A stretch of DNA of 64,000 nt from Candidatus Methylomirabilota bacterium (GTDB lineage: Bacteria; Methylomirabilota; Methylomirabilia; Methylomirabilales; Methylomirabilaceae), in contig JAGWQH010000082.1 of NCBI GenBank assembly GCA_028870115.1, positions 62,001 to 126,000 on the forward strand. Direction: 5' to 3'. This document shows, piece by piece, positions 1 to 64,000 of this stretch (within the stretch, counting starts at the first letter, position 1; every line of letters begins with the position of its first letter). Under the pieces are notes generated by a model. It saw only the letters and a list, made by a program, of their open reading frames with translations. It had not been told where the DNA came from and did not search any database. Position numbers and translations under genes: made by a program.

Positions 1-328
1 GAAAATGGACACTCGTGCTCTCAGGGAGGTTGTTTGTAAACTGCACGCAGACCTTATCGCCTTCGGTCACTGTCATGGTCGGTCCTGGTACGGTCCCATT
101 GTACATCCACGCGTCTGCATCTACCGATTTTGAATGGTCAATCTCGTCATGCGCGAGGATGGTCCACTTGCCTGTAGCTGCGGTCAAACTAACAATCTTA
201 TCCCAATGCCCACCAAGATCTTTGCATGTTCCTACGGCGGTGTGCGCGTAACCCTGAGAAACCATAGTGACCACTGCGAATATCGCCACAACACCTGCTA
301 TAACGATAAACCTCAGACGTCTCAACAT
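1..328 (-). CDS. Secreted cupredoxin / multicopper oxidase, N-terminal part (runs off window)
   Basis: An open frame read leftward from an ATG at 326-328 continues past the window start; 109 codons are visible. The first 29 or so residues are a signal peptide (two arginines, a long hydrophobic core, then QGYAHT). From about residue 74 the sequence WMYNGTVPGPTMTVTEGD is the classic first cupredoxin strand pattern of multicopper oxidases and copper nitrite reductases, followed by VQFTNNLPESTSVHF, which in the family leads into the first copper-binding His-X-His just beyond the edge. A strong ribosome site (AGGGGGG) sits 3-4 bases before the ATG. The export signal implies an extracytoplasmic copper enzyme. 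Whether it is a laccase-like oxidase or a nitrite reductase cannot be decided, since the copper ligands and C-terminal domains lie outside. It is divergent from the LuxR-type gene at 754. Confidence 0.8.
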   Translation of the reverse strand, partial: MLRRLRFIVIAGVVAIFAVVTMVSQGYAHTAVGTCKDLGGHWDKIVSLTAATGKWTILAHDEIDHSKSVDADAWMYNGTVPGPTMTVTEGDKVCVQFTNNLPESTSVHF

Positions 329-437
329 AATCCCCCCTGTTCTCCTGTTGTTATCGGAATCTTACTATTTCATCCCCATCACTCCGGTAGACTGCTTGTC
401 GTACGCTGTCGCTCTTGCCCTCCCTCCTTTCTCGATC

Positions 438-446
438 TATGGCGTA
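438..446 (+). promoter_or_regulatory. Half-site resembling the LuxR operator
   Basis: TATGGCGTA matches the right half of the operator at 636-658 exactly, but the matching left arm TACGC is absent at the expected spacing. It lies about 110 bases upstream of the start of the copper protein on the opposite strand. It may be a weak accessory site or chance. Confidence 0.3.
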
Positions 447-635
447 GCGCATCATAAGATCCCACGCGCAGGATCGGTAAGACCGGTACGCTTACTAAAA
501 CCGCCTTTGAGTGCTCTTTCATATTTTCTTTATGTATCATCATGCTTTCTGTGATCTTTTCGACATTTGTCGTCATCCATTCAACATTATTACAATGATA
601 TGGTGCAAGTGAGTTAATCAAATGGCATTTGTATA

Positions 636-658
636 GTCAATACGCATTATGGCGTATA
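636..658 (+). promoter_or_regulatory. Operator copy 1 (TACGC-N6-GCGTA), outer
   Basis: A 23-base element with arms TACGC and GCGTA separated by ATTATG. Its exact reverse complement lies at 688-710, so the two form an inverted pair with 29 bases between them. The same element, with small changes, precedes the second LuxR-type gene. A dimeric regulator binding each copy is the natural reading; the proposed binder is one or both LuxR-type proteins. Confidence 0.6.
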
Positions 659-687
659 TGATCTATTTTCTGAGTAATATAAGATGT

Positions 688-710
688 TATACGCCATAAT
701 GCGTATTGAC
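688..710 (-). promoter_or_regulatory. Operator copy 2 (TACGC-N6-GCGTA), inner
   Basis: Exact reverse complement of 636-658 over all 23 bases. It ends 43 bases before the ATG at 754 and is followed at once by TATA-like sequence (713-720). It therefore probably overlaps the -35 region or spacer of the regulator's own promoter, which would fit autoregulation. Confidence 0.6.
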
Positions 711-753
711 GGTATATAACCTATGAAGTATTCGTGCTCAGTAGGAGCAGAAA

Positions 754-1839
754 ATGGACCGACTGACGCAACAGCAATTCCGGACTCTCCTCGAATTTGT
801 GCGGGGTTTCTATGCCTGTCATGATCGGGATGCGTTCGTCAGTTATCTTCTGTACGGGATCTCGAAGCTCATCCCCACAGGGTTGGTAACATTTGCGGAG
901 ATCGATGGTAGCGGACGGATCATGGATGCGAGAGCGGAGCCATCCACCGCCAAGTTCCAGGGTTTCCGACAGCTTTTTGAGCAGCACCTCCCACAACACC
1001 CACATTTCACCTACTACCAACAGACCGGCGACGGCGGCGCCATGAAGTTGTCGGATTTCCTCACCCAACGTCAGTTTCACAACCTGAAACTGTATAGCGA
1101 GCTGTACAGGCCGATGCGGATGGAGTACGCGATGAGCGTAGCGCTTTCCAGTCCCCGGCCCTTCTGGATTGCGGTCGCGCTGCATCGGAGCCGCCGCGAC
1201 TTCTCGGAGCGAGACCGGCTTTTGCTGAACCTCCTCCGCCCACACCTGGTTCAGGCCTACGCGAACGCCGAGGTGATCAGGATGATGCGACAGGAGGTCG
1301 GGCTCCTGGGGCAGGCCATGGAGGCAAAAGGTCAGGGGGTGATACTCCTCACCAAAGACGGGCGTGTCCGACTCGTAACCGGTCAAGCGAGACAGTGGCT
1401 GGCGGAGTATTTCGGACGCTCATCACGACAAGCGGATCGCCTGCCGGAGGTGTTCGGGTCCTGGTTCATGCACGAGGAGGTCTCCATGGATGTAACTGAT
1501 GACGCCCCGCTGCCTCGCAAGCCGTTCGTTGTGGAACGAGAGGGGGGGCGTCTGGTGGTTCGGCATTTGTGCGAGGCCAATCGTTGCATCTTGCTCATGG
1601 AAGAGCGATCTGTGACTATCCAGCCGGTATCTTTCGAGTCGTCAGGCCTTACCAGACGAGAGGCCGAGGTGCTCTTGTGGGTGGCGCAGGGCAAAACCAA
1701 TACAGAGATTGCGGCGATCCTCGGTCTGAGTTCGCGGACTGTGCAAAAGCATTTGGAGCACATCTTTGAGAAGCTGGGGGTTGAGACACGCGCGGCCGCC
1801 GCGCGCATGCTTGCCTTGGGAACCTTACGTATGCGGTGA
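754..1839 (+). CDS. LuxR-type transcriptional regulator, paralogue 1
   Basis: A 361-residue regulator. The C-terminal 60 residues or so form a GerE/LuxR helix-turn-helix: LTRREAEVLLWVAQGKTN, then EIAAILGLSSRTVQKHLEHI and FEKLGVETRAAAA. About residues 1-170 look like a GAF-type sensor fold (FVRGFYACHDRDAFVSYLLY at the start), and residues 185-225 have a short PAS-like stretch (GVILLTKDGRVRLVT). It is not a typical acyl-homoserine-lactone receptor and no LuxI-type synthase is present. No phospho-acceptor receiver domain is seen. It is clearly paralogous to the gene at 3043, near-identical across the DNA-binding helix. The start is supported by AGGAG about 9 bases upstream. The ligand is unknown; targets probably include its own promoter and perhaps the divergent copper-protein gene. 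Confidence 0.85.
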   Translation: MDRLTQQQFRTLLEFVRGFYACHDRDAFVSYLLYGISKLIPTGLVTFAEIDGSGRIMDARAEPSTAKFQGFRQLFEQHLPQHPHFTYYQQTGDGGAMKLSDFLTQRQFHNLKLYSELYRPMRMEYAMSVALSSPRPFWIAVALHRSRRDFSERDRLLLNLLRPHLVQAYANAEVIRMMRQEVGLLGQAMEAKGQGVILLTKDGRVRLVTGQARQWLAEYFGRSSRQADRLPEVFGSWFMHEEVSMDVTDDAPLPRKPFVVEREGGRLVVRHLCEANRCILLMEERSVTIQPVSFESSGLTRREAEVLLWVAQGKTNTEIAAILGLSSRTVQKHLEHIFEKLGVETRAAAARMLALGTLRMR

Positions 1840-1887
1840 CAGCCTGCGACTGCCGGCCACCTGTCGCGATCTCACGGTGGCCCGTTC

Positions 1888-2910
1888 TTACGCCGCCTCG
1901 GCCTCTTCCTTCAGGCGACAGAAGACCAGACGCCCCGCGGCCGTCTGGACCACCGAGGTGACGCACACCTCGACCGTTTGGCCGATGTGACGGCGGCCGC
2001 CATCGACTATGACCATCGTTCCATCATCCAGGTAGGCAATACCCTGGTTGTACTCTTTGCCTTCTTTGAGGATGTAGACCCGCAGTTCGTCCCCCGCCAG
2101 CACCATCGGTTTGAGCGCCGTAGTCAGCTCATTGATGTGCAACACCCCGATCCCATGGAGCATGGCTACCTTATACAAATTCAAATCGTTGGTCACGACC
2201 TTGGCGTGATGGGTCTTGGCCAGCGCGATCAATTTTGCGTCCACCTCATGGAACTCGGGGAAGTCTATGTCGCTGATCTCGACCGGCACCCCAAGCTTCT
2301 TCTGGATTCGCTGCAGGAGATCCAGCCCCAGATGGCCCCGGTTGCGTGTGAGCGGATCCGAGGAGTCGGCAACCTGCTGCAATCCCCGTAAGACACACTG
2401 GGGGATCAGCAGCGTCCCCTCTAAAAATCCGGCCTCGCAGATGTCCGCGATGCGGCCGTCAATAAGCACCGAGGTATCCAGAATCTTGTAGCCCTTCCCG
2501 TGCGGCGCCTCCCGGACCAGCCGCGCCAAGTGCGCCATACTGAACGCGGGGCTCTTCTCGATTGCGACCGCCGCCCCCAGGTACGCTGTCCCGATAGTAA
2601 CCATGGCCCGCATGGTCATCGCAATAAAGGCTGGGATAAAGCCGAAAAGGCCGGCGATGGCGCCAAAGAAGAGTTCGGCCAGGCCCAGGCCCAAGACGAA
2701 CCCGATAATACCGCTGATGATGACTGTGACGGAGGTCTGATGAAACTTGCGCTGCAGGAGATTCACCACCGCACCGCACCAGGCTCCCAGTAGCAGGCCG
2801 GCCAACCTCAGCAGCCATTGGTTCGGCCCGACGCTGGCCTGTAAGGCCAGAGAGAACCCGATGGCCGCCCCGCCCCCAATCATCGCGAGTCTCGCACGAC
2901 AGCTGTTCAC
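1888..2910 (-). CDS. PIN-TRAM domain membrane protein (YacL-like)
   Basis: A 340-residue protein. About the first 125 residues hold several hydrophobic segments, predicted membrane helices. Next is a PIN nuclease domain beginning KILDTSVLIDGRIADI, with the acidic residues expected for metal binding (DTS...D, VDAKLIALA, VVTNDLNLYK). The last 70 residues form a TRAM RNA-binding domain (GIAYLDDGTMVIVDGGRRHI). This order and length match the YacL family, presumed membrane-tethered ribonucleases whose substrate is not settled. The frame opens with GTG; an ATG nine codons in is an alternative start. It lies on the opposite strand between the two LuxR paralogues, so co-transcription with them is unlikely. 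Confidence 0.85.
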   Translation of the reverse strand: MNSCRARLAMIGGGAAIGFSLALQASVGPNQWLLRLAGLLLGAWCGAVVNLLQRKFHQTSVTVIISGIIGFVLGLGLAELFFGAIAGLFGFIPAFIAMTMRAMVTIGTAYLGAAVAIEKSPAFSMAHLARLVREAPHGKGYKILDTSVLIDGRIADICEAGFLEGTLLIPQCVLRGLQQVADSSDPLTRNRGHLGLDLLQRIQKKLGVPVEISDIDFPEFHEVDAKLIALAKTHHAKVVTNDLNLYKVAMLHGIGVLHINELTTALKPMVLAGDELRVYILKEGKEYNQGIAYLDDGTMVIVDGGRRHIGQTVEVCVTSVVQTAAGRLVFCRLKEEAEAA

Positions 2911-2963
2911 CCTGCTCGCCCCCTTTGATCCAGCCAGGATTCAGTGTTCGAAGCACGTTGCTG

Positions 2964-2992
2964 TTGACATACTTCGGATCCCGCCGTACTGT
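2964..2992 (+). promoter_or_regulatory. Promoter of the second LuxR-type gene
   Basis: TTGACA at 2964-2969, a 17-base spacer, and TACTGT at 2987-2992 form a plausible sigma-70 promoter. The predicted start of transcription falls inside the operator at 2991-3013, a position that favours repression by whatever binds there. Confidence 0.5.
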
Positions 2993-3013
2993 AAATACGC
3001 GTTTTGGCGTATA
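2991..3013 (+). promoter_or_regulatory. Operator copy 3 (TACGC-N6-GCGTA)
   Basis: Same layout as the two copies before the first LuxR-type gene: arms TACGC and GCGTA around GTTTTG, preceded by GTAAA and followed by TA. It differs from copy 1 at only three positions. It ends 29 bases before the ATG at 3043. Because the element spans the TTG at 3004, that upstream in-frame start is unlikely to be used. Confidence 0.6.
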
Positions 3014-3042
3014 CCGCGGTTCTGACCAGCAGGAGCCAGGAG

Positions 3043-4179
3043 ATGGAACGGCTCAAGCAGCAGCAACTCAGGGCCTTTCTCGACTTCGTGCTGGGCTGTT
3101 ACGCCTGCCACGATCAGGAGGCGTTCGTCCGCTATCTCCTCCACGGGATCTCGATGCTGATCCCCGCGGAGAGTACGAGCTATGCTGAGATCAGCCTTGA
3201 GAGCGGGAAGCTGCTCGATGCCACCAGGGTAGAGCCTTCCCACGTCGAGTTCCCGGAGGCCCGGCAGATCTTCGAGCACTACTTCCACGAGAACCCCTTC
3301 GTCACCTATCGCCAGCGCACGGGAGACCGCAGTGCGATCAAAATCTCGGACTTCCTCACCCAACATCAATTCCACCGCCTTGGCCTGTACAACGAGCTCT
3401 TTCGACTGGTAGATAAGGACCATCAGATGGCTGTATCGTTAGCCACGCCGTCGCAGATCGAGATCCAGATCGGATTCGGTCGCAGCCGACGGGACTTCTC
3501 AGAGCGAGACCGACTCCTCCTCAACCTCGTTCGCCCGCACTTGGTCCAGGCGTATCAGAACGCGCAGGCGATTACGGAGATACAGAAGGAAACCGCGCTT
3601 CTGCGCCGAGCGATGGAGATGGGCAATCAGGGAGTGGTGGTCCTCGCCAAAGAGGGACGAATCCGACTAATGACCCGGCAAGCGCGAGCCTGGCTCACGG
3701 AGTATTTCGGTAGTCGCTCACAGTCGTCGGATTATCTGCCGGAGACGCTCAGGTCATGGATCACGCACCAGGAAACCCAATTGGCGCACGCCGACGACGC
3801 CCCGCCGTCACGAACACCGCTGGTGTTGGAGCGAGACGGAGCGCGCCTGGTGGTGCGACACCTGTGCGAGGCGGAGCAGTGTCTGCTGTTCCTGGAAGAG
3901 CGACAGACGACCGTCCTACCGGCCTCCTTGGAACCCTTAGGGCTCACACGGCGTAAAACCGAGGTGCTCCACTGGGTGGCGCAGGGCAAAACCAATGCAG
4001 AGATTGCAGCAATCCTCGGTCTGAGTCCACGAACGGTACAGACGCACCTGGAGCACATCTTCAAGAAACTCGGCGTCGAGACGCGCACGGCGGCCGCCAC
4101 CCTGGCCCTGGGCTGGCGCCCCGGGGCAGAGGCTGCCCAAGGGAAGAGTCCGGTCAAAGAAAACAGGTTGCTCGGGTGA
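3043..4179 (+). CDS. LuxR-type transcriptional regulator, paralogue 2
   Basis: A 378-residue paralogue of the regulator at 754 with the same plan: GAF-like sensor region (FLDFVLGCYACHDQEAFVRY), short PAS-like middle (GVVVLAKEGRIRLMT) and C-terminal LuxR helix-turn-helix (LTRRKTEVLHWVAQGKTN, EIAAILGLSPRTVQTHLEHI). The recognition helices of the two proteins differ at only a few positions, so they may read the same site. The C-terminus is about 17 residues longer. The ATG at 3043 is preferred because AGGAGCCAGGAG precedes it and because it lines up with the start of paralogue 1. The effector is unknown. The two genes look like an old tandem duplication, now separated by a gene on the other strand. 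Confidence 0.85.
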   Translation: MERLKQQQLRAFLDFVLGCYACHDQEAFVRYLLHGISMLIPAESTSYAEISLESGKLLDATRVEPSHVEFPEARQIFEHYFHENPFVTYRQRTGDRSAIKISDFLTQHQFHRLGLYNELFRLVDKDHQMAVSLATPSQIEIQIGFGRSRRDFSERDRLLLNLVRPHLVQAYQNAQAITEIQKETALLRRAMEMGNQGVVVLAKEGRIRLMTRQARAWLTEYFGSRSQSSDYLPETLRSWITHQETQLAHADDAPPSRTPLVLERDGARLVVRHLCEAEQCLLFLEERQTTVLPASLEPLGLTRRKTEVLHWVAQGKTNAEIAAILGLSPRTVQTHLEHIFKKLGVETRTAAATLALGWRPGAEAAQGKSPVKENRLLG

Positions 4180-4224
4180 ATGTAGGGCCTGATCCTCGTT
4201 GTTTACACAGTCTTTTCAAACAGC

Positions 4225-4253
4225 TTGACAGTCGATCTCTCTTCCTCTAGTAT
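4225..4253 (+). promoter_or_regulatory. Promoter of trxA
   Basis: Consensus TTGACA at 4225-4230, a spacer of exactly 17 bases, and TAGTAT at 4248-4253. Predicted transcription would start near 4260, giving a leader of about 70 bases before the trxA ATG. Confidence 0.65.
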
Positions 4254-4270
4254 ACGACTGAACGCACGTT

Positions 4271-4299
4271 TGCCCTTGTCGGGGAGCCCGGCGAGGGCA
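4271..4299 (+). promoter_or_regulatory. Stem-loop in trxA leader
   Basis: Thirteen base pairs (two of them G-U) close a GAG loop: arm TGCCCTTGTCGGG at 4271-4283 pairs with CCCGGCGAGGGCA at 4287-4299. It is placed between the predicted transcription start and the ribosome site. No T-run follows, so a message-stabilising or binding hairpin is more likely than a terminator. Confidence 0.5.
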
Positions 4300-4330
4300 T
4301 TACTGCATTAAGCGTAATCAGGAGGGACGT

Positions 4331-4660
4331 ATGGCGTCGAACAATGTCGTTCAGATCACGGATCACGATTTTGATGAGCAGGTCATGAAAGGGAAAGGCC
4401 TGATCCTGGTTGATTTCTGGGCTGAATGGTGCGGTCCATGCCGGATGGTGGGGCCCATCCTTGATGAATTGGCAACCGAATACGAGGGGCAGATCACCAT
4501 CGCCAAGCTGAACGTAGACGAGAATCGACAGACTTCGGCTCGATTCGGCATCCGAAGTATTCCGACCATCCTCTTTTTCAAAGATGGGGCGCAGGTCGAG
4601 CAGATCATCGGCGCGCTGCCAAAATCAGCCATTAAGGCAAAGGTGCAACAGCATCTGTAA
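4331..4660 (+). CDS. trxA: Thioredoxin
   Basis: A 109-residue cytoplasmic thioredoxin, the normal family length. The redox motif WCGPC is at residues 33-37, with the buried aspartate before it (LVDFW) and the cis-proline loop RSIPTILFF near residue 75. It reduces protein disulfides using electrons from thioredoxin reductase, which is not in this window. AGGAGGG lies 5-6 bases before the ATG. It has its own strong promoter and a structured leader and sits 136 bases before trpE, so read-through into the trp operon is possible. Confidence 0.96.
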   Translation: MASNNVVQITDHDFDEQVMKGKGLILVDFWAEWCGPCRMVGPILDELATEYEGQITIAKLNVDENRQTSARFGIRSIPTILFFKDGAQVEQIIGALPKSAIKAKVQQHL

Positions 4661-4796
4661 CGTACCGCTCTGTCGGAGACCCTGTCACCCCGCCTGCGAT
4701 CTTTATCGAGCTCTATCCGGGTTTGTCCTTGACCGCTTTTTCTCCCGTATGGTAGGGTGAGCCCTGTTTTTCAGCCTTGCATCACGGTGCCCAGAC

Positions 4797-6311
4797 ATGG
4801 CGGAGATGTTGCATCCATCGTTCGATGAGTTTTCACGAAAGGCCGAAGACGGGAATCTGATCCCGGTCTATCGTGAGATCCTCGCCGACATGGAGACGCC
4901 GGTGTCGGCCTTTCGGAAGATCGATCGTGGTGAGTATGCCTTCCTGTTGGAAAGCGTTGAGGGGGGAGAAAAGTGGGGCCGCTATAGCTTTCTTGGCAGT
5001 AACCCCGGTCTGGTCTTTAAAGCAAAAGGGGCAACGGTTGAGGTCATCACCGCGGATGGGATCCAATCCCATACGATTGAAAAAGACCTGCTTGAGCCAT
5101 TGAAGGCAATCCTTCAGCGGTATCGGCCGGTGCGGGCCGACGATCTCCCCAGATTTTATGGGGGGATGGTAGGGTTTCTGGCCTACGATGTCGTTCGACA
5201 GTTCGAACGGCTTCCGATGACGACCAAGGACGATCTCGATCTGCCCGATGCGCTCTTCCTCTTGCCCGATACCCTGCTGATCTTCGATAACGTCTCTCAC
5301 CGGATCAAGGTTGTCTCCAATGCCTTTGTTCCGGAGGCTACCCCCCGGCGGCTCCGGGAGGCATACGATGACGCCGTCAGGAAGATCGATGAAGTCATCG
5401 AGGCGCTGCGGCGCCCGCTCGATGCGCGCTACAGACCGGACGCGGACGAGGGGGAGTTGCAACTGTGCTCGACTATGAGCCACGCGGAGTTCATCCAGGC
5501 CGTCCAACGGACGCAGGAATATGTGCGCGCGGGAGACGTTGTTCAGGCGGTAATCTCTCAGCGTCTGTCAACTAAAACGACGGCCGATCCATTCGATATC
5601 TACCGGGCCCTCCGGACTATCAATCCGTCGCCCTATATGTACTACCTGCGGCTGGGCGATTTCCGGGTGGTCGGCAGTTCGCCTGAACTGCTCGTCCGAT
5701 TGGAGGAGGGGAGGATCGACCTCCGTCCCATTGCCGGCACCCGCCCCAGGGGGCGCAACGATACAGAGGACCTGGCTCTGGAGCAGGAACTCCTCGCGGA
5801 TCCCAAAGAACGGGCAGAACATATCATGCTGGTAGATCTGGGACGCAACGATGTGGGGCGGGTAGCAAAGGTCGGATCGGTCGCTGTGTCGGAGTTGATG
5901 GCGGTCGAGCGATATTCGCACGTGATGCACATCGTTTCCAACGTCAAGGGACTGCTCGCTGAGGGGTATGACGCCTTCGATCTGCTGCGCGCCTGCTTTC
6001 CCGCGGGGACCGTGACCGGCGCTCCCAAGATACGGGCTATGGAAATCATCGAGGAGCTGGAGCCCGTTCGTCGGGGGCCGTATGCGGGCGCGATCGGATA
6101 TTTCGGCTTCTCTGGCAACATGGATACCTGCATTACCATTCGCACCGTTATCGTCGCTGACGGGACCGCGCATGTTCAGGTGGGCGCCGGGATCGTTGCC
6201 GACTCCGACCCGGAGCGGGAGTACGAGGAAACGATGAACAAGGCCAAGGGGATGCTCAAGGCGATCCAGATGGCCCAATCTGGTGATCTGCTCAGCGGCT
6301 GGAAAGGATGA
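4797..6311 (+). CDS. trpE: Anthranilate synthase component I
   Basis: A 504-residue enzyme that converts chorismate and ammonia (from TrpG glutamine hydrolysis) to anthranilate, the first step of tryptophan synthesis. The N-terminal motif FLLESVEGGEKWGRYSFLGS is the LLES-type site where tryptophan binds for feedback inhibition. The catalytic half shows IAGTRPRGRN, LVDLGRNDVGRV, GTVTGAPKIRAMEII and GPYAGAIGYFGFSGNMDTC. The ATG at 4797 has a poor ribosome site; an ATG at 4806 is possible. It is the first gene of a full trp operon. No tryptophan-rich leader peptide was seen upstream. Confidence 0.96.
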   Translation: MAEMLHPSFDEFSRKAEDGNLIPVYREILADMETPVSAFRKIDRGEYAFLLESVEGGEKWGRYSFLGSNPGLVFKAKGATVEVITADGIQSHTIEKDLLEPLKAILQRYRPVRADDLPRFYGGMVGFLAYDVVRQFERLPMTTKDDLDLPDALFLLPDTLLIFDNVSHRIKVVSNAFVPEATPRRLREAYDDAVRKIDEVIEALRRPLDARYRPDADEGELQLCSTMSHAEFIQAVQRTQEYVRAGDVVQAVISQRLSTKTTADPFDIYRALRTINPSPYMYYLRLGDFRVVGSSPELLVRLEEGRIDLRPIAGTRPRGRNDTEDLALEQELLADPKERAEHIMLVDLGRNDVGRVAKVGSVAVSELMAVERYSHVMHIVSNVKGLLAEGYDAFDLLRACFPAGTVTGAPKIRAMEIIEELEPVRRGPYAGAIGYFGFSGNMDTCITIRTVIVADGTAHVQVGAGIVADSDPEREYEETMNKAKGMLKAIQMAQSGDLLSGWKG

Positions 6312-6330
6312 AATATACCGGGCGCAGACA

Positions 6331-6394
6331 AAACGCTACATGACTTTCACTGCGAGACTGCTTCGGTTGCTACGCTCCCTCGCAGCGCCGTTTT
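6331..6394 (+). repeat. Stem-loop between trpE and trpG
   Basis: Nested inverted arms: AAAACGCT (6331-6338) with AGCGCCGTTTT (6384-6394, two unpaired bases), and CTGCGAG (6350-6356) with CTCGCAG (6379-6385). The inner part resembles a decayed copy of the dispersed inverted repeat at 23527 and 46247. It fills most of the gap between the two subunit genes and ends just before the trpG start. Confidence 0.5.
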
Positions 6395-6415
6395 ATGTAT
6401 TGTGTGAGTATGAAT

Positions 6416-6982
6416 ATGCTGGTCGTCATCGATAACTACGACTCCTTCACCTATAACCTGGTCCAGTATTTGGGCGAGCTCGGCGAACACCCTCGCGTCT
6501 TCCGGAACGACCAGATCACGCTGGAGGCGATTGAAGCCCTTCATCCGGATCGGATTGTCATCTCGCCTGGACCGAAGAGTCCCAAGGAAGCCGGCATCAG
6601 TTGCGATCTCATCATACGGTTTGCCGGACAGGTTGCGATCCTCGGCGTCTGTCTCGGTCATCAGTGCATCGGCGCCGCGTTCGGGGGCCGAATCGTGAGG
6701 GCGGCTCGTTTGATGCACGGCAAGACCTCTCCGATCCACCATGACGGTCGAACCATCTTCTCGGGACTTCCGAACCCATTTGAGGCGACGCGCTATCATT
6801 CGCTTCTCGTAGATCGGGAGGGGTTCCCGGATTGCCTGGAGATATCCGCACAGACTGCAGAAGGGGAGATCATGGGGGTTCGCCATAAGACGCATCGGAT
6901 CGAAGGGATACAGTTCCATCCTGAATCGATCCTCACGAAAGAGGGTAAGGCCCTGCTCGGAAACTTCCTCTCCCTCTCCTGA
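6416..6982 (+). CDS. trpG: Anthranilate synthase component II (glutamine amidotransferase)
   Basis: A class I glutamine amidotransferase of 188 residues that supplies ammonia to TrpE. It starts with [20 protein letters not shown]. The nucleophile cysteine lies in [12 protein letters not shown] and the His-Glu pair in IQFHPESIL. Starts at 6395 or 6410 would add up to seven residues; 6416 matches the usual family N-terminus, and none of the three has a strong ribosome site. Similar enzymes also serve p-aminobenzoate synthesis (PabA), so a dual role is possible, but its position between trpE and trpD supports TrpG. Confidence 0.93.
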
Positions 6983-7002
6983 AGGAGCGGTAAGCGTAGA
7001 CA

Positions 7003-8064
7003 ATGATTGTGGGAGCGCTACAGAAACTGGTCGAGCGAAGGGACCTCAGCCCTGATGAGGCCTTCATGACCATGGAAGAAATGATGTTGGGGAAGGCGTC
7101 CGACCCGCAGATCGCGGCCTTCCTGACGGCGCTCCGGCTCAAGGGCGAAACGGTGGCTGAGATCACCGGTTTTGCGAGGGCGATGCGGGAGCAGGTCTCC
7201 CGAATCAGGGTGCGCAGCCGGGTCGACGCTTCAGGTTCCGGGACTGACACCGGGAGACTGGTCGATACCTGCGGCACCGGGGGCGACGCCAGTCACACCT
7301 TTAACATCTCAACGGCGGCTGCCTTCGTAGTGGCTGGAGCGGGTGTCCAGGTAGCCAAGCATGGCAACCGCTCCGTGTCGAGTCTGTGCGGAAGCGCCGA
7401 CGTCATGGAGGCGCTGGGCGTGGATCTCACGCTGACGCCGGAGCAGGTGGGGGAGTGCATCGACGAAGTCGGCATCGGGTTTCTGTACGCGCCGCTGTTG
7501 CACCCGGCCATGCGGCACGTGATGACGGCTCGCCGGGACATACGGATCCGGACGGTATTCAATATCCTTGGCCCACTCACCAATCCCGCCCAAGCGCCGG
7601 CTCAGGTAGTGGGCGTGTATGATGCGTGCCTCACCGAACTGTTGGCGACAGCCCTGATCGATCTGGGATCGAAACGGGCGTTTGTCGTCTGTGGCCTGGA
7701 TGGGCTTGATGAGCTCTCACCAGCGGCGGAGAGCCGGGTCTCTGAGGTCAAAGATGGGCGCGTTCATACCTACATGCTTTCGCCGGAGGATTTCGGTCTC
7801 ACACGGGCTTGCCTCAGCGACTTGCAGGGTGGCGGTGCGGAGGAGAATGCGGAGACCATCAGGCGAATCCTGGATGGAGAGAAGGGGCCGAAACGCGACG
7901 TGGTGCTGATGAATGCTGCGCTGGCCATTATCGCGGGCGGCAAAACCCATGACTTCCGGGATGGCGCCGGACTGGCGGCTCGCTCGATCGATACGGGCGC
8001 CGCCATGGAGAAGCTTCGCGGCCTGGTGGAGTTCAGTGAGCGACATGGCCGGCAAGGTGTGTAG
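7003..8064 (+). CDS. trpD: Anthranilate phosphoribosyltransferase
   Basis: A 353-residue enzyme that joins anthranilate to phosphoribosyl pyrophosphate. Diagnostic motifs are DTCGTGGDASHTFNIST (pyrophosphate binding), KHGNRSVSSLCGSADVMEAL and TVFNILGPLTNPA. The N-terminal helical domain (SPDEAFMTMEEMMLGKASDP) is complete, and the length is normal. GAAGGAG lies about 14 bases before the ATG. It follows trpG by 20 bases, and a GC-rich stem-loop sits directly after its stop codon. Confidence 0.96.
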   Translation: MIVGALQKLVERRDLSPDEAFMTMEEMMLGKASDPQIAAFLTALRLKGETVAEITGFARAMREQVSRIRVRSRVDASGSGTDTGRLVDTCGTGGDASHTFNISTAAAFVVAGAGVQVAKHGNRSVSSLCGSADVMEALGVDLTLTPEQVGECIDEVGIGFLYAPLLHPAMRHVMTARRDIRIRTVFNILGPLTNPAQAPAQVVGVYDACLTELLATALIDLGSKRAFVVCGLDGLDELSPAAESRVSEVKDGRVHTYMLSPEDFGLTRACLSDLQGGGAEENAETIRRILDGEKGPKRDVVLMNAALAIIAGGKTHDFRDGAGLAARSIDTGAAMEKLRGLVEFSERHGRQGV

Positions 8065-8084
8065 GGGCGCTGCTTGCTGCGCCC
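8065..8084 (+). repeat. Stem-loop after trpD
   Basis: GGGCGC at 8065-8070 and GCGCCC at 8079-8084 enclose an 8-base loop. The stem starts right after the trpD stop codon, in the 32-base gap before trpC. With no T-run it is more likely an RNA-stability or translational-spacing element than a terminator. Confidence 0.45.
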
Positions 8085-8096
8085 GCATAGTGCGTG

Positions 8097-8903
8097 ATGA
8101 TGCTGCGTCGCATTCTTGAGCACAAGCGGCAGGAGGTGGCGGAGCGGGAGGCAGGCGTCCCGCTCACGGAGATGAGGGCGCAAGCGTTCGACTCACCGCC
8201 TCCGCGCGATTTCACGACGGCTGTGACGAGGAGGCGAATGGAGACGGGGGTTGTTGAGCCTCTGAAGGCCATTGCCGAGATTAAACGCGCCTCGCCGTCG
8301 GCTGGGGTCATCCGCGAGCCGCTTGACGTGGCTGAGATTGCGGCGTCTTACCGGGCGGCCGGCGCACGCGCGATCTCGGTCCTTACGGATGGCCGGTTTT
8401 TCATGGGAAGTCTGGAGGACATCGCGACCGCCAGAGCGGCAGTTGATCTGCCGGTGCTCAGGAAAGAGTTTATCATTACCCCCTACCAGATTTATGAGAG
8501 CCGCACGCATCAGGCAGACGCGATCTTGCTGATCGCGGCGGCCCTTGAAGCCTCACAACTGCAAGACCTCTATTCGCTGGCCAAGTCGCTCTCCCTGCAC
8601 CCGCTGGTGGAGATCCACACCCTGGCGGAACTCGAAATCGCGAAGGCCGTGGGGGCTGCGCTGATCGGGATCAACAATCGCGATCTAGCGACGTTGGAGA
8701 CCCGATTGGAGACGACGTTTGCGCTCCTCCCACACCTTCCCCGGGAGGCTGTGGTCGTGAGTGAAAGCGGTATCAGGCGGCCGGAAGATGTCCGGCGCCT
8801 GGCTGAAGCCGGCGTAGACGCGATCCTGGTCGGTGAAGCCTTGCTGACAAGCCCGGATCCTGGGGGCAGACTTCGTGAGTTATTGGTGGGAGCCGAATGC
8901 TGA
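8097..8903 (+). CDS. trpC: Indole-3-glycerol phosphate synthase
   Basis: A TIM-barrel enzyme of 268 residues that closes the ring of carboxyphenylamino-deoxyribulose phosphate. Key motifs are AIAEIKRASPSAGVI (catalytic lysine), VLRKEFIITPYQIYES, LIGINNRDLATLE and VVSESGI. Three successive codons (GTG 8094, ATG 8097, ATG 8100) could start it; no ribosome site separates them. TrpC and TrpF are separate proteins here, unlike the fusion in enteric bacteria. Confidence 0.96.
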   Translation: MMLRRILEHKRQEVAEREAGVPLTEMRAQAFDSPPPRDFTTAVTRRRMETGVVEPLKAIAEIKRASPSAGVIREPLDVAEIAASYRAAGARAISVLTDGRFFMGSLEDIATARAAVDLPVLRKEFIITPYQIYESRTHQADAILLIAAALEASQLQDLYSLAKSLSLHPLVEIHTLAELEIAKAVGAALIGINNRDLATLETRLETTFALLPHLPREAVVVSESGIRRPEDVRRLAEAGVDAILVGEALLTSPDPGGRLRELLVGAEC

Positions 8904-8916
8904 GTAGAGTCGAAAG

Positions 8917-9540
8917 GTGATACGGGTCAAGATTTGCGGCATTACGTCGCGTGAAGATGCCTTGGCTGCGGTGGAGGCCGGTGCCGATGCCCTTGGCTTC
9001 ATCTTCGTGGAGGGGACGCCTCGGTACGTTGAGCCGGAGGCCGCGGCCGCCATTGCCGCCCTGATGCCGCCGTTTGTCGCCACGGTAGGGGTGTTCGTCG
9101 ACCGAACGCCTGAGGATATCGAGCGGATCGTGCGTGGATCAGGTCTAAGTCTCGCGCAACTGCACGGCCATGAGAGTCCAGACACATGCGGTCATTTGCG
9201 CGTTCCTTTCATCAAGGCTATCCGGATTCGAGATGAGCGCGACCTGGAGGGCTTACACATCTATCCGCAGGCGAGGGCGTTCCTGCTGGACGCTTACGTC
9301 GCTGGCCGACCTGGCGGGACGGGCAGAACCTTTCCCTTGGAGGTCGCCGCCAAGGCAGCGCGGCAGACCAGGGTCATCCTGTCCGGCGGTTTGACCCCGG
9401 ACAATGTCGCCCTAGCGGCCACACAAGTGAGGCCCTATGCAATCGATGTCTGTAGCGGTGTCGAGGCCTCTCCGGGTCGGAAAGATCATCACAAGGTGAG
9501 GGAGTTCATTGAGCAAGCCAGAAAAGCCGACGCGCGCTGA
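8917..9540 (+). CDS. trpF: Phosphoribosylanthranilate isomerase
   Basis: A 207-residue TIM-barrel isomerase acting between TrpD and TrpC. It starts [13 protein letters not shown], with the catalytic cysteine in [23 protein letters not shown] and [12 protein letters not shown] carry the substrate-binding loops, and IDVCSGVE is the second phosphate loop with the catalytic aspartate. The start is GTG with GAAAGG close upstream. Its last 32 bases overlap the start of trpB, consistent with translational coupling. Confidence 0.95.
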
Positions 9541-10801
9541 GACGCCCCATCAGGGTTCGCTTCCCGATGCCCGCGGACACTTCGGGAGGTACGGAGGGAA
9601 ATTTGTTCCGGAGACCCTGATGGCGGCGCTTGCGGAACTGGAGACGGTATATCTCCATGCCAAGGCTGATCCCGGCTTTGAGTCGGAGATGCAGAACTAT
9701 CTCCGGCATTATGTAGGACGCCCGACGCCGCTCTATTTCGCAGAACGGCTCACCAACTATCTGGGCGGGGCGCGGATCTATCTCAAACGTGAGGATCTGT
9801 GTCATACCGGGGCGCACAAGATCAACAATACTATGGGCCAGGCCTTGTTGGCCCGCCGCATGGGCAAGTCTCGGGTCATCGCCGAGACCGGGGCCGGGCA
9901 GCACGGGGTGGCCACAGCCACGGTCGCGGCCCGATTTGGCCTGACCTGTGAAGTCTATATGGGTACCGAGGATATGCGGCGACAGGCCTTGAACGTCGTC
10001 CGGATGCGGCTGCTGGGCGCCAAGGTGACCCCGGTTGAGTCGGGCAGTCGGACACTGAAGGACGCCATTAACGAGGCGATGCGTGACTGGGTCACCAACG
10101 TCGAGACGACTCATTATGTGCTGGGCTCAGTCCTGGGGGCTCATCCGTACCCGATGATGGTTCGAGATTTTCAGTCGGTCATCGGCAAGGAGACCAGGGC
10201 ACAGATCCTGGAGCTCGAGGGCAGACTGCCGAGCTGCCTGGTAGCCTGCGTCGGCGGCGGCAGCAACTCGATCGGCTTGTTCCACAACTTTCTTGATGAG
10301 CCGACTGTCCGAATGATCGGAGTAGAGGCGGGTGGACTCGGCATCGACACCGGTCGTCACGCCGCCCGATTTGCGTCGGGTGAACTGGGCGTCCTGCACG
10401 GAACGCTGAGCTTCGTTCTGCAGGATGGCGATGGGCAGATTCGACCGACCCACTCAGTCTCAGCCGGTCTCGATTATCCGAGCGTCGGTCCGGAGCACAG
10501 TTATCTCCGAGACCTCGGGCGGATCGATTTTGTTTCGGCTACCGACGCTGAGGCGCTGGAGGCTTTTCAGCTTCTGAGCCGGCTTGAAGGGCTGATCCCG
10601 GCGTTGGAGAGCGCGCATGCCATCGCTTACGTGAAGAAGCTGGCCCCGACGCTGGGCAAGGACCAGATTGTGGTCGTGAACCTATCAGGCCGAGGCGACA
10701 AAGACGTAGAGGTTGTGGCGAATCTATTGGAGTCTGAGTCGCAAAATCCCTCCAACCACCCTTTACAAAAGGGGGGCACGGAGGGATTTGGGGTGCGATG
10801 A
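9509..10801 (+). CDS. trpB: Tryptophan synthase beta chain, with repeat-derived tail
   Basis: A 430-residue PLP enzyme that condenses indole with serine. The conserved start [19 protein letters not shown], the PLP lysine in HTGAHKINN, the GGGSNS phosphate loop and the HAIAY region are all intact. The first usable start is a TTG at 9509 inside trpF; no ATG precedes the conserved domain. The family usually ends near the segment [11 protein letters not shown]. Here some 35 more residues follow, the last 20 or so encoded by an inverted repeat (10744-10789). The stop overlaps the trpA ATG as ATGA. Confidence 0.95.
10744..10789 (+). repeat. Inverted repeat inside the 3' end of trpB
   Basis: Arms AAATCCCTCC (10744-10753) and GGAGGGATTT (10780-10789) are perfect complements; an inner pair CCCTTT/AAAGGG tightens the hairpin. 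The element is translated as the trpB tail and ends just before the overlapping trpA start. It resembles the mobile palindromic repeats common between genes in many bacteria, here absorbed into a coding frame. Confidence 0.65.
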
Positions 10802-11601
10802 GCATGAATCGAATTGATGAGCGCTTCCGTCGTCTCAGGAAATCCGGTGAGCGGGCCCTGATGCCGTACTTGACGGCCGGCGATCCTGACCTTGATACTA
10901 CTCGTTTACTCATCTTGGAGTTCGAAAAGCGCGGCGCGGATCTGATAGAGATCGGCGTACCGTTCTCGGACCCTCTAGCGGATGGTACGACCATCCAACG
11001 GGCGTCCCAACGGGCGCTGCTGAGTGGCACGACGCTCCCGCGAATCCTCGATATGATACGGGAGCTTCGCGCGGAATGTCGGCTGCCGCTGCTCTTAATG
11101 AGTTATGTGAACCCGATCTTTCATTTCGGGTTTAGTCGGTTCGCCAAGGAGGCTGCAGCGGCGGGTGTCGATGGGTTGATCGTGCCGGATCTGCCGCCTG
11201 AGGAGGCAACCGAGTTGATCGAGGCGGCGGGCGCTTATGACCTTCACACCATCTTCCTGATCGCTCCGACCAGTCGACCCGAGCGGGTACGGACGATCGC
11301 GGCCGCCTCAAAGGGCTTTATCTACTATGTCTCCTTGCGAGGCGTGACCGGGGCGCGTACCGGCTTGAGCGAGGATCTCGAAACCAGCCTTCGGATGATC
11401 AGAGCTGAGACCGACCTGCCGCTTGCGGTAGGGTTTGGCGTCTCAACACCCGAGCAGGTGCGGATGGTGTCGAGGGTGGCGGATGGCGTAATCGTAGGAA
11501 GCGCCATTGTCTCGTTGCTGGAACAAACAGCCGGGCAAGCAGATCAGTTGAAACGCGCGGGTGATTTTGTTGCTTTGTTGAAGACGTCGACCATCGAGTA
11601 G
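10798..11601 (+). CDS. trpA: Tryptophan synthase alpha chain
   Basis: A 267-residue TIM barrel that splits indole-glycerol phosphate and channels indole to TrpB. The catalytic glutamate and aspartate appear in [42 protein letters not shown] and [12 protein letters not shown] are also characteristic. It starts with ATG overlapping the trpB stop (10798); a second ATG two codons later is possible. It is the last trp gene; the next gene, pilM, has its own promoter. Confidence 0.96.
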
Positions 11602-11670
11602 AAACCTTCCGGTTCATATCTGTAACTACCTATCACTACGCATGGATGTGACTCTTCCATCCGATATTGC

Positions 11671-11700
11671 TTGACAAACCCCCCAGTGACGGCGTATGAA
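11671..11700 (+). promoter_or_regulatory. Promoter of the pilMNOPQ operon
   Basis: TTGACA at 11671-11676 and TATGAA at 11695-11700 with an 18-base spacer. It lies 56 bases before the pilM ATG, in a 155-base gap after trpA. The -10 region also contains GGCGTA, a half of the LuxR-type operator, without the second arm. Confidence 0.5.
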
Positions 11701-11756
11701 GGTTGATATAGGACTACGTTTCAATAACAGATGGTTGCTAACAGTAGGAAATAGCA

Positions 11757-12827
11757 ATGTTTTCATGGATGGCGCGTCAAAGGGAACTAGTTGGATTGGA
11801 TATCGGGACCAGTTCTATCAAGGCCGTGCATGTTTTACGATCACGAAGTTCTTATAAGGTAGCCGAATTAGGCATCGTCCAAATCCATCCCGAGGCGATC
11901 GTAGATGGAATCATCATGGATGCTGCTGCCATCAGCACCGCCATTCGGCAACTCTTTGACAAGCATGGCATTGCCGTCAAGGATGTGGCCTTTTCTGTTT
12001 CCGGGCATTCGGTCATTATCAAAAAGATTAAAGTTCCCAAGATGAAGACGGCAGAACTGCGCGAAGGGATCGCGTGGGAGGCTGAGCAGCACATTCCGTA
12101 CTCGATCGAGGACGTCAACCTTGACTTCCAGATTCTGCGAGAGGTCGGTCCAGACGAGCAGGAGATGGATGTGCTGCTGGTCGCTGTGAAAAAGGACACC
12201 CTGAACGACTATCTCGCGGTAATTTCGGGGGCTGGGCTGAGTGCCGCAGTCGTTGATGTGGACGCCTTTGCCATCGAGAATGCCTTCACGATGCCTAAGA
12301 AGGTCCAGTCGGATGAGGTAGTGGCCCTTGTGAACGTCGGAGCGGCCGTTACCAATATCAATATCCTTCACGGTGGTATCTCAGATTTTACCAGGGATAG
12401 CCCACTGGGGGGTAATCGACATACTGAATCACTACAGAAGAGCGTGGGCTTAAGTTTTGAACAAGCCGAGGCGTTAAAGAAGGGGGAGCCGGTTGACGGG
12501 CACAGCTTCGCGGAATCCACACCTATAATTGAAATGGTCAATGGCGAGTTGGCTATGGAGATACGACGCTCCTTCGATTTTTATCACTCAACGAGCCAAA
12601 AGGATACGATTCACCGCGTCGTATTGAGCGGTGGGTGCGCGCTGTTGCCGGATTTTGCGCCCTCTCTCTCAAGAGCGCTTGAGCTTCCGGTTGAGATCGC
12701 CAATCCTTTTCAATACATCGTTGCCGATTCAAAGAAGTTCGATATCCAATACCTGGCCAGTATCGCGCCCCAGATGACAGTCGCGGTGGGATTGGCCCTT
12801 CGCGAGCCGGAGGATGATGCCGGATGA
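11757..12827 (+). CDS. pilM: Type IV pilus assembly ATPase-like protein PilM
   Basis: A 356-residue actin-like cytoplasmic protein. The N-terminal LVGLDIGTSSIKAVHV is the phosphate-1 motif of the FtsA/PilM fold, and VVLSGGCALLPDF the later adenosine motif. PilM binds the short cytoplasmic tail of PilN and helps place the pilus machine at the inner membrane. It is the first gene of pilMNOPQ; its stop overlaps the pilN start by four bases. Confidence 0.95.
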   Translation: MFSWMARQRELVGLDIGTSSIKAVHVLRSRSSYKVAELGIVQIHPEAIVDGIIMDAAAISTAIRQLFDKHGIAVKDVAFSVSGHSVIIKKIKVPKMKTAELREGIAWEAEQHIPYSIEDVNLDFQILREVGPDEQEMDVLLVAVKKDTLNDYLAVISGAGLSAAVVDVDAFAIENAFTMPKKVQSDEVVALVNVGAAVTNINILHGGISDFTRDSPLGGNRHTESLQKSVGLSFEQAEALKKGEPVDGHSFAESTPIIEMVNGELAMEIRRSFDFYHSTSQKDTIHRVVLSGGCALLPDFAPSLSRALELPVEIANPFQYIVADSKKFDIQYLASIAPQMTVAVGLALREPEDDAG

Positions 12828-13366
12828 TCAGGATCAACCTTCTGCCGCGTGAGAAGCGACGAAGAAAGAGTCGCGTCAAGGTCCCTCAGGCAGCGATCGT
12901 TGCCTTGGTGATTCTTACTGTTGGTGGCATGTGGGGATACTGGTGGTTTGTAAAGCGGGACGTAGAACGACTTCGGACGGACATCGCCGCGACAAAAAGC
13001 AAGATCGCCAGCAACCAACAGGCTATCAAAGTGGTTGAGCAGTATACCCGCGACAAGAAACAGCTTCAGGACCGCCTGACACTCGTTCAGCAATTGGCCG
13101 CCGCCCAAAATAATTCGGTCCGTCTGCTTGATGGCATCGCCCAGGCCTTGCCTGAGGGCGGTTGGCTCACTGAAATCAAAAAAGACTCTGGAAAGCTCAT
13201 CATTCAAGGATATGCCTCCTCACACTTTGTCGTCGCCGAATTGATGTTGGCGCTTCAGAGACTCAAGCCGATTATTAACAGCGTTGAGTTAAAATTTTCG
13301 GAGCTCGCGTCGCACGAAAGCAGGCCAGTCGAACGATTTGAGATTCTTATGACCTTGTCGGTGTAG
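12824..13366 (+). CDS. pilN: Type IV pilus inner-membrane protein PilN
   Basis: A 180-residue bitopic membrane protein. The family motif IRINLLPREKRRRK at the extreme N-terminus is the PilM-binding tail. A single membrane helix follows (residues 24-42), then a coiled coil (about 45-85) and a small periplasmic ferredoxin-like domain. It forms heterodimers with PilO. ATGA overlap with pilM indicates coupled translation. Confidence 0.95.
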   Translation: MIRINLLPREKRRRKSRVKVPQAAIVALVILTVGGMWGYWWFVKRDVERLRTDIAATKSKIASNQQAIKVVEQYTRDKKQLQDRLTLVQQLAAAQNNSVRLLDGIAQALPEGGWLTEIKKDSGKLIIQGYASSHFVVAELMLALQRLKPIINSVELKFSELASHESRPVERFEILMTLSV

Positions 13367-13383
13367 ACAGAAGGAGGAGAGGG

Positions 13384-14004
13384 ATGCTGTCTTCTGTTGA
13401 TCTATCGGCCTACACTGCCAACTTCCCGCTGAAGCAAAAGGTTGCTCTCGGCGTCATATTCGGTACGCTTGCGGCCGTCGTCTATTGGCAATTCATTCTC
13501 GGATCGGAGTGGACCGCACGGAGCGAGGCTCAGGCTGAATTGCTCCGCTTGAAAGCACAGGTGGAGCAGACCAGGCAGATCGCAAGCCAAAAACCTCGCC
13601 TGGAACAAGACATCACGCTCTTGCGAGCACAGCTCCAGCGTACGGTCCTGCAGCTTCCGACTGAAAAGGAGATTCCATCGCTGCTGAAACGGGTTGCCAC
13701 TCTCGGCCAGGAGGCGGATCTCGACGTTGCCTTATTCAAGCCAGGAACCCCGGTGGCGAAGGAGTTCTATACTGAGGTTCCAGTACAACTGAAGGTGATG
13801 GGGACATACCACGACCTCGGACTGCTCTTTGAGCGACTTGGCCGGTTGGAACGGATTGTCAACGTGGCCGACCTGACGATTCGCCAGGCAGCGAAAGGGC
13901 AGAGGGCTGGAGACAGCATTCAGGCCGAGTTTGGTGTGGTGACCTACACCTACACAGGTACTTCGGCAGCGAAGAGTGGTGAGGCTGCGAGTGTGGCAAA
14001 ATAG
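13384..14004 (+). CDS. pilO: Type IV pilus inner-membrane protein PilO
   Basis: A 206-residue partner of PilN with the same plan: a short cytoplasmic end, one membrane helix (about residues 20-38), a coiled coil with heptad leucines (about 45-90) and a periplasmic domain that includes LPTEKEIPSLLKRVATLGQE. It has the ribosome site AGAAGGAGAG. It links the cytoplasmic ring to the PilP-PilQ channel. Confidence 0.93.
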   Translation: MLSSVDLSAYTANFPLKQKVALGVIFGTLAAVVYWQFILGSEWTARSEAQAELLRLKAQVEQTRQIASQKPRLEQDITLLRAQLQRTVLQLPTEKEIPSLLKRVATLGQEADLDVALFKPGTPVAKEFYTEVPVQLKVMGTYHDLGLLFERLGRLERIVNVADLTIRQAAKGQRAGDSIQAEFGVVTYTYTGTSAAKSGEAASVAK

Positions 14005-14479
14005 GATCCTGCGCAAGATGGCTGTTGGCATCGTGATCACCCCTATTTTTGTGACCGCCCTGGCCTGCGGCAGGGATACAATGCCGCCCGCGCCTTCGCC
14101 TGTTCAGAGCCTGCCCAAGCCTGTACCTCCCGTTACCTCCTTACCTCAAGAGGAGAAGCAGAGTCCCGCGTCGTACCAGTCCCGGGGGCGTCGCGATCCG
14201 TTTCGGCCACCTCGGGCCATGACGGCGGAAAAGCCCCCGACGGTACATCTGAATCTAACGGGTATTGTCCGGGAAGCTCACTCCTACTATGCGTTGGTGG
14301 AGTCGGATTCATCACCCGGTATGGGGTACATCATCCATGAAAACGACGTGGTTGATTCGGCCAAAGTCGTCAAGATTACCAAGGATAGTGTCGTATTTGA
14401 GGTGCACACAAAGAATTCGGAGGGCAAGTTGCTCACCCGCTACGTAGAAAAACATATGCTGTCAGTACAGTCCAGATGA
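13976..14479 (+). CDS. pilP: Type IV pilus lipoprotein PilP
   Basis: A pilot-type lipoprotein of up to 167 residues. A signal sequence with upstream basic residues ends ALACGRD, a relaxed lipobox. A proline-rich linker leads to YQSRGRRDPFRPP, the conserved segment that precedes the small beta domain docking on PilQ (VHLNLTGIVREAHSYYALVE). The frame opens at a GTG within pilO; an internal GTG or the ATG at 14018 are alternatives, so the exact N-terminus is open. The stop overlaps the pilQ start. Confidence 0.88.
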   Translation: MVRLRVWQNRILRKMAVGIVITPIFVTALACGRDTMPPAPSPVQSLPKPVPPVTSLPQEEKQSPASYQSRGRRDPFRPPRAMTAEKPPTVHLNLTGIVREAHSYYALVESDSSPGMGYIIHENDVVDSAKVVKITKDSVVFEVHTKNSEGKLLTRYVEKHMLSVQSR

Positions 14480-16899
14480 AGGCAACCGGAGGCAACAACG
14501 TGGTACGAAAGCGTTGGCTCGCGGCCGCAGTCCTCTTCGTCTTTTCCACGTCGTGCGCGACCACTGGGGTGTCAACGAATCAGACGCTGCGGCGCTCCCC
14601 AGGCGATCCATCTTCTCGGGTTGCCTCTTCTGCAGCGGCAGTTATCGGTGTAACCGGCGTACAGGTCCGGGCGGATGGACCGGACGGGATATCCATCATT
14701 GTCACAGCTGATGCGGCGCTGGTCGATTATACCTCGTTTGCGGAGCACGCCCCGCCCCGCCTCGTTATCGATCTCCCTCATGCCCGGAACGCGATCAGCC
14801 GGCCTGTCACGCTGGCGGCCGGCTCCCCTGTCTTGCGAGTGGAGACGATGGAGCTTCAGCAATCCCCTTTCCCCATTCTTCGCTTGATGTTCGATTTCAA
14901 CCGCCTGCTGCCGTATCGCGTAGAGTTAACCCGCAACGGCTTGCAGATTCTAGTCAGCCAGGAGGTCTCCGAGCACGCGCCAATAGCGCAAGAACCGACA
15001 CAACTGGAGCAGGCCGCCGAACCCGTGGTCCGCCCTGTCGAACCGATGACAAAAGGCTCGGTGCAGGCCGAGCAGCCTCCAGTCGTCTTACCCCCTGCTC
15101 CGAAAGAGGAAACGCTATCGCCGAAGCCCGCTGCTCTTCCGACAGCGGCTAACCGCCCCAGCCGCGAGGCAACCGGCAAACCGGGGCAGGGGACGCCACC
15201 GCCTCCGACAATCGCCGCCGCCAACAAACGGTTATCGATGGACTTCAAAGGAGCCGATCTCGACGACCTGCTGCGCCTCATCTCTGAAGTGAGCGGTCTG
15301 AACATCGTCGTCGCGCATGGCCTCAAGGATCGGAAAGATCGCGACGTCACCGTGCGATTGAACAATGTCGAGTGGCGTCAAGCGCTGGACGTGATCCTCA
15401 GGGCCAAGAGCCTCAGCTACGAGCAGGATGGTAATCTGATTTATGTGGGTTCGAAGGGCGAGATCCAAAAGAGCAAGGAAGACCGGGCGAAAGACATTGA
15501 GACGGCGGCGCTCAAAGATCTGCGAATAGACGAGGAGAAGCGGAAGGGCGAGGAGGCGAAGCGGAAGGTCGAGGAGGAAAGAAGGAAGGCTGAAGAAGAA
15601 GAGCGCCGATACGCTGAGGAGCCTCCATGCACAAAGGTGATACGTCTGGCGTATACCAAAGCCCTTGACGTCAAAAGGCATTTGGAACGGCTGAAAACGC
15701 GGCGAGGAAGCATTGAATTGGAGGCGACGACCAACACCCTGATTGTGAACGATGTGCAGTCGGTATGCACGAAGATGGCTGCCCTCGCCAAAGAGCTTGA
15801 TGCGCCGCCGAAAGATCCCTTCGTGACCAAGCTGCTGCCGTTTAATTACGCGAAAGCTACCGATCTGAAAACGCACCTGACTGCGCTGAGGACGAAGGAA
15901 GGCAGTGTGATCGTCGATGAGCGATCAAGCCGTATCATCGTGAAAGACCTCCCTGAGGCCGTGGAGCGGATCGAGGCGTTTTTGAAGCAGATCGATATTC
16001 CGACGCCGCAGGTCCTGATCGAAGCAAGGATTGTCGAGGCCACCCGCCAGTTCTCTCAAAGTCTTGGAATTCAATGGGGTGGGACAGGGATTCCGACGAG
16101 AGCGGGGAGTACAACGGGGGTAACGGCTTTCGGAGGAACTTCCTCATCCAGCGGAAGCTCCTCATCCGGAGGAACTTCCTCATCCAGCGGAAGCTCCTCA
16201 TCCGGAGGAACTTCCCTTCCGATTCAGTTCCCCAATTTTACGTCACCTACTGGCAATCCATTTCCCGTCACAGGAGGAGGGGTCCCATTTCTCGGGCCAG
16301 TCCCGCTCGCAGTGAATCTTCCGGTCACGTCGCCGGCTTTCGCGCTCGGCATGACTATCGGTAGTCTCGCGAATCGATTCCTTGTAGGAGCCCAGCTTTC
16401 AGCGGCTGAGAACAATGGCAAGATCAGGACCCTGTCGTCGCCGAGGGTGGCAACTCAGGACAATGAAGAAGCAGAGATCAAGCAGGGGACACAAGTCCCG
16501 TATACCACGATCGACAGCTCGGGGCGTACGGTTGTTCAGTTTCAGAATGCATTTATTAGCCTGAAGGTGAAGCCCCACATCACACCAGACGGTCGGGTCG
16601 CGATGAAGGTCGAGGCGGAGCGCTCCTTCCCCGGGCAACGGGTAGACTTCTCGCAGGGATTCGTCTTCCCCATCAACACGCGCAAGGCCACGACCAACAT
16701 TATGGTTCAGAACGGCTCGACTGTGGTTATCGGCGGGCTGCTGCAGTCCACCGAGGCGACTACCACAGATCAAGTACCGGCTCTCGGTGACATCCCAATC
16801 CTGGGTTGGCTCTTTAAGCGCCGTTCGATCGGACCGGATGAGCGAGTAGAGCTTCTGATTTTCCTTACACCCTCTGTCCTTCAAGAGTCTCGGCTCTAG
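14476..16899 (+). CDS. pilQ: Type IV pilus secretin PilQ
   Basis: An 807-residue outer-membrane channel. Order: signal peptide ending near FSTSCATTG (possible lipid anchor); an AMIN peptidoglycan-binding domain (about 55-165); a proline-rich linker; the STN domain (about 250-325, KRLSMDFKGADLDDLLRLIS); a charged segment (about 335-380); two secretin N-domains; and the secretin barrel with IRTLSSPRVATQDNEEAEI and VVIGGLLQSTE. Two features are unusual: the Lys/Glu/Arg-rich helical stretch between STN and the next N-domain, and a Gly-Ser-Thr repeat (about 552-580) inserted at the start of the barrel. Confidence 0.94.
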   Translation: MKATGGNNVVRKRWLAAAVLFVFSTSCATTGVSTNQTLRRSPGDPSSRVASSAAAVIGVTGVQVRADGPDGISIIVTADAALVDYTSFAEHAPPRLVIDLPHARNAISRPVTLAAGSPVLRVETMELQQSPFPILRLMFDFNRLLPYRVELTRNGLQILVSQEVSEHAPIAQEPTQLEQAAEPVVRPVEPMTKGSVQAEQPPVVLPPAPKEETLSPKPAALPTAANRPSREATGKPGQGTPPPPTIAAANKRLSMDFKGADLDDLLRLISEVSGLNIVVAHGLKDRKDRDVTVRLNNVEWRQALDVILRAKSLSYEQDGNLIYVGSKGEIQKSKEDRAKDIETAALKDLRIDEEKRKGEEAKRKVEEERRKAEEEERRYAEEPPCTKVIRLAYTKALDVKRHLERLKTRRGSIELEATTNTLIVNDVQSVCTKMAALAKELDAPPKDPFVTKLLPFNYAKATDLKTHLTALRTKEGSVIVDERSSRIIVKDLPEAVERIEAFLKQIDIPTPQVLIEARIVEATRQFSQSLGIQWGGTGIPTRAGSTTGVTAFGGTSSSSGSSSSGGTSSSSGSSSSGGTSLPIQFPNFTSPTGNPFPVTGGGVPFLGPVPLAVNLPVTSPAFALGMTIGSLANRFLVGAQLSAAENNGKIRTLSSPRVATQDNEEAEIKQGTQVPYTTIDSSGRTVVQFQNAFISLKVKPHITPDGRVAMKVEAERSFPGQRVDFSQGFVFPINTRKATTNIMVQNGSTVVIGGLLQSTEATTTDQVPALGDIPILGWLFKRRSIGPDERVELLIFLTPSVLQESRL
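16132..16215 (+). repeat. Tandem 36-base repeat within pilQ
   Basis: Two identical 36-base units (16132-16167 and 16168-16203) plus a 12-base partial third (16204-16215). Each encodes twelve residues rich in glycine, serine and threonine. As a perfect in-frame tandem it could expand or contract by slippage and change the length of this secretin loop. Confidence 0.85.
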
Positions 16900-16929
16900 A
16901 ACTGAGTAAACTCTTTGGAGGCGGTAACA

Positions 16930-17685
16930 ATGAGTTGGCCTCAGCACAAGCGTAAGAAATCGTTTCTCGCTTTCACGGTAGGATTGGGCGTACTGCTCTG
17001 GTCTTCAGCGCCGATCCGCGCTGAAGAGGCAGGCCTGACAGAGCTGTATGCGGGGATACGAGAGAATACAGTACGGTATATTGCGCTCGGAACCCCAGGC
17101 GATCTCATAAGGCTGCAAGACGCTTTCTACAGAACTGAACGGGAACTTGCCAAATTACTGCTCGATATCCCCTCGGAGGGATCGGCACAGCTTGCGAATC
17201 AACAGCAAACGTTCAAAGACCTCAAGGATCGCCTTGCCGAATCACAAGATTTCCGGAGGCTCCTCGACCGCCCTGACGAAAAGGCTCCCATTGCTCAGTT
17301 ACCACTCATGGGCGCTGAGGAGTGGAACGCTATTCGAAAGCAGATCTCAGGACGTGTCGAAGCGTTGCGAGGGGCCATCGACAGTGTTGAAGAGGCCATC
17401 CGCTCTGAAGAAGCTGCGCATATTCTCACCCTTATTGACGAAAGAAAAGCGCTCGCTAATCTCCTTGAGAAGAAGCGACTGGAACTACTGACAGAGTATT
17501 CAAAATGGCTCGAGTGCCAGGTTGCCGATCGATCATGCCTGCATCAAAGGCTTCGGATCCTCTGCGAAATCAGGCTGCTCTCATCAGGCGCAGAGCGACT
17601 TCACATCCTTCGGCTCATAGCTGACGTTGACAGCCGACTCAATGCCGGTGGACAGATTGAGTCAACCAGTTGCGACAGCCTCTAG
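16930..17685 (+). CDS. Exported coiled-coil protein of unknown function
   Basis: Not recognised. A 251-residue product with a signal peptide (basic start, SFLAFTVGLGVLLWSSAPI, cleavage near IRAEE). The mature part is almost wholly helical, with long stretches of charged and leucine heptads (for example about residues 75-90 and 140-190), and has four cysteines in the last third. GGAGG stands before the ATG at 16930. It follows pilQ by 30 bases and is probably in the same transcript, so a role in pilus assembly at the cell envelope is an inference from position only. Confidence 0.7.
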   Translation: MSWPQHKRKKSFLAFTVGLGVLLWSSAPIRAEEAGLTELYAGIRENTVRYIALGTPGDLIRLQDAFYRTERELAKLLLDIPSEGSAQLANQQQTFKDLKDRLAESQDFRRLLDRPDEKAPIAQLPLMGAEEWNAIRKQISGRVEALRGAIDSVEEAIRSEEAAHILTLIDERKALANLLEKKRLELLTEYSKWLECQVADRSCLHQRLRILCEIRLLSSGAERLHILRLIADVDSRLNAGGQIESTSCDSL

Positions 17686-17689
17686 CGCA

Positions 17690-18535
17690 ATGATAGCGAA
17701 TCGTCATATAACAACCCTGGCTATAGCATTCCTCCTCAGCCTGCCCTCCGCCTCGAATGCTGAATACCTCATCTATCTCAAGGGGGGGCATTTCATCGTA
17801 GCTGATGATTGCACCTTTTCCACCAGCCAGGGGGTTGGAAAGGGTCTCCAGGCCAGCGAGCAGCCAATCTTCGTGGAAGACTGCACGAAGGGGAAGCCAA
17901 GGAGCCAAATCTTCTGGAGCACGACTAATGGGTACTTTGGAGAGCTGAACGTCGACGATGTCTATGCTATCCTCGGAACAAAAAGTCTCCAACCGATTAA
18001 GCCGTCTGGCGCCACCATGCCGTTGGAAGATTACCTGATCACCAATCGTGACGAGAGCTTTGTAAACGCAAAGGTCGTCGAAGAGAAAGGTGTCGATATT
18101 TATGGGTTGAAGCGAGATGAACTAGCTAAGGTTGATCGGCGAGGTGTCATCGAGATTGCCCCTGAACGTCTGGCAAAAAGCCGATCGGGTGAGGGGCTAT
18201 GTCCTGGGGAGCCGGTTGAATTCGCGGTGAGTGAAGTCGAGGTCGTGGACGGTCATCTGATCGGGGTCGTCACAAACCTCTCGAAGGCTCCGTGGAGACC
18301 GTGGATCGACGTTGAAGTTTCCGTAAAGGGGAGACGCCGGGGTAAGTTTCAGATCGGAGATAAGGATGGTGATGCCCCGTTGCCGAATATCCTTGTGCTT
18401 GATGAGAGTACTTCGGTCGATCAGCCGCTGCCGGCCAGATTACTCAAGGAGTTAGAGCGCCTCAGTGAAGCCGACGCGGGCGTTCGGCTCTGCTATCGGA
18501 AGATCAAGACTACTGCTGAGCTGTTGGCCAAGTAA
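17690..18535 (+). CDS. Exported protein of unknown function
   Basis: Not recognised. About 281 residues from the ATG at 17690, four bases after the preceding stop. The signal peptide is TTLAIAFLLSLPSASNA, with cleavage before EYLIYLKGGHFIVADDC. That mature start resembles the short beta domains that read out envelope material, but no family can be named. Several cysteines are spaced through the protein (DDC, EDC, GLCPG, RLCYR). It sits between pilQ and the aro genes with the preceding unknown gene. Confidence 0.7.
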   Translation: MIANRHITTLAIAFLLSLPSASNAEYLIYLKGGHFIVADDCTFSTSQGVGKGLQASEQPIFVEDCTKGKPRSQIFWSTTNGYFGELNVDDVYAILGTKSLQPIKPSGATMPLEDYLITNRDESFVNAKVVEEKGVDIYGLKRDELAKVDRRGVIEIAPERLAKSRSGEGLCPGEPVEFAVSEVEVVDGHLIGVVTNLSKAPWRPWIDVEVSVKGRRRGKFQIGDKDGDAPLPNILVLDESTSVDQPLPARLLKELERLSEADAGVRLCYRKIKTTAELLAK

Positions 18536-18667
18536 GGACTGCCTGCCGAATCCGCCTCGCTCAACGTACCGCTCACCTGAATCTCCTCCCCAACACGCTT
18601 GTCGGCTGGGTTTTCCCTTTTATCGTGTTATCACTTGGGGTACAATCCGGCCTGTAAAGGATACATC

Positions 18668-19621
18668 ATGCGTACGCTGCTGAAGTATTTCTCCTCGGTT
18701 AGAAAATTCCCCTCACCCTCTCCCTCTCCCCAAGGGGGGCGAGGGGCAATAAGAGATGACTCCTCTCCTCATCAGGGAGAGGATGGAGGTGAGGGGGTAC
18801 GAGGGAGCATAATACCCATAGGCGCACCGCCGGTGAATGGGGTATCGGCCACATGGCTGATTGTGATCGTAGTTGGCGTTGTCCTGGGCTGGGGGTTCCT
18901 TGATCCGTGTAACCTCATGGCCGAGAACGAGCCGATGATCCTTTCGCTGGGCGATGACTCCTATCTCACTTGGTCAGAGGTGGAGTCGAAGACCGGCGCG
19001 GTCGTCACACGCGAACTCGGAGATTCCCCACTTGCCGCGTTCTCCGTGGTTATCCTCTCGAACGTGAGCTATGACAGCCTGCCGGAGGCGGTGCGCGATG
19101 GGCTTGCTGACTATCTGGAGCGCGGGGGTTCATTGCTGGTCACTGGTGGACAGCAGTCTTACGGGAGTGGGGGATATGCCGGTACACCGTTAGCGGACCT
19201 TTTGCCGCTCAAGCCATCACGGGATGACTGGGTTCCACACCCCTTCGGCCCGACGCTGATTTTTCAGCCTAGCCATCCGATCCTGAGAGACGTCGTAATC
19301 CCGACAATGGCCTTCTTCAACGAGCTCGACCTGAACAGCGGCGCTCAGGAAATCGCACAGTACCGCAAGGCATCCAAGGCAGCCTTTGCAGGTGGGGGCG
19401 ACCCTGGAGGCGGAGAGATTGCGGGAGGCGGGCGTCGCCCCATGCCGCTTATTGCTGAGCGCAGTATCGGCCCAGGAACTATCCTGGCGATTGCGCTGGA
19501 CATGACACTCACCGGCGACTGGAAGGATCGGGATCGTTTTGCGCAGAATTGCGTCGAGTATCTGCTCCAGCGCTCCAAGATCGAGTCTCTCAAGCCGCCA
19601 AAGGAACCGGTGACGGAGTGA
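18668..19621 (+). CDS. Membrane protein with glutamine-amidotransferase-like domain
   Basis: About 317 residues from the ATG at 18668 (AAAGGA upstream). Residues 14-46 are encoded by an inverted repeat and look disordered. A membrane helix follows (about 60-80, WLIVIVVGVVLGWGF). The rest, starting LGDDSYLTWSEVESKTGAVV, resembles the putative glutamine amidotransferase domain (DUF1355/PF07090 type): VVILSNVSYDSLPEAVRDGL, YLERGGSLLVTGGQQSYGSG and a late IGPGTILAIALDM. The usual catalytic cysteine is not evident, so it may be a binding fold. A GTG after the repeat (near 18832) could be the original start. It ends 4 bases before aroC. Confidence 0.65.
   Translation: MRTLLKYFSSVRKFPSPSPSPQGGRGAIRDDSSPHQGEDGGEGVRGSIIPIGAPPVNGVSATWLIVIVVGVVLGWGFLDPCNLMAENEPMILSLGDDSYLTWSEVESKTGAVVTRELGDSPLAAFSVVILSNVSYDSLPEAVRDGLADYLERGGSLLVTGGQQSYGSGGYAGTPLADLLPLKPSRDDWVPHPFGPTLIFQPSHPILRDVVIPTMAFFNELDLNSGAQEIAQYRKASKAAFAGGGDPGGGEIAGGGRRPMPLIAERSIGPGTILAIALDMTLTGDWKDRDRFAQNCVEYLLQRSKIESLKPPKEPVTE
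18709..18796 (+). repeat. Imperfect inverted repeat inside the 5' coding part
   Basis: Left arm 18709-18730 (CCCCTCACCCTCTCCC and on) and right arm 18775-18796 (GGGAGAGG to GAGGTGAGGGG) are complementary at most positions, with a smaller G-rich pair inside. It belongs to the type of CCCTCACCC/GGGTGAGGG palindromes scattered between genes in many GC-rich bacteria. Here it is read through in frame. Confidence 0.6.
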
Positions 19622-19625
19622 TGGG

Positions 19626-20789
19626 ATGTTGCGCTATCTGACCGCGGGCGAATCTCACGGTCCTATGCTTGCGACGATCCTGGAGGGTATCCCAGCCGGT
19701 CTTCCGCTTACCGTCCAGGAGATTACGCGTGAGCTCGTGAGAAGGCAGCAGGGGTACGGACGCGGGGGCAGGATGCGCATCGAAAATGACGAGGCCGACA
19801 TTGTAGGCGGCGTTCGTCATGGTCTGACTCTTGGTGGACCGATCGCGATCCTGATCGCAAATCGCGATTGGGAAAACTGGAAGCTTACGATGGACCCAGC
19901 GCCGATAGGGAGGGAAGCTGATCCAAAAGGGGCCGTCACTCGTCCAAGACCGGGACACGCGGATTTGGCCGGGGCTCTCAAATACGGGCAACAGGATATC
20001 CGTAATGTACTTGAACGAGCGAGCGCTAGGGAGACGACCGCCCGTGTGGCTGTCGGAGCCGTCTGCAAGCGGTTACTGCTGCAGTTCGGCGCTGAGGTAT
20101 TCAGTCATGTTGTTGGGATCGGACCCGTCGCGGCTAAGACTGATGACCTCTCGTTTACGGAGATTCGAGAGCGCGCCGAGGCCTCCCCAGTGCGATGCGC
20201 GGATCAGCAGGCTGGCGAAGCGATGATGCGGAAGATCGACGAGGCAAGGAGCAGAGGCACCAGCCTCGGGGGCGTATTCGAGGTGGTCGCGCTCAATCTC
20301 CCGGTTGGGCTCGGTAGTTATGTGCATTGGGACTGCAAACTCGACGGCTGGCTTGCCCAAGCGGTGATGAGCATCCAGGCGATCAAAGGGGTGGAGATCG
20401 GTCTGGGGTTTGAGGGTGCCAGGCGATTCGGGTTTGAAACCCATGATGAGATCTTCTACGAGAACGGTCGCTTCATGCGGAAGACCAACAGGGCAGGTGG
20501 GCTGGAAGGGGGGATGTCAAACGGCGAGCCGATCCTCATTCGGGGCGCGATGAAGCCGATTGCCACGCAGTACACCCCGATGGCCTCAGTGGATCTCCGC
20601 ACAAAAGAGCCATTTCACGCGAGCATCGAACGATCGGATATCTGCGCTGTTCCCGCCGCCGGGGTGATCGGGGAGGCCGTTGTGGCGTTTGAGATTGCGC
20701 GGGCATTTCGTGAAAAGTTTGGCGGCGACAGCTTACAGGAGATGACACGCAATTACCAGGGGTATATCACCTCGATTCGCGAACGCTAA
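19626..20789 (+). CDS. aroC: Chorismate synthase
   Basis: A 387-residue FMN-dependent enzyme catalysing the last shikimate-pathway step, EPSP to chorismate. The signature GESHGPML opens the protein; RQQGYGRGGRM, RPRPGHADLAGALKY, SARETTARVAVGA and the late MKPIATQYTP are all as expected. The length is normal. It begins four bases after the amidotransferase-like gene and leads an aroC-aroK-aroB-aroQ run that feeds chorismate to the trp genes upstream. Confidence 0.97.
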   Translation: MLRYLTAGESHGPMLATILEGIPAGLPLTVQEITRELVRRQQGYGRGGRMRIENDEADIVGGVRHGLTLGGPIAILIANRDWENWKLTMDPAPIGREADPKGAVTRPRPGHADLAGALKYGQQDIRNVLERASARETTARVAVGAVCKRLLLQFGAEVFSHVVGIGPVAAKTDDLSFTEIRERAEASPVRCADQQAGEAMMRKIDEARSRGTSLGGVFEVVALNLPVGLGSYVHWDCKLDGWLAQAVMSIQAIKGVEIGLGFEGARRFGFETHDEIFYENGRFMRKTNRAGGLEGGMSNGEPILIRGAMKPIATQYTPMASVDLRTKEPFHASIERSDICAVPAAGVIGEAVVAFEIARAFREKFGGDSLQEMTRNYQGYITSIRER

Positions 20790-20790
20790 T

Positions 20791-21321
20791 ATGAAGATCG
20801 TACTCACCGGATTCATGGGGACAGGGAAGAGTGTGGTGGGTCGTCGACTCGCCCAACGGCTTGCGTTGCCCTTTATCGATCTGGACGACGCGATCGAAGC
20901 GGCGGCGAATATGGCGATCCCGGAGATTTTTGCGATTGAGGGAGAGTCCGGCTTCAGGAGGAGAGAGCGGGAGTTGATTGCGGGCCTGGCGAATCGCCGG
21001 AGTTGTGTGATTGCCACCGGAGGCGGCGCCGTGCTCGACCCGGAGAATGTCCGGAATCTCAGAACTGGAGCGGTCCTCGTGTGTCTCGTAGCTGAGCCGG
21101 CCGTTATCCTGCAGCGGCTGGGCGCCGACACCCATCGTCCGCTTTTACACATTCCGGACCGGCTCGCCAGGATCCGGGAGCTGCTGGAGCAGCGAGGTGT
21201 CGCCTATGCCCAAGCGGATCTCTCTATTGATACGAGCGGAGCGGATATAGAAGAGATCGTCGATCGGATCGTGTGCCGTCTCCGCCTGGAGACAGCCGGG
21301 AGCGTGGATAGAGGGCGATGA
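20791..21321 (+). CDS. aroK: Shikimate kinase
   Basis: A 176-residue kinase that phosphorylates shikimate with ATP. The Walker A loop is GFMGTGKS (residues 7-14), the shikimate-binding aspartate is in IDLDDAIE, ESGFRRRERELI carries binding arginine residues, and GGGAVLDPENV is the Walker B-like glycine loop. One base separates it from aroC, and its stop overlaps the aroB start. Confidence 0.96.
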   Translation: MKIVLTGFMGTGKSVVGRRLAQRLALPFIDLDDAIEAAANMAIPEIFAIEGESGFRRRERELIAGLANRRSCVIATGGGAVLDPENVRNLRTGAVLVCLVAEPAVILQRLGADTHRPLLHIPDRLARIRELLEQRGVAYAQADLSIDTSGADIEEIVDRIVCRLRLETAGSVDRGR

Positions 21322-22412
21322 AGAGTGTGGCCAGAGTCCCCGTAGCGCTCGGCAGCAGGAGTTACCAGATTGTCGTTGGGAGTGGATTACTGAAGCAACT
21401 GGGCGCTCTGTGTGGTGAGCTGCTTCCGAGCAGGCGAGTGATGATTGTCACAAATCCCGTCGTAAGGCGACTCTACGAGGCCAAAGCGTCAGCCTCGCTG
21501 CGGCAGGCCGGGTTCCAGGTGGCAATCACAGAGGTTCCGGCAGGGGAACGGGCGAAGTCGCTGCGTCAGGCGGCCGGCCTGTATCGGGCCTTCCTGCATA
21601 ATCGGATGGATCGCCGCTCTGCCGTGGTTACCCTGGGTGGGGGGGTGATCGGAGATCTGGCAGGGTACGCGGCCGCGACCTTCCTTCGAGGTCTGCCGTT
21701 GGTGCAGGTTCCAACGACGCTTCTGGCCCAGGTGGACAGTAGTGTCGGCGGAAAAGTTGCCGTCAATCTGCCAGCGGGGAAGAATCTGGTCGGCGCCTTT
21801 TACCAGCCGTCGCTGGTCGTGGCTGATGTTCAGACCATGAGGTCGCTGCCGCCGCGACAGATGCGGGCCGGGCTGGCCGAAGTGATAAAATACGGCATGA
21901 TCGCCGATCGGGAGCTGTTCGCGTACGTCGAAACGCACCTGGATGCAATCCTCCGCGCAGAGGAAGAGCCCCTGACCCATCTTGTGACCCGCTCATGCGC
22001 GATCAAGGCGCAAGTCGTCGAACAGGATGAACGGGAGGAGGGGGTGCGCGCAATCCTCAACTTCGGGCATACCGTTGGTCACGCCCTTGAAACCACCGCC
22101 GGATATCATCGACTTCTTCACGGTGAAGCGATAGCAATCGGAATGGTCGTAGCGACAATGCTTTCGGTTAACCGAGGCCTTTGCGAACACGAAGATCTGG
22201 ATCGGTTGCGGAGCCTCCTGACCAGAATCGGATTACCGACAAGCGCCCATGCAGATACATCGAGTCTTTTACACACAATACGTTATGATAAAAAGGTGAG
22301 AAATCAGATGATCTATTTCGTCGTAACCAAGGGGATCGGCCATGCGACATTAGCGGCCATTTCGGACCTTGGTGAGCTGAAGGCCGCCTTCCGTGCGGCG
22401 TGGAGTCGGTGA
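21318..22412 (+). CDS. aroB: 3-Dehydroquinate synthase
   Basis: A 364-residue NAD- and zinc-dependent enzyme forming the first ring of the shikimate pathway. Motifs include VTLGGGVIGDLAGYAAATFLR, VPTTLLAQVDSSVGGKVAVN, AEVIKYGMI and LNFGHTVGHALE, which carry the metal ligands (Glu, His, His). The aroK-aroB pairing next to pilMNOPQ is a well-known bacterial arrangement, here interrupted by three extra genes and aroC. Confidence 0.97.
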   Translation: MKSVARVPVALGSRSYQIVVGSGLLKQLGALCGELLPSRRVMIVTNPVVRRLYEAKASASLRQAGFQVAITEVPAGERAKSLRQAAGLYRAFLHNRMDRRSAVVTLGGGVIGDLAGYAAATFLRGLPLVQVPTTLLAQVDSSVGGKVAVNLPAGKNLVGAFYQPSLVVADVQTMRSLPPRQMRAGLAEVIKYGMIADRELFAYVETHLDAILRAEEEPLTHLVTRSCAIKAQVVEQDEREEGVRAILNFGHTVGHALETTAGYHRLLHGEAIAIGMVVATMLSVNRGLCEHEDLDRLRSLLTRIGLPTSAHADTSSLLHTIRYDKKVRNQMIYFVVTKGIGHATLAAISDLGELKAAFRAAWSR

Positions 22413-22414
22413 CC

Positions 22415-22885
22415 ATGGGTGACGTGAAAAGCAGCTCGGGAAAACGTATTCTGGTGTTGAACGGACCTAACTTGAACCTGTTGGGACGTCGAGAACCGGA
22501 TCAGTATGGTCGTACAACGCTGAAGGAGATTGAGGATGAACTGAGGTCCTATGCGGACTCACGAGGAGTCGAAATCCGTTTCGTTCAGTCCAACCACGAA
22601 GGCGAGCTCATCGATACGATCCACAAGGCCATGGGATGGGCTGATGCCATGATTGTCAACGCCGCCGCCTTAACCCATTCGAGTGTGGGGCTGCGGGATG
22701 CGATCGTTGCCGCGGCTATCCCGGCGGTCGAGGTCCATCTGTCAAACATCTACCGCCGTGAAGAGTTTCGCCATCGTTCTTTGATCGCCGATGTTGCCGC
22801 CGGACAGATCACTGGATTCGGCGCCTTTAGTTATCGGCTGGGGCTAGAGGCTGCCCTTCAGCTACTTGATAAAAAGGGATCGTGA
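22415..22885 (+). CDS. aroQ: 3-Dehydroquinate dehydratase, type II
   Basis: A 156-residue type II dehydroquinase. Motifs: VLNGPNLNLLGRREPDQYG with catalytic Arg and Tyr, QSNHEGELID, NAAALTHSSVGLRDA and the late EVHLSNIYRREEFRHRS with the catalytic histidine neighbourhood. The ATG at 22415, two bases after the aroB stop, is preferred over a GTG inside aroB. Type II enzymes form dodecamers and are unrelated to AroD. Confidence 0.95.
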   Translation: MGDVKSSSGKRILVLNGPNLNLLGRREPDQYGRTTLKEIEDELRSYADSRGVEIRFVQSNHEGELIDTIHKAMGWADAMIVNAAALTHSSVGLRDAIVAAAIPAVEVHLSNIYRREEFRHRSLIADVAAGQITGFGAFSYRLGLEAALQLLDKKGS

Positions 22886-22924
22886 GATGAACGCTCAGGT
22901 CTCGTTTACTCATGGAGAAAAGAG

Positions 22925-23485
22925 ATGATGATTTCTGGAGGAGATCTGCGCCCTGGGGTGAAGGTTGAATTGGATGGCAGTCCCTTCGTTGTCACAGACT
23001 TTCAGTGGGTCAAGCCCGGCAAAGGCGGCGCCTTCATGCGCACCAAGCTGAAGAATATGAAGACCGGCGCCATCATTGACCGCACATTCAGAACCGAGGA
23101 GAAGCTTCCGAAGGCGGAGGTAGAGGATCGCAAAGTACAGTTCCTCTACCACGACGGTGACGTCTATCACTTCATGGATACGGAGAGTTTCGACCAATTC
23201 ACGATGAATGAGAAACAGCTCGGAGAGGCCAGCGGCTTCCTGAAGGAAGAGATGATTATCTCGGTCCTAAACCATCGTGGGGAACCGATCGGTGTGGTGC
23301 TACCGACCTTCGTTGAGCTCAGGGTGGTCCAGACGGACCCCGGCTTCCGTGGCGACACGGCGTCCGGCGGCTCCAAGCCGGCGACACTCGAGACGGGCGC
23401 CACGATCCAGGTTCCGCTGTTCATTAACGTCGGGGATCTACTTCGTGTAGACACGCGCTTCGGTAGTTATGTAGAGCGAGCCTGA
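22925..23485 (+). CDS. efp: Elongation factor P
   Basis: A 186-residue factor that relieves ribosome stalling at proline runs. The modification-site loop is PGKGGAF with lysine at the tip, so the EpmA/lysyl type is possible but the modifying enzyme is not seen here. Three beta domains are present, the last ending [31 protein letters not shown] precedes the first of two ATG codons. It commonly follows aroQ in bacteria. Confidence 0.96.
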
Positions 23486-23526
23486 GGCGATTCACCGATC
23501 TCTGTATTGGGTCGACAACCTGTCGC

Positions 23527-23616
23527 GTCATTGCGAGGCGAAGCCGAAGCAATCTTACAGTCCTTCAGAACAACGATGGTGAGATTGCCACGCTCCCGTT
23601 GGTCGCTCGCAATGAC
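23527..23616. repeat. Dispersed inverted repeat, copy A
   Basis: A 90-base element bounded by perfect inverted ends GTCATTGCGAG (23527-23537) and CTCGCAATGAC (23606-23616), with an inner pair around GCAATCT and AGATTGC. A 99-base relative lies at 46247-46345 and shares its right half almost exactly (ACGCTCCCGTTGGTCGCTCG). Similarity continues past the right end (an ATTGAGT segment follows both). It has no coding capacity. Such elements are typical of short non-autonomous repeats. Confidence 0.8.
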
Positions 23617-23649
23617 AGCTCATTGAGTTGCAGTGTCTTGTGAGAAATA

Positions 23650-23665
23650 TATGCCTATGGGCGTA
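23650..23665 (+). promoter_or_regulatory. Operator-like palindrome before thiE
   Basis: TATGC-CTATGG-GCGTA has the same architecture as the LuxR-gene operators (TACGC-N6-GCGTA) with one arm base changed. It ends 38 bases before the thiE start. It also lies in sequence that follows the dispersed repeat, so it could be part of that element's flank rather than a working site. Confidence 0.35.
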
Positions 23666-23703
23666 TCGCAGACACATGCAGTATTGCTCTGCGAGATAGC
23701 TCC

Positions 23704-24348
23704 GTGATTCCCTGGCAGGCATGTCGCCTGTGTGTTATCACCGACCGCCGGTATGCTCGCGGCTTGAGCCACTTCAACATCGCGGCGCGAGCGGTGGAGG
23801 GCGGTGCGTCGATGATCCAGCTTCGGGACAAGGTGGCCGGACCCCGTGAGCTTCTACAGGAGGCGCGTCAGATCGCTCGACTGTGTCAAGAGCGCGGAGT
23901 ACGCTTCATCGTCAATGATAGACTCGACCTGGCCCTGGCGGTCGATGCCGATGGGGTCCACCTTGGGCAGGACGACCTGCCGCCAAAGGCCGCCCGCGCA
24001 CTCCTTGGAATCGGCAAGATTCTGGGGGTTTCGACTCACTCCGTGGAGCAGGCGGTTCGGGCCGCAGAGGAGGGCGCCGATTATCTCGGCATCGGGCCGA
24101 TCTTCGCGACCGGAACGAAAGCCACCGGCTACGAGCCAAAAGGCTGCGAGATCATCCGACAGGTGCAGGCCCGGGTCGATCTTCCGCTCGTGGCCATCGG
24201 CGGCATCACATTGAGCAACGTTGGGATCGTCATTCGAGCCGGGGCGGCCGGAGCCGCGGTAATCTCGGCGATCGTCGGCGCCGATGACATCACCACAGCG
24301 ACTCAGGCCTTCGCAACAGCGATTCGACAAGCGAAGGGCGAGTGCTAA
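23704..24348 (+). CDS. thiE: Thiamine phosphate synthase
   Basis: A 214-residue TIM barrel that joins hydroxymethylpyrimidine pyrophosphate and thiazole phosphate. Motifs are LCVITDRRYARG, MIQLRDKVAGPRELL, FIVNDRLDLALAVDADGVHLGQDDLP, YLGIGPIFATGTK and LVAIGGI. The start is GTG, with no strong ribosome site visible. No TPP riboswitch was recognised in the 218 bases before it. It stands alone between efp and the liv cluster. Confidence 0.93.
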   Translation: MIPWQACRLCVITDRRYARGLSHFNIAARAVEGGASMIQLRDKVAGPRELLQEARQIARLCQERGVRFIVNDRLDLALAVDADGVHLGQDDLPPKAARALLGIGKILGVSTHSVEQAVRAAEEGADYLGIGPIFATGTKATGYEPKGCEIIRQVQARVDLPLVAIGGITLSNVGIVIRAGAAGAAVISAIVGADDITTATQAFATAIRQAKGEC

Positions 24349-24501
24349 TACAGTAGGAAGCCAACGGCAATCTTTTCACAATATTTCTATAGTCGGCAAT
24401 AAGGTTGCGCTCGTAAGTGCTTGTCGATTCGATGTGTGTATGGAATCGGATCCGTTGCATAGCATCATCATGCTGCCACTAATTCGATCGAGGAGGGAAG
24501 A

Positions 24502-25614
24502 ATGGGACGGCGGTGGTTGTGGCTGTGGAAGGCTCTCACGCTTATCCTACTCATTGCCGCAAACGCCCAGGCGGCCGGTGCTATAAAAGTTGGTGTGGCC
24601 GGACCACTGACGGGGGATCAAGGCGCTCTGGGACAGGAGCTGAAGAACGGCGCCATCATTGCCGCAGACGAGTGGAACGCCAAAGGGGGTCTCCTGGGAC
24701 AGAAGATTGAGATCGTCTGGGGTGACGATCAACACGATCCTAAGCAGGCCGTTGCGGTCGCCAATAAGTTTGTCAATGAAGGGGTCGTCGGGGTGATCGG
24801 CCATTTCAACAGCAGTTGCTCGATTCCGGCGTCTACTATCTATCGCGACGGCAAGGTTGTGCAGCTTACCCCTGCGTCGACCAATCCGCAATTCACTGAA
24901 CGCGGCCTGTGGAACGTCTTCCGCGTATGCGGCAGGGATGACCAGCAGGGCGGTGTGGCGGCCAACTTCATTGTGAAGAAGCTAAAGAAGGCGAAGGTCG
25001 CAGTCCTGCACGATAAGACCACATACGGACAAGGGCTGGCAGATGAAACGGTGAAGGCCCTGGAAAAGGCCAGGATCAAGCCTGTCTACTACGGGAGTAT
25101 TACGCAGGGAGAAAAAGACTACCGACCGGTTCTGACCGCTGTCAGACAGACCGATCCGGGAGTCCTCTTTTACGGCGGCATCTATCCGGAGGCCATCCTG
25201 ATCACGAAGCAGATGCGCGAACTGGGAATGAAAACGATCTTTATTAGTGGCGACGGCGTCTGGGCCAAGGAGTTCGTTGAGATTGCGGGTAAGGCTGCGG
25301 AGGGCGCCTTTATCACGTTCACCCCGGACCAAACAAAGATCAAGGAAGCCCAGGGAGTCATCCAGCGGCACAAAGAAAAGTTTGGCACCGCGGTGGGAGC
25401 CTACACCGTGTATAGCTATGTGGCCGCCGTGCTTCTCTTCGATGCGATTGCCGCGACTCAATCTACCGATGGCGTCAAGATCGCGGACTATATCAGGAAG
25501 ACGAAATGGAAAACCGCTCTCGGACCGATTCAGTTCGATAAAAAGGGTGACGTGCTGGTGTCGCCCTACGTGATCTGGGAGGTGAAGAACGGAAAGTTTG
25601 TGGAACTCCAGTAG
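24502..25614 (+). CDS. livK: Branched-chain amino-acid ABC transporter, binding protein 1
   Basis: A 370-residue periplasmic binding protein. Signal peptide LTLILLIAANAQA, then IKVGVAGPLTGDQGALGQEL, the standard start of type I Leu/Ile/Val-binding proteins; the two lobes and the late KTALGPIQFDKKGDV are present. GAGGAGGGAAG precedes the ATG. Substrate could be branched-chain or other amino acids or amides; sequence alone does not decide. A strong stem-loop separates it from livH, a common way to keep the binding protein in excess. Confidence 0.9.
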   Translation: MGRRWLWLWKALTLILLIAANAQAAGAIKVGVAGPLTGDQGALGQELKNGAIIAADEWNAKGGLLGQKIEIVWGDDQHDPKQAVAVANKFVNEGVVGVIGHFNSSCSIPASTIYRDGKVVQLTPASTNPQFTERGLWNVFRVCGRDDQQGGVAANFIVKKLKKAKVAVLHDKTTYGQGLADETVKALEKARIKPVYYGSITQGEKDYRPVLTAVRQTDPGVLFYGGIYPEAILITKQMRELGMKTIFISGDGVWAKEFVEIAGKAAEGAFITFTPDQTKIKEAQGVIQRHKEKFGTAVGAYTVYSYVAAVLLFDAIAATQSTDGVKIADYIRKTKWKTALGPIQFDKKGDVLVSPYVIWEVKNGKFVELQ

Positions 25615-25637
25615 GCGGAAAGGGTACTTGTGACGTA

Positions 25638-25673
25638 AAAGGGAGGGAAGGGAGCCATCTCTTCCCTCCCTTT
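25638..25673 (+). terminator. Stem-loop between livK and livH
   Basis: Perfect 13-base arms AAAGGGAGGGAAG (25638-25650) and CTTCCCTCCCTTT (25661-25673) around a 10-base loop, ending in TTT. It lies in the 72-base gap between binding protein and permease. It may act as a partial terminator or as a 3' stabiliser of the livK message. Confidence 0.6.
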
Positions 25674-25686
25674 GCGTTGAGGGGAC

Positions 25687-26589
25687 ATGCTGCTTCAACA
25701 GTTGGTGAACGGGTTAACGCTTGGTAGTGTCTATGCGCTGATCGCGCTGGGCTATACCATGGTCTACGGGATCATTGAGCTGATTAACTTCGCCCACGGC
25801 GAAATCTACATGTTGGGCGCCTACATTGGAATCATCACCTTCAGTCTCCTGACCACGCTTCATCTGACATCTCCGGATTCCGGCATCACCCTCCTCTGCA
25901 TGATGATCGCGGCGATTCTCTTCTGCGGCGCCTACGGCATCACCATTGAACGGTTGGCCTACAGGCCGCTGCGTAGCGCCCCGCGTCTGTCTCCGCTCAT
26001 CAGCGCTCTGGGCGTCTCGATCTTTCTCCAGAATTTCGTCATGCTGGCCCAGGGGCCCAGGGATAAGGGGTTCCCTGAACTGTTCATCCAGGGTGGAATC
26101 GACCTGCCGGGTGGCAGGATCAGCGCAATCCAGATCTTCATCATAGTCACCTCTGTCCTGATGATGTGCGGGCTTCACCTGTTGGTGCGCCGGACCAAGA
26201 TCGGTAAGGCGATGCGGGCAGCAGCCCAGGATAAGCAGATGGCCAGCCTAGTCGGTATCGATGTGAACCGAGTGATCAGTGTGACGTTCCTTATCGGTTC
26301 GGCGCTCGCGGCAGTGGCTGGCGTAATGGTCGGAATGTACTATGGTCTGATTAACTTCTACATCGGCTACATCGCCGGCATTAAGGCCTTTACCGCCGCT
26401 GTGCTGGGGGGGATCGGCAGCATTCCCGGCGCGATGCTGGGAGGAGTGCTGCTGGGTCTCATTGAGAGCCTGGGGGCGGGCTATATCTCCAGTGAGTACA
26501 AAGATGTGTTCGCGTTTGCTATCCTGATTCTTGTACTGATCTTTCGCCCCTCGGGCCTATTGGGTACGGACACATCAAAACGCGCCTAG
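25687..26589 (+). CDS. livH: Branched-chain amino-acid ABC permease LivH
   Basis: A 300-residue inner-membrane permease with about eight hydrophobic helices. It begins LLQQLVNGLTLGSVYALIAL and has the family segments ELINFAHGEIYMLGAY and the GGIGSIPGAMLGGVLLGLIE region that contacts the ATPase. Seven bases separate it from the fused permease-ATPase gene downstream. Confidence 0.94.
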   Translation: MLLQQLVNGLTLGSVYALIALGYTMVYGIIELINFAHGEIYMLGAYIGIITFSLLTTLHLTSPDSGITLLCMMIAAILFCGAYGITIERLAYRPLRSAPRLSPLISALGVSIFLQNFVMLAQGPRDKGFPELFIQGGIDLPGGRISAIQIFIIVTSVLMMCGLHLLVRRTKIGKAMRAAAQDKQMASLVGIDVNRVISVTFLIGSALAAVAGVMVGMYYGLINFYIGYIAGIKAFTAAVLGGIGSIPGAMLGGVLLGLIESLGAGYISSEYKDVFAFAILILVLIFRPSGLLGTDTSKRA

Positions 26590-26596
26590 GAACACC

Positions 26597-28663
26597 ATGC
26601 GAACCTTGTCGCATTCTCTTCCATTCTATCGCCGCCCTTTGGCGAAAATCATTCTAACCAGTCTGTGGCTGGGACTGCTGTCGCTGCCTCTCATGATAGA
26701 GTTGGACGCCCACTATTTTGGCCTGGGACGTCCCCTCATGGTTACCGGCGTTGTGGCGCTGCTCGGCCTCATGCAGTGGTTCGTTTCCCAATGGCGAAGA
26801 AAATCACCGGTGTGGATGGATCGTCTGGTGGAGGCCGGTGGGGCTACTGTTCGCAGCCTGACCCAGCGCATCAATCGTCGCCCGCTCTACATTCTGATGC
26901 TCGCCGCTGCGATTGTGATCCCCCTTGGTCTGAATCGGTATTACATCGATGTGTTGACCCAGGTGGGGATCTATGTGACGCTGGCGCTCGGACTCAACAT
27001 CGTCGTGGGCCTGGCGGGGCTGCTGAATCTCGGCTACATCGCGTTTTATGCCGTAGGAGCCTATGCGTACGGTCTGCTCGCAACCCGGGTTGGCTTCTCG
27101 TTCTGGGAGGTCTTGCCGTTGGGGGCGGTTCTGGCGGCCATCTTCGGCGTTGTACTCGGCTTCCCGGCCCTGCGTCTGCGGGGCGATTACCTGGCGATTG
27201 TCACGCTCGGGTTCGGTGAGATGATCCGGATCGTTCTGAACAATTGGGATAGCGTGACAGGCGGACCTAACGGGATTATCGGGATCGCACGCCCGAGTCT
27301 TTTCGGATTCACCTTTTCCCACCCGATCCACTACTACTACCTGATCCTTGCTGTCGTTCTGCTCACAATCTTCGCAGTCAATCGGCTCAATCAGTCGCGT
27401 CTTGGTCGCGCCTGGACCGCGATGCGCGATGACGAGATCGCCGCTGAGGCGATGGGGATCGACCTGGTCAAGACGAAGCTGCTCGCGTTCGGTCTTGGCG
27501 CGACGTGGGCGGGAGTTGCGGGTGTCTTCTTTGCGAGTAAGATGACATTCATCTCTCCTGAGAGCTTCACATTTTTTGAATCGGTCATCGTTCTCTGTAT
27601 GGTCGTGCTTGGCGGGATGGGAAGCATACCAGGAGTGATCCTTGGGGCCGCACTGCTGTTGATCCTGCCCGAGATAATGCGGCAGTTTGCGCTGTACCGC
27701 ATGTTGGTCTTTGGGGCGGCCATGGTTGGGATGATGGTGATTCGACCAAGGGGGCTGCTTACCGCGCGCCGACGGACGATCCCCATCGGGCATAAGGGGT
27801 TGTCTCGCGCCTCAGTGGCGAGCGGGCCTCAGGCCCATTCGGCGGACTTACGGCGGGTCGGTCCGACCCCACAACTGCCGAGTGATACGATCACGATCCT
27901 ACTTGAAACACGAAAGCTGTCGATAGATTTCGGCGGTCTCCGAGCACTTGATATGGTCGATCTCAGCGTGAAGGCGGGGGAAATTGTCAGCCTGATCGGC
28001 CCCAACGGGGCCGGTAAAACCACCTTTTTTAATTGTGTGACAGGCCTCTTCGCTCCATCGTCCGGAGAGATCCGCTATCGCGGTGAAAACCTGGTCGGCC
28101 TGAGGCCAAATCAGGTGGCCGCGAAGGGGGTGACCCGCACCTTTCAGAACATTCGGTTGTTCCACGACATGACGGTGCTCGAGAACGTTATGGTAGGGGG
28201 CCACTGTCGGATGCGGGCTGGAGTGATCGGCGCGATCATCCGACCGAAAGGCGTGATCAAAGAAGAGGAGGAGTTGGTGGCAAAAGGGTGTGACCTGCTG
28301 CGGTTCGTAGGCCTCGAGGAAAAAAGCGATCTATGGGCAAGCCAACTTCCATACGGCGACCAACGACGCCTTGAGATCGCGAGGGCGATGACAAGCGACC
28401 CGACCCTCTTACTCCTGGATGAGCCGGCCGCGGGGATGAACCCTCAGGAGACCAACGCCCTCATGGAGTTGATCCATGCAATTCGCGCCCGGGGCATTAC
28501 CGTTCTGCTCATCGAGCACCACATGAAGCTGGTGATGGGCATTTCGGAACGGGTAGTCGTTCTCGACCACGGGATCAAGATCGCCGAAGGCAGACCGGAA
28601 GAGATCAAGGCCGACCCCAGAGTGATCGGCGCCTATCTCGGGAAAGAGTCGGTACATGCTTAG
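26597..28663 (+). CDS. Fused LivM permease - LivG ATPase
   Basis: A 688-residue protein combining two subunits that are usually separate. Residues 1-390 are a LivM permease: two extra N-terminal helices, then LNIVVGLAGLLNLGYIAFYA and MVVLGGMGSIPGVILGAALL. A basic, repeat-like linker (about 391-430) leads to a complete LivG ATPase with Walker A GPNGAGKTT (468-476), the LivG-type signature LPYGDQRRLEIARA (584-597) and Walker B LLLLDEPAAGMNP (604-616). The frame is unbroken throughout. It overlaps livF by eight bases. Confidence 0.92.
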   Translation: MRTLSHSLPFYRRPLAKIILTSLWLGLLSLPLMIELDAHYFGLGRPLMVTGVVALLGLMQWFVSQWRRKSPVWMDRLVEAGGATVRSLTQRINRRPLYILMLAAAIVIPLGLNRYYIDVLTQVGIYVTLALGLNIVVGLAGLLNLGYIAFYAVGAYAYGLLATRVGFSFWEVLPLGAVLAAIFGVVLGFPALRLRGDYLAIVTLGFGEMIRIVLNNWDSVTGGPNGIIGIARPSLFGFTFSHPIHYYYLILAVVLLTIFAVNRLNQSRLGRAWTAMRDDEIAAEAMGIDLVKTKLLAFGLGATWAGVAGVFFASKMTFISPESFTFFESVIVLCMVVLGGMGSIPGVILGAALLLILPEIMRQFALYRMLVFGAAMVGMMVIRPRGLLTARRRTIPIGHKGLSRASVASGPQAHSADLRRVGPTPQLPSDTITILLETRKLSIDFGGLRALDMVDLSVKAGEIVSLIGPNGAGKTTFFNCVTGLFAPSSGEIRYRGENLVGLRPNQVAAKGVTRTFQNIRLFHDMTVLENVMVGGHCRMRAGVIGAIIRPKGVIKEEEELVAKGCDLLRFVGLEEKSDLWASQLPYGDQRRLEIARAMTSDPTLLLLDEPAAGMNPQETNALMELIHAIRARGITVLLIEHHMKLVMGISERVVVLDHGIKIAEGRPEEIKADPRVIGAYLGKESVHA

Positions 28664-29360
28664 CCTGCAAGAGGTACATGTCCATTACGGCGCCATCCAC
28701 GCGCTCAGGGGGATAAGTCTTGAGGTGAAGGAGGGTGAGATCGTTACACTGATCGGTGCCAACGGGGCCGGGAAGTCATCGACGTTAATGACGATTTCCG
28801 GAATCCTGAGACCAACTAACGGACGGATCATCTTCGAGGATGAGGATCTGACTCACCTGCCACCCCATGCCATCGTCGAGCGTGGCATCTCACAGGTCCC
28901 CGAGGGGCGGAGAATCTTTCCAACGCTGACCGTCCTGGAAAATCTGGAGATGGGCGCCTACACCCGCGCTGATAGCGCAGAGATCCGTCAGGACCTCGAT
29001 CGGGTATTTCAACTCTTCCCGCTGCTGAAAGACCGCCGATTGCAACCGGGCGGAACCCTCTCCGGCGGCGAACAGCAGATGTTGGCTATCGGTCGCGCCC
29101 TGATGGCGCGCCCACGGCTCTTGCTGCTGGATGAACCTTCGCTCGGACTGGCCCCCAAATTGGTAGAGACAATCTTCGAGGTGATTCGAGAGATTAATGC
29201 CCAATCGACAACCATCCTGCTGGTCGAGCAAAACGCGCACATGGCCCTGCGGATCGCGGCCAAAGGGTACGTCATGGAGGTCGGTCGGATCGTACTGAGC
29301 GATGAAGCTGAAAACCTTATGGCCAATGGTGAAGTTCGAAGCGCCTACCTTGGGGAGTAA
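28656..29360 (+). CDS. livF: Branched-chain amino-acid ABC transporter ATPase LivF
   Basis: A 234-residue ATPase with Walker A GANGAGKSS, signature LSGGEQQMLAIGRAL, Walker B LLLLDEPSLGLAP and the H-loop position replaced by LLVEQNAHMAL as usual for LivF. It should pair with the LivG half of the upstream fusion as the nucleotide-binding heterodimer. Its 3' end overlaps the next gene. Confidence 0.95.
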   Translation: MLSLQEVHVHYGAIHALRGISLEVKEGEIVTLIGANGAGKSSTLMTISGILRPTNGRIIFEDEDLTHLPPHAIVERGISQVPEGRRIFPTLTVLENLEMGAYTRADSAEIRQDLDRVFQLFPLLKDRRLQPGGTLSGGEQQMLAIGRALMARPRLLLLDEPSLGLAPKLVETIFEVIREINAQSTTILLVEQNAHMALRIAAKGYVMEVGRIVLSDEAENLMANGEVRSAYLGE

Positions 29361-30558
29361 TCGCCGGAAAAAGTCGGCTTGTTCTGTAGCCCGTATCGTC
29401 GTGGCCTTCCTGGCGCTCGCCTTGGCGTACATTCCGCAGACGTCAGCGGCGGGGGACGCACAGAGGGTTTCCGACATTACGATCGGGATCGTGGGTCCGA
29501 TGTCGGGCGACATGGCGCACCTGGGCCGCTATGTACGGGAGGCGGCGGCATTGGCTGTCGAGGAGTGGAACGAGAAGGGAGGTATCCAGGGGCATCGCAT
29601 TCAACTCCTACTGGAGGACGATCGTAACGATCCCTTGGAGGCGGTTGCTGCAGCCAAACGATTGGTGCAGGCAGGGGTCTGGGGTGTGATCGGCGACCTG
29701 ACGTCAGCCGCCTCGCTTCCGGCTTCAGCGATCTATCAGGCAGCCGGAATTCCTCAGATCACACCCTCAAGCACCGACCCGCGACTCACAGAGCAGGGGT
29801 TCCAGAGCCTCTTTCGTACGTGCGGTCGAGATGATCAGCAGGGACGGGTGGCGGCCGAGTTCGTCCTTGACAGGCTTCACCCTCGCCGGATAGTGATCCT
29901 GTACGATCGAACGGCTTACGGTCAGGCGCTTGCAGAGGCTTTCAAGCGGCGGATCGTACATGCGCTGCGCGGCCTTCGTGTGACCAGCATGGCGCTTTCG
30001 TCGGACAGGAAAGATCTTAACTCTGTGGTCGAACAGATCAAGGCGAAGGAGCCGGACCTGGTGTATTTCGGGGGGCTGTATCACGAGGGCGGTCTGCTGG
30101 CGAAAAGGCTCCGGGAGGAGGGTGTCCAGGCTACTCTGGTCAGTGGGGATGGGGTGTTCGGAACGGAGTTCGTCAATCTGGCCGGAGAGGCTGCGGCGGC
30201 AGGGACCTATCTGACCTTCGCTCCCGACCCTATGCTGCTGCCAACTGCTGAGGCCGCCATCAAGCGCTTTCACGCTCGGTACAGCGCCATCGGCCCATAT
30301 TCGCTGTACGCGTACGACGCGGCAGGCGCGCTTTTTACGGCCATTGCCGATGCCAGGCCAACAACTCCGTCGCGGCCTCATTTACTTCGGGTCTCGCAGG
30401 TCTTGCATCGGATGACCTACATGGGCGCTCTCGGCCGGCTCCGGTGGGACCATAAGGGCGATCTGGTCAAGCCACCCTATGTAATCTATCAGGTCAAGAA
30501 AGGGGGTAGCTTTCAAGGATGGTTCGAACAGGTGACCGATCGAACGCTCAAGCGATAA
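29326..30558 (+). CDS. Branched-chain amino-acid ABC transporter, binding protein 2
   Basis: About 410 residues: a signal peptide (ARIVVAFLALALAYIPQTSA) then ITIGIVGPMSGDMAHLGRYV. It is a divergent relative of the binding protein at 24502, sharing the QQGRVAAEFV/QQGGVAANFI stretch and a similar late segment (YMGALGRLRWDHKGDL). Both binding proteins presumably serve one transporter with different ligands. The start is uncertain (ATG at 29302 or 29326), and all options lie within livF. Confidence 0.85.
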   Translation: MVKFEAPTLGSNRRKKSACSVARIVVAFLALALAYIPQTSAAGDAQRVSDITIGIVGPMSGDMAHLGRYVREAAALAVEEWNEKGGIQGHRIQLLLEDDRNDPLEAVAAAKRLVQAGVWGVIGDLTSAASLPASAIYQAAGIPQITPSSTDPRLTEQGFQSLFRTCGRDDQQGRVAAEFVLDRLHPRRIVILYDRTAYGQALAEAFKRRIVHALRGLRVTSMALSSDRKDLNSVVEQIKAKEPDLVYFGGLYHEGGLLAKRLREEGVQATLVSGDGVFGTEFVNLAGEAAAAGTYLTFAPDPMLLPTAEAAIKRFHARYSAIGPYSLYAYDAAGALFTAIADARPTTPSRPHLLRVSQVLHRMTYMGALGRLRWDHKGDLVKPPYVIYQVKKGGSFQGWFEQVTDRTLKR

Positions 30559-31184
30559 GACCTGCGGTCGTACCTGAGATCCCGTCAGCTTCTGCGGTGG
30601 CTCGCGCCGTCTTGGTTCTCCGGAAGGGGGGTCTGGTCGCGTTTCCCACCGACACCCTGTACGCCCTCGGAGCTGATGCTTCAAACCCGCTTGCCGTCAG
30701 GCGCGTCTTTGTCGCGAAGGGTCGTAGTCTGAGGAGTCCTATCCCGCTGCTGGTAGCCGACCTCATGATGGCGACCAGGCTGGTTGGTGAACTGCCTGAG
30801 GCGGCCGTTCGGCTTGCCGAGCGCTACTGGCCCGGTCCGCTTACCCTCATCGTGCGGGCCCCTCGCGGGATCTGCACGCTGCTCACTGCAGGGACCGGTC
30901 GAATCGGCCTCAGGGCCCCGGATGCAGCCGTTGCGCTTACGCTGATCCGCCAGTTCGGCGGCCCGGTGACCGGAACAAGCGCGAACCGGTCGAGGGATAA
31001 AGATCCCTTGGACGCCCATGAGGTGCTACGGCAGTTGGGGGATCAGGTGGACCTGGTTCTGGATGGGGGTCCTGTGGCCGGTCGGAGTCCGTCAACCGTT
31101 GTGGACGTTACCGTCAGCCCGCCCGTCATTGTAAGACGTGGTCCAGTCCGGCAAGAAGAGATCCTGAGACTGCTAGGACTGTAG
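30519..31184 (+). CDS. Sua5/YciO/YrdC-family threonylcarbamoyl-AMP synthase
   Basis: A 221-residue YrdC-domain protein. GGLVAFPTDTLYALGADASN, VFVAKGRSLRSPIPLLV (the KxR and later Pro/Leu motif), RYWPGPLTLIVRAP, RIGLRAPDAAVA, PVTGTSANRS and the late STVVDVT are typical of enzymes making threonylcarbamoyl-AMP for the t6A tRNA modification. Its start overlaps the preceding binding-protein gene by 40 bases. It could instead be a YciO-like paralogue. Confidence 0.88.
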   Translation: MVRTGDRSNAQAIRPAVVPEIPSASAVARAVLVLRKGGLVAFPTDTLYALGADASNPLAVRRVFVAKGRSLRSPIPLLVADLMMATRLVGELPEAAVRLAERYWPGPLTLIVRAPRGICTLLTAGTGRIGLRAPDAAVALTLIRQFGGPVTGTSANRSRDKDPLDAHEVLRQLGDQVDLVLDGGPVAGRSPSTVVDVTVSPPVIVRRGPVRQEEILRLLGL

Positions 31185-31295
31185 GCACACTTTACAAAGA
31201 AGGCGGGCGTGACGTCGAATTGAAACTTCCTGAAAGCTTTTGGAAAGTCCGCGAAAATGTGCTAAAAATAAAGTGTTACAAAGGGCTATGGGATA

Positions 31296-31324
31296 TTGAC
31301 AGCATAGATCAGCAACGATAGGTA
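31296..31324 (+). promoter_or_regulatory. Possible promoter of the (p)ppGpp gene
   Basis: TTGACA at 31296-31301, a 17-base spacer and TAGGTA at 31319-31324. Transcription would begin only a few bases before the ATG at 31333, leaving almost no leader, so either the message is leaderless or the match is misleading. Confidence 0.3.
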
Positions 31325-31332
31325 CAAGCGCC

Positions 31333-33471
31333 ATGGGAATTGAGCCGATTATTGAACGCGTTCGCGCAGCATCACCTGATGCGGATGTGGCCCTGCTGCA
31401 ACGTGCCTACGATTTTGCCGCCAGGGTCCACAAGGGTCAGGAGCGAATCTCTGGGGAGCCGTACCTGTCGCATCCGATAGCGGTGGCTGAGATTGTGCTG
31501 AATCTGAAGATGGATGTAGCGAGCATTGCGGCGGCTCTCCTGCACGATGTGGTAGAAGATACCCACGCCTCTCTGGAGGAGGTCAAGCAGGCCTTTGGCA
31601 ATGAGATCGGGGATCTCGTCGACGGTCTCACGAAGATCAGTAAGCTCCCCTTTGGTAGTCGCCTGGAGCACCAGGCCGAGAGCCTCCGTAAGATGGTGCT
31701 GGCGATGTCGAAAGATATCCGTGTCATCCTGATCAAGCTGGCTGATCGGCTTCACAATATGCGCACCCTCGAACCGCTTCGAGAGGAGAAGCGTCGACTG
31801 ATTGCCAGGGAAACACTCGACATCTACGCGCCCATCGCCCATCGCCTTGGAATTTATTGGATGAAGGCCGAGTTCGAAGACCTGGCGCTCCGCCACCTTG
31901 AACGCGAGGTCTACCAGGACTTGTCAGCACGGATCGCGAAGAAACGGCGGGAGCGTGAGAAGGATATCAATGAGGCCATCGGGATCCTTCAGCAGAAGTT
32001 AACCGAGGTCGGTATTCGGGCCCAGATCATCGGTCGGCCAAAGCATTTCTATAGTATTTACAAGAAGATGCACGATCAACATAAAGAATTCGATGAGATC
32101 TATGATCTGACCGCGGTCCGGGTAATCACCGAATCAGTCAAGGATTGCTACGGTTCGCTGGGCGTGATCCACTCACTATGGAAGCCGATTCCGGGTCGGT
32201 TCAAGGACTTCATTGCGATGCCGAAGTCCAACATGTATCAATCGTTGCACACGACCGTGATCGGCCCGGTCGGCGAACCGGTGGAGATACAGATCCGAAC
32301 CCATGAGATGCACAAAACGGCGGAGGAGGGGATAGCGGCCCATTGGGTGTATAAGGAGGGGAAGGCGGCGCTTGACCCGGCCGACAAAGGGTTTGCCTGG
32401 ATTCGACAGCTCCTGGAGTGGCAGCGCGATCTGAAAGACAGCCGGGAGTTTTTGGAAACGGTGAAGGTTGATCTGTTCCCTGAAGAAGTCTATGTATTTA
32501 CGCCGAAAGGAGATGTGAAGAACTTCCCCAAGGGGGCGTGCCCCATTGACTTTGCCTTTGGTGTCCACACCGATATCGGCCTTACCTGTGTGGGGGCCAG
32601 GGCGAATAGCCGTCTGGTCCCCCTGCGATACGAATTGCAACATGGCGACATTATCGAGATCCTGACCGACTCAAAGCACCATCCGAGCCGCGACTGGCTG
32701 AAACTCGTGAAGACCTCGCGGGCGAGGGGGCGGATCAAGCAGTGGATCAAAAATGAGGAGAAGGTCCGGAGTATCAGTCTCGGGAAAGACCTGCTGGAAA
32801 AGGAGCTTCGGCGGTTGGGTAAGAGCCCCTCTCAGATCCTCAAGCCGGACGCGATCACCAAGGTTCTCGTCGGCTATGGCTATGCGGCCCCGGACGAGTT
32901 TTTCGCCACCGTCGGATTTGGTAAGCTCTCCCCTCGCCAGGCCATAGCCAAGCTCCTGCCCGCAGAAGAGCTACCCCATGAAGGGGAGATAAAGCCGGAG
33001 CGAAAGGTCCGCCAGCAGCCCGATGAGGGCGTGACTCTTCTAGGGGCACACGATTTTCTCATTCGGTTCGCCAGGTGTTGCAGCCCGCTCCCTGGTGATG
33101 AGATTGTCGGTTTCATTACCCGTGGACGCGGGGTTTCGGTCCACACGGCGGATTGCTCGAATATAGACCAACTCCTGTACGACCCGGATCGAAAGATTAA
33201 CGTCTCCTGGGATGCAGCACCGAAGACCGCCCATCAGGTCAAAATCCGCGTGATGATCGGGAAGGACCGACCAGGGATTCTGGCTGCAATCAGCTCGGCA
33301 ATCTCCGCCACGAAGATTAATATTGCTCAGGCTGATATACGCGTGACGGAAGACCGGAAGGGATTAAACACCTTTACGCTTGAGGTAGCCAATTTGAAGC
33401 AGCTTCAGTCAGCGATGGGAGCGATCCGCCAGATCGACGGGGTGATGGGAGTAGAGCGCATTCGCGGCTGA
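31333..33471 (+). CDS. Bifunctional (p)ppGpp synthetase/hydrolase
   Basis: A 712-residue RelA/SpoT homologue. HD hydrolase domain (about 25-180) with intact LLHDVVEDT (H71, D72); synthetase domain (about 235-350) with YDLTAVRVIT and the RxKD motif in RFKDFIAMPKSNMYQSLHT, the mark of bifunctional Rel enzymes; TGS domain (about 385-450, VYVFTPKGDVKNFPKGACPI); a C-terminal zinc-finger-like region (FARCCSPLPGDEIVGFI); and an ACT domain. It sets the stringent response to starvation and stalled ribosomes. Confidence 0.95.
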   Translation: MGIEPIIERVRAASPDADVALLQRAYDFAARVHKGQERISGEPYLSHPIAVAEIVLNLKMDVASIAAALLHDVVEDTHASLEEVKQAFGNEIGDLVDGLTKISKLPFGSRLEHQAESLRKMVLAMSKDIRVILIKLADRLHNMRTLEPLREEKRRLIARETLDIYAPIAHRLGIYWMKAEFEDLALRHLEREVYQDLSARIAKKRREREKDINEAIGILQQKLTEVGIRAQIIGRPKHFYSIYKKMHDQHKEFDEIYDLTAVRVITESVKDCYGSLGVIHSLWKPIPGRFKDFIAMPKSNMYQSLHTTVIGPVGEPVEIQIRTHEMHKTAEEGIAAHWVYKEGKAALDPADKGFAWIRQLLEWQRDLKDSREFLETVKVDLFPEEVYVFTPKGDVKNFPKGACPIDFAFGVHTDIGLTCVGARANSRLVPLRYELQHGDIIEILTDSKHHPSRDWLKLVKTSRARGRIKQWIKNEEKVRSISLGKDLLEKELRRLGKSPSQILKPDAITKVLVGYGYAAPDEFFATVGFGKLSPRQAIAKLLPAEELPHEGEIKPERKVRQQPDEGVTLLGAHDFLIRFARCCSPLPGDEIVGFITRGRGVSVHTADCSNIDQLLYDPDRKINVSWDAAPKTAHQVKIRVMIGKDRPGILAAISSAISATKINIAQADIRVTEDRKGLNTFTLEVANLKQLQSAMGAIRQIDGVMGVERIRG

Positions 33472-33518
33472 CCAAGATCAGCCATGAGCTAATGATTACC
33501 AGTTAATGGCGCTTTTGT

Positions 33519-33722
33519 TTATCCGGCCTTCTGGACGCGCCCGGATCGCAGACAGCGAGTGCAGAGTGCCATGTAGCGGCGAGTGCCGTTCATGACAATG
33601 TGATGACGCGAGATATTAATCTGCTGACGGCGCTTACTGACGTTGTGGGCATGGCTGACCTGACTGCTTACTCGCGGACCTCGTCCGCACATTTCACATT
33701 GACTGGCATGCGTGATCGGCAT
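33519..33722 (-). CDS. rpmB: 50S ribosomal protein L28
   Basis: A 67-residue ribosomal protein: ITHASQCEMCGRGPRVSSQ and later TRRYMALCTRCLRSGRVQK. The paired CxxC motifs (CEMC and CTRC) mark it as the zinc-binding form. The ATG at 33720-33722 is preferred because GGAGGTG sits just before it; a longer frame to 33839 adds an unlikely N-terminus. It is transcribed convergently with the (p)ppGpp gene and divergently from rsmD. Confidence 0.93.
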   Translation of the reverse strand: MPITHASQCEMCGRGPRVSSQVSHAHNVSKRRQQINISRHHIVMNGTRRYMALCTRCLRSGRVQKAG

Positions 33723-33837
33723 TGAAGCACCTCCGATGGTTGGTGACCACTGAATGATTATTCGCAACGACCAATAATTATACTGCGACCACGAAGTAAA
33801 ATCAAGCGCAGACGCACACATCTGCTTCATACGACTC

Positions 33838-34395
33838 ATGAGGGTGATCGGCGGCCTCGCCAGGGGGCGACGGATTCTGGCTCCTCGCGGAAGAAGGACG
33901 AGGCCGACCTCGGACTATCTGCGGGAGGTCCTATTCAATTTGCTGGCGCAACAGATAGAAGGCAGGACGTTTCTCGACCTGTACGCGGGGACCGGAGCGG
34001 TGGGGATCGAAGCCCTGAGCCGTGGCGCGGCTGTGGCGGTCTTCGTTGAGCATAATCGGTCGGCCCTTACGATGTTGCATCGAAATCTCGACACGTCGGG
34101 GTTTCGTGACCGGGCTGAGGTAGTTCCGATGGAAGTTCTCCGATACCTGCGCCGGTCGGTCTGCGGATCACGACAATTCGATCTGATATTTCTGGATCCG
34201 CCTTACCTGCACACTGATGCGGGGGCGGTCATTAGTTTGATCGCGTCGACTAGGATCCTTGCACCGACCGGCATGACGATTCTGGAACGATCTGTAAAGG
34301 CCGTCCCGATCCACGTCCCTGCCGGGCTGACGCTTATTCGCGAGGTCCGACATGGCGGCACAGCCCTTCAGCTCTACCAACAGGAGGCAATGTGA
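33838..34395 (+). CDS. rsmD: 16S rRNA (guanine-966-N2) methyltransferase
   Basis: A 185-residue SAM-dependent methyltransferase that modifies G966 of 16S rRNA. MRVIGGLARGRRI and RPTSDYLREVLFNLL begin it; the SAM site is FLDLYAGTGAVGIEALSRGA and the catalytic DPPY is in FDLIFLDPPY. It is followed at once by coaD (GTGA overlap), a very common bacterial pair. Confidence 0.94.
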   Translation: MRVIGGLARGRRILAPRGRRTRPTSDYLREVLFNLLAQQIEGRTFLDLYAGTGAVGIEALSRGAAVAVFVEHNRSALTMLHRNLDTSGFRDRAEVVPMEVLRYLRRSVCGSRQFDLIFLDPPYLHTDAGAVISLIASTRILAPTGMTILERSVKAVPIHVPAGLTLIREVRHGGTALQLYQQEAM

Positions 34396-34877
34396 CGACG
34401 CTGGCTGTCTACGCCGGGACCTTCGATCCGTTTACCTTCGGTCATATTGATATCGCCAGGCGGGCCCATCGCCTTTTTTCTCGTCTTATTATCGCTGTGA
34501 GCACCAACCCGGAGAAAGCCGCGCTGTTCAGCCTTATGGAGCGGCAACAGATCATCCGGAACGCTGTTCGGGGGATGCGAGGTGTCTCTATCGACTCCTT
34601 CGACGGCCTCCTGGTGGACTACATGCAACGAAGGAGAGCGCGCGTGATTATCCGTGGTCTTCGCGCTCTCTCCGACTTCGAATACGAATTTCAGATGGCG
34701 TTGATGAATCGAAAACTCAACGAAGAGATCGAGACGGTATTCCTTATGCCCCACGAAAAGTATTCTTACCTGAGTTCGCGGCTCGTGAAAGAGATCGCCT
34801 TACTGGGCGGGGACGTTTCCCAATTCGTCACACCCATGGTGGAAAGGATGCTGAAGGAGCAGGTCACCTTACGTTAG
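34392..34877 (+). CDS. coaD: Phosphopantetheine adenylyltransferase
   Basis: A 161-residue enzyme making dephospho-CoA. AVYAGTFDPFTFGHIDI holds the nucleotidyltransferase T/HxGH-type motif, and EKYSYLSSRLVKEIA the ATP-binding ISS-like segment. The start codon is GTG overlapping the rsmD stop. It is the fourth step of coenzyme A synthesis. Confidence 0.96.
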   Translation: MTTLAVYAGTFDPFTFGHIDIARRAHRLFSRLIIAVSTNPEKAALFSLMERQQIIRNAVRGMRGVSIDSFDGLLVDYMQRRRARVIIRGLRALSDFEYEFQMALMNRKLNEEIETVFLMPHEKYSYLSSRLVKEIALLGGDVSQFVTPMVERMLKEQVTLR

Positions 34878-34900
34878 GGAGAAAAACGGAGACAAGGACA

Positions 34901-36103
34901 ATGACCATAAATCTGTCAAGTCGCGCCAGGAATGCCAGTCCCTCTGCCACGCTGGCCATTGCTGCTATCGCCAAGCAGATGAAGGCGGACGGAATCGATG
35001 TTGTGGACTTCGGACTCGGAGAGCCGGATTTTGAGACGCCGGCTCACGTCAAGGAAGCGGCAATTACCGCCATCCGGGAGGGGTTCACACGATATACCGC
35101 TGCCGCCGGCATCGACGAGTTGAAACAGGCGATCATCACCAAGCTGAAGCGCGATAACGGCCTCTCCTACAGTCCGCCAGAGGTGATTGTATCGTGCGGT
35201 TCGAAGCATTCGTTGTTCAACATCGCCGAGGTGCTGTTTGAGTCTGGGGACGAGGTAATTGTCCCGGCCCCTTACTGGGTCACCTACACGGAACAGATTC
35301 GCCTTGTCGATGCACGGCCGGTCATCGTGCAGACGCGGGAAGAGGATGGGTTCCACCTGACCCGTGAGGCGCTGGAGCCGGCCATTACGCCGAAGACCAA
35401 GGCGATCCTGCTGAACAGTCCCTGCAACCCGACCGGCGCCATGGTCCCGCTGGAACAGTTACGGGCGATCGCCGCGCTTGCGGTGGAGCGAGACCTGTTG
35501 GTGATTTCGGACGAGGCGTATGAATCGCTGACCTACGACGGGCATGCCCATACGAGCATCGCCTCGCTCGGCGAGGAGATAAAAAGTCGAACGATCCTTG
35601 TCAATAGCGTCTCGAAGGCGTATGCCATGACCGGTTGGCGGATCGGGTACGCGGCGGGACCGGCGGAGATCATCAAGGCGATGGGCACTATCCAAAGTCA
35701 GGTCACGTCGAATCCCACCTCGATCGCGCAGAAGGCAGCGGTTGCCGCCCTCCTCGGCCCGCATGATGATCTGCGCGCTATGGTGGTTGAATTCGATCGA
35801 CGTCGGAAGTATCTCATCGATCGGCTGCATGTCATTCCCGGTATTACATGCACGAACCCTGAAGGCGCATTTTATCTTTTTCCCAATGTCTCCAGCTTCT
35901 ACGGAGCAGTGGCGAATGGCCGCCCTATTCGGAACTCCGCCGAGATGGCAACCTACCTATTGCAGACTGCCCGTGTCGTATTGGTCCCAGGGAGCGAATT
36001 CGGAAGCGACGCGCATCTTCGCCTTTCGTACGCGACGCCGATGGAAAGTATCAGCAAGGGAGTAGAGCGGATCGAGCGGGCCCTTGACGTGCTTCGTGGC
36101 TGA
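34901..36103 (+). CDS. Pyridoxal-phosphate aminotransferase, aspartate-type class I
   Basis: A 400-residue class I aminotransferase. FGLGEPDFETPAHVKEAA, the substrate/PLP region NSPCNPTGAM, VISDEAYESLTYDG and the PLP lysine in SVSKAYAMTGWRIGYA are as in the aspartate aminotransferases of the Ib group. These act on aspartate and often on prephenate or other substrates, so the exact specificity is open. AGGGAGAAAAACGGAGACAA before the ATG gives a purine-rich ribosome site. Confidence 0.9.
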   Translation: MTINLSSRARNASPSATLAIAAIAKQMKADGIDVVDFGLGEPDFETPAHVKEAAITAIREGFTRYTAAAGIDELKQAIITKLKRDNGLSYSPPEVIVSCGSKHSLFNIAEVLFESGDEVIVPAPYWVTYTEQIRLVDARPVIVQTREEDGFHLTREALEPAITPKTKAILLNSPCNPTGAMVPLEQLRAIAALAVERDLLVISDEAYESLTYDGHAHTSIASLGEEIKSRTILVNSVSKAYAMTGWRIGYAAGPAEIIKAMGTIQSQVTSNPTSIAQKAAVAALLGPHDDLRAMVVEFDRRRKYLIDRLHVIPGITCTNPEGAFYLFPNVSSFYGAVANGRPIRNSAEMATYLLQTARVVLVPGSEFGSDAHLRLSYATPMESISKGVERIERALDVLRG

Positions 36104-36110
36104 TGCTCAT

Positions 36111-36146
36111 TGCGTGTATTGCGTTATTACGTACTGCGTGGTGCGT
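36111..36146 (+). repeat. Imperfect tandem TGCGT repeat before miaB
   Basis: Five copies of TGCGT (one as TACGT) start at 36111, 36120, 36128, 36135 and 36142, so spacing shrinks from 9 to 7 bases. The run fills part of the 105-base gap before miaB. An open frame joins it to miaB, but the translated part has no relation to MiaB and lacks a ribosome site. Confidence 0.5.
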
Positions 36147-36208
36147 CAGCTTCCATCGCTTCTCAAAACGCCGCACGCTCGCACGCTGTACACCGCAAGA
36201 GGTTGGCA

Positions 36209-37522
36209 ATGCCTAAACTGAAGTTGATCACCTTTGGCTGTCAGGCGAACGATCTTGATTCAGAGCGGATCACCGGCCTGCTGCTTCGCGAGGGGTATAC
36301 CCTTACCGAACGGGAGGAGGAGGCCGACCTGATTCTTCTCAATACCTGCGCGATCCGCGAGAAGGCGGAGCATAAGGTCTACAGCCGCCTCGGGTCTTTT
36401 CAGGTATTGAAACGGGAGCGCGCCGAACTGAAGATCGGCATCTGCGGATGTGTCGCGCAGCAGGAAGGGGAGGCGCTCCTTAATCGTTTTCCATACCTGG
36501 ACTTCGTTGTCGGTCCAGGACAGCTCACAGCCATTCCATCGTTGCTTCAGGCCGGGACGGCGAGAGGCGTTGCGACCGCAAGAACACCAGGTTACTCCTA
36601 CCCCGTAAACGCGCCGGTTCAGCGTCAAAGCAATATCAGGGCCTGGGTCAGCATCATGGAGGGGTGCGATCACTTCTGTACCTTTTGCGTAGTTCCTTTC
36701 ACTCGTGGCCGTGAGCGCAGTCGGCCTCCGCAGGAGATCGTGGAGGAGATCCGCGGGCTCAAGCGCCAGGGGTATCGCGAGGTCACGCTCCTGGGTCAGA
36801 CCGTCAACTCCTACGGGAGGAAACTCACGCCTCCGGTCAGCTTTGTGGAACTGCTCCGTCAGATCGATCAGCTCGTAGACGGTCAGATGCGGGTTCGATT
36901 TACGAGTCCGCATCCTCTCGATGTGACCGATGAGCTGGCGGCGGCAATCGCCGAACTGCCGAGTCTGTGCGAACAGATCCATCTGCCGGTTCAATCGGGC
37001 TCTGATCGGATCCTGCATCAAATGAAGCGCGGCCATACTCGGGATGAGTACCTGGAAAAGATCGCACTGCTGCGGGCCAGGACACCAGAGATCGCTATCA
37101 CTACGGACATTATTGTCGGGTTTCCCGGTGAAACGGAGGAGGATTTTCAGGCGACTCTGAATCTGATGCAGAAGGTTGGGTTCGATGGCGCCTTCATGTT
37201 CAAGTATTCGCCGAGACCCCACACAGAGGCGGAACGGATGCCTGATCAGCTCTCTGAGGAGGTGAAAGCCCGTTGGTTGGAGCAGGCGCTTGCGCTCATG
37301 AACCGACTGTCGCTGGAGCGCAACCGCGCGTACCTCGGCCGAACAGTCGAGGTGTTGGTGAATCGTGAAGATGCCAAGGGGAATACCGATCGCCATACCG
37401 GTCGGACACGGCAGAATAAGATTGTCCACTTTGGAGGTGGAGGGGTAGCGGACGGGAGCGTCGTGTCAGTGGCGATTACAGGGGCTACCCCCCTGTACCT
37501 GCAAGGCGGAATGGTGTGCTGA
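36209..37522 (+). CDS. miaB: tRNA-2-methylthio-N6-dimethylallyladenosine synthase
   Basis: A 437-residue radical SAM methylthiotransferase that modifies A37 of tRNAs. The N-terminal domain carries three cluster cysteines (FGCQANDLDSE, LNTCAIREKAE, CGCVAQQ); the radical SAM site is GCDHFCTFCVVP; a TRAM domain ends the protein. The ATG at 36209 matches the usual N-terminus. The partner MiaA is also in the window (53781). It overlaps hpt by a few bases. Confidence 0.95.
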   Translation: MPKLKLITFGCQANDLDSERITGLLLREGYTLTEREEEADLILLNTCAIREKAEHKVYSRLGSFQVLKRERAELKIGICGCVAQQEGEALLNRFPYLDFVVGPGQLTAIPSLLQAGTARGVATARTPGYSYPVNAPVQRQSNIRAWVSIMEGCDHFCTFCVVPFTRGRERSRPPQEIVEEIRGLKRQGYREVTLLGQTVNSYGRKLTPPVSFVELLRQIDQLVDGQMRVRFTSPHPLDVTDELAAAIAELPSLCEQIHLPVQSGSDRILHQMKRGHTRDEYLEKIALLRARTPEIAITTDIIVGFPGETEEDFQATLNLMQKVGFDGAFMFKYSPRPHTEAERMPDQLSEEVKARWLEQALALMNRLSLERNRAYLGRTVEVLVNREDAKGNTDRHTGRTRQNKIVHFGGGGVADGSVVSVAITGATPLYLQGGMVC

Positions 37523-38079
37523 CACATCGGGTTCTGTTCGATGAGCAGACGATTGCAGCGCGGGTGGATGAGCTGGCGTACGCGATCGCCCAGGACCTGC
37601 CGGAGCCGACGCCGGTCCTGATCGGTCTGCTCACCGGCGCGTTTATCTTCCTCGCCGACCTGGTACGGGCGCTGGGACGCTTGGAGATCGAGCCCCAGGT
37701 TGACCTGATGGCCGTCTCACACTACGGGCCGTTGGTGGCCTCCAGTGGCCTGGTACAGCTCCACAAGGACAGCGCATTGGATCTCGACGGACGGGTGGTG
37801 TTGCTTGTCGATGATATCCTGGATTCGGGACGGACGCTCAGCATGGTCCGCGCGCACCTGGCCGCCCGGAACCCACGCTGGCTGCGCACCTGTGTCCTCC
37901 TGGACAAACCGAGTCGACGACAGGTGGCGATCAACGCCGACTACGTCGGCTTTGAGGTACCCGACGCCTGGATGATCGGCTACGGCCTCGACGCGTATGG
38001 GCAGGGACGGGGGCTTCCGTACGTGGCCGTACTTGAGACAGTAGACCCCGCCAGGATGGAAGTCGTACGCCAAACGTGA
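37516..38079 (+). CDS. hpt: Hypoxanthine phosphoribosyltransferase
   Basis: A 187-residue purine salvage enzyme. The PRPP-binding loop is VVLLVDDILDSGRTLS; PVLIGLLTGAFIFLADLVRA and the late YVGFEVPDAWMIGYGLDA bind pyrophosphate and purine. It starts at a GTG that overlaps the miaB stop. Guanine may also be a substrate, as in most bacterial HPRTs. Confidence 0.93.
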   Translation: MLTHRVLFDEQTIAARVDELAYAIAQDLPEPTPVLIGLLTGAFIFLADLVRALGRLEIEPQVDLMAVSHYGPLVASSGLVQLHKDSALDLDGRVVLLVDDILDSGRTLSMVRAHLAARNPRWLRTCVLLDKPSRRQVAINADYVGFEVPDAWMIGYGLDAYGQGRGLPYVAVLETVDPARMEVVRQT

Positions 38080-38870
38080 TGACGAGGGACACACGCCGAC
38101 ACCGTCTGGTCAAAGAGGATCTGGTCTACGGGCCGCTGCATTCCCGACGGCTCGGCCGCTCGCTGGGCGTGAATCTGCTTGGGGCCGGCGCGAAGCTCTG
38201 TTCCTTCAACTGTCGTTATTGTCAGTGCGGCTGGACAGTGCATCCGATCCTGAAGCCCACCGAGCAGAGCGCGGAGTTGCCTTCAGCTCAAAAGGTTACC
38301 GATGCCTTGGAGACGAAGCTTCAGCAACTGCGCCGTGAGCAGATCCCCATCGACGTCATCACTTTCTCAGGCAATGGCGAGCCGACGCTCCATCCGGAGT
38401 TGGAGGCGATTGTCAAGGCCGCCGCTGACCTGCGGGACCTCTATACGCCCTACGCCAAGCTCGCCATTCTTTCGAATAGCTCTACTGTGCATCGGCCGGA
38501 GGTGCGCGCCGCCCTGCTGAGGATCGATCTAAAGTTGATGAAGTTGGATGCCGGAAGCGAGACACTCGTGCGTCGGATCAATCTGCCGGCCCCCGGGTGG
38601 GACTTCGGTACGATGCTCCAGGGGTTAGCCGAGCTCGACGGCGTACTACTGCAAACGATGTTCGTGTGGGGGAGAGTGGCGAATACGGCCCCTTTAGCGA
38701 TTCGCGAATGGTCCGACCGGGTGGGTGAGATTTGCCCGCGTGGTGTTCATATCTATACGCTCGACCGGGTCCCAGCCGACCCCGGCTTGACGCCGGTTTC
38801 CAGGGGGGTACTCGAGTCGATTGCCGGCTACGCGCGACGGCGCGCCCATGTTCCAATTGAGGTCTACTGA
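38079..38870 (+). CDS. Radical SAM protein of unknown function
   Basis: A 263-residue protein (GTG at 38076 or ATG at 38079, both overlapping the hpt stop). YGPLHSRRLGRSLGVNLLG leads into CSFNCRYCQCG, a CX3CX2C radical SAM cluster site; ITFSGNGEPTLHPE is the GGE-like SAM motif. It resembles the COG0731-type radical SAM proteins often annotated without substrate. No second cluster motif is obvious. Its end overlaps the VKOR-fusion gene by 23 bases, so the two may be coupled. Confidence 0.85.
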   Translation: MTRDTRRHRLVKEDLVYGPLHSRRLGRSLGVNLLGAGAKLCSFNCRYCQCGWTVHPILKPTEQSAELPSAQKVTDALETKLQQLRREQIPIDVITFSGNGEPTLHPELEAIVKAAADLRDLYTPYAKLAILSNSSTVHRPEVRAALLRIDLKLMKLDAGSETLVRRINLPAPGWDFGTMLQGLAELDGVLLQTMFVWGRVANTAPLAIREWSDRVGEICPRGVHIYTLDRVPADPGLTPVSRGVLESIAGYARRRAHVPIEVY

Positions 38871-40500
38871 GGCAGTCGGTAGCCGTCGAACGTTGCGGCG
38901 GCTGCTGGCGCTCCCTGTACTCGCCCTGTTAGGCCTGGGCGACTCAAGCTATCTGCTCTGGCAGCATCGCGCGGACACTGCGGCCTTCTGTCTTGCAGGG
39001 GGATGCGATGTTGTCAATCAAAGCGCATACTCTGAGATCAGAGGAATCCCTCTTGCCGCCTTCGGTATCGGGGGGTATCTGCTGCTACTTACTCTCTCGA
39101 TCGTGGCCGTAACGCTTCTCAGTCGGCGGGTGCTGGGGATGATCGTCGCAATCGCCGGAATCGGCGTCGCGGTGTCGGCATGGCTGATCTATCTGCAGGT
39201 CGCAGTGATTGAATCGATCTGTTCGTGGTGCGTCCTTTCGGCCTTCACGATGACGTCGCTCTTTAGTCTGAGCCTGAGTGCGTTTCTCACGATACGACCT
39301 CTAGCGCTGTCGGAACGGGCGATCCCACCACGAACAATGCAAGTTCCAACAGGGGCTTTGCGACGCGCCTACAGGTTTCCGCTGATGGCGGCGGGGATGC
39401 TCGCCCTGCTCGCTGCATTGCTGGGAGGACTCTACCGTTTAGGTTGGGACTGGTCAATCGTCCCTGCGACGTTGCCGGATGTACATGGTCCTCTGATGGT
39501 GTCCGGATTCTTAGGGACGCTTATCGGGTTGGAACGGGCGGTGGCAATGGGGAAGTGGTGGTCTGCTGTTGGACCGCTGTGTACCGGGGCGGGCGCCGTG
39601 GCGCTGATTACCGGTGTGCCCGGTACAGTAGGTCCGGCATTGATGACCATGGGCAGCCTCATCTTGGTCGTCACGTTCGCTCGCCTCATATGGGAGCAGC
39701 CGGCCCTGTTTACAATCACGATGGGGCTTGGGGCGCTCGTGTGGCTGGGAGGCAACATCCTCTGGCTTAACGGATGGTCGATTGCCAGCGTAGTGAGTTG
39801 GTGGGCCGCCTTCCTGATCCTGACCATTGCCGGCGAACGACTGGAGTTGAGCCGCTTTCTCCCTCTTGCGCCACGACATCGGCTCTCATTCCTCGCCGCG
39901 CTGGGGTTGTTTGTGGCCGGACTCATTCCCGTCGGGATTGCGTTCGACATCGGGGCGCGCCTGAGCGGGTTGGGGCTGATTGCGCTGAGTGTCTGGTTAT
40001 TGCGGCACGATATGGCGCGACATGCGGTGCAAAAAACAGGACTCCACCGATTTGTGGCGCTCAGCCTGCTTTCAGGCTACGTGTGGCTGGCAGTAGCCGG
40101 GATGCTCACATTAATTTTTGGCGGAGTGGCGGCTCACCATCATGCAACTTTGCACGCTATGCACGGACCTGACATTCAGAACGGCTATGATGCGACTCTA
40201 CACGCCATATTTGTGGGCTTTGTGTTTTCTATGATTATCGGGCACGCCCCGATCATCTTTCCGTCTGTGCTGGGAATTCCTTTGCCTTTTCGCCCCGCCT
40301 TCTACAGCCATCTCATCCTGCTTCATCTGTCGCTTGTGCTGCGAATAGTGGGGGATGTGGCGATGTGGCAGCCCGGAAGACTGGCGGGCGGACTGTTCAA
40401 TGTGGTAGCCGTACTACTCTTTCTGGGCAACATGGCGTTGTCTGCTGTGTCTGGAAAACGATCAGGCTCGTTGGTAGATGCTGGGGGGCAAGCAGGTTGA
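38848..40500 (+). CDS. VKOR domain fused to polytopic membrane domain
   Basis: About 550 residues from the ATG at 38848. The first 150 form a vitamin K epoxide reductase domain: loop cysteines C48 and C53 (CLAGGCDVVNQS), YSEIRGIPLAAFG and the active pair C125-C128 (CSWC) in a four-helix bundle that passes electrons from thiols to quinone. No thioredoxin domain is attached. The remaining 375 residues have about ten helices with LPDVHGPLMVSGFLGTLIGL and ATLHAIFVGFVFSMIIGHAP, whose histidines suggest metal or haem binding; this part recalls NnrS-like proteins, tentatively. A role in disulfide formation linked to the respiratory chain is plausible. Confidence 0.75.
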   Translation: MFQLRSTEAVGSRRTLRRLLALPVLALLGLGDSSYLLWQHRADTAAFCLAGGCDVVNQSAYSEIRGIPLAAFGIGGYLLLLTLSIVAVTLLSRRVLGMIVAIAGIGVAVSAWLIYLQVAVIESICSWCVLSAFTMTSLFSLSLSAFLTIRPLALSERAIPPRTMQVPTGALRRAYRFPLMAAGMLALLAALLGGLYRLGWDWSIVPATLPDVHGPLMVSGFLGTLIGLERAVAMGKWWSAVGPLCTGAGAVALITGVPGTVGPALMTMGSLILVVTFARLIWEQPALFTITMGLGALVWLGGNILWLNGWSIASVVSWWAAFLILTIAGERLELSRFLPLAPRHRLSFLAALGLFVAGLIPVGIAFDIGARLSGLGLIALSVWLLRHDMARHAVQKTGLHRFVALSLLSGYVWLAVAGMLTLIFGGVAAHHHATLHAMHGPDIQNGYDATLHAIFVGFVFSMIIGHAPIIFPSVLGIPLPFRPAFYSHLILLHLSLVLRIVGDVAMWQPGRLAGGLFNVVAVLLFLGNMALSAVSGKRSGSLVDAGGQAG

Positions 40501-40520
40501 GGTCAGAAAAGGGATATCCC

Positions 40521-41945
40521 ATGACGTTGCACCGATCCGAAAGATTGCGGATCGATCTTGATCCGAGAGAAGGGGCGAACGTGGTTCCGGAGCAGGATAC
40601 CGAACCGATAGCAAAAGGCATGCCGTCTCGCGACGTCATCCGAATGGCGCGACTTCCGATCCACTTCTTCATGTCGGCTATTATCCTCTTCGGAGTGGGT
40701 GTCGCGTCGGTGCCTTGGGTGGTAGGCGATCTCGTGGAGTTCTTCTATCAGCCTCGGATCCTGGCCGTGACCCATACCTTTACGCTGGGATGGATCAGCT
40801 CCGCCATCATGGGGGTTATGTACCGGCTCGTTCCAGCCATAACGAAACGGCCCTTGCGCTTTCCGAGATTAGCGCGCTGGCAGTTCGGGCTCTTCATCTT
40901 CAGCGCGACAGGTCTCATGGCGCACATGCTGATTGGAGCATGGCCACCCACTTGGATGGCGGCGGCGGCCATTGTGCTCAGCGTGATCTTCTTTGCGATG
41001 AACATGTGGCACTGCCTTGGTCCTGCTTGGCACAAGAGTGCGGCCGAAACCGGCATGTGCATATCGATCGGATTTCTGTTGCTTGCGGCAACGCTCGGCT
41101 TTCTCCTGGCGTTCGATAAGGCTCGCGGGTTTCTTCCCGGCAACGTTCTCACTAACCTGGCCGGTCACGCGCATCTTGCGGCGCTCGGATGGGTGAGCCT
41201 GACCATCTGTTCCGTCTCCTATCGGATGGCTCCGGCGTTTCTCTTGTCCGAACTGACGCTACCGCGTGTGGCAGTCTGGCAAGTGTACGGCCTTGCCGTC
41301 GGCGTCGCCGGATTAGCGATGGCGCTTCTTGGCTGGATTCCCGGGATAACCGTCTGGAGTGTGGTGATCCTGTTGGCTCTGCTTACCTATGTCGGCATAC
41401 TTCAGACGCTTATGCGTCATCGGCGGATACCGATCGATTGGACGATGCGGCACGCGCTGGCCGGCATCGTGTGTTTGCTGCTTGCCGTTGGACTCGGATT
41501 CTCGCTGCTGTGGATTGATCCGGATAGCGCCCTTGGCAATAGGATTGCGGGAGCGTACGGAGTGCTGGGGCTGCTCGGGTGGGTGACGAACCTCATTATC
41601 GGGATGTCTTTCAAGCTCTTTCCAGGATTCGTCGTTGGTGTGCGTGACCGCAGAGGATGGCCCAGGCTGGCAATCGCAGAGCTGTCCCTCCAGAGCTGCC
41701 GGCCGCTCGTCTTTGTCTTACTGAACGTCGGCGTCCTGACGCTGGCTGGTGGCCTGATCACGGCCCAGGTGGCGATCGCTCGGCTGGGTGCCATGGTCCT
41801 CGCACTGGGAGGCCTGATTTACGTGGCGGTGATGGGACGGACCCTGAGCTATGCCTATCGTGCTGCTGTTTCTCCGGCTGCAGGTGACCCGCTCCATCTC
41901 GTTTCCGATGACTCGTCGAGCCGACACGACTCTACATCTCAGTAG
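40521..41945 (+). CDS. Polytopic membrane protein with conserved histidines (NnrS/oxidase-like)
   Basis: A 474-residue protein with about twelve hydrophobic helices after a 40-residue polar start. Membrane histidines occur in LAVTHTFTLGWISSAIMG and LAGHAHLAALGWVSLTIC, patterns shared with haem-copper oxidase subunit I relatives and NnrS-like proteins; a third segment is IIGMSFKLFPGFVVG. Catalytic-core ligands of true oxidases cannot be assigned with confidence. AAAGGG precedes the ATG at 40521. It follows the VKOR fusion by 20 bases and probably works with it. Confidence 0.7.
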   Translation: MTLHRSERLRIDLDPREGANVVPEQDTEPIAKGMPSRDVIRMARLPIHFFMSAIILFGVGVASVPWVVGDLVEFFYQPRILAVTHTFTLGWISSAIMGVMYRLVPAITKRPLRFPRLARWQFGLFIFSATGLMAHMLIGAWPPTWMAAAAIVLSVIFFAMNMWHCLGPAWHKSAAETGMCISIGFLLLAATLGFLLAFDKARGFLPGNVLTNLAGHAHLAALGWVSLTICSVSYRMAPAFLLSELTLPRVAVWQVYGLAVGVAGLAMALLGWIPGITVWSVVILLALLTYVGILQTLMRHRRIPIDWTMRHALAGIVCLLLAVGLGFSLLWIDPDSALGNRIAGAYGVLGLLGWVTNLIIGMSFKLFPGFVVGVRDRRGWPRLAIAELSLQSCRPLVFVLLNVGVLTLAGGLITAQVAIARLGAMVLALGGLIYVAVMGRTLSYAYRAAVSPAAGDPLHLVSDDSSSRHDSTSQ

Positions 41946-41971
41946 CCGGTACACCCACCTGGAAAAAGGAT

Positions 41972-42000
41972 TTGACAACCTTCCGCGTGCTCTCTATCAT
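41972..42000 (+). promoter_or_regulatory. Promoter of the ihfA-merR unit
   Basis: TTGACA at 41972-41977, a spacer of exactly 17 bases and TATCAT at 41995-42000. This is one of the best promoter matches in the window. It lies about 115 bases before the ihfA ATG. Confidence 0.7.
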
Positions 42001-42115
42001 ATCAACGAAAGTGGAGGGGAAAGGTTGAGAAAGCTCTCTGATCCGTAGCGAAAGCTGATATAGGAACTGAAGCACTCAAAGAAATGGTGTATTTTCGTAA
42101 GAGGGAAGGAAAACA

Positions 42116-42397
42116 ATGACCAAGGCTGACATAGCTTCGATCGTCGCCGAAAGAGGCCTCGCCAAGAAACAGGCGATGGAAGCAGTGGAGGCGACCCTCG
42201 ACATTGTGAAAGACGCCCTCAAGAAAGGGGAGAAGATCCAGCTTGTCGGCTTCGGCTCTTTTCAGGTCAGAGCCAAGCGGGCGAGAAAAGGGCGGAACCC
42301 TCAGACCGGTGATCCGATTACTATTTCGGCTCGCAAGGTACTGAAGTTCAAGCCGGGTAAGGCCCTGCATCAGGCTGTGAACGACCTCGGCGGGTAG
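42116..42397 (+). CDS. ihfA: Integration host factor alpha / HU-family DNA-binding protein
   Basis: A 93-residue HU/IHF-family protein: [35 protein letters not shown], and the DNA-minor-groove arm with the proline (NPQTGDPI). The following MerR gene is its usual neighbour when it is IhfA, which supports alpha rather than HU; a related protein at 47942 would be the beta partner. GAGGGAAGGAAAA precedes the ATG. Confidence 0.88.
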
Positions 42398-42425
42398 CTT
42401 TCGAGTCGGCGGAAGAGGCAAGACT

Positions 42426-42836
42426 GTGCCCAGCGCACGGATGAGGTTGGTTAGAACAAAACCTCGGGCTTTACAAAGGCTTCTCCCAGGTCTTGATAGC
42501 GGTTCCGAGATCCCTGAAAAACTGTACTTCAAGATTGGAGAGGTTGCTGAGCTGACCGGGGTTCAACCGTACATCCTCCGCTACTGGGAGACACAGTTTA
42601 CGACACTGCGACCAACCAAGAGCCCAAGCGGGCAGCGCCTCTATCGACGTAATGATGTGTTGGCTGTACTTCGCATTAAGGAGTTGCTTTACCAGAGGCG
42701 CTTCACCATTGCGGGCGCGAAGCGCCATCTCGCATCTGAGCAGGAACCGTTCCCGCCAACGGTGTTGGATTCTCTCCGACTGGTGAAGGAAGAACTGAAG
42801 CAAGTCTCTTCGTTATTGCGTAGAGATTCCCCCTGA
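42426..42836 (+). CDS. MerR-family transcriptional regulator
   Basis: A 136-residue protein starting with GTG. Residues 35-105 form a MerR winged helix: [46 protein letters not shown] short helical tail follows ([14 protein letters not shown]), with no metal- or drug-binding extension. The gene is found after ihfA in many bacteria. Its target and signal are not known. Confidence 0.88.
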
Positions 42837-42855
42837 CGTGAAGACTTGGCATCCT

Positions 42856-42932
42856 CGGGGCGTGGCGCAGCCTGGTAGCGCACTGGCATGGGGGGCCAGG
42901 GGTCGTTGGTTCAAATCCAATCGCCCCGACCA
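42856..42932 (+). tRNA. tRNA-Pro (anticodon GGG)
   Basis: Acceptor arms CGGGGCG and CGCCCCG pair perfectly; D loop AGCCTGGTAGC and T arm GTTGGTTCAAATCCAAT are standard. The anticodon stem CTGGC/GCCAG holds the loop ATGGGGG with anticodon GGG. The 3' CCA is encoded. It is followed 68 bases later by surE. Confidence 0.95.
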
Positions 42933-43000
42933 GTTTGACCCATTGGTATTCGAGACCATCGAAGGGCAGATGATATATCTGCTCTTTTTTTCAGTTGTGA

Positions 43001-43789
43001 ATGAATATTCTGATCTCTAATGATGACGGTATTCACGCTCGAGGGCTTCGGGTGCTTGCGGATGCCCTATCCAACCTTGGTGAGGTGTGGGTAGTGGCAC
43101 CCGATCGCGAACGGAGCGCATCCGGCCACTCCCTTACACTAAACAGGCCGCTGCGTGTCACCAAGGTTGCACCGACCTGGTTCACGGTCGACGGTACGCC
43201 TACTGATTGCGTCGCACTGGCGCTGATGGGTATGATCAACCGGAAGTTCGATCTGGTCGCCTCGGGGATCAATGTTGGCGGGAATATGGGCGATGATGTG
43301 ACCTACTCCGGGACAGTGTCGGCCGCCTTCGAAGCGACGCTGCTCGGGGTCCCGGCGTTTGCCCTGTCCGTCGTGGCTCATCGTCGGGTCAACTTTACGG
43401 CTGCAGGACTGGTCGCGGTTATGATGGCGAAGCTGATTGCTAAAAATGGACTGCCATCAAATACCATGCTGAACGTGAACGTTCCGAATTGTCGACCGTC
43501 AGCGATTAAAGGTGTGGCGATCACGCAACAGGGAAGGCGACGCTATGATGACATTATCGTGAGAAAGGTCGATCCACGCGGGAAGGCCTATTACTGGATC
43601 GGTGGGAAGGAACCCACATGGGAGCCATCGGAAGACAGCGATTATGCCGCGGTGATGGCGGGGTCGATCTCGATTACGCCGCTTCACCTGGATCTGACTA
43701 ACTCGAGCGTTGTCGAAGCGCTCCAGAGGTGGGAATTCCGCTGGGACGACGTATCGGCCACAGCGGGGCGGCGGCGCGCAACAGCGTAA
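43001..43789 (+). CDS. surE: 5'-nucleotidase SurE
   Basis: A 262-residue metal-dependent nucleotidase active on nucleoside monophosphates in stationary phase. [15 protein letters not shown] carries the paired aspartates for the metal; [15 protein letters not shown] and [22 protein letters not shown] are the other core motifs. It starts with ATG. The surE-pcm order is conserved among bacteria. Confidence 0.95.
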
Positions 43790-43832
43790 CATGGTTGTCG
43801 ATGGGTGTGAATAACAGCGTTGCGTTTGCATA

Positions 43833-44474
43833 ATGGATTACGCGGTTGCCCGGCAGCGAATGGTAGCCGAGCAGCTGGTGAGACGCGGGATTACGCACCC
43901 TGGGGTCCTGCAGGCAATGGGCAAGGTCCCCAGACATCTGTTTGTGGAAGAAGCGTTCTGGGGGCGTGCCTACGGCGATTGTCCCTTGCCGATTGGTGAG
44001 AAGCAAACGATCTCGCAACCGTTTATGGTAGCGCTTATGACAGAGCTGCTTGAGCTCGAAGCGGATCAGCGGGTGCTGGAGATCGGGACTGGCTCCGGAT
44101 ATCAGACAGCGATCCTGACGGAAATGGGCGTGAAGGTATATTCGGTTGAGCGGAATCGAACGCTCGCGTTACGCGCGCGGTATCGACTTGAGTCACTCGG
44201 GTACTACCACGCGTGGATTCGTGCAGGGGACGGCTCCATTGGTTGGAAGGAGAAGGCGCCTTTTAACGCTATCATTGTGAGCGCTGGCGCTCCTAAGATC
44301 CCGATGTCTCTGGCCGAACAGCTCGCTGATCATGGGCGTCTGGTGCTGCCGGTCGGCCAACCATGGAATCAGGTTCTCAAGAAAGGCGTAAAGAGAGGGA
44401 CGACCATACGGTGGACGGATCTCGGACATTGTGCATTTGTCAAATTGATTGGCCAACAGGGATGGGACGGATGA
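43833..44474 (+). CDS. pcm: Protein-L-isoaspartate O-methyltransferase
   Basis: A 213-residue SAM-dependent repair enzyme for isoaspartyl residues in aged proteins. [20 protein letters not shown], the start segment of the family; [19 protein letters not shown]; the SAM loop [15 protein letters not shown]; and [14 protein letters not shown] are present. The length is normal. It ends four bases before a tRNA-Pro gene. Confidence 0.95.
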
Positions 44475-44476
44475 TG

Positions 44477-44554
<78 letters not shown>

Positions 44555-44733
44555 TTATTTTTCCTAATGTGGCGAGTCTCTTGACTGATAGGTGCCGGCA
44601 GCAGTCAGGATATCCCGGATCGTCGCTCGATATAACGGTAAGCTATGCGGGCTTGTTTTTTGTCGGTTATTCAGACGATTGTGATGCAGGCCGCCATCGG
44701 ACGGTTCCCCACCATTAGTGAGGGACAGTAGAG

Positions 44734-45255
44734 ATGCCTACTGAATCGCTGAAGCAGAAAATTCGGGATATCCCGGATTTTCCAAAAAAGGGGATCGTTT
44801 TCAAAGACATCACGCCATTGCTGGCGGACGGTAAGGCCTTCCATGCGGCCATTGACCAGATTGCTGAGCGATTTCACGATCGACATATCGATCTGGTGGT
44901 AGGTGTAGAGGCGAGGGGCTTCATTGTCGCTGCGGCATTGGCCTATAGGCTTCATGCGGGTACAACGTTGATCCGAAAGCCCGGGAAGCTGCCATATAAG
45001 ACACACCGCACGACGTATGCTTTGGAGTACGGCGCCGACACGCTTGAGATCCATCAGGATGCCATACTGCCAAGCCAGCGGATCCTGATGGCGGACGACT
45101 TACTCGCCACCGGCGGTACGATGAGTGCTGCGATCGACCTCATTACTCGCCTCGGCGGCCATGTCGTTGGCGTGGCTTTCCTGATTGAGCTGTTATCTCT
45201 GCAGGGGAGAGAACGGTTCGGGGATCGGGAAGTCTTCTCATTGATCCAGTTCTGA
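44734..45255 (+). CDS. apt: Adenine phosphoribosyltransferase
   Basis: A 173-residue purine salvage enzyme. LKQKIRDIPDFPKKGIVFKD, VGVEARGFIVAAALAYRL, RKPGKLPYKT and the PRPP loop ILMADDLLATGGTM are typical and complete. AGGGACAGTAGAG lies upstream. It sits between tRNA-Pro and tRNA-Arg genes. Confidence 0.96.
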   Translation: MPTESLKQKIRDIPDFPKKGIVFKDITPLLADGKAFHAAIDQIAERFHDRHIDLVVGVEARGFIVAAALAYRLHAGTTLIRKPGKLPYKTHRTTYALEYGADTLEIHQDAILPSQRILMADDLLATGGTMSAAIDLITRLGGHVVGVAFLIELLSLQGRERFGDREVFSLIQF

Positions 45256-45287
45256 TCAGCGTCTTGACCGAGTCAAACGTGCAACAG

Positions 45288-45364
45288 GCGCCCGTAGCTC
45301 AGATGGATAGAGCAAGGGTTTCCTAAACCCTGTGCCGCAGGTTCAAGTCCTGTCGGGCGCACCA
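45288..45364 (+). tRNA. tRNA-Arg (anticodon CCT)
   Basis: Acceptor arms GCGCCCG and CGGGCGC, D loop AGCTCAGATGGATAGAGC, anticodon stem AGGGT/ACCCT with loop TTCCTAA (anticodon CCT, reading AGG), and T arm GCAGGTTCAAGTCCTGT. The CCA is encoded. It is 32 bases before the TPR gene. Confidence 0.95.
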
Positions 45365-45395
45365 GCCCATGCGGTCCCATGGGGAGTGAAAACAA

Positions 45396-46106
45396 ATGAC
45401 GATGCGGCTTCATACCACCAATCCTGATTGGCACACAGATCCACGCCGTTCTGCGGCGGACAGCGCGAAACGGCTCACCACGTTCGTCACTGACAAGTGG
45501 AAGTTGGCTGCCGCCGCAGTGATCGGGCTATTGGCTCTCTCCGCCGTGACCGCCGGGTATTTCGCTTGGAGCGGCAGGAAGGAAACTGACTCTGCGACCC
45601 TTCTACATAAGGCAGTCAGCCAGCTCGATGCCAGTATACGAAGCGGCTCTGACGACGCGAAACGGGAGGAGGGAATTCGGCTCCTGCAAGAGGTGATGAG
45701 TCGTTATCCCCAGAGTACTGCCGCCGCGGAGGCCACGCTACGTCTCGGTAACCAGTACTACACGGCAGGCAAGTACAACGAGGCGCGGGCTGCGTACACC
45801 ACCTACCTCGAAAAAAATCCCAAGGGCCTCATTGCCTTTTCGGCCGGTCTCGGACTGGGGGATACCTATCTGGCGGAGCGAAGTTATGAGAAAGCGATCG
45901 AGACGTACTCCAGGCTTATCGAACAGTTTGCTCAAGAGCCCTTGCTTCCTGAGGCGGATCTGCATCTGGCCGCAGCCTATGTTGGGATGAATCGACTGAA
46001 AGAGGCGAGCGCACTGTACGAAAAAATCGTTGCGACCTATCCCAATACCGGCTGGGCCCAGCGTGCACAAGCCGAATTGTATAAGTCTGGCCTGACCTCT
46101 CGTTAA
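45396..46106 (+). CDS. Membrane-anchored TPR protein (YfgM/YbgF-like)
   Basis: A 236-residue protein with a short cytoplasmic start, one membrane helix (about residues 36-57, KLAAAAVIGLLALSAVTAGY) and at least three tetratricopeptide repeats (about 95-230), for example ATLRLGNQYYTAGKYNEARA and LHLAAAYVGMNRLKEASALY. The plan resembles YfgM/BamD/YbgF-type envelope proteins, which chaperone or scaffold exported proteins. The exact role is unknown. Confidence 0.8.
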   Translation: MTMRLHTTNPDWHTDPRRSAADSAKRLTTFVTDKWKLAAAAVIGLLALSAVTAGYFAWSGRKETDSATLLHKAVSQLDASIRSGSDDAKREEGIRLLQEVMSRYPQSTAAAEATLRLGNQYYTAGKYNEARAAYTTYLEKNPKGLIAFSAGLGLGDTYLAERSYEKAIETYSRLIEQFAQEPLLPEADLHLAAAYVGMNRLKEASALYEKIVATYPNTGWAQRAQAELYKSGLTSR

Positions 46107-46620
46107 TCATCCAACGCTTGTAGTTCCTTTTATCTCTCTCTTTTACCTCGCGACTGATCCCTCATTTGGGCAGTAAGACAGGCTCCAGGTGCAGGTATTG
46201 CACGATCATCAGATCTGGCCTGTCGTCTCGACAGTCTCCCGCCCACGTCATTGCGAGGAAGCGTAGCGACTGAAGCAATCTCACCGTTCTTCGCAATCTG
46301 AAGTACGCTGAGATTACCACGCTCCCGTTGGTCGCTCGCAATGACAACTTATTGAGTAGCATGGCCTCGCGACATACTTTCATGCTTACGGGTACGCCGC
46401 ATCGCATGGGGTATTGACTAAGTATGTAACGTCGTATAAGAGAGATTATGTCAACTATTATATTCAACTTGAATAAATAACAGGACGTTCATTCTTTGCT
46501 GCTTGCCTGTAGAACGGAGGTGTGACCGGAACTTACGGATTGGGTAAACGAATTGAAGAATCAGTACACTAGGTGGGGAAGGAAGGTAAAAACATAGAGA
46601 TGAGCTGAGGGAATCGCGCT
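46107..46620. other. Long intergenic region with repeat and AT-rich tract
   Basis: No gene is evident. It holds a possible hairpin (GTGCA/TGCAC at 46189-46203 inside ACAGGC/GCCTGT at 46178-46223), the dispersed repeat at 46247-46345, and an AT-rich stretch (46430-46485) with TTGACT, TATAAG and a TTCAA-C-TTGAA palindrome. The segment 46490-46618 is purine-rich with no convincing frame. A small RNA is possible but not shown. Confidence 0.5.
46247..46345. repeat. Dispersed inverted repeat, copy B
   Basis: A 99-base element with the same inverted ends as copy A: GTCATTGCGAG (46247-46257) and CTCGCAATGAC (46335-46345). The left half diverges by small insertions; the right half is nearly identical (ACGCTCCCGTTGGTCGCTCG). 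Similarity continues past the right end for roughly 60 more bases. Confidence 0.8.
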
Positions 46621-47106
46621 TCACATTTTATATTTTCCGAAATCCTCCGGCTTCAGATTCTCAAGCCACTCCTTCCATTTGTCCGTTTCTTCTTTCTCTT
46701 CTGAGACCTCGATGTTCTTGGCTTGCGCAACGACGTTCTCAGAGACGAAGATCGGGGCGTTTGTGCGGAGGGCCAATGCAATGGCATCGCTCGGTCTGGA
46801 GTCGATCTTGACGACGCTACCGTTGTGATTCAGGTCGATGGTCGCGTAGAACGTATTTTCTTTCAGGTCGTTGACAGTAATCTGCTGAACGGTGATACCG
46901 AGACCGTCCAGGATATTTTTGAGTAGGTCGTGGGTCATCGGTCGAGGCGTCGATACCTTTTCGAGTTCCAACGCAATAGCATTCGCTTCAAAGATCCCGA
47001 CCCAGATCGGCAGGGCACGGCGCTCATCAGGATCCTTCAAGATTACTATCGGCATATTCGTAATCGGATCCAGCGCAATGCCGCGTACGGTCATCTTGAT
47101 GAGCAT
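46621..47106 (-). CDS. DUF151 bifunctional nuclease-family protein
   Basis: A 161-residue protein of the DUF151/BFN family: [53 protein letters not shown] and the highly conserved [20 protein letters not shown]. Family members show DNase/RNase activity in some organisms; the substrate here is unknown. Two ATG codons stand side by side; AAGGAG is best placed for the inner one, at 47104-47106. It closes the minus-strand cluster and runs toward the TPR gene. Confidence 0.88.
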
Positions 47107-47116
47107 CATGCTCTCC

Positions 47117-47608
47117 TTATGACGAAGTCCTACAAAAGATGGAAGCAAGTTTCCGATAGGTAACAGTCAACTCTTCAGGGATAACTTTGGTCTGTGCGAC
47201 GACGGGCATAAAATTGGTGTCTCCGCTCCAACGCGGAACTACGTGTAAGTGAAGATGGTGTTCGACACCGGCTCCCGCAACCTTTCCTTGATTTATGCCC
47301 AGGTTGAACCCGTCCGGACTCATGATCTCACGCAGAATCGACGTGCTTCTGGCGGCCTCTTGGATCAGTTCGAGTCGTTCTTCCACCGACAGCTTTTGTA
47401 GGTCGTCCAGATGCCGATATGGAGCGATCATAATGTGTCCAGGATTGTATGGATACAGGTTCATCTGAATAAATACGAGCTTCCCTCGATAAAGGATGAG
47501 ATTCTGTTCGTCTTGTTGGGATGCCGGCGCTTCGCAAAATAGGCAGCCGGAAGGCCCGATATTCTCTACATATACCATTCTCCATGGTGCCCATAGCGTT
47601 TCCATCAT
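47117..47608 (-). CDS. HIT-family hydrolase/phosphorylase
   Basis: A 163-residue HIT protein. The catalytic triad lies in [14 protein letters not shown]. It begins [14 protein letters not shown] and contains GCLFCEAP, a start found in the group resembling diadenosine-tetraphosphate phosphorylases (bacterial and archaeal Ap4A-type). [19 protein letters not shown] is the HIT beta sheet. It is eight to ten bases upstream of the DUF151 gene and probably in the same transcript. Confidence 0.9.
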
Positions 47609-47941
47609 ACGGCAATCTGCACCTGCCCAAGGCTACGGCCTTACACCAACGCCGGCATAAATTGCCGACGACTGTATCTGATGTATCTGACTAAATCTAA
47701 CACTCAATCCTGGCTGTCGCAAGATCTTTTTAGGGCGTTGCGATCGCGGTAGGGAGCGGATTTCGCGACTTCGAGAGTACTGGCCGGAAGGGGGCAAGCC
47801 CTTATGCGGCTTATCGTTGCTGATAAAGGTGGTATCTCTCGTATCGACGCTTTCTTCATGCAATGTTAGAATCTGGGGATAGCCGGGATAGGGCTTGTGC
47901 AGCGTATGCCCTTTACGGACGCGGTAGGCGACTCATCAGGA
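47609..47941. other. Intergenic region with no recognised gene
   Basis: A 333-base gap between the HIT gene and ihfB. Open frames on the minus strand give basic, low-complexity products with no ribosome site. A small hairpin, AAGGG-GGCAAG-CCCTT, occurs near 47791-47806. It should contain the promoter of the HIT-DUF151 pair and the end of the ihfB transcript. Nothing else stands out. Confidence 0.5.
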
Positions 47942-48223
47942 CTAGCTATCGATGAGCAGCCTCAACTCCTTTCCCGGTTTGAAGAAGGGGATTCGCTTTG
48001 GGGGAACGTGAACGGCTTCACCGCTCTGCGGATTACGACCCTGCCGCGCGCGGCGCTGCCTGGTACGGAAACTCCCGAAGCCGCGAAGCTCCACCTTCCC
48101 GTCATCTTTCGAAGCGAGCGCCTTCGAGATGCTTTCGAGGATGGTATCAATGACGACTTCGGTGTCTTTCTTAGTCAGGTACACTTGGGCAGCAACCAAT
48201 TCTACCAAGTCGGCCTTTGTCAT
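47942..48223 (-). CDS. ihfB: Integration host factor beta / HU-family DNA-binding protein
   Basis: A 93-residue HU/IHF protein (MTKADLVELVAAQVYLTKKD, LRGFGSFRTRQRRARQGRNP). Its place after rpsA and sppA matches ihfB in other bacteria. The ATG at 48221-48223 has GGAGGAG upstream; a longer frame adds eleven residues without support. It is likely to pair with the ihfA product at 42116 to bend DNA. Confidence 0.87.
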   Translation of the reverse strand: MTKADLVELVAAQVYLTKKDTEVVIDTILESISKALASKDDGKVELRGFGSFRTRQRRARQGRNPQSGEAVHVPPKRIPFFKPGKELRLLIDS

Positions 48224-48282
48224 GACTGGCAACTCCTCCGCGTTCGGAAACTGCATCGGCCCGGTATGGTGGAACGATTCAA

Positions 48283-49155
48283 TTACCAGAGAAGATAGTT
48301 CACAGAGAGCGTTGAGGATGGAAAGATCGGCAAATCGATATTAAGTAGATTCAGGCCACGTAGCAGATCAATGAGAAAAAATCCCCGCTTTCGCTCCTGG
48401 ATGATGGCCGGCTTCCCGTGGATCCCGGCTAACGCTCCTGCCCGCTCGATGGCGTCCTGAAGATTACCAAGTTGGTCTACCAATCCAAGCGATTGCGCCT
48501 CTCGCCCACTGAAAATCCGCCCGTCTGCCATGGCCTCGATCTTTTTACGATCTATTTGCCTGCCTTTGGCCACCACATCGATAAACTGGTCATGGATATC
48601 GTCCAGCATGCCTTGAAGGATCTGGCGCTCGGCAGCGGTCATCTCGCGGGTAGGAGACGCGAGATCCTTGTGCTGGCCGCTCTTCACGACCACCGACTTT
48701 ACACCGATTTTTTGCATAAGACCAGTGATGTTTGGAATCTGAAGTAGAACTCCTATGCTGCCGGTAATGGTGCCGGGATTCGCCACAATAAGATCCGTTG
48801 CGCTCGCGATATAGTAGCCACCTGACGCAGCGACGCTCCCCATAGAGGCGACTACCGGTTTCTTATCGGTCTGACGAGTCTTGAGCAACTCTTCATAGAT
48901 CTCCTGAGAGGGCGCCACCCCACCCCCCGGACTGTTGATCCTGAGGACAATGGCTTTGACGGATGGGTTCTCTCGGTATTTTTCGAGCTGCTCGATAACC
49001 TCCTTGGAATCCAGGATGACCCCTTCAACCGTGATCAGCGCGACCTTGCTTCCGCCTAATCGCTCCCATCTACCGAGCGAGAAGGCCAAGCCGAACAGGA
49101 GCAGCAGGCTTACGAACACTGCCAGACTGACGACCAGCCAAGTCCGTTTCACCAC
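48283..49155 (-). CDS. sppA: Signal peptide peptidase SppA, short form
   Basis: A 290-residue membrane serine protease of the half-length SppA type. An N-terminal anchor helix (about 5-27) precedes LITVEGVILDSKEVIEQL. The nucleophile serine is in MGSVAASGGYY and the general-base lysine in SGQHKDLASPTR. It starts at GTG. It degrades leftover signal peptides in the membrane. It lies 11 bases after rpsA. Confidence 0.94.
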   Translation of the reverse strand: MVKRTWLVVSLAVFVSLLLLFGLAFSLGRWERLGGSKVALITVEGVILDSKEVIEQLEKYRENPSVKAIVLRINSPGGGVAPSQEIYEELLKTRQTDKKPVVASMGSVAASGGYYIASATDLIVANPGTITGSIGVLLQIPNITGLMQKIGVKSVVVKSGQHKDLASPTREMTAAERQILQGMLDDIHDQFIDVVAKGRQIDRKKIEAMADGRIFSGREAQSLGLVDQLGNLQDAIERAGALAGIHGKPAIIQERKRGFFLIDLLRGLNLLNIDLPIFPSSTLSVNYLLW

Positions 49156-49166
49156 CCCGCTTGCCT

Positions 49167-50903
49167 CTACTCGGGTTCGACCCCCTCTTCCTGACGATCT
49201 GATGGGTGCTGATCGGGGGAGGGCTGATCAGTTTTCTGGTCCGACGCGTCCTGGGTGTCGAGGTAGGCGCGAAGACTTAGCCCGAGCTTGCGCTCGTTGG
49301 CGTCCAACTTGATAATTTTGAGAGACAGCTCTTGGTCGATGGAGACGACATCCTCTGGCTTCGCGACCCGTTCATGACTCAGCTCGGAGATATGCAGGAG
49401 CCCCTCTACCCCGTCTTCCAATTCCACGAAGGCTCCGAAATCGGTAAGCCGAACCACCTTGGCCTTCACGTCCATACCGACGCGGTACTTATCGAGGACG
49501 GTAGATTGCCAGGGATCGGGCTGACTCTGCTTGAGGCCAAGGGAGATTCGCCGATTCGTTTTATCGGTGTGCAGAACTACCGCCTCAACTTTGTCTCCTC
49601 GCTTCAAGACCTCAGAAGGATGGCGGACCCGCTTGGTCCAGGACATATCGGACACGTGAATCAGTCCATCTATTCCATCATTCAGTTCAACGAACGCGCC
49701 AAAGTCGGTCAGATTCCTGACGGTCCCTTCGACGCGCGTTCCCACAGGGTAGCTTTCCTCGATCGACAACCATGGGTTGGGTTCGATCTGGCGAAGCCCT
49801 AGAGAAATCCGCTTGTTCACCTTATCTACATCCAGGACGATAACCTCTATCGAGTCCCCGACTGAGACGACCTTAGAAGGATGTTTCACCCGCTGAGTCC
49901 AGGACATCTCAGAGATGTGCACCAACCCCTCGATCCCCTCGGCGAGCTCAACGAATGCGCCATAGTCAGTCAAACTTATAACCTTACCGCGAACACGGGA
50001 GCCGACAGCAAAACGCTGATCGACATCCTCCCATGGATCCTTCAGGCGCTGCTTGTGGCCGAGCGACACCCGTTCCGCCGCCCGGTCGAACTTGAGGACC
50101 ACGACCTCGATCTCGTCGCCGACGGAAAAGAGCTCGGAAGGATGACCGACGCGGCCCCAGGACATATCGGTGATATGAAGCAGCCCGTCCAGTCCTCCTA
50201 GGTCGATGAACGCGCCGTACTCAGTAATATTTTTGACCTTGCCTCGTATAATTTTCCCCTCCTCCAACGATTGCAAGGTCTTCTCCTTGAGGGATCGACG
50301 CTCTTCTTCAAGCAACTCGCGCCTGGACAACACGATATTGCCCCGGCGCTGGTTTAGCTTTATCACTTTCATCGGGAAGCTCTTCCCGATCAGTTTGTCA
50401 AGGTCGCGGACAGGCCGCAGATCAACTTGAGAGCCCGGGAGAAAGGCCCTGACGCCAATATCTACCGTCAGGCCACCTTTCGTGCGGCCCAGGATCATCC
50501 CACTGATCACTTCGCCCTTTTCGTAGGCCCGCCGAATGTCATCCCAGATCTTGGTCTTCTCCGCCTTCTCTCTCGAGAGGACAATGAGGCCGTCGCTATC
50601 CTCTTTCTGCTCTAAATAGACATCGACAACATCGCCGACCTTGACCGTGACTTCTCCAGAGGGCGTCTGGAACTCCTTGATTGGTATAGCCCCTTCAGAC
50701 TTGTAGCCGATATCGATCAGGACCATATCGTTCCTGATCTCCAGCACAGTCCCCCTGACGATCTCCCCCTCAGTGATTTCCCGCAGGCTCTGGGTGTATA
50801 AATCAACTAACTCCTGGGGGTGCTCCTGAGCGGGAATCTCACGATCCAGCGTGTCCGTCGATGTGTGCACAGCCTCTTCCACCTTGTCCGTCTCAGACAT
50901 CAT
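49167..50903 (-). CDS. rpsA: 30S ribosomal protein S1
   Basis: A 578-residue protein with six S1 RNA-binding repeats (about 40-105, 125-190, 210-280, 295-365, 380-450, 465-535). Repeats 3-6 share GAFVELxxGIEGLVHISEMSW-type cores. It brings messenger RNA to the ribosome. The acidic tail (about 540-578) is typical. It begins with two ATG codons; AGGGAGGAATTAAAGGG precedes them. In many genomes cmk lies just upstream of rpsA; here plsC intervenes. Confidence 0.95.
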   Translation of the reverse strand: MMSETDKVEEAVHTSTDTLDREIPAQEHPQELVDLYTQSLREITEGEIVRGTVLEIRNDMVLIDIGYKSEGAIPIKEFQTPSGEVTVKVGDVVDVYLEQKEDSDGLIVLSREKAEKTKIWDDIRRAYEKGEVISGMILGRTKGGLTVDIGVRAFLPGSQVDLRPVRDLDKLIGKSFPMKVIKLNQRRGNIVLSRRELLEEERRSLKEKTLQSLEEGKIIRGKVKNITEYGAFIDLGGLDGLLHITDMSWGRVGHPSELFSVGDEIEVVVLKFDRAAERVSLGHKQRLKDPWEDVDQRFAVGSRVRGKVISLTDYGAFVELAEGIEGLVHISEMSWTQRVKHPSKVVSVGDSIEVIVLDVDKVNKRISLGLRQIEPNPWLSIEESYPVGTRVEGTVRNLTDFGAFVELNDGIDGLIHVSDMSWTKRVRHPSEVLKRGDKVEAVVLHTDKTNRRISLGLKQSQPDPWQSTVLDKYRVGMDVKAKVVRLTDFGAFVELEDGVEGLLHISELSHERVAKPEDVVSIDQELSLKIIKLDANERKLGLSLRAYLDTQDASDQKTDQPSPDQHPSDRQEEGVEPE

Positions 50904-50942
50904 ACCCTTTAATTCCTCCCTTTGATAAGATACTCGTTTCCT

Positions 50943-51689
50943 TCACGTCCGCTCATTGATCCCTCGCTTCTTTGTCGGCATAGCCTCTCCTGTTGCGTAA
51001 GTCCGATCGTCTCCTGATCGAGAACCGCTCTCCGACCAAGTCTTCAGAGCGGCGATTTTCTCCATGATGGTCCGGCTGAATATCATGACTTGGCCCTGTT
51101 CTTTACCAGCCTGTTCTTCGACGAACCGACATGGCGCCCCGAAATTCATCGTGATTCGATACGGTCTCGGAAGCCATGCGCCTTTGGGAAATACCTTCTC
51201 CGTTCCCCGATGAAACACTGGAATCACTGGTGCGCCAGTTCGCGCCGCGATCAGTCCAATCCCTGGCTTGGCGGGCCGCAAGTCGACGCCATCTCCGCGC
51301 GTTCCTTCGGGAAAGATTGCCACGATCTCCCCTGCTTTCAGAAGAGAGATCGCCTGCTTAAAGGTCTGCAGGTTGGTGCGGGCCCGATTGACCGGAAAAG
51401 CGCCGAACTGCCGAAGCAGCCAGCCAAACAACGGGAAACGGAACAGCTCTTTTTTTGCCATGAAACGAACCGGACGCCGAATCGCGATCCCGATGATAAT
51501 GGGATCTATGTAGCTCACATGATTCGCCGCCAGGATCGCCGGTCCCGTACGGGGAATAAACTCTTGCCCCCCGACATGGAGACGGAACGCGACCTTTGCA
51601 ATGCCGAGGCATAGAAGGCGACCCAAGGTAAAGATAGAATAGCCGATCGCCTTTTTGAGAGCAAGACCCCGAAAGAAAGTGACCCCCAT
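50943..51689 (-). CDS. plsC: 1-Acylglycerol-3-phosphate acyltransferase
   Basis: A 248-residue membrane-associated acyltransferase. The HX4D catalytic motif is NHVSYIDP, and FPEGTRGDG is the glycerol-phosphate-binding motif. A hydrophobic N-terminal segment (residues 6-30) anchors it. It makes phosphatidic acid from lysophosphatidate. It lies between rpsA and cmk in the same orientation. Confidence 0.9.
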   Translation of the reverse strand: MGVTFFRGLALKKAIGYSIFTLGRLLCLGIAKVAFRLHVGGQEFIPRTGPAILAANHVSYIDPIIIGIAIRRPVRFMAKKELFRFPLFGWLLRQFGAFPVNRARTNLQTFKQAISLLKAGEIVAIFPEGTRGDGVDLRPAKPGIGLIAARTGAPVIPVFHRGTEKVFPKGAWLPRPYRITMNFGAPCRFVEEQAGKEQGQVMIFSRTIMEKIAALKTWSESGSRSGDDRTYATGEAMPTKKRGINERT

Positions 51690-51734
51690 GTTATCCGACT
51701 ATCTCCCTGAAACGCAAGAAAAAATTCAGGGCAC

Positions 51735-52463
51735 TCAGGTAAAGCCTTTTAAAGCGGTCAGCTTTCGTCTGATCTCCTCTTCCATCGCATCAACCACCTG
51801 AGAAACAGGTAAATCGCTTGTATCGATGGTAACGGCCTCGTCGGCTTTTCGTAGTGGCGAGTCGCGTCGGCCCATATCTCTTGTATCCCGCAACTTGATG
51901 TCTTCGGCAAGTTCATCCATCTCACGGGTCGCGCCTGTCGCCTGTACCTCGAGATAACGACGTTTCGCCCGTACATCTAAATGAGCCGTGAGATAGAATT
52001 TCACATCGGCGTCCGGGAAGACCACTGTACCGATATCACGCCCGTCCATGACTACTCCACCCTGCGCTGCCATTTGTCGCTGGTGTGTGACCATCACACG
52101 ACGAACGCTCGGGTGGGTAGCGATTCTCGAAGTTGCCTGTTCTACCTCGCGCTCTCTGATCTGCCGGCTGACCTCTTGTCCATCGACCAATATCAGTTCT
52201 CGATCACCGGCAGGCTCGATGACAATGGAAGTCTCATCGGCCAGCCGCCGCACGCATCGTTCATCGTCCAGGTCAAGGCCTGCTCGCAGCGCCTTCCACG
52301 ATAGCGCGCGATACATGGCTCCGCTGTCGATATAACGATACCCCAGTCGCTTGGCGAGCAGGCGAGCCGCCGTGCTTTTTCCTGCCCCTACGGGCCCGTC
52401 GATGGCGATGACAAGACAATTCGTTGTACTTCTCAATTGGTTATTGTCCCTCGTGCGTTGCAT
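51735..52463 (-). CDS. cmk: Cytidylate kinase
   Basis: A 242-residue kinase for CMP and dCMP. Walker A is AIDGPVGAGKSTAARLL; YRYIDSGAMYRALSWKA binds the nucleotide; the CMP-specific insert includes DGRDIGTVVFPDADVKFYL; and the lid has RRDSPLRKADEAVTID. The ATG at 52461-52463 starts eight bases after the aroA stop; a longer frame reaches back into aroA and is unlikely. Confidence 0.95.
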   Translation of the reverse strand: MQRTRDNNQLRSTTNCLVIAIDGPVGAGKSTAARLLAKRLGYRYIDSGAMYRALSWKALRAGLDLDDERCVRRLADETSIVIEPAGDRELILVDGQEVSRQIREREVEQATSRIATHPSVRRVMVTHQRQMAAQGGVVMDGRDIGTVVFPDADVKFYLTAHLDVRAKRRYLEVQATGATREMDELAEDIKLRDTRDMGRRDSPLRKADEAVTIDTSDLPVSQVVDAMEEEIRRKLTALKGFT

Positions 52464-52470
52464 TGAGACG

Positions 52471-53799
52471 TCAGATCTCCAACGGTACGGCCGCCCCCGG
52501 TATGACAGCGTCCAACCGACTCCAGAAATCCGGGAACGAGCTGCCGACACAAGCTGGATCGGAGATGGTGGTGCTCCCCCTTGCCGACAAGGCCGCTACG
52601 GCCAACGCCATCGCCATCCGGTGATCTCCCCAACTGTCGCAGTGACATCCGGATAGTGAAGAGTTTCCCTGAATCACCAAACCATCAGGGTGTTGCTCAA
52701 TCTGAACTCCGAACCGACGGAACTCCTTGACAAGCGCGGCAAGCCGATCCACCTCCTTGACCCGGAGTTCGGCGGCGTCCCGTATCGTGGTGACACCCGC
52801 GGCATGCGCCGCAGCCACGGCAAACACCGGGATCTCGTCGAGCATCCGGGGGATTAGGGCCCCGGCAATCTCGGTCCCCTGCAGCGCTTGACTCCTGACA
52901 TGGAGATCGGCGACCGGCTCACCGGAGACGATACGCCTTCGGCTGACCTCAATCACTGCACCCATCGATTGCAGCGCATCCAACAGGCCGGTTCGAGTCG
53001 GATTGATGCCTACCTCTCGCAATGTCAGCTCTGACCCGGGGATTACCAGGGCCGCGACAAGAAAGAAGGCAGCCGCTGAAAAATCGCCAGGAATCGCGAT
53101 CTGAAACGCGGGAATCTTCTCGATGCCACCGACTCGAAGACGTAAACCATTACGGTGGATCGGTATACCGACCGCCTCGAACATCCGTTCCGTGTGATCG
53201 CGCGAGAGGGATGGCTCTGTGACTGTCATCTCCCCGTCGGTAAAGAGACCGGCCAACAGGATCGCGGATTTAACCTGGGCGCTGGCGATTGGGCTCACAT
53301 AGTCGATCGCCTTTGGTCGCGCCCCCATAATGGCGAGGGGAGGAAAGTTGCCGCGCTCACGACCCAGAATTGTTGCCCCCATCGACCTCAGCGGCATGGC
53401 CACTCTGGCCATCGGCCGTACTCGCAGATACCGGTCACCCGTCAGCACCGAAAAGAACGGCTGCGCCGCCAGCACACCCGCCAGGAGCCTCATCGTTGTT
53501 CCGGAATTCCCGAGATCCAGGATCTCCTCCGGTTCCTTCAGGCTGTGCAGCCCGCTCCCCCGAATCCGCAGCCGATCGTCACCCATCTCTTCAACCGTCA
53601 CACCCATGATCCCCAACGCCTTTGCGGTGTCACGGCAGTCATGGCTTCGAAGCGCACCGGTGATTTCGCTGACTCCATCGGCCAGCGAACCCAGAATGAT
53701 CGCGCGATGAGTGATGGACTTATCACCTGGAAGAATCAGTTCACCTTTCAGCGGACCGATAGGGTCGACCCGCATCCGCCCTACACCGTTGTTGACCAT
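52471..53799 (-). CDS. aroA: 5-Enolpyruvylshikimate-3-phosphate synthase
   Basis: About 442 residues from the ATG at 53797-53799, overlapping the miaA stop; an ATG at 53773-53775 is an alternative just after it. LPGDKSITHRAIILGSLADG and LGNSGTTMRLLAGVLAAQPF carry the shikimate-phosphate and PEP contacts; the late motif DHRMAMALAVAALSA is intact. LGNSGTTMR in this form is the ordinary class I-type loop. With aroBQKC at 20-23 kb it covers the later shikimate pathway; aroE was not seen. Confidence 0.95.
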   Translation of the reverse strand: MVNNGVGRMRVDPIGPLKGELILPGDKSITHRAIILGSLADGVSEITGALRSHDCRDTAKALGIMGVTVEEMGDDRLRIRGSGLHSLKEPEEILDLGNSGTTMRLLAGVLAAQPFFSVLTGDRYLRVRPMARVAMPLRSMGATILGRERGNFPPLAIMGARPKAIDYVSPIASAQVKSAILLAGLFTDGEMTVTEPSLSRDHTERMFEAVGIPIHRNGLRLRVGGIEKIPAFQIAIPGDFSAAAFFLVAALVIPGSELTLREVGINPTRTGLLDALQSMGAVIEVSRRRIVSGEPVADLHVRSQALQGTEIAGALIPRMLDEIPVFAVAAAHAAGVTTIRDAAELRVKEVDRLAALVKEFRRFGVQIEQHPDGLVIQGNSSLSGCHCDSWGDHRMAMALAVAALSARGSTTISDPACVGSSFPDFWSRLDAVIPGAAVPLEI

Positions 53800-54734
53800 G
53801 CAGCCTCGATTCGCTCGATGAGCAAGCGGAACATACATTCGCTCACCACCGATCCTTCTACAGGCAACCACTCGATCCCGTCTTCGTGACGGAACCAGGT
53901 GAGCTGACGTTTGGCGTACCGCCGTGTATCGCGCTTGAGAGAGGCGACCGCGTCATCAAGGCTGATCTGTCCTTTCAGGTGCCCGATCATATGACGGTAT
54001 CCGATAGCTCGTAACGGCCTGAGCGTACTGCAGTAGCCTCGATCGAGCAGATTCCGGACCTCACGCAACAATCCTTGCTCCATCATCGCCTCTACCCTGA
54101 CCTCAATCCGCTGATACAGCTCGCGGCGATTCCGCTCAAGTCCGAACTGCAGCACAGGTCCTGGAATCGGTCTATGATTGCGACGCGCCTCTGTTCTGAG
54201 CGTAGAGATGGGACGGCCACTTACGGCTGCCACCTCGAGCGCTCGTACGACCCGAATGAGGTCGTTGGGATGGATTGTCGCAGCCGCCTCGGGATCGATG
54301 GTCTTAAGCCGCTGGTGAAGGGTCGCGCTACCTACCCGTTCGGCCTCCTGATACAGTGTCTCTCTGAGTGGGGTCATCTCCCATGGTCCGCCAAACAGAC
54401 CGTGGAAGAGCGCGCGGAGATAGAGGCCGGTTCCTCCTACCATGATCGGGAGACGTCCACGAGCGCGGATATCGGCAATGGCCGCAGAAGCCAGCCTTAC
54501 ATAATCGGCCGCCGTGAAGGACTGGTCAGGCTCCCTCAGATCCAGGAGGTGGTGCGGAATACGTTTTCGCTCGTCCACGCTCGGCTTCGCAGTCCCGATG
54601 TCGAGACCGCGGTAGACCTGCATCGAGTCGGCGGCGATGATCTCGCCCCCTACCCTCTCCGCTACGGCAAGAGCCATGGATGACTTTCCGACCGCAGTCG
54701 GACCCACCAGCACAATAAGCGGCACAGGGCTCAA
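53781..54734 (-). CDS. miaA: tRNA dimethylallyltransferase
   Basis: A 317-residue enzyme that adds a dimethylallyl group to A37 of tRNAs reading U-starting codons. Walker A LVGPTAVGKSSMALAVAE, then AADSMQVYRGLDIGTAKPS and the tRNA-binding TRRYAKRQLTWFRH are characteristic. The first in-frame start is TTG; a GTG three codons later is possible. Its product is the substrate for MiaB, encoded at 36209. Confidence 0.95.
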   Translation of the reverse strand: MSPVPLIVLVGPTAVGKSSMALAVAERVGGEIIAADSMQVYRGLDIGTAKPSVDERKRIPHHLLDLREPDQSFTAADYVRLASAAIADIRARGRLPIMVGGTGLYLRALFHGLFGGPWEMTPLRETLYQEAERVGSATLHQRLKTIDPEAAATIHPNDLIRVVRALEVAAVSGRPISTLRTEARRNHRPIPGPVLQFGLERNRRELYQRIEVRVEAMMEQGLLREVRNLLDRGYCSTLRPLRAIGYRHMIGHLKGQISLDDAVASLKRDTRRYAKRQLTWFRHEDGIEWLPVEGSVVSECMFRLLIERIEAAWSTTV

Positions 54735-54912
54735 GAGATTGCTGCCTCCTTCACATAATCTATCACGGAACTACTCAGGCGTTTAGGTTGAAGGGTATAC
54801 ATTGCTGCAAGCAATTATACATCAGAAACAACGGGAGCACGACGTCCGAGGTGCAACCTGAAAAGGCCCGAGCGACGCATTCGTGCTTCGCACGTTTTTG
54901 ACCGGACACAGG

Positions 54913-55785
54913 TCACCTGGGCAGCTTCAATGCCTGCAGGATTCGGAAGGTGGCGTCAGCTTTATTGAGGAGGTAAAAGTGCAGACCGGGGATACCCGCA
55001 TCAAGCAGTTCTCGGCATTGTCGGATGGCGTATCGTACCCCTACGCCCACCTGCCCATCGGGGTCATCCCGATACGCTTCCAGCTCAGTGAGAAACGAGA
55101 CCGGTATCCTCGCTCCACACATGGATGTAATGCGCTGAACCTGGCTCAAGTTTATCACCGGCAGAATACCCGGGACCAGAGGTGCTGCAATTCCGGCCTC
55201 TGCGTAACGACTGCGAAACTCAAAAAAATCGCGGTTGTCATAAAAGAGTTGGGTGATGACTGCGTCGGCGCCTGCGTTCACCTTTCGCTTCAGGTTCGCT
55301 AAATCGACAGCAGGGCTTGGTGCCTCCTGATGCGTTTCGGGATAGCCTGCGACGGCAATGCTGAAGTGGGGGAATTCCTGCCGAATCAGCGCCACCAATT
55401 CATTGGCATACGCCAGCCCGCCCTCTGGCTTTTTGAACTCCGCCTGCCCCTTTGGGGGATCGCCGCGCAAGGCGACGATGTTCTCTATACCCAGGTCGGT
55501 GGCCTCTTTCAGCCATCGCCGAATCTCCTCTGCAGTCGATCCCACACAGGTCCGGTGAGCTGCTGTGGTCACGCCACAAGCCTGGCGGATCTTTACAGTC
55601 AGCTCCAGCGTGTGTTCCCGAGTCGAGCCTGCGGCGCCATAGGTGCATGACACGAAGGAGGGACGATACACCATCAGCGCTTCAAGGGCGGAAAACAACT
55701 GAAACTCCCCAGCCTCAGTCTTGGGGGGGAATATCTCAAAAGAGAGTCCAAATTGACCGTTGCCGTACATGTTGACGATCTTCAT
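54913..55785 (-). CDS. metF: 5,10-Methylenetetrahydrofolate reductase
   Basis: About 290 residues from the ATG at 55783-55785. FEIFPPKTEAGE, the family start; TYGAAGSTREHTLELTVKI; IENIVALRGDPPKG; and ADAVITQLFYDNRDFFEF with FAD and folate contacts. It makes 5-methyl-THF for methionine synthesis. The cofactor donor (NADH or other) cannot be read from the sequence. It is separated from ilvC by a 245-base gap. Confidence 0.94.
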   Translation of the reverse strand: MKIVNMYGNGQFGLSFEIFPPKTEAGEFQLFSALEALMVYRPSFVSCTYGAAGSTREHTLELTVKIRQACGVTTAAHRTCVGSTAEEIRRWLKEATDLGIENIVALRGDPPKGQAEFKKPEGGLAYANELVALIRQEFPHFSIAVAGYPETHQEAPSPAVDLANLKRKVNAGADAVITQLFYDNRDFFEFRSRYAEAGIAAPLVPGILPVINLSQVQRITSMCGARIPVSFLTELEAYRDDPDGQVGVGVRYAIRQCRELLDAGIPGLHFYLLNKADATFRILQALKLPR

Positions 55786-55908
55786 TCGTTTCAGCAATCA
55801 CCCCTACACAACTGCCTGTCCTCTCATGCGAACACCCATAGAAGGAACATCACAGGTGCCACCACCACGCCACAGAGGCCGATAATGATCAGGGAAGGCG
55901 AAATACGA

Positions 55909-55944
55909 AGGCCCTCGCTTCCGTCCGCCCATCTGCGAGGGCCT
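55909..55944 (-). terminator. Stem-loop between ilvC and metF
   Basis: Perfect 10-base arms AGGCCCTCGC (55909-55918) and GCGAGGGCCT (55935-55944) with a 16-base loop. It lies 87 bases downstream of the ilvC stop, on the transcribed strand. There is no T-run, so a factor-assisted end or RNA stabiliser is more likely than a simple terminator. Confidence 0.4.
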
Positions 55945-56030
55945 GCCGCGCCACATCCTTAATCTGCTATTCGAATAGCCGTCGAGCTGAACGGCTTGAT
56001 CCGTATACGCGGGCTCCGTCGAGGTTTCGA

Positions 56031-57035
56031 CTAGTGGGTCTCGGGCTTTTTGATCCAGGACATCATGGACCGCAGCTCCTTGCCTACCTTCTCGATCGGA
56101 TGCTCTGCCTCCTGCTTGCGCATGGCCAGAAAGCTGGGTTTGCCGGCTTGGTTTTCCAGGATCCATTCCCGAGCGAAGGCGCCAGTCTGTATCTCACCAA
56201 GGATTTTTCGCATCTCAGCCTTGACCTGCTCATTCACGATGCGGGGACCGCGGCTATAGTCGCCATATTCTGCCGTGTCGCTGATCGAATAGCGCATATA
56301 CGCCAGACCGCCCTGATAGAACAGGTCGACAATCAGCTTCAGCTCATGCATACATTCAAAGTAGGCTAGCTCGGGCTGATAGCCGGCATTCACCAGCGTC
56401 TCAAATCCGGCCTTCACCAGGGCGGAGGCTCCTCCGCACAAGACGGCCTGCTCGCCGAACAGGTCGGTCTCAGTCTCCTCACGAAACGTCGTCTCGAGCA
56501 CACCGGCCCTGGTACACCCGATCCCTTTCGCGTAGGCCAGGGCCATCGCCTTCGCTTTCCCCGATACGTCCTGCTGGACAGCCAGCAACGCCGGAACGCC
56601 GCCCCCTTCCGTAAAGACCTGGCGCACGAGATGGCCCGGCGCCTTGGGTGCGATCATCGATACGTCCACGGTTGGCGGAGGGACGATTTGGTGGAAGTGA
56701 ATATTGAAGCCATGGGCGAACATCAGCGTCTTGCCAGGGGTCAGCGCCTTCTCGATTGACTCCTGGTAGACCTGTCTGTGGGTTTGGTCAGGCAGCAGCA
56801 TCATGATCACGTCTGCGCTGAAGGCTGCTTCCTCGCACGTGGCAACCTTCAATCCGTCAGACTTGACCTTGTCCCACGATTTGCTTTCCCGATAGAGACC
56901 GACGATTACATCGAGGCCGCTCTCTTTGAAGTTCAGCGCATGGGCGTGGCCCTGGCTTCCATATCCCATGATAGCAATCGCCTTCCCCGCCAGCAGATTC
57001 AGATCAGCATCCTTGTCGTAATATAACTTGGTCAT
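56031..57035 (-). CDS. ilvC: Ketol-acid reductoisomerase
   Basis: A 334-residue class I enzyme converting acetolactate to dihydroxy-isovalerate with NADPH. It begins [15 protein letters not shown]; the nucleotide site is [15 protein letters not shown]; the metal-binding glutamates and aspartate lie in [13 protein letters not shown] and [28 protein letters not shown] precedes the ATG at 57033-57035. It is the last gene of ilvB-ilvN-ilvC. Confidence 0.97.
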
Positions 57036-57051
57036 CTGCCCTCCATCCCCC

Positions 57052-57645
57052 TCATCCCTTCTCGACAAGCCCAACCACCTTCTTCGTGTCCGGTTCCTTC
57101 CACATCTCTTCGGTCTGCTTGCCGGGCGTTTTGTTGCCTCTGGTCATCACCGTCATGCCCGTTCTTGCGAATTCCTGAATGCCGTACGGCCTGAGAAGTT
57201 CAACAAAGGCGTTCAACTTATCCTCGGCGCCGGTCAGCTCCAACATGTACGAAAAGGGAGCCACATCCACCACCTTGGCCCGAAAGATATCGGCGATCCG
57301 GAGGATCTCAGCCTTTGCCTCCGGTTTGGCTTTCACCTTCACGAGCACAAGCTCGCGTTCGACGAACTCTTCCCCGGTCAGGTCGGTCACGCGGATCACA
57401 TCAATGAGCCGATTGAGCTGTTTGACCGCCTGCTCGACCACCGAGTCGTCTCCTCTCACGACGAGGGTCATTCGGGAGATAGACGGATCTACGGTTTCCC
57501 CCACCGTAAGACTGTCGATGTTGTACCCTTTGGCGGCAATCAACGCGGCCACGCGAGCCAGCACGCCCGCGTGGTTCTCGACGAGCAGGGTAATGATATG
57601 ACGCGCCTTGGCCTCTTTCGGTATCGCCTTGGTCCGTTCTCTCAT
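57052..57645 (-). CDS. ilvN: Acetolactate synthase small subunit
   Basis: A 197-residue regulatory subunit. The N-terminal ACT domain (about 16-90) begins [20 protein letters not shown] and mediates valine feedback; a second ACT-like domain follows with [17 protein letters not shown]. The last 30 residues are charged and non-conserved. The ATG overlaps the ilvB stop (ATGA), so a longer upstream frame is ignored. Confidence 0.95.
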
Positions 57646-59384
57646 CTCAGGCCCTGAAACAGCTTCTCTGGGATCGGATCGCCATAGTCGAGGATCTCCT
57701 TGATCGCCCCACCCGGTGGAATCATGGGAAAGCAATTTTCTTCCCGCTCTGTAACTATGTCAACAATGACCGGTCCCGGTGTGGTAAAGGCCTGCTCTAA
57801 GACAGGCTTGACCTCGTCCGGCCGTCTGGCGCGGAGGCCGATCACCCCATATGCCTCTGCAAGCTTCACAAAGTCAGGCTGAATCGTCAGGTCTACCTGA
57901 GAATATCGCCTGTTGTAAAAGAGTTCCTGCCACTGCCGAACCATTCCGAGATAGCCGTTATTGATGATCACCACCTTGACCGGCAGGTTGTTTTCAACGC
58001 AGGTGATCAGATCCTGATTGGTCATCTGGAAGCTGCCGTCGCCGTCGATGCAGATCACGAGATCGCCCGGGAAAGCCGCCTGGGCACCCATGGCCGCGGG
58101 GAATCCGTAGCCCATCGTCCCGAGACCGCCTGAGGTCAGCCATCGGCGCGGCCTTCGACCTCGATAGCGCTGTGCTGCCCACATTTGATGCTGGCCCACG
58201 CCGGTTGCGACGATCGGATTCATCCTCTCACTGACCTCAAAGATCATGTCGATGGCATACTGTGGCTTGATCACGTCCAGCATCGGGCCGTACCGCAGCG
58301 GGTGTTTCGCCTTCCATTCCGCGATCTGGGCATACCACTCTCCAAAGTCGCTGGCCCAGTGTCGTTCGACCTGGCGCACTTCTTTATTGAGCTCGCCGAG
58401 CACCTGCTTCACATCGCCCACAATCGGGACATCCACATGCACAGTTTTCCTGATCGAGGTAGGATCGATATCGATATGGATGATCTTGCACTGTTTGCCG
58501 AACTCGGATAGTTTGCCGGTCACACGGTCATCGAATCGCGACCCGATGGCGATCATCAGGTCGCAGTGAATCATCGCCATATTCGACCAGTAGGGTCCGT
58601 GCATTCCCACCATGCCAAGCCATAGCGGATCAGATGTATCGAACGCGCCTAAACCCATGAGCGTGAGCGCAACCGGGATCCGGGTCACGGCGACCAGCTC
58701 GCGGAGTTCTTCGTACGCCTCCGAGTGAATAATCCCCCCGCCCCCGTATATGAGCGGTCGGCGGGCGGTTTTCATCAACTCAACCGCCCGTTTAATCTGG
58801 CCGGCATGACCTTGGAGAGTCGGCTTATACCCGCGGATGTGCAGCTCTTGCGGATGCCCATGATACTCGGCGCGTCCCATAACCACGTTCTTGGGGAGAT
58901 CAACCAACACCGGTCCAGGTCGACCGGATCGGGCGATGTGGTACGCTTCCTTGACAATCCGGGGAATATCCTCGGTCTTGAGGATAAGGAAGTTATGCTT
59001 GGTGCAGGTACGTGTAGTGCCGACAACATCCGCCTCTTGAAAGGCGTCGCAGCCCATGGCCGTCGTGGGTACTTGACCGGTAAACACCACGATGGCCATG
59101 GAATCCAGCAGAGCGTCAGTCAGGCCTGTGACGGTGTTGCAGGCCCCCGGCCCCGAGGTCACCATAACAGTCCCTACTTTGCCGCTGGCTTTATAGTACC
59201 CTTCCGCGGCGTGCGTCGCGCCCTGCTCATGGCGGCAGAGGATATGCCGGATCTTCGAGGCAACGGCGGGATCGGTCAATACGTCATAGGTGTGCAGGAT
59301 TACCCCACCAGGGTGGCCGAAGATGGTATCAACGCCCTCTTCGACCAGGCTCCTCAGCAATATCTCCGATCCTGTCAATTTCAT
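57642..59384 (-). CDS. ilvB: Acetolactate synthase large subunit
   Basis: A 580-residue TPP enzyme, first in branched-chain amino-acid synthesis. The catalytic glutamate lies in RHEQGATHAAEGYYKASGKV; the TPP motif is ICIDGDGSFQMTNQDL to INNGYLGMV; the FAD domain holds MGLGAFDTSDPLWLGMVGMHG. The length and order are normal. It is the first gene of ilvBNC, with a leader hairpin and purine-rich ribosome site (AAGGAGAC). Confidence 0.97.
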   Translation of the reverse strand: MKLTGSEILLRSLVEEGVDTIFGHPGGVILHTYDVLTDPAVASKIRHILCRHEQGATHAAEGYYKASGKVGTVMVTSGPGACNTVTGLTDALLDSMAIVVFTGQVPTTAMGCDAFQEADVVGTTRTCTKHNFLILKTEDIPRIVKEAYHIARSGRPGPVLVDLPKNVVMGRAEYHGHPQELHIRGYKPTLQGHAGQIKRAVELMKTARRPLIYGGGGIIHSEAYEELRELVAVTRIPVALTLMGLGAFDTSDPLWLGMVGMHGPYWSNMAMIHCDLMIAIGSRFDDRVTGKLSEFGKQCKIIHIDIDPTSIRKTVHVDVPIVGDVKQVLGELNKEVRQVERHWASDFGEWYAQIAEWKAKHPLRYGPMLDVIKPQYAIDMIFEVSERMNPIVATGVGQHQMWAAQRYRGRRPRRWLTSGGLGTMGYGFPAAMGAQAAFPGDLVICIDGDGSFQMTNQDLITCVENNLPVKVVIINNGYLGMVRQWQELFYNRRYSQVDLTIQPDFVKLAEAYGVIGLRARRPDEVKPVLEQAFTTPGPVIVDIVTEREENCFPMIPPGGAIKEILDYGDPIPEKLFQGLR

Positions 59385-59408
59385 GTTCTCGTCTCCTTGT
59401 ACCCTCTG

Positions 59409-59437
59409 ATCCCGTAAGTTTGCAACTCTTTCGGGAT
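59409..59437 (-). promoter_or_regulatory. Stem-loop in the ilvB leader
   Basis: ATCCCG (59409-59414) pairs with CGGGAT (59432-59437), and the arms continue with AAGTT/AACT-T around a TGC loop with one bulge. It ends about 25 bases before the ilvB ATG. No leader peptide rich in Leu, Ile or Val was found; the only tiny frame nearby encodes five residues. Confidence 0.45.
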
Positions 59438-59501
59438 ACGGAACGCGCGAACAATCGATTCCTAACTTCAGAATTTCTTTAGCATATCCCCCCTCTCACC
59501 G

Positions 59502-61103
59502 TCAATGAAAATCTTCCCCGGACGGCGCCTCTTCGATCCTTCGTCGTCGGCCGATCAGCCATCGAAGCAAACCTCTCAGCTCGTCGGAACCCATGCAGGC
59601 GGCGGCTGCGACGAATGCGGTCACGCTGATAACAAACTCGACCGTGAGCACCGCGGCGCGACGAAGCGACGGCTCAACTGTGAGCGGATCACGGAGGTGG
59701 ATCAGCGACAGGGCGATCAGAGCCATCAGCGCAGCGGCCGCGGCGATCTGCATAAGCGAGCGAATGCGTAACCCGTTGAGCCGCCCCAGGCGGCGCTGCA
59801 GGGCCATCAGCAGCAGACCCAGGTTCACGAAGGAGGACAACGTCGTAGCCAGGGCCAGGCCGGCAAGCCCCAGCGGCCGCATCAACAGGAGCGATGCGAT
59901 AATGTTGACCATAACGGCCACCATACCGATCTTGACCGGCGTGGCTGTATCCTGAAGCGAGTAGAAGGCCGGAACGAGAATGCGGTTCGACACATAGGCG
60001 CCGAGACCGAAAGCATAGAACAACACGACCTCAGCGGTGGCGAGGGTGACAGTTCGATCAAATGCGCCCCGCTCAAAGAGAAGCTGGATGATCTGGACCC
60101 TGAACACCATCAGGCCGACCATCGATGGCAGCGTGACGAACAGGACCAGACGGATGGCGTAGGCCACGGTAGCCGCCACCTCTCCAAGCGACCGGTTGGC
60201 CGCCTGCCTGGCCATAGTGGGAAAGGCCGCCGTAGCAATCGCCACACCAAAAAGACCGATCGGGAGCTGGATCAGCCGGAATGCGTAGTACAGGACGGAG
60301 ATCCCGCCCTCTCCCATCAGCGAGGCGAGCAAGGTCCCGACAAACACATTGACCTGCGTAATGGCCAGCCCTGCGATCCCCGGCGTCATCAGCCGTGTGA
60401 TCCGCCTGATCGCAGGATCGCTGACATCGATGCCCCATTGCGTACCCTTACTCCGTCTCCAGATGGCCGGAATCTGGATCAGAAGCTGGCCTACGCCACC
60501 AATGAGGACGCCGATTGTCAGCGCCAGGATGGGCGGGTTCACATAGGGTGTAAGATACAGGGCACAGCCGATCATGGCGATGTTGAGCATGCTCGACGAG
60601 AGCGCCGGAGTAGCGAAATGACCCTGCGAATTGAGAATCGCCATGAAGAGCGCCGCCACTCCGATAAACAGGATATACGGAAACATCAGCCGGGTGAGAT
60701 AGACGGCCAGATCAAGTTTTGATGGGACGGCTTGGAAACCGGGCGCGATGAGTCTGATCAACCACGGTGCGAGTACGATGCCGACGCTGGAGACCGCCAG
60801 AAGCAACAGCACCAGCATGGTAAAGACTGTCCATGCCAATCGCCAGGCGCCCTCGCGTCCACGCGTTCTGAACGATTCGGTGAAGACCGGGATAAAGGCC
60901 GCCGAGAGGGCCCCCTCCCCCAGTAACTCGCGCAACATGTTGGGGAGACGGAAGGCGGCAAAGAAGGCATCGGTTGCGGTTCCGGCGCCGAACGCCCTGG
61001 CAATGATCAGATCGCGAGTAAAGCCAAGAATACGGCTTAACAGGGTGGCCCCACTTACCACACCGGCCGCTCGTACGATTCTCCCAGGATGTTCCTGCTC
61101 CAT
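59502..61103 (-). CDS. murJ: Lipid II flippase MurJ
   Basis: A 533-residue polytopic protein with about 14 membrane helices. It begins VRAAGVVSGATLLSRILGFT, then RDLIIARAFGAGTATDAFFA and RLPNMLRELLGEGALSAAFI, the conserved MurJ/MviN N-terminal segments. It flips the peptidoglycan precursor lipid II. The ATG at 61101-61103 has AAGGAA in place; a start at 61136 is less supported. It is divergent from rpsT. Confidence 0.93.
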   Translation of the reverse strand: MEQEHPGRIVRAAGVVSGATLLSRILGFTRDLIIARAFGAGTATDAFFAAFRLPNMLRELLGEGALSAAFIPVFTESFRTRGREGAWRLAWTVFTMLVLLLLAVSSVGIVLAPWLIRLIAPGFQAVPSKLDLAVYLTRLMFPYILFIGVAALFMAILNSQGHFATPALSSSMLNIAMIGCALYLTPYVNPPILALTIGVLIGGVGQLLIQIPAIWRRSKGTQWGIDVSDPAIRRITRLMTPGIAGLAITQVNVFVGTLLASLMGEGGISVLYYAFRLIQLPIGLFGVAIATAAFPTMARQAANRSLGEVAATVAYAIRLVLFVTLPSMVGLMVFRVQIIQLLFERGAFDRTVTLATAEVVLFYAFGLGAYVSNRILVPAFYSLQDTATPVKIGMVAVMVNIIASLLLMRPLGLAGLALATTLSSFVNLGLLLMALQRRLGRLNGLRIRSLMQIAAAAALMALIALSLIHLRDPLTVEPSLRRAAVLTVEFVISVTAFVAAAACMGSDELRGLLRWLIGRRRRIEEAPSGEDFH

Positions 61104-61113
61104 CAGAAATTCC

Positions 61114-61142
61114 TTGACAAGTGAGCGCCGCTCCATTCTAAT
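61114..61142 (+). promoter_or_regulatory. Promoter of rpsT
   Basis: TTGACA at 61114-61119, a 17-base spacer and TCTAAT at 61137-61142. It would give a leader of about 55 bases before the rpsT ATG. It lies in the 104-base gap between the divergent genes murJ and rpsT, just upstream of the murJ start. Confidence 0.6.
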
Positions 61143-61207
61143 GAGCAGCGCGGTAGACTCTCGCGTGTACCGAGTAGATACGATACGCACAAAGGAGAAG
61201 CGGACCA

Positions 61208-61480
61208 ATGCCAATTACCAAGTCGGCACAGAAGCAGATGAGGCAAAGCCAGAAGCGACGGCTGCGTAATCGCGCGGCAAAGAGTAACTTGAAGACAGTG
61301 ATCAAGAAGGTGCGAGCGGGGATTGAGGGGCATGACCGGGATGCTGCAGAGAAGGCATTCATGCAGGCTGTGCCGTCCATTGACAGAGCCGCCGGCAAAG
61401 GCTTTATTCACAAGAACGCCGCGGCCCGCTATAAGTCACGACTCGCTCGCCAGCTCCACGCCATCCCGCAACCGTCGTAG
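61208..61480 (+). CDS. rpsT: 30S ribosomal protein S20
   Basis: A 90-residue, very basic ribosomal protein: PITKSAQKQMRQSQKRRLRN, NLKTVIKKVRAGIEG, then GKGFIHKNAAARYKSRLARQ. AAAGGAGAAG precedes the ATG. It is on the opposite strand to murJ and holA and ends three bases from the holA stop. Confidence 0.95.
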   Translation: MPITKSAQKQMRQSQKRRLRNRAAKSNLKTVIKKVRAGIEGHDRDAAEKAFMQAVPSIDRAAGKGFIHKNAAARYKSRLARQLHAIPQPS

Positions 61481-61483
61481 GAT

Positions 61484-62491
61484 TCACGCCCGACAGAGGT
61501 CCCAGACTAATCCGGTCAGGACCACAGGGGCCGCAGCCCTCCCCGTCTTAATGGCAACGTCGGCCCCCGAGAGCAACTGAACGGCGCCCGAAAGCTGCCG
61601 CCAGGAGCGCGAGGTGCTCTGCTCTGTCAAGGCAGCAACAACGCGAGGCGGCAGGCCCAATTCATGGGTCATCCTGCTGACTGGGACCGACTGCTCTTGA
61701 AGCGCTTTGGCCCGAATCAGCAGACGAATCTGGCGGGCGAGCATTCCGATGATCGCCAGCGGCTCTTCCCCGCTCCTCAATAGACTTGTCAGACAACGAA
61801 GGGCAACATCCAGGTTCCCGCCTGATACGGCATCGGTCAGTTGGAAGATCGATCGTACTCGGGTCTCACCAACCAGGGCTTCGACATCCTTCGTGCTGAT
61901 CTCCTCGCGCTCGCCGACGAAGAGCGCTAATTTCTCGACGTTGTAGATCAACTGACGAAAATCGTCTCCAACGAGTGCCATGAGCAGGCTGATCGCTTCC
62001 GGCTGCAGCCGTCTGCCCTGCTCTTGAGCCGCCGCCAAGAGCGACTCCTTTAGTGAATCTGCTTCCAAGCGATCAAAGCGGAGAAGTACCCCTTTCTTCT
62101 GTATTGCCGCCGCCAAACGGGTTCTGAGGTCAAGACGCCTACCCACCAGCACAAGACAGCTTGTGGGACACGGATTGTCCAGATAGGCGAGCAGCTCCTC
62201 TTGCTGCTCCCGCGAGAGTTCCTCAACGCCTCGGACCAGAACAACCCGACGCGATGCCAGAAACGGCAGCGTCCGAGCGCTTCCAAGGATCGACTGCGCC
62301 CCTGACTCCCCGGACCGAATCTGGTCGAGATTCAGGTCTCGCGTGCCCTCTGGCAATAATGCGTCAAGGAGCTGATTCAGCGCCTGTTCCCGCCGGTACT
62401 CCTCCTCTCCATAGAGACAATAGACGGACGCGACCTCTCCCCTGTGGACTTGTTGGGCAACGGAATGGCCTTTCTTGATCCAGCGTCCCAT
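61484..62491 (-). CDS. holA: DNA polymerase III delta subunit
   Basis: About 335 residues. A clamp-loader delta subunit: VYCLYGEEEYRREQALNQLL, the start of the family; FLASRRVVLVRGVEELS; LVLVGRRLDLRTRL; and the C-terminal collar domain including FQLTDAVSGGNLDVALRCL and MLARQIRLLIRAKAL. It opens the sliding clamp. Its ATG overlaps the lptE stop, giving the common leuS-lptE-holA order. Confidence 0.92.
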   Translation of the reverse strand: MGRWIKKGHSVAQQVHRGEVASVYCLYGEEEYRREQALNQLLDALLPEGTRDLNLDQIRSGESGAQSILGSARTLPFLASRRVVLVRGVEELSREQQEELLAYLDNPCPTSCLVLVGRRLDLRTRLAAAIQKKGVLLRFDRLEADSLKESLLAAAQEQGRRLQPEAISLLMALVGDDFRQLIYNVEKLALFVGEREEISTKDVEALVGETRVRSIFQLTDAVSGGNLDVALRCLTSLLRSGEEPLAIIGMLARQIRLLIRAKALQEQSVPVSRMTHELGLPPRVVAALTEQSTSRSWRQLSGAVQLLSGADVAIKTGRAAAPVVLTGLVWDLCRA

Positions 62492-62997
62492 CACACCCCG
62501 TCCAGCACCCGACCGACGACCTGCTCGACGAGATCCGCCACCGCTCGAAGCGATGCCTCGTCCTCTGCCGCCCTGGCCTCAGCGAGGCCCGTCCCGGTAA
62601 AGTAATAGGCCACACCCGTCACCCCGTCCCGGAGAAACACTTTATCCTCCAGCCGATTTTTCAACGTAAAGGAAAACGAAATGGTCAGTCGCAGGCGGGT
62701 AGCCGTGTCCGCGGAACCAAAGGCAAGCGGCACTTCGCTGAATCCTTCAATGGCCCCCTCCAAAAGGACGTCGGCGCCCTCCTCCACAACTCTGATCCGG
62801 CCGTCGGCCGCCAGCCGATGAATCAGCGCATCTCTCAGGGCCGGCTGAATCGTAGGACGGAAGGTTCGATTGTTGACAAGCCCGATGCTGATCGTCTTGA
62901 CGGACGGCTGAAGCGCGCTTACCCCTCCGGAACCTACCGGCCGATAGCCGCATCCAGCCAATGCCAGGAGTACCGTCACGCAAATGATCGTCCTCAT
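62491..62997 (-). CDS. lptE: LPS-assembly lipoprotein LptE
   Basis: About 168 residues from the ATG at 62995-62997, overlapping the leuS stop. The lipoprotein signal ends [11 protein letters not shown], with the lipidated cysteine in LAGC. The mature part has the LptE pattern: [20 protein letters not shown] and [15 protein letters not shown]. It plugs the LptD barrel in the outer membrane, showing that the cell is diderm with LPS. Confidence 0.9.
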
Positions 62998-64000
62998 CCG
63001 ACCCGCCCGGTCACGATATTTACCAGCTTCTTTGGCACGACCACCACCTTCCGGACCGATCTGCCCTCGAGCCATCCCTCGACACGCTCGTCCGCAAGGG
63101 CTGCCTCACGCATGACGTGATCGTCGGCATCTGCCGGCATGAAGAGTCGACTGCGGACCTTCCCGTCGATCTGAACAACGATCACAATCTCCTCCGCCGT
63201 AATGGCGGCGGGATCGTAGACCGGCCAAGCCGTTTGAAAGATACTCCCGCTGCGTCCCAGTCGTTCCCACAACTCCTCGCACAGATGCGGCGCAAAGGGC
63301 GACAGGAGCAGCAGGAGCGTCTCGACGGCATAGCCGTATGCGAAGTGCCGCTCGTCGGCTTCGTCTGCAGAGCCTCCTAACTCAAAGCGGCCGATTTCGT
63401 TCGTAAGCTCCATGAGGGCACTGATGGCCGTATTAAAGTGAAACTCCTCCTCAATATCCTCCGTGACCCGTTTAATTGTCTGCTGGGCCTTTCGATATAA
63501 GGCGCGACCTGTCACGAGTCTCGAGAAGGGGATTGGCGCAAGCGAAGACTTCAGAAGCGCCTCCTGATCGTCAACGAGACGGACGATCCGGCACAAAAAT
63601 CGGAACGATCCCTCCACGCCCTGATCAGACCACTCCAGATCTCTTTCCGGCGGGGCGGCGAACAGGCAGAACAGTCGGGCCGTATCGGCCCCGTACCGCG
63701 CCAAGAGATCTTCGGGATCGATCACGTTCTTTTTTGATTTCGACATCTTCTCAATTCGCCCGATCACGATCGGACGGCCGCATGCCTTGCAGGCGCGAGC
63801 TGTGTCCACCTCCTCCGGCAGCCGGAACCCATGCTCCGGACACCGGTACGTCTCCTTGCACACCATCCCCTGCGTTAACAACCGCGTGAACGGCTCATCG
63901 ACAGCGATCAGGCCGAGGTCGCGGACGGCCTTGGTGAAAAAGCGAGCGTATAGCAAGTGGAGGACCGCATGCTCGATTCCCCCGATATACTGATCGACCG
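62994..64000 (-). CDS. leuS: Leucyl-tRNA synthetase, C-terminal part (runs off window)
   Basis: The visible 335 residues are the end of a class I synthetase. From the window edge the frame reads [20 protein letters not shown], a LeuRS segment of the catalytic domain, then a zinc-like CPEHGFRL...CKACGRP, the KMSKS loop ([14 protein letters not shown]), the anticodon-binding helical domain and the C-terminal domain ([20 protein letters not shown]). The start and HIGH motif are outside the window. The stop overlaps the lptE start. Confidence 0.95.

Follow-up and report, generated by a model that had tools for sequence, protein, structure and literature searches.

A VKOR domain fused to a predicted haem-copper-oxidase-fold domain in Candidatus Methylomirabilis

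The window (the whole stretch of 64,000 nucleotides that was analysed) lies on contig C82 of a 2.8-Mb genome, G000. Because the closest named relatives among the matches listed are Candidatus Methylomirabilis (L043 and L044), we assign the window to the NC10 methane oxidizers. On its forward strand, genes for a phosphoribosyltransferase (37516..38079; PF00156, E 1.9e-25) and a radical-SAM protein (38076..38870; PF04055, E 1.1e-9) are followed by two frames encoding membrane proteins, which we call P1 (38848..40500; 550 aa) and P2 (40521..41945; 474 aa). P1 is a single open frame that joins a VKOR domain to a second half, hereafter CTD, with a predicted 12-helix oxidase fold. P2 is a 12-helix protein resembling CcoN and NnrS, as judged by sub-threshold profile matches, AlphaFold2 and Foldseek predictions, and conservation.

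P1 starts at ATG 38848, or alternatively at TTG 38821, and its stop codon ends at 40500. The start overlaps the 3' end of the radical-SAM gene by 23 bases, and the two genes are possibly co-transcribed. In L023-L026, too, the fused gene is preceded by a radical-SAM gene, and, by eye, L028 and L029 have a phosphoribosyltransferase-like frame close to their unfused pair. The preliminary description of this DNA had placed the fusion and its neighbour at 38079-41945. This interval does span P1 and P2, but position 38079 falls within the separate radical-SAM gene. That description was accurate in putting a second membrane protein, with the motifs THTFTLGW and GHAHLAALGW, 20 bases downstream: the spacing from the P1 stop to the P2 start is exactly 20 bases. 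Elsewhere in the window are two similar frames (754-1839 and 3004-4179) around a PilT/TRAM-like gene, with an apparent LuxR-type DNA-binding region at their ends, and what looks like an operon for a branched-chain amino acid ABC transporter (24502-30558), which encodes two substrate-binding proteins and a 688-aa fusion of permease and ATPase.

Twelve genomes carry the fused gene as an uninterrupted frame, with 71-80% identity (over the CTD or the whole protein) between the window sequence and those of the other 11, and both halves of P1 are under purifying selection. P1 is therefore a genuine single gene, as the preliminary description had supposed, and a frameshift, chimera or assembly artefact is excluded on the same grounds.

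The VKOR domain (residues 1-148; 38848..39291), with four predicted helices, belongs to PF07884, which matches residues 22-142 with E 7.9e-22 and a score of 78.3 bits, the cut-off being 27.5. Its best solved relative is the Synechococcus VKOR 4nv6 (E 5.7e-10). Foldseek aligned the domain with 4nv5, 4nv2 and 4nv6 at probability 1.00 and 28-31% identity, but with E values of 0.27-0.75, and the pLDDT of this part of the P1 model is mostly 40-86. One cysteine pair, C48/C53 (CLAGGC; 38989..39006), is in the VKOR loop, which by homology is periplasmic, and a CxxC, C125-C128 (CSWC; 39220..39231), is at the start of VKOR helix 4. All 12 fused homologues have the CxxC at the corresponding site, and those that were read in the alignment also keep the loop pair. 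With both cysteine motifs in place and dN/dS well below 1 (0.22-0.34 in this half), the earlier characterization of the VKOR as intact stands, and a decayed VKOR is excluded.

In its four-helix core, loop cysteine pair and CxxC, this domain is like that of the Synechococcus VKOR-thioredoxin protein (4nv2/4nv5/4nv6, 3kp9; PF07884), with which P1 presumably has quinone-linked disulfide formation in common, by homology. However, the partner domain in P1 is a predicted 12-helix oxidase-fold domain, not a thioredoxin. Searches of P1 with Pfam and NCBIfam gave no Trx or DSBA match, and the DsbA-like partners are encoded by separate genes.

A linker of low model confidence (residues 149-172; 39292..39363; pLDDT about 50 over residues 151-170) leads to the CTD (residues 173-550; 39364..40497). 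The linker evolves fast, with dN/dS of 0.36-0.98, and that of G007 has an insertion of 37 alignment columns compared with the window sequence; dN/dS of the CTD is 0.12-0.20. The AlphaFold2 model of P1 has pLDDT 84.5 and pTM 0.71, the placement of the VKOR relative to the CTD being uncertain. When this model was searched with Foldseek, the CTD matched CcoN and NorB at probability 1.00, with a best E value of 2.2e-3 and TM scores of 0.44-0.58 (0.51-0.58 by target). Together with conservation, these models indicate that the CTD has the fold of subunit I of the haem-copper oxidases, as in cbb3 CcoN and in NorB. The preliminary description had counted about ten membrane helices beyond the VKOR; further helices are indeed present, and 12 are predicted.

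For P2, AlphaFold2 predicts twelve helices (pLDDT 83, pTM 0.83), and Foldseek identifies the 12-helix oxidase fold, with matches to cbb3 (E 3.6e-6) and cNOR (E about 4e-6) at probability 1.00 and TM about 0.6. Structure prediction, proposed earlier as a check, thus yields the haem-copper-oxidase fold for the CTD and P2 alike. P2 also has matches below cut-off to COX1 (PF00115; E 2.5e-5, 23.8 vs 34.8 bits), ccoN (E 3.6e-7) and NnrS (PF05940; E 2e-4, 21.3 vs 28 bits), and sub-threshold NnrS matches come from P2 in most members of the genus. The same genome has a P2 paralogue on contig C33 (L042:8049-9817) that is about 35% identical and adjoins a MIP18/FeS_assembly_P gene; a P-type-ATPase-like frame lies about 3 kb from this paralogue.

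The CTD, like P2, is below every Pfam and NCBIfam cut-off; it has no match to PF00115 or PF05940, so by these models it is not a member of the NnrS or COX1 families. Profile alignment of the CTD with an oxidase of the same genus gave no match, and that with P2 gave only a local match of one unit (22%). Invariant in 57 aligned members of the CTD family are H213 (start of helix 2), H452 (near the start of helix 10), H466, E229-R230 and E330-R331, and H488 is nearly so. In P2, H85 (helix 2), H135 (helix 3) and H216 (helix 6) are invariant, and H218 (helix 6) nearly is. Neither protein has the full canonical oxidase set of histidines, that is, a low-spin pair, a high-spin ligand and three CuB ligands: in the CTD, the conserved histidines are H213, H452, H466 and H488, and core helix 10 of P2 has none. 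Paired histidines had been reported previously for the fusion protein, and one such segment does occur as HHHATLHAMH (residues 430-439; 40135..40164), in a loop between CTD helices 9 and 10. However, the histidines that are conserved throughout the family are single, and this loop is restricted to the fused clade, which rules out the pair as a general metal site of the CTD family. Based on the helix count of the model, we infer that the loop faces the periplasm.

In true oxidases, the low-spin haem is held between helices II and X on the periplasmic side. VKOR proteins have a cytoplasmic N terminus, and if that of P1 is cytoplasmic like the others, then H213 and H452 would be on the periplasmic side. 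The predicted fold and these conserved histidines lead us to expect that the CTD probably binds haem.

These data also bear on whether P1 and P2 form a functioning quinol-dependent NO or O2 reductase. Although the CTD and P2 have the oxidase fold in common, several P2 histidines align with CcoN helices VI-X (by phmmer) and quinol is the VKOR product, we consider such an activity highly improbable, given that the CTD has no equivalent of the CuB histidine pair, that helix 10 of P2 is devoid of histidine and that neither protein reaches the COX1 or ccoN cut-off. The two proteins also differ from CcoN and NorB in that no typical CcoO/CcoP or NorC partner adjoins P1 or P2 in the window.

The fusion is carried by 12 of 15 Methylomirabilis genomes, and two of the three without it are only 80-81% complete. 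A family search of GTDB species genomes with the CTD returned at least 548 confirmed matches, and the best 80 of these were kept. They come from Chloroflexota, Nitrospirota, Nitrospinota, Acidobacteriota, Planctomycetota, Rokubacteria and others, and none of these 80 outside Methylomirabilis is a VKOR-CTD fusion. In a tree of 30 CTD members, a single, fully supported clade unites the fused forms, whereas the unfused sequences from Methylomirabilis (G002, G006 and G011) are placed outside it. The tree indicates that the fusion arose once, within Methylomirabilis, and that the histidine-rich loop appeared in the same lineage. A single fused clade and a loop restricted to that clade imply that one event joined a VKOR to a pre-existing CTD-P2 pair.

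Such a history could also have left two halves that are functionally separate, with the VKOR fused into its downstream neighbour, both keeping their old jobs, and nothing gained but co-expression and a fixed stoichiometry. VKOR and CTD each occur alone elsewhere, and the single origin of the fusion and its fast-evolving linker, with the insertion in G007, agree with this explanation. Nonetheless, we regard it as somewhat unlikely, in view of the retention of the fusion in all 12 sampled descendant genomes with both halves under purifying selection, the gain of the histidine-rich loop in the same clade and the fact that the fused copy is the only VKOR, no stand-alone copy having escaped.

Indeed, 12 Methylomirabilis genomes have exactly one VKOR, which is always the fused copy, and the remaining three of the 15, which are the unfused ones, have none. 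DsbB was found in none of the 15 genomes by a search whose control recovers E. coli and B. subtilis. Because each fused genome has one VKOR, always P1, and no DsbB, P1 appears by homology to be the sole VKOR/DsbB-type thiol oxidase found in these genomes. Thioredoxin_4/DsbA-like proteins are present in 13 of the 15 (L169:1459-2559 encodes an example), and one DsbA-like protein was read as having a CPFC motif and a fused SurA-like N terminus.

To characterize the surroundings of the CTD family, we compared 204 frames located no more than 1.5 kb from 61 CTD genes outside the class with 100 control frames from the same loci that lie beyond 3.5 kb. Families near the CTD include COX1 (15 frames), MIP18-type FeS_assembly_P (15), Cupin_2 (11) and DUF2249 (8), none of which is among the listed families of the 100 control frames. 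Pooling COX1, FeS_assembly_P and DUF2249, and assuming one of each in the control, gives a Fisher p of about 6e-5. By itself, DUF2249 shows no significant enrichment over the control (p 0.28). Sequence clustering identifies 19 loci that have a DUF2249-like frame on the same strand, in most cases no more than 0.9 kb upstream of the CTD, and the family identity was confirmed for L114. Other neighbours include a NirK above its curated cut-off 0.8 kb upstream of the CTD (L105), an Rrf2 protein that resembles NsrR but scores below its cut-off (L099), and CopD, cupredoxin and multicopper families. Some neighbours are unrelated, such as TatC, threonine dehydrogenase and an AAA ATPase. In Rokubacteria-type genomes, a multihaem c-type cytochrome with many CxxCH motifs (L033:8003-9742) adjoins an unfused CTD; by eye, it resembles a hydroxylamine oxidoreductase, and similar frames lie beside the CTD in L032 and L038.

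The copper and iron-sulfur neighbours (MIP18-type, CopD, cupredoxin and multicopper), like the potentially metal-binding histidine-rich loop, could mean that the CTD and P2 help to assemble haem-copper enzymes or copper nitrite reductase, or deliver metal to them, with the VKOR keeping the cysteines of the assembly pathway oxidized. However, a 12-helix oxidase fold with histidines in core helices resembles a haem protein and not a known chaperone, and no cytochrome oxidase assembly gene recurs beside the CTD family in the neighbourhoods examined. We therefore judge this role decidedly unlikely.

Within the genus, the fusion tracks the denitrification genes, a profile that had been proposed earlier for comparison. 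All 12 fused Methylomirabilis genomes encode the cd1 nitrite reductase NirS and none of the 3 unfused ones does, counting only Cytochrom_D1 matches with E below 1e-80 (those with E above about 1e-15 are taken to be beta-propeller noise). Oxidases of the qNOR/NOD type are likewise present in the 12 fused genomes and were not detected in the 3 unfused ones; L197 encodes a NorB_cytochrome_c-like protein together with COX1. Since the fusion, NirS and NOR/NOD are on one branch, this co-occurrence amounts to one evolutionary event. In the f7 family, nitrite reductase was found in 5 of 13 CTD-positive versus 4 of 44 CTD-negative genomes (p 0.022, ignoring kinship).

NnrS (PF05940) is a haem-copper membrane protein of NO-responsive regulons (PMC1274295, PMC8175989). 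It has been assigned to the NsrR, NnrR, DNR and NorR regulons, and COG4309-norB to a like regulon (PMC1274295). Several features suggest that our proteins may resemble it: the C-terminal unit of the CTD aligns with the NnrS of L153 (hhalign 63%, E 7e-5), P2 has its sub-threshold matches, and CTD relatives have NO-type neighbourhoods. Fusion to a VKOR is absent from NnrS as described (PMC1274295, PMC8175989). Evidence against an NnrS-like reading is that the CTD matches no NnrS model and that most canonical ligands are missing. The NnrS of L153 (L153:1123-2913, in G001) has an ScdA_N (RIC-type) domain at its N terminus and DUF1858 at its C terminus. It sets a precedent in the same genus for joining repair or redox modules to an oxidase-fold, NO-related membrane protein, but differs from P1 in having other accessory domains and PF05940 proper.

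The preliminary description had suggested that the pair handles nitric oxide or quinol. Of these, the neighbourhoods and the co-occurrence within the genus, itself a single event, point to nitric oxide, and it seems rather likely that the CTD and P2 function in NO response or handling. These observations hint at a link between disulfide formation and the handling of NO in Methylomirabilis, which produces NO and converts it to O2 by dismutation. The more specific proposal that P1 combines the sole VKOR/DsbB-type thiol oxidase with an NnrS-like oxidase-fold module, and works with P2 in an NO-rich periplasm, is one we hold to be evenly balanced.

In such a scheme, C48/C53 and then C125/C128 would re-oxidize DsbA-like CPFC proteins and pass the electrons to quinone. 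This step is very probable, considering the VKOR homology, the four conserved cysteines, the presence of DsbA-like proteins, and the lack of DsbB or another VKOR. The CTD would bind one haem or more close to the periplasmic face. The simplest site would be between H213 and H452, which are predicted to be in the counterparts of those helices that bear the low-spin haem ligands in true oxidases. The CTD and P2 would be part of the machinery of nitric oxide response or handling, as suggested by neighbourhoods across phyla and by co-occurrence with NirS and NOR/NOD. The fusion would then keep disulfide formation running where NirS releases nitric oxide, with NO cleared or sensed beside reactive thiols and quinone, and VKOR quinol as a possible electron source. 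Electrons from disulfide formation normally drain to the general quinone pool. Direct electron transfer between the VKOR and CTD halves, in line with the direct wiring that the preliminary description had suggested, is conceivable but unlikely. It is very doubtful that thiol electrons pass by way of VKOR quinone to a CTD haem, with P2, as a thiol-driven NO or O2 reductase coupling disulfide formation to NO removal.

A set of CTD loci in Chloroflexota have two tandem genes of about 140 codons, each sized for four helices, after the CTD gene (before it in L093). Examples are L069:7102-7533 and 7535-7945, and others are in L071, L084, L091, L093, L103, L106, L111, L113, L116, L117 and L119. Each product resembles about one-third of subunit I of a haem-copper oxidase and contains an oxidase-like motif with a single invariant histidine. 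These proteins match part of the COX1 profile below cut-off and align with P2 at 90-92% probability. In L069, the order is DUF2249, CTD, arc A and arc B, with almost no intergenic spacing. P2 looks like three such one-third units in one chain.

The arrangement of P1 and P2 is real and conserved, and as far as the open-access literature that was searched shows, it is undescribed. The preliminary description knew of no such system, and we likewise found no Pfam or NCBIfam family covering the full fused protein and no account of a VKOR-oxidase-fold arrangement in that open-access literature. The building blocks, VKOR and oxidase-fold NnrS-like proteins, are known, and it is their combination that appears to be new. 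Furthermore, the CTD represents a widespread family that has no Pfam or NCBIfam model and is found in gene neighbourhoods of the nitrogen-oxide type. The Chloroflexota proteins that resemble one-third of an oxidase are relevant to the origin of the threefold-symmetric oxidase fold and may be a more general discovery than the fusion. In methane-oxidizing, NO-dismutating bacteria, a clade whose only VKOR/DsbB-type enzyme is tied to a predicted oxidase-fold protein makes it a testable idea that oxidative folding may be shielded from, or driven by, NO chemistry.
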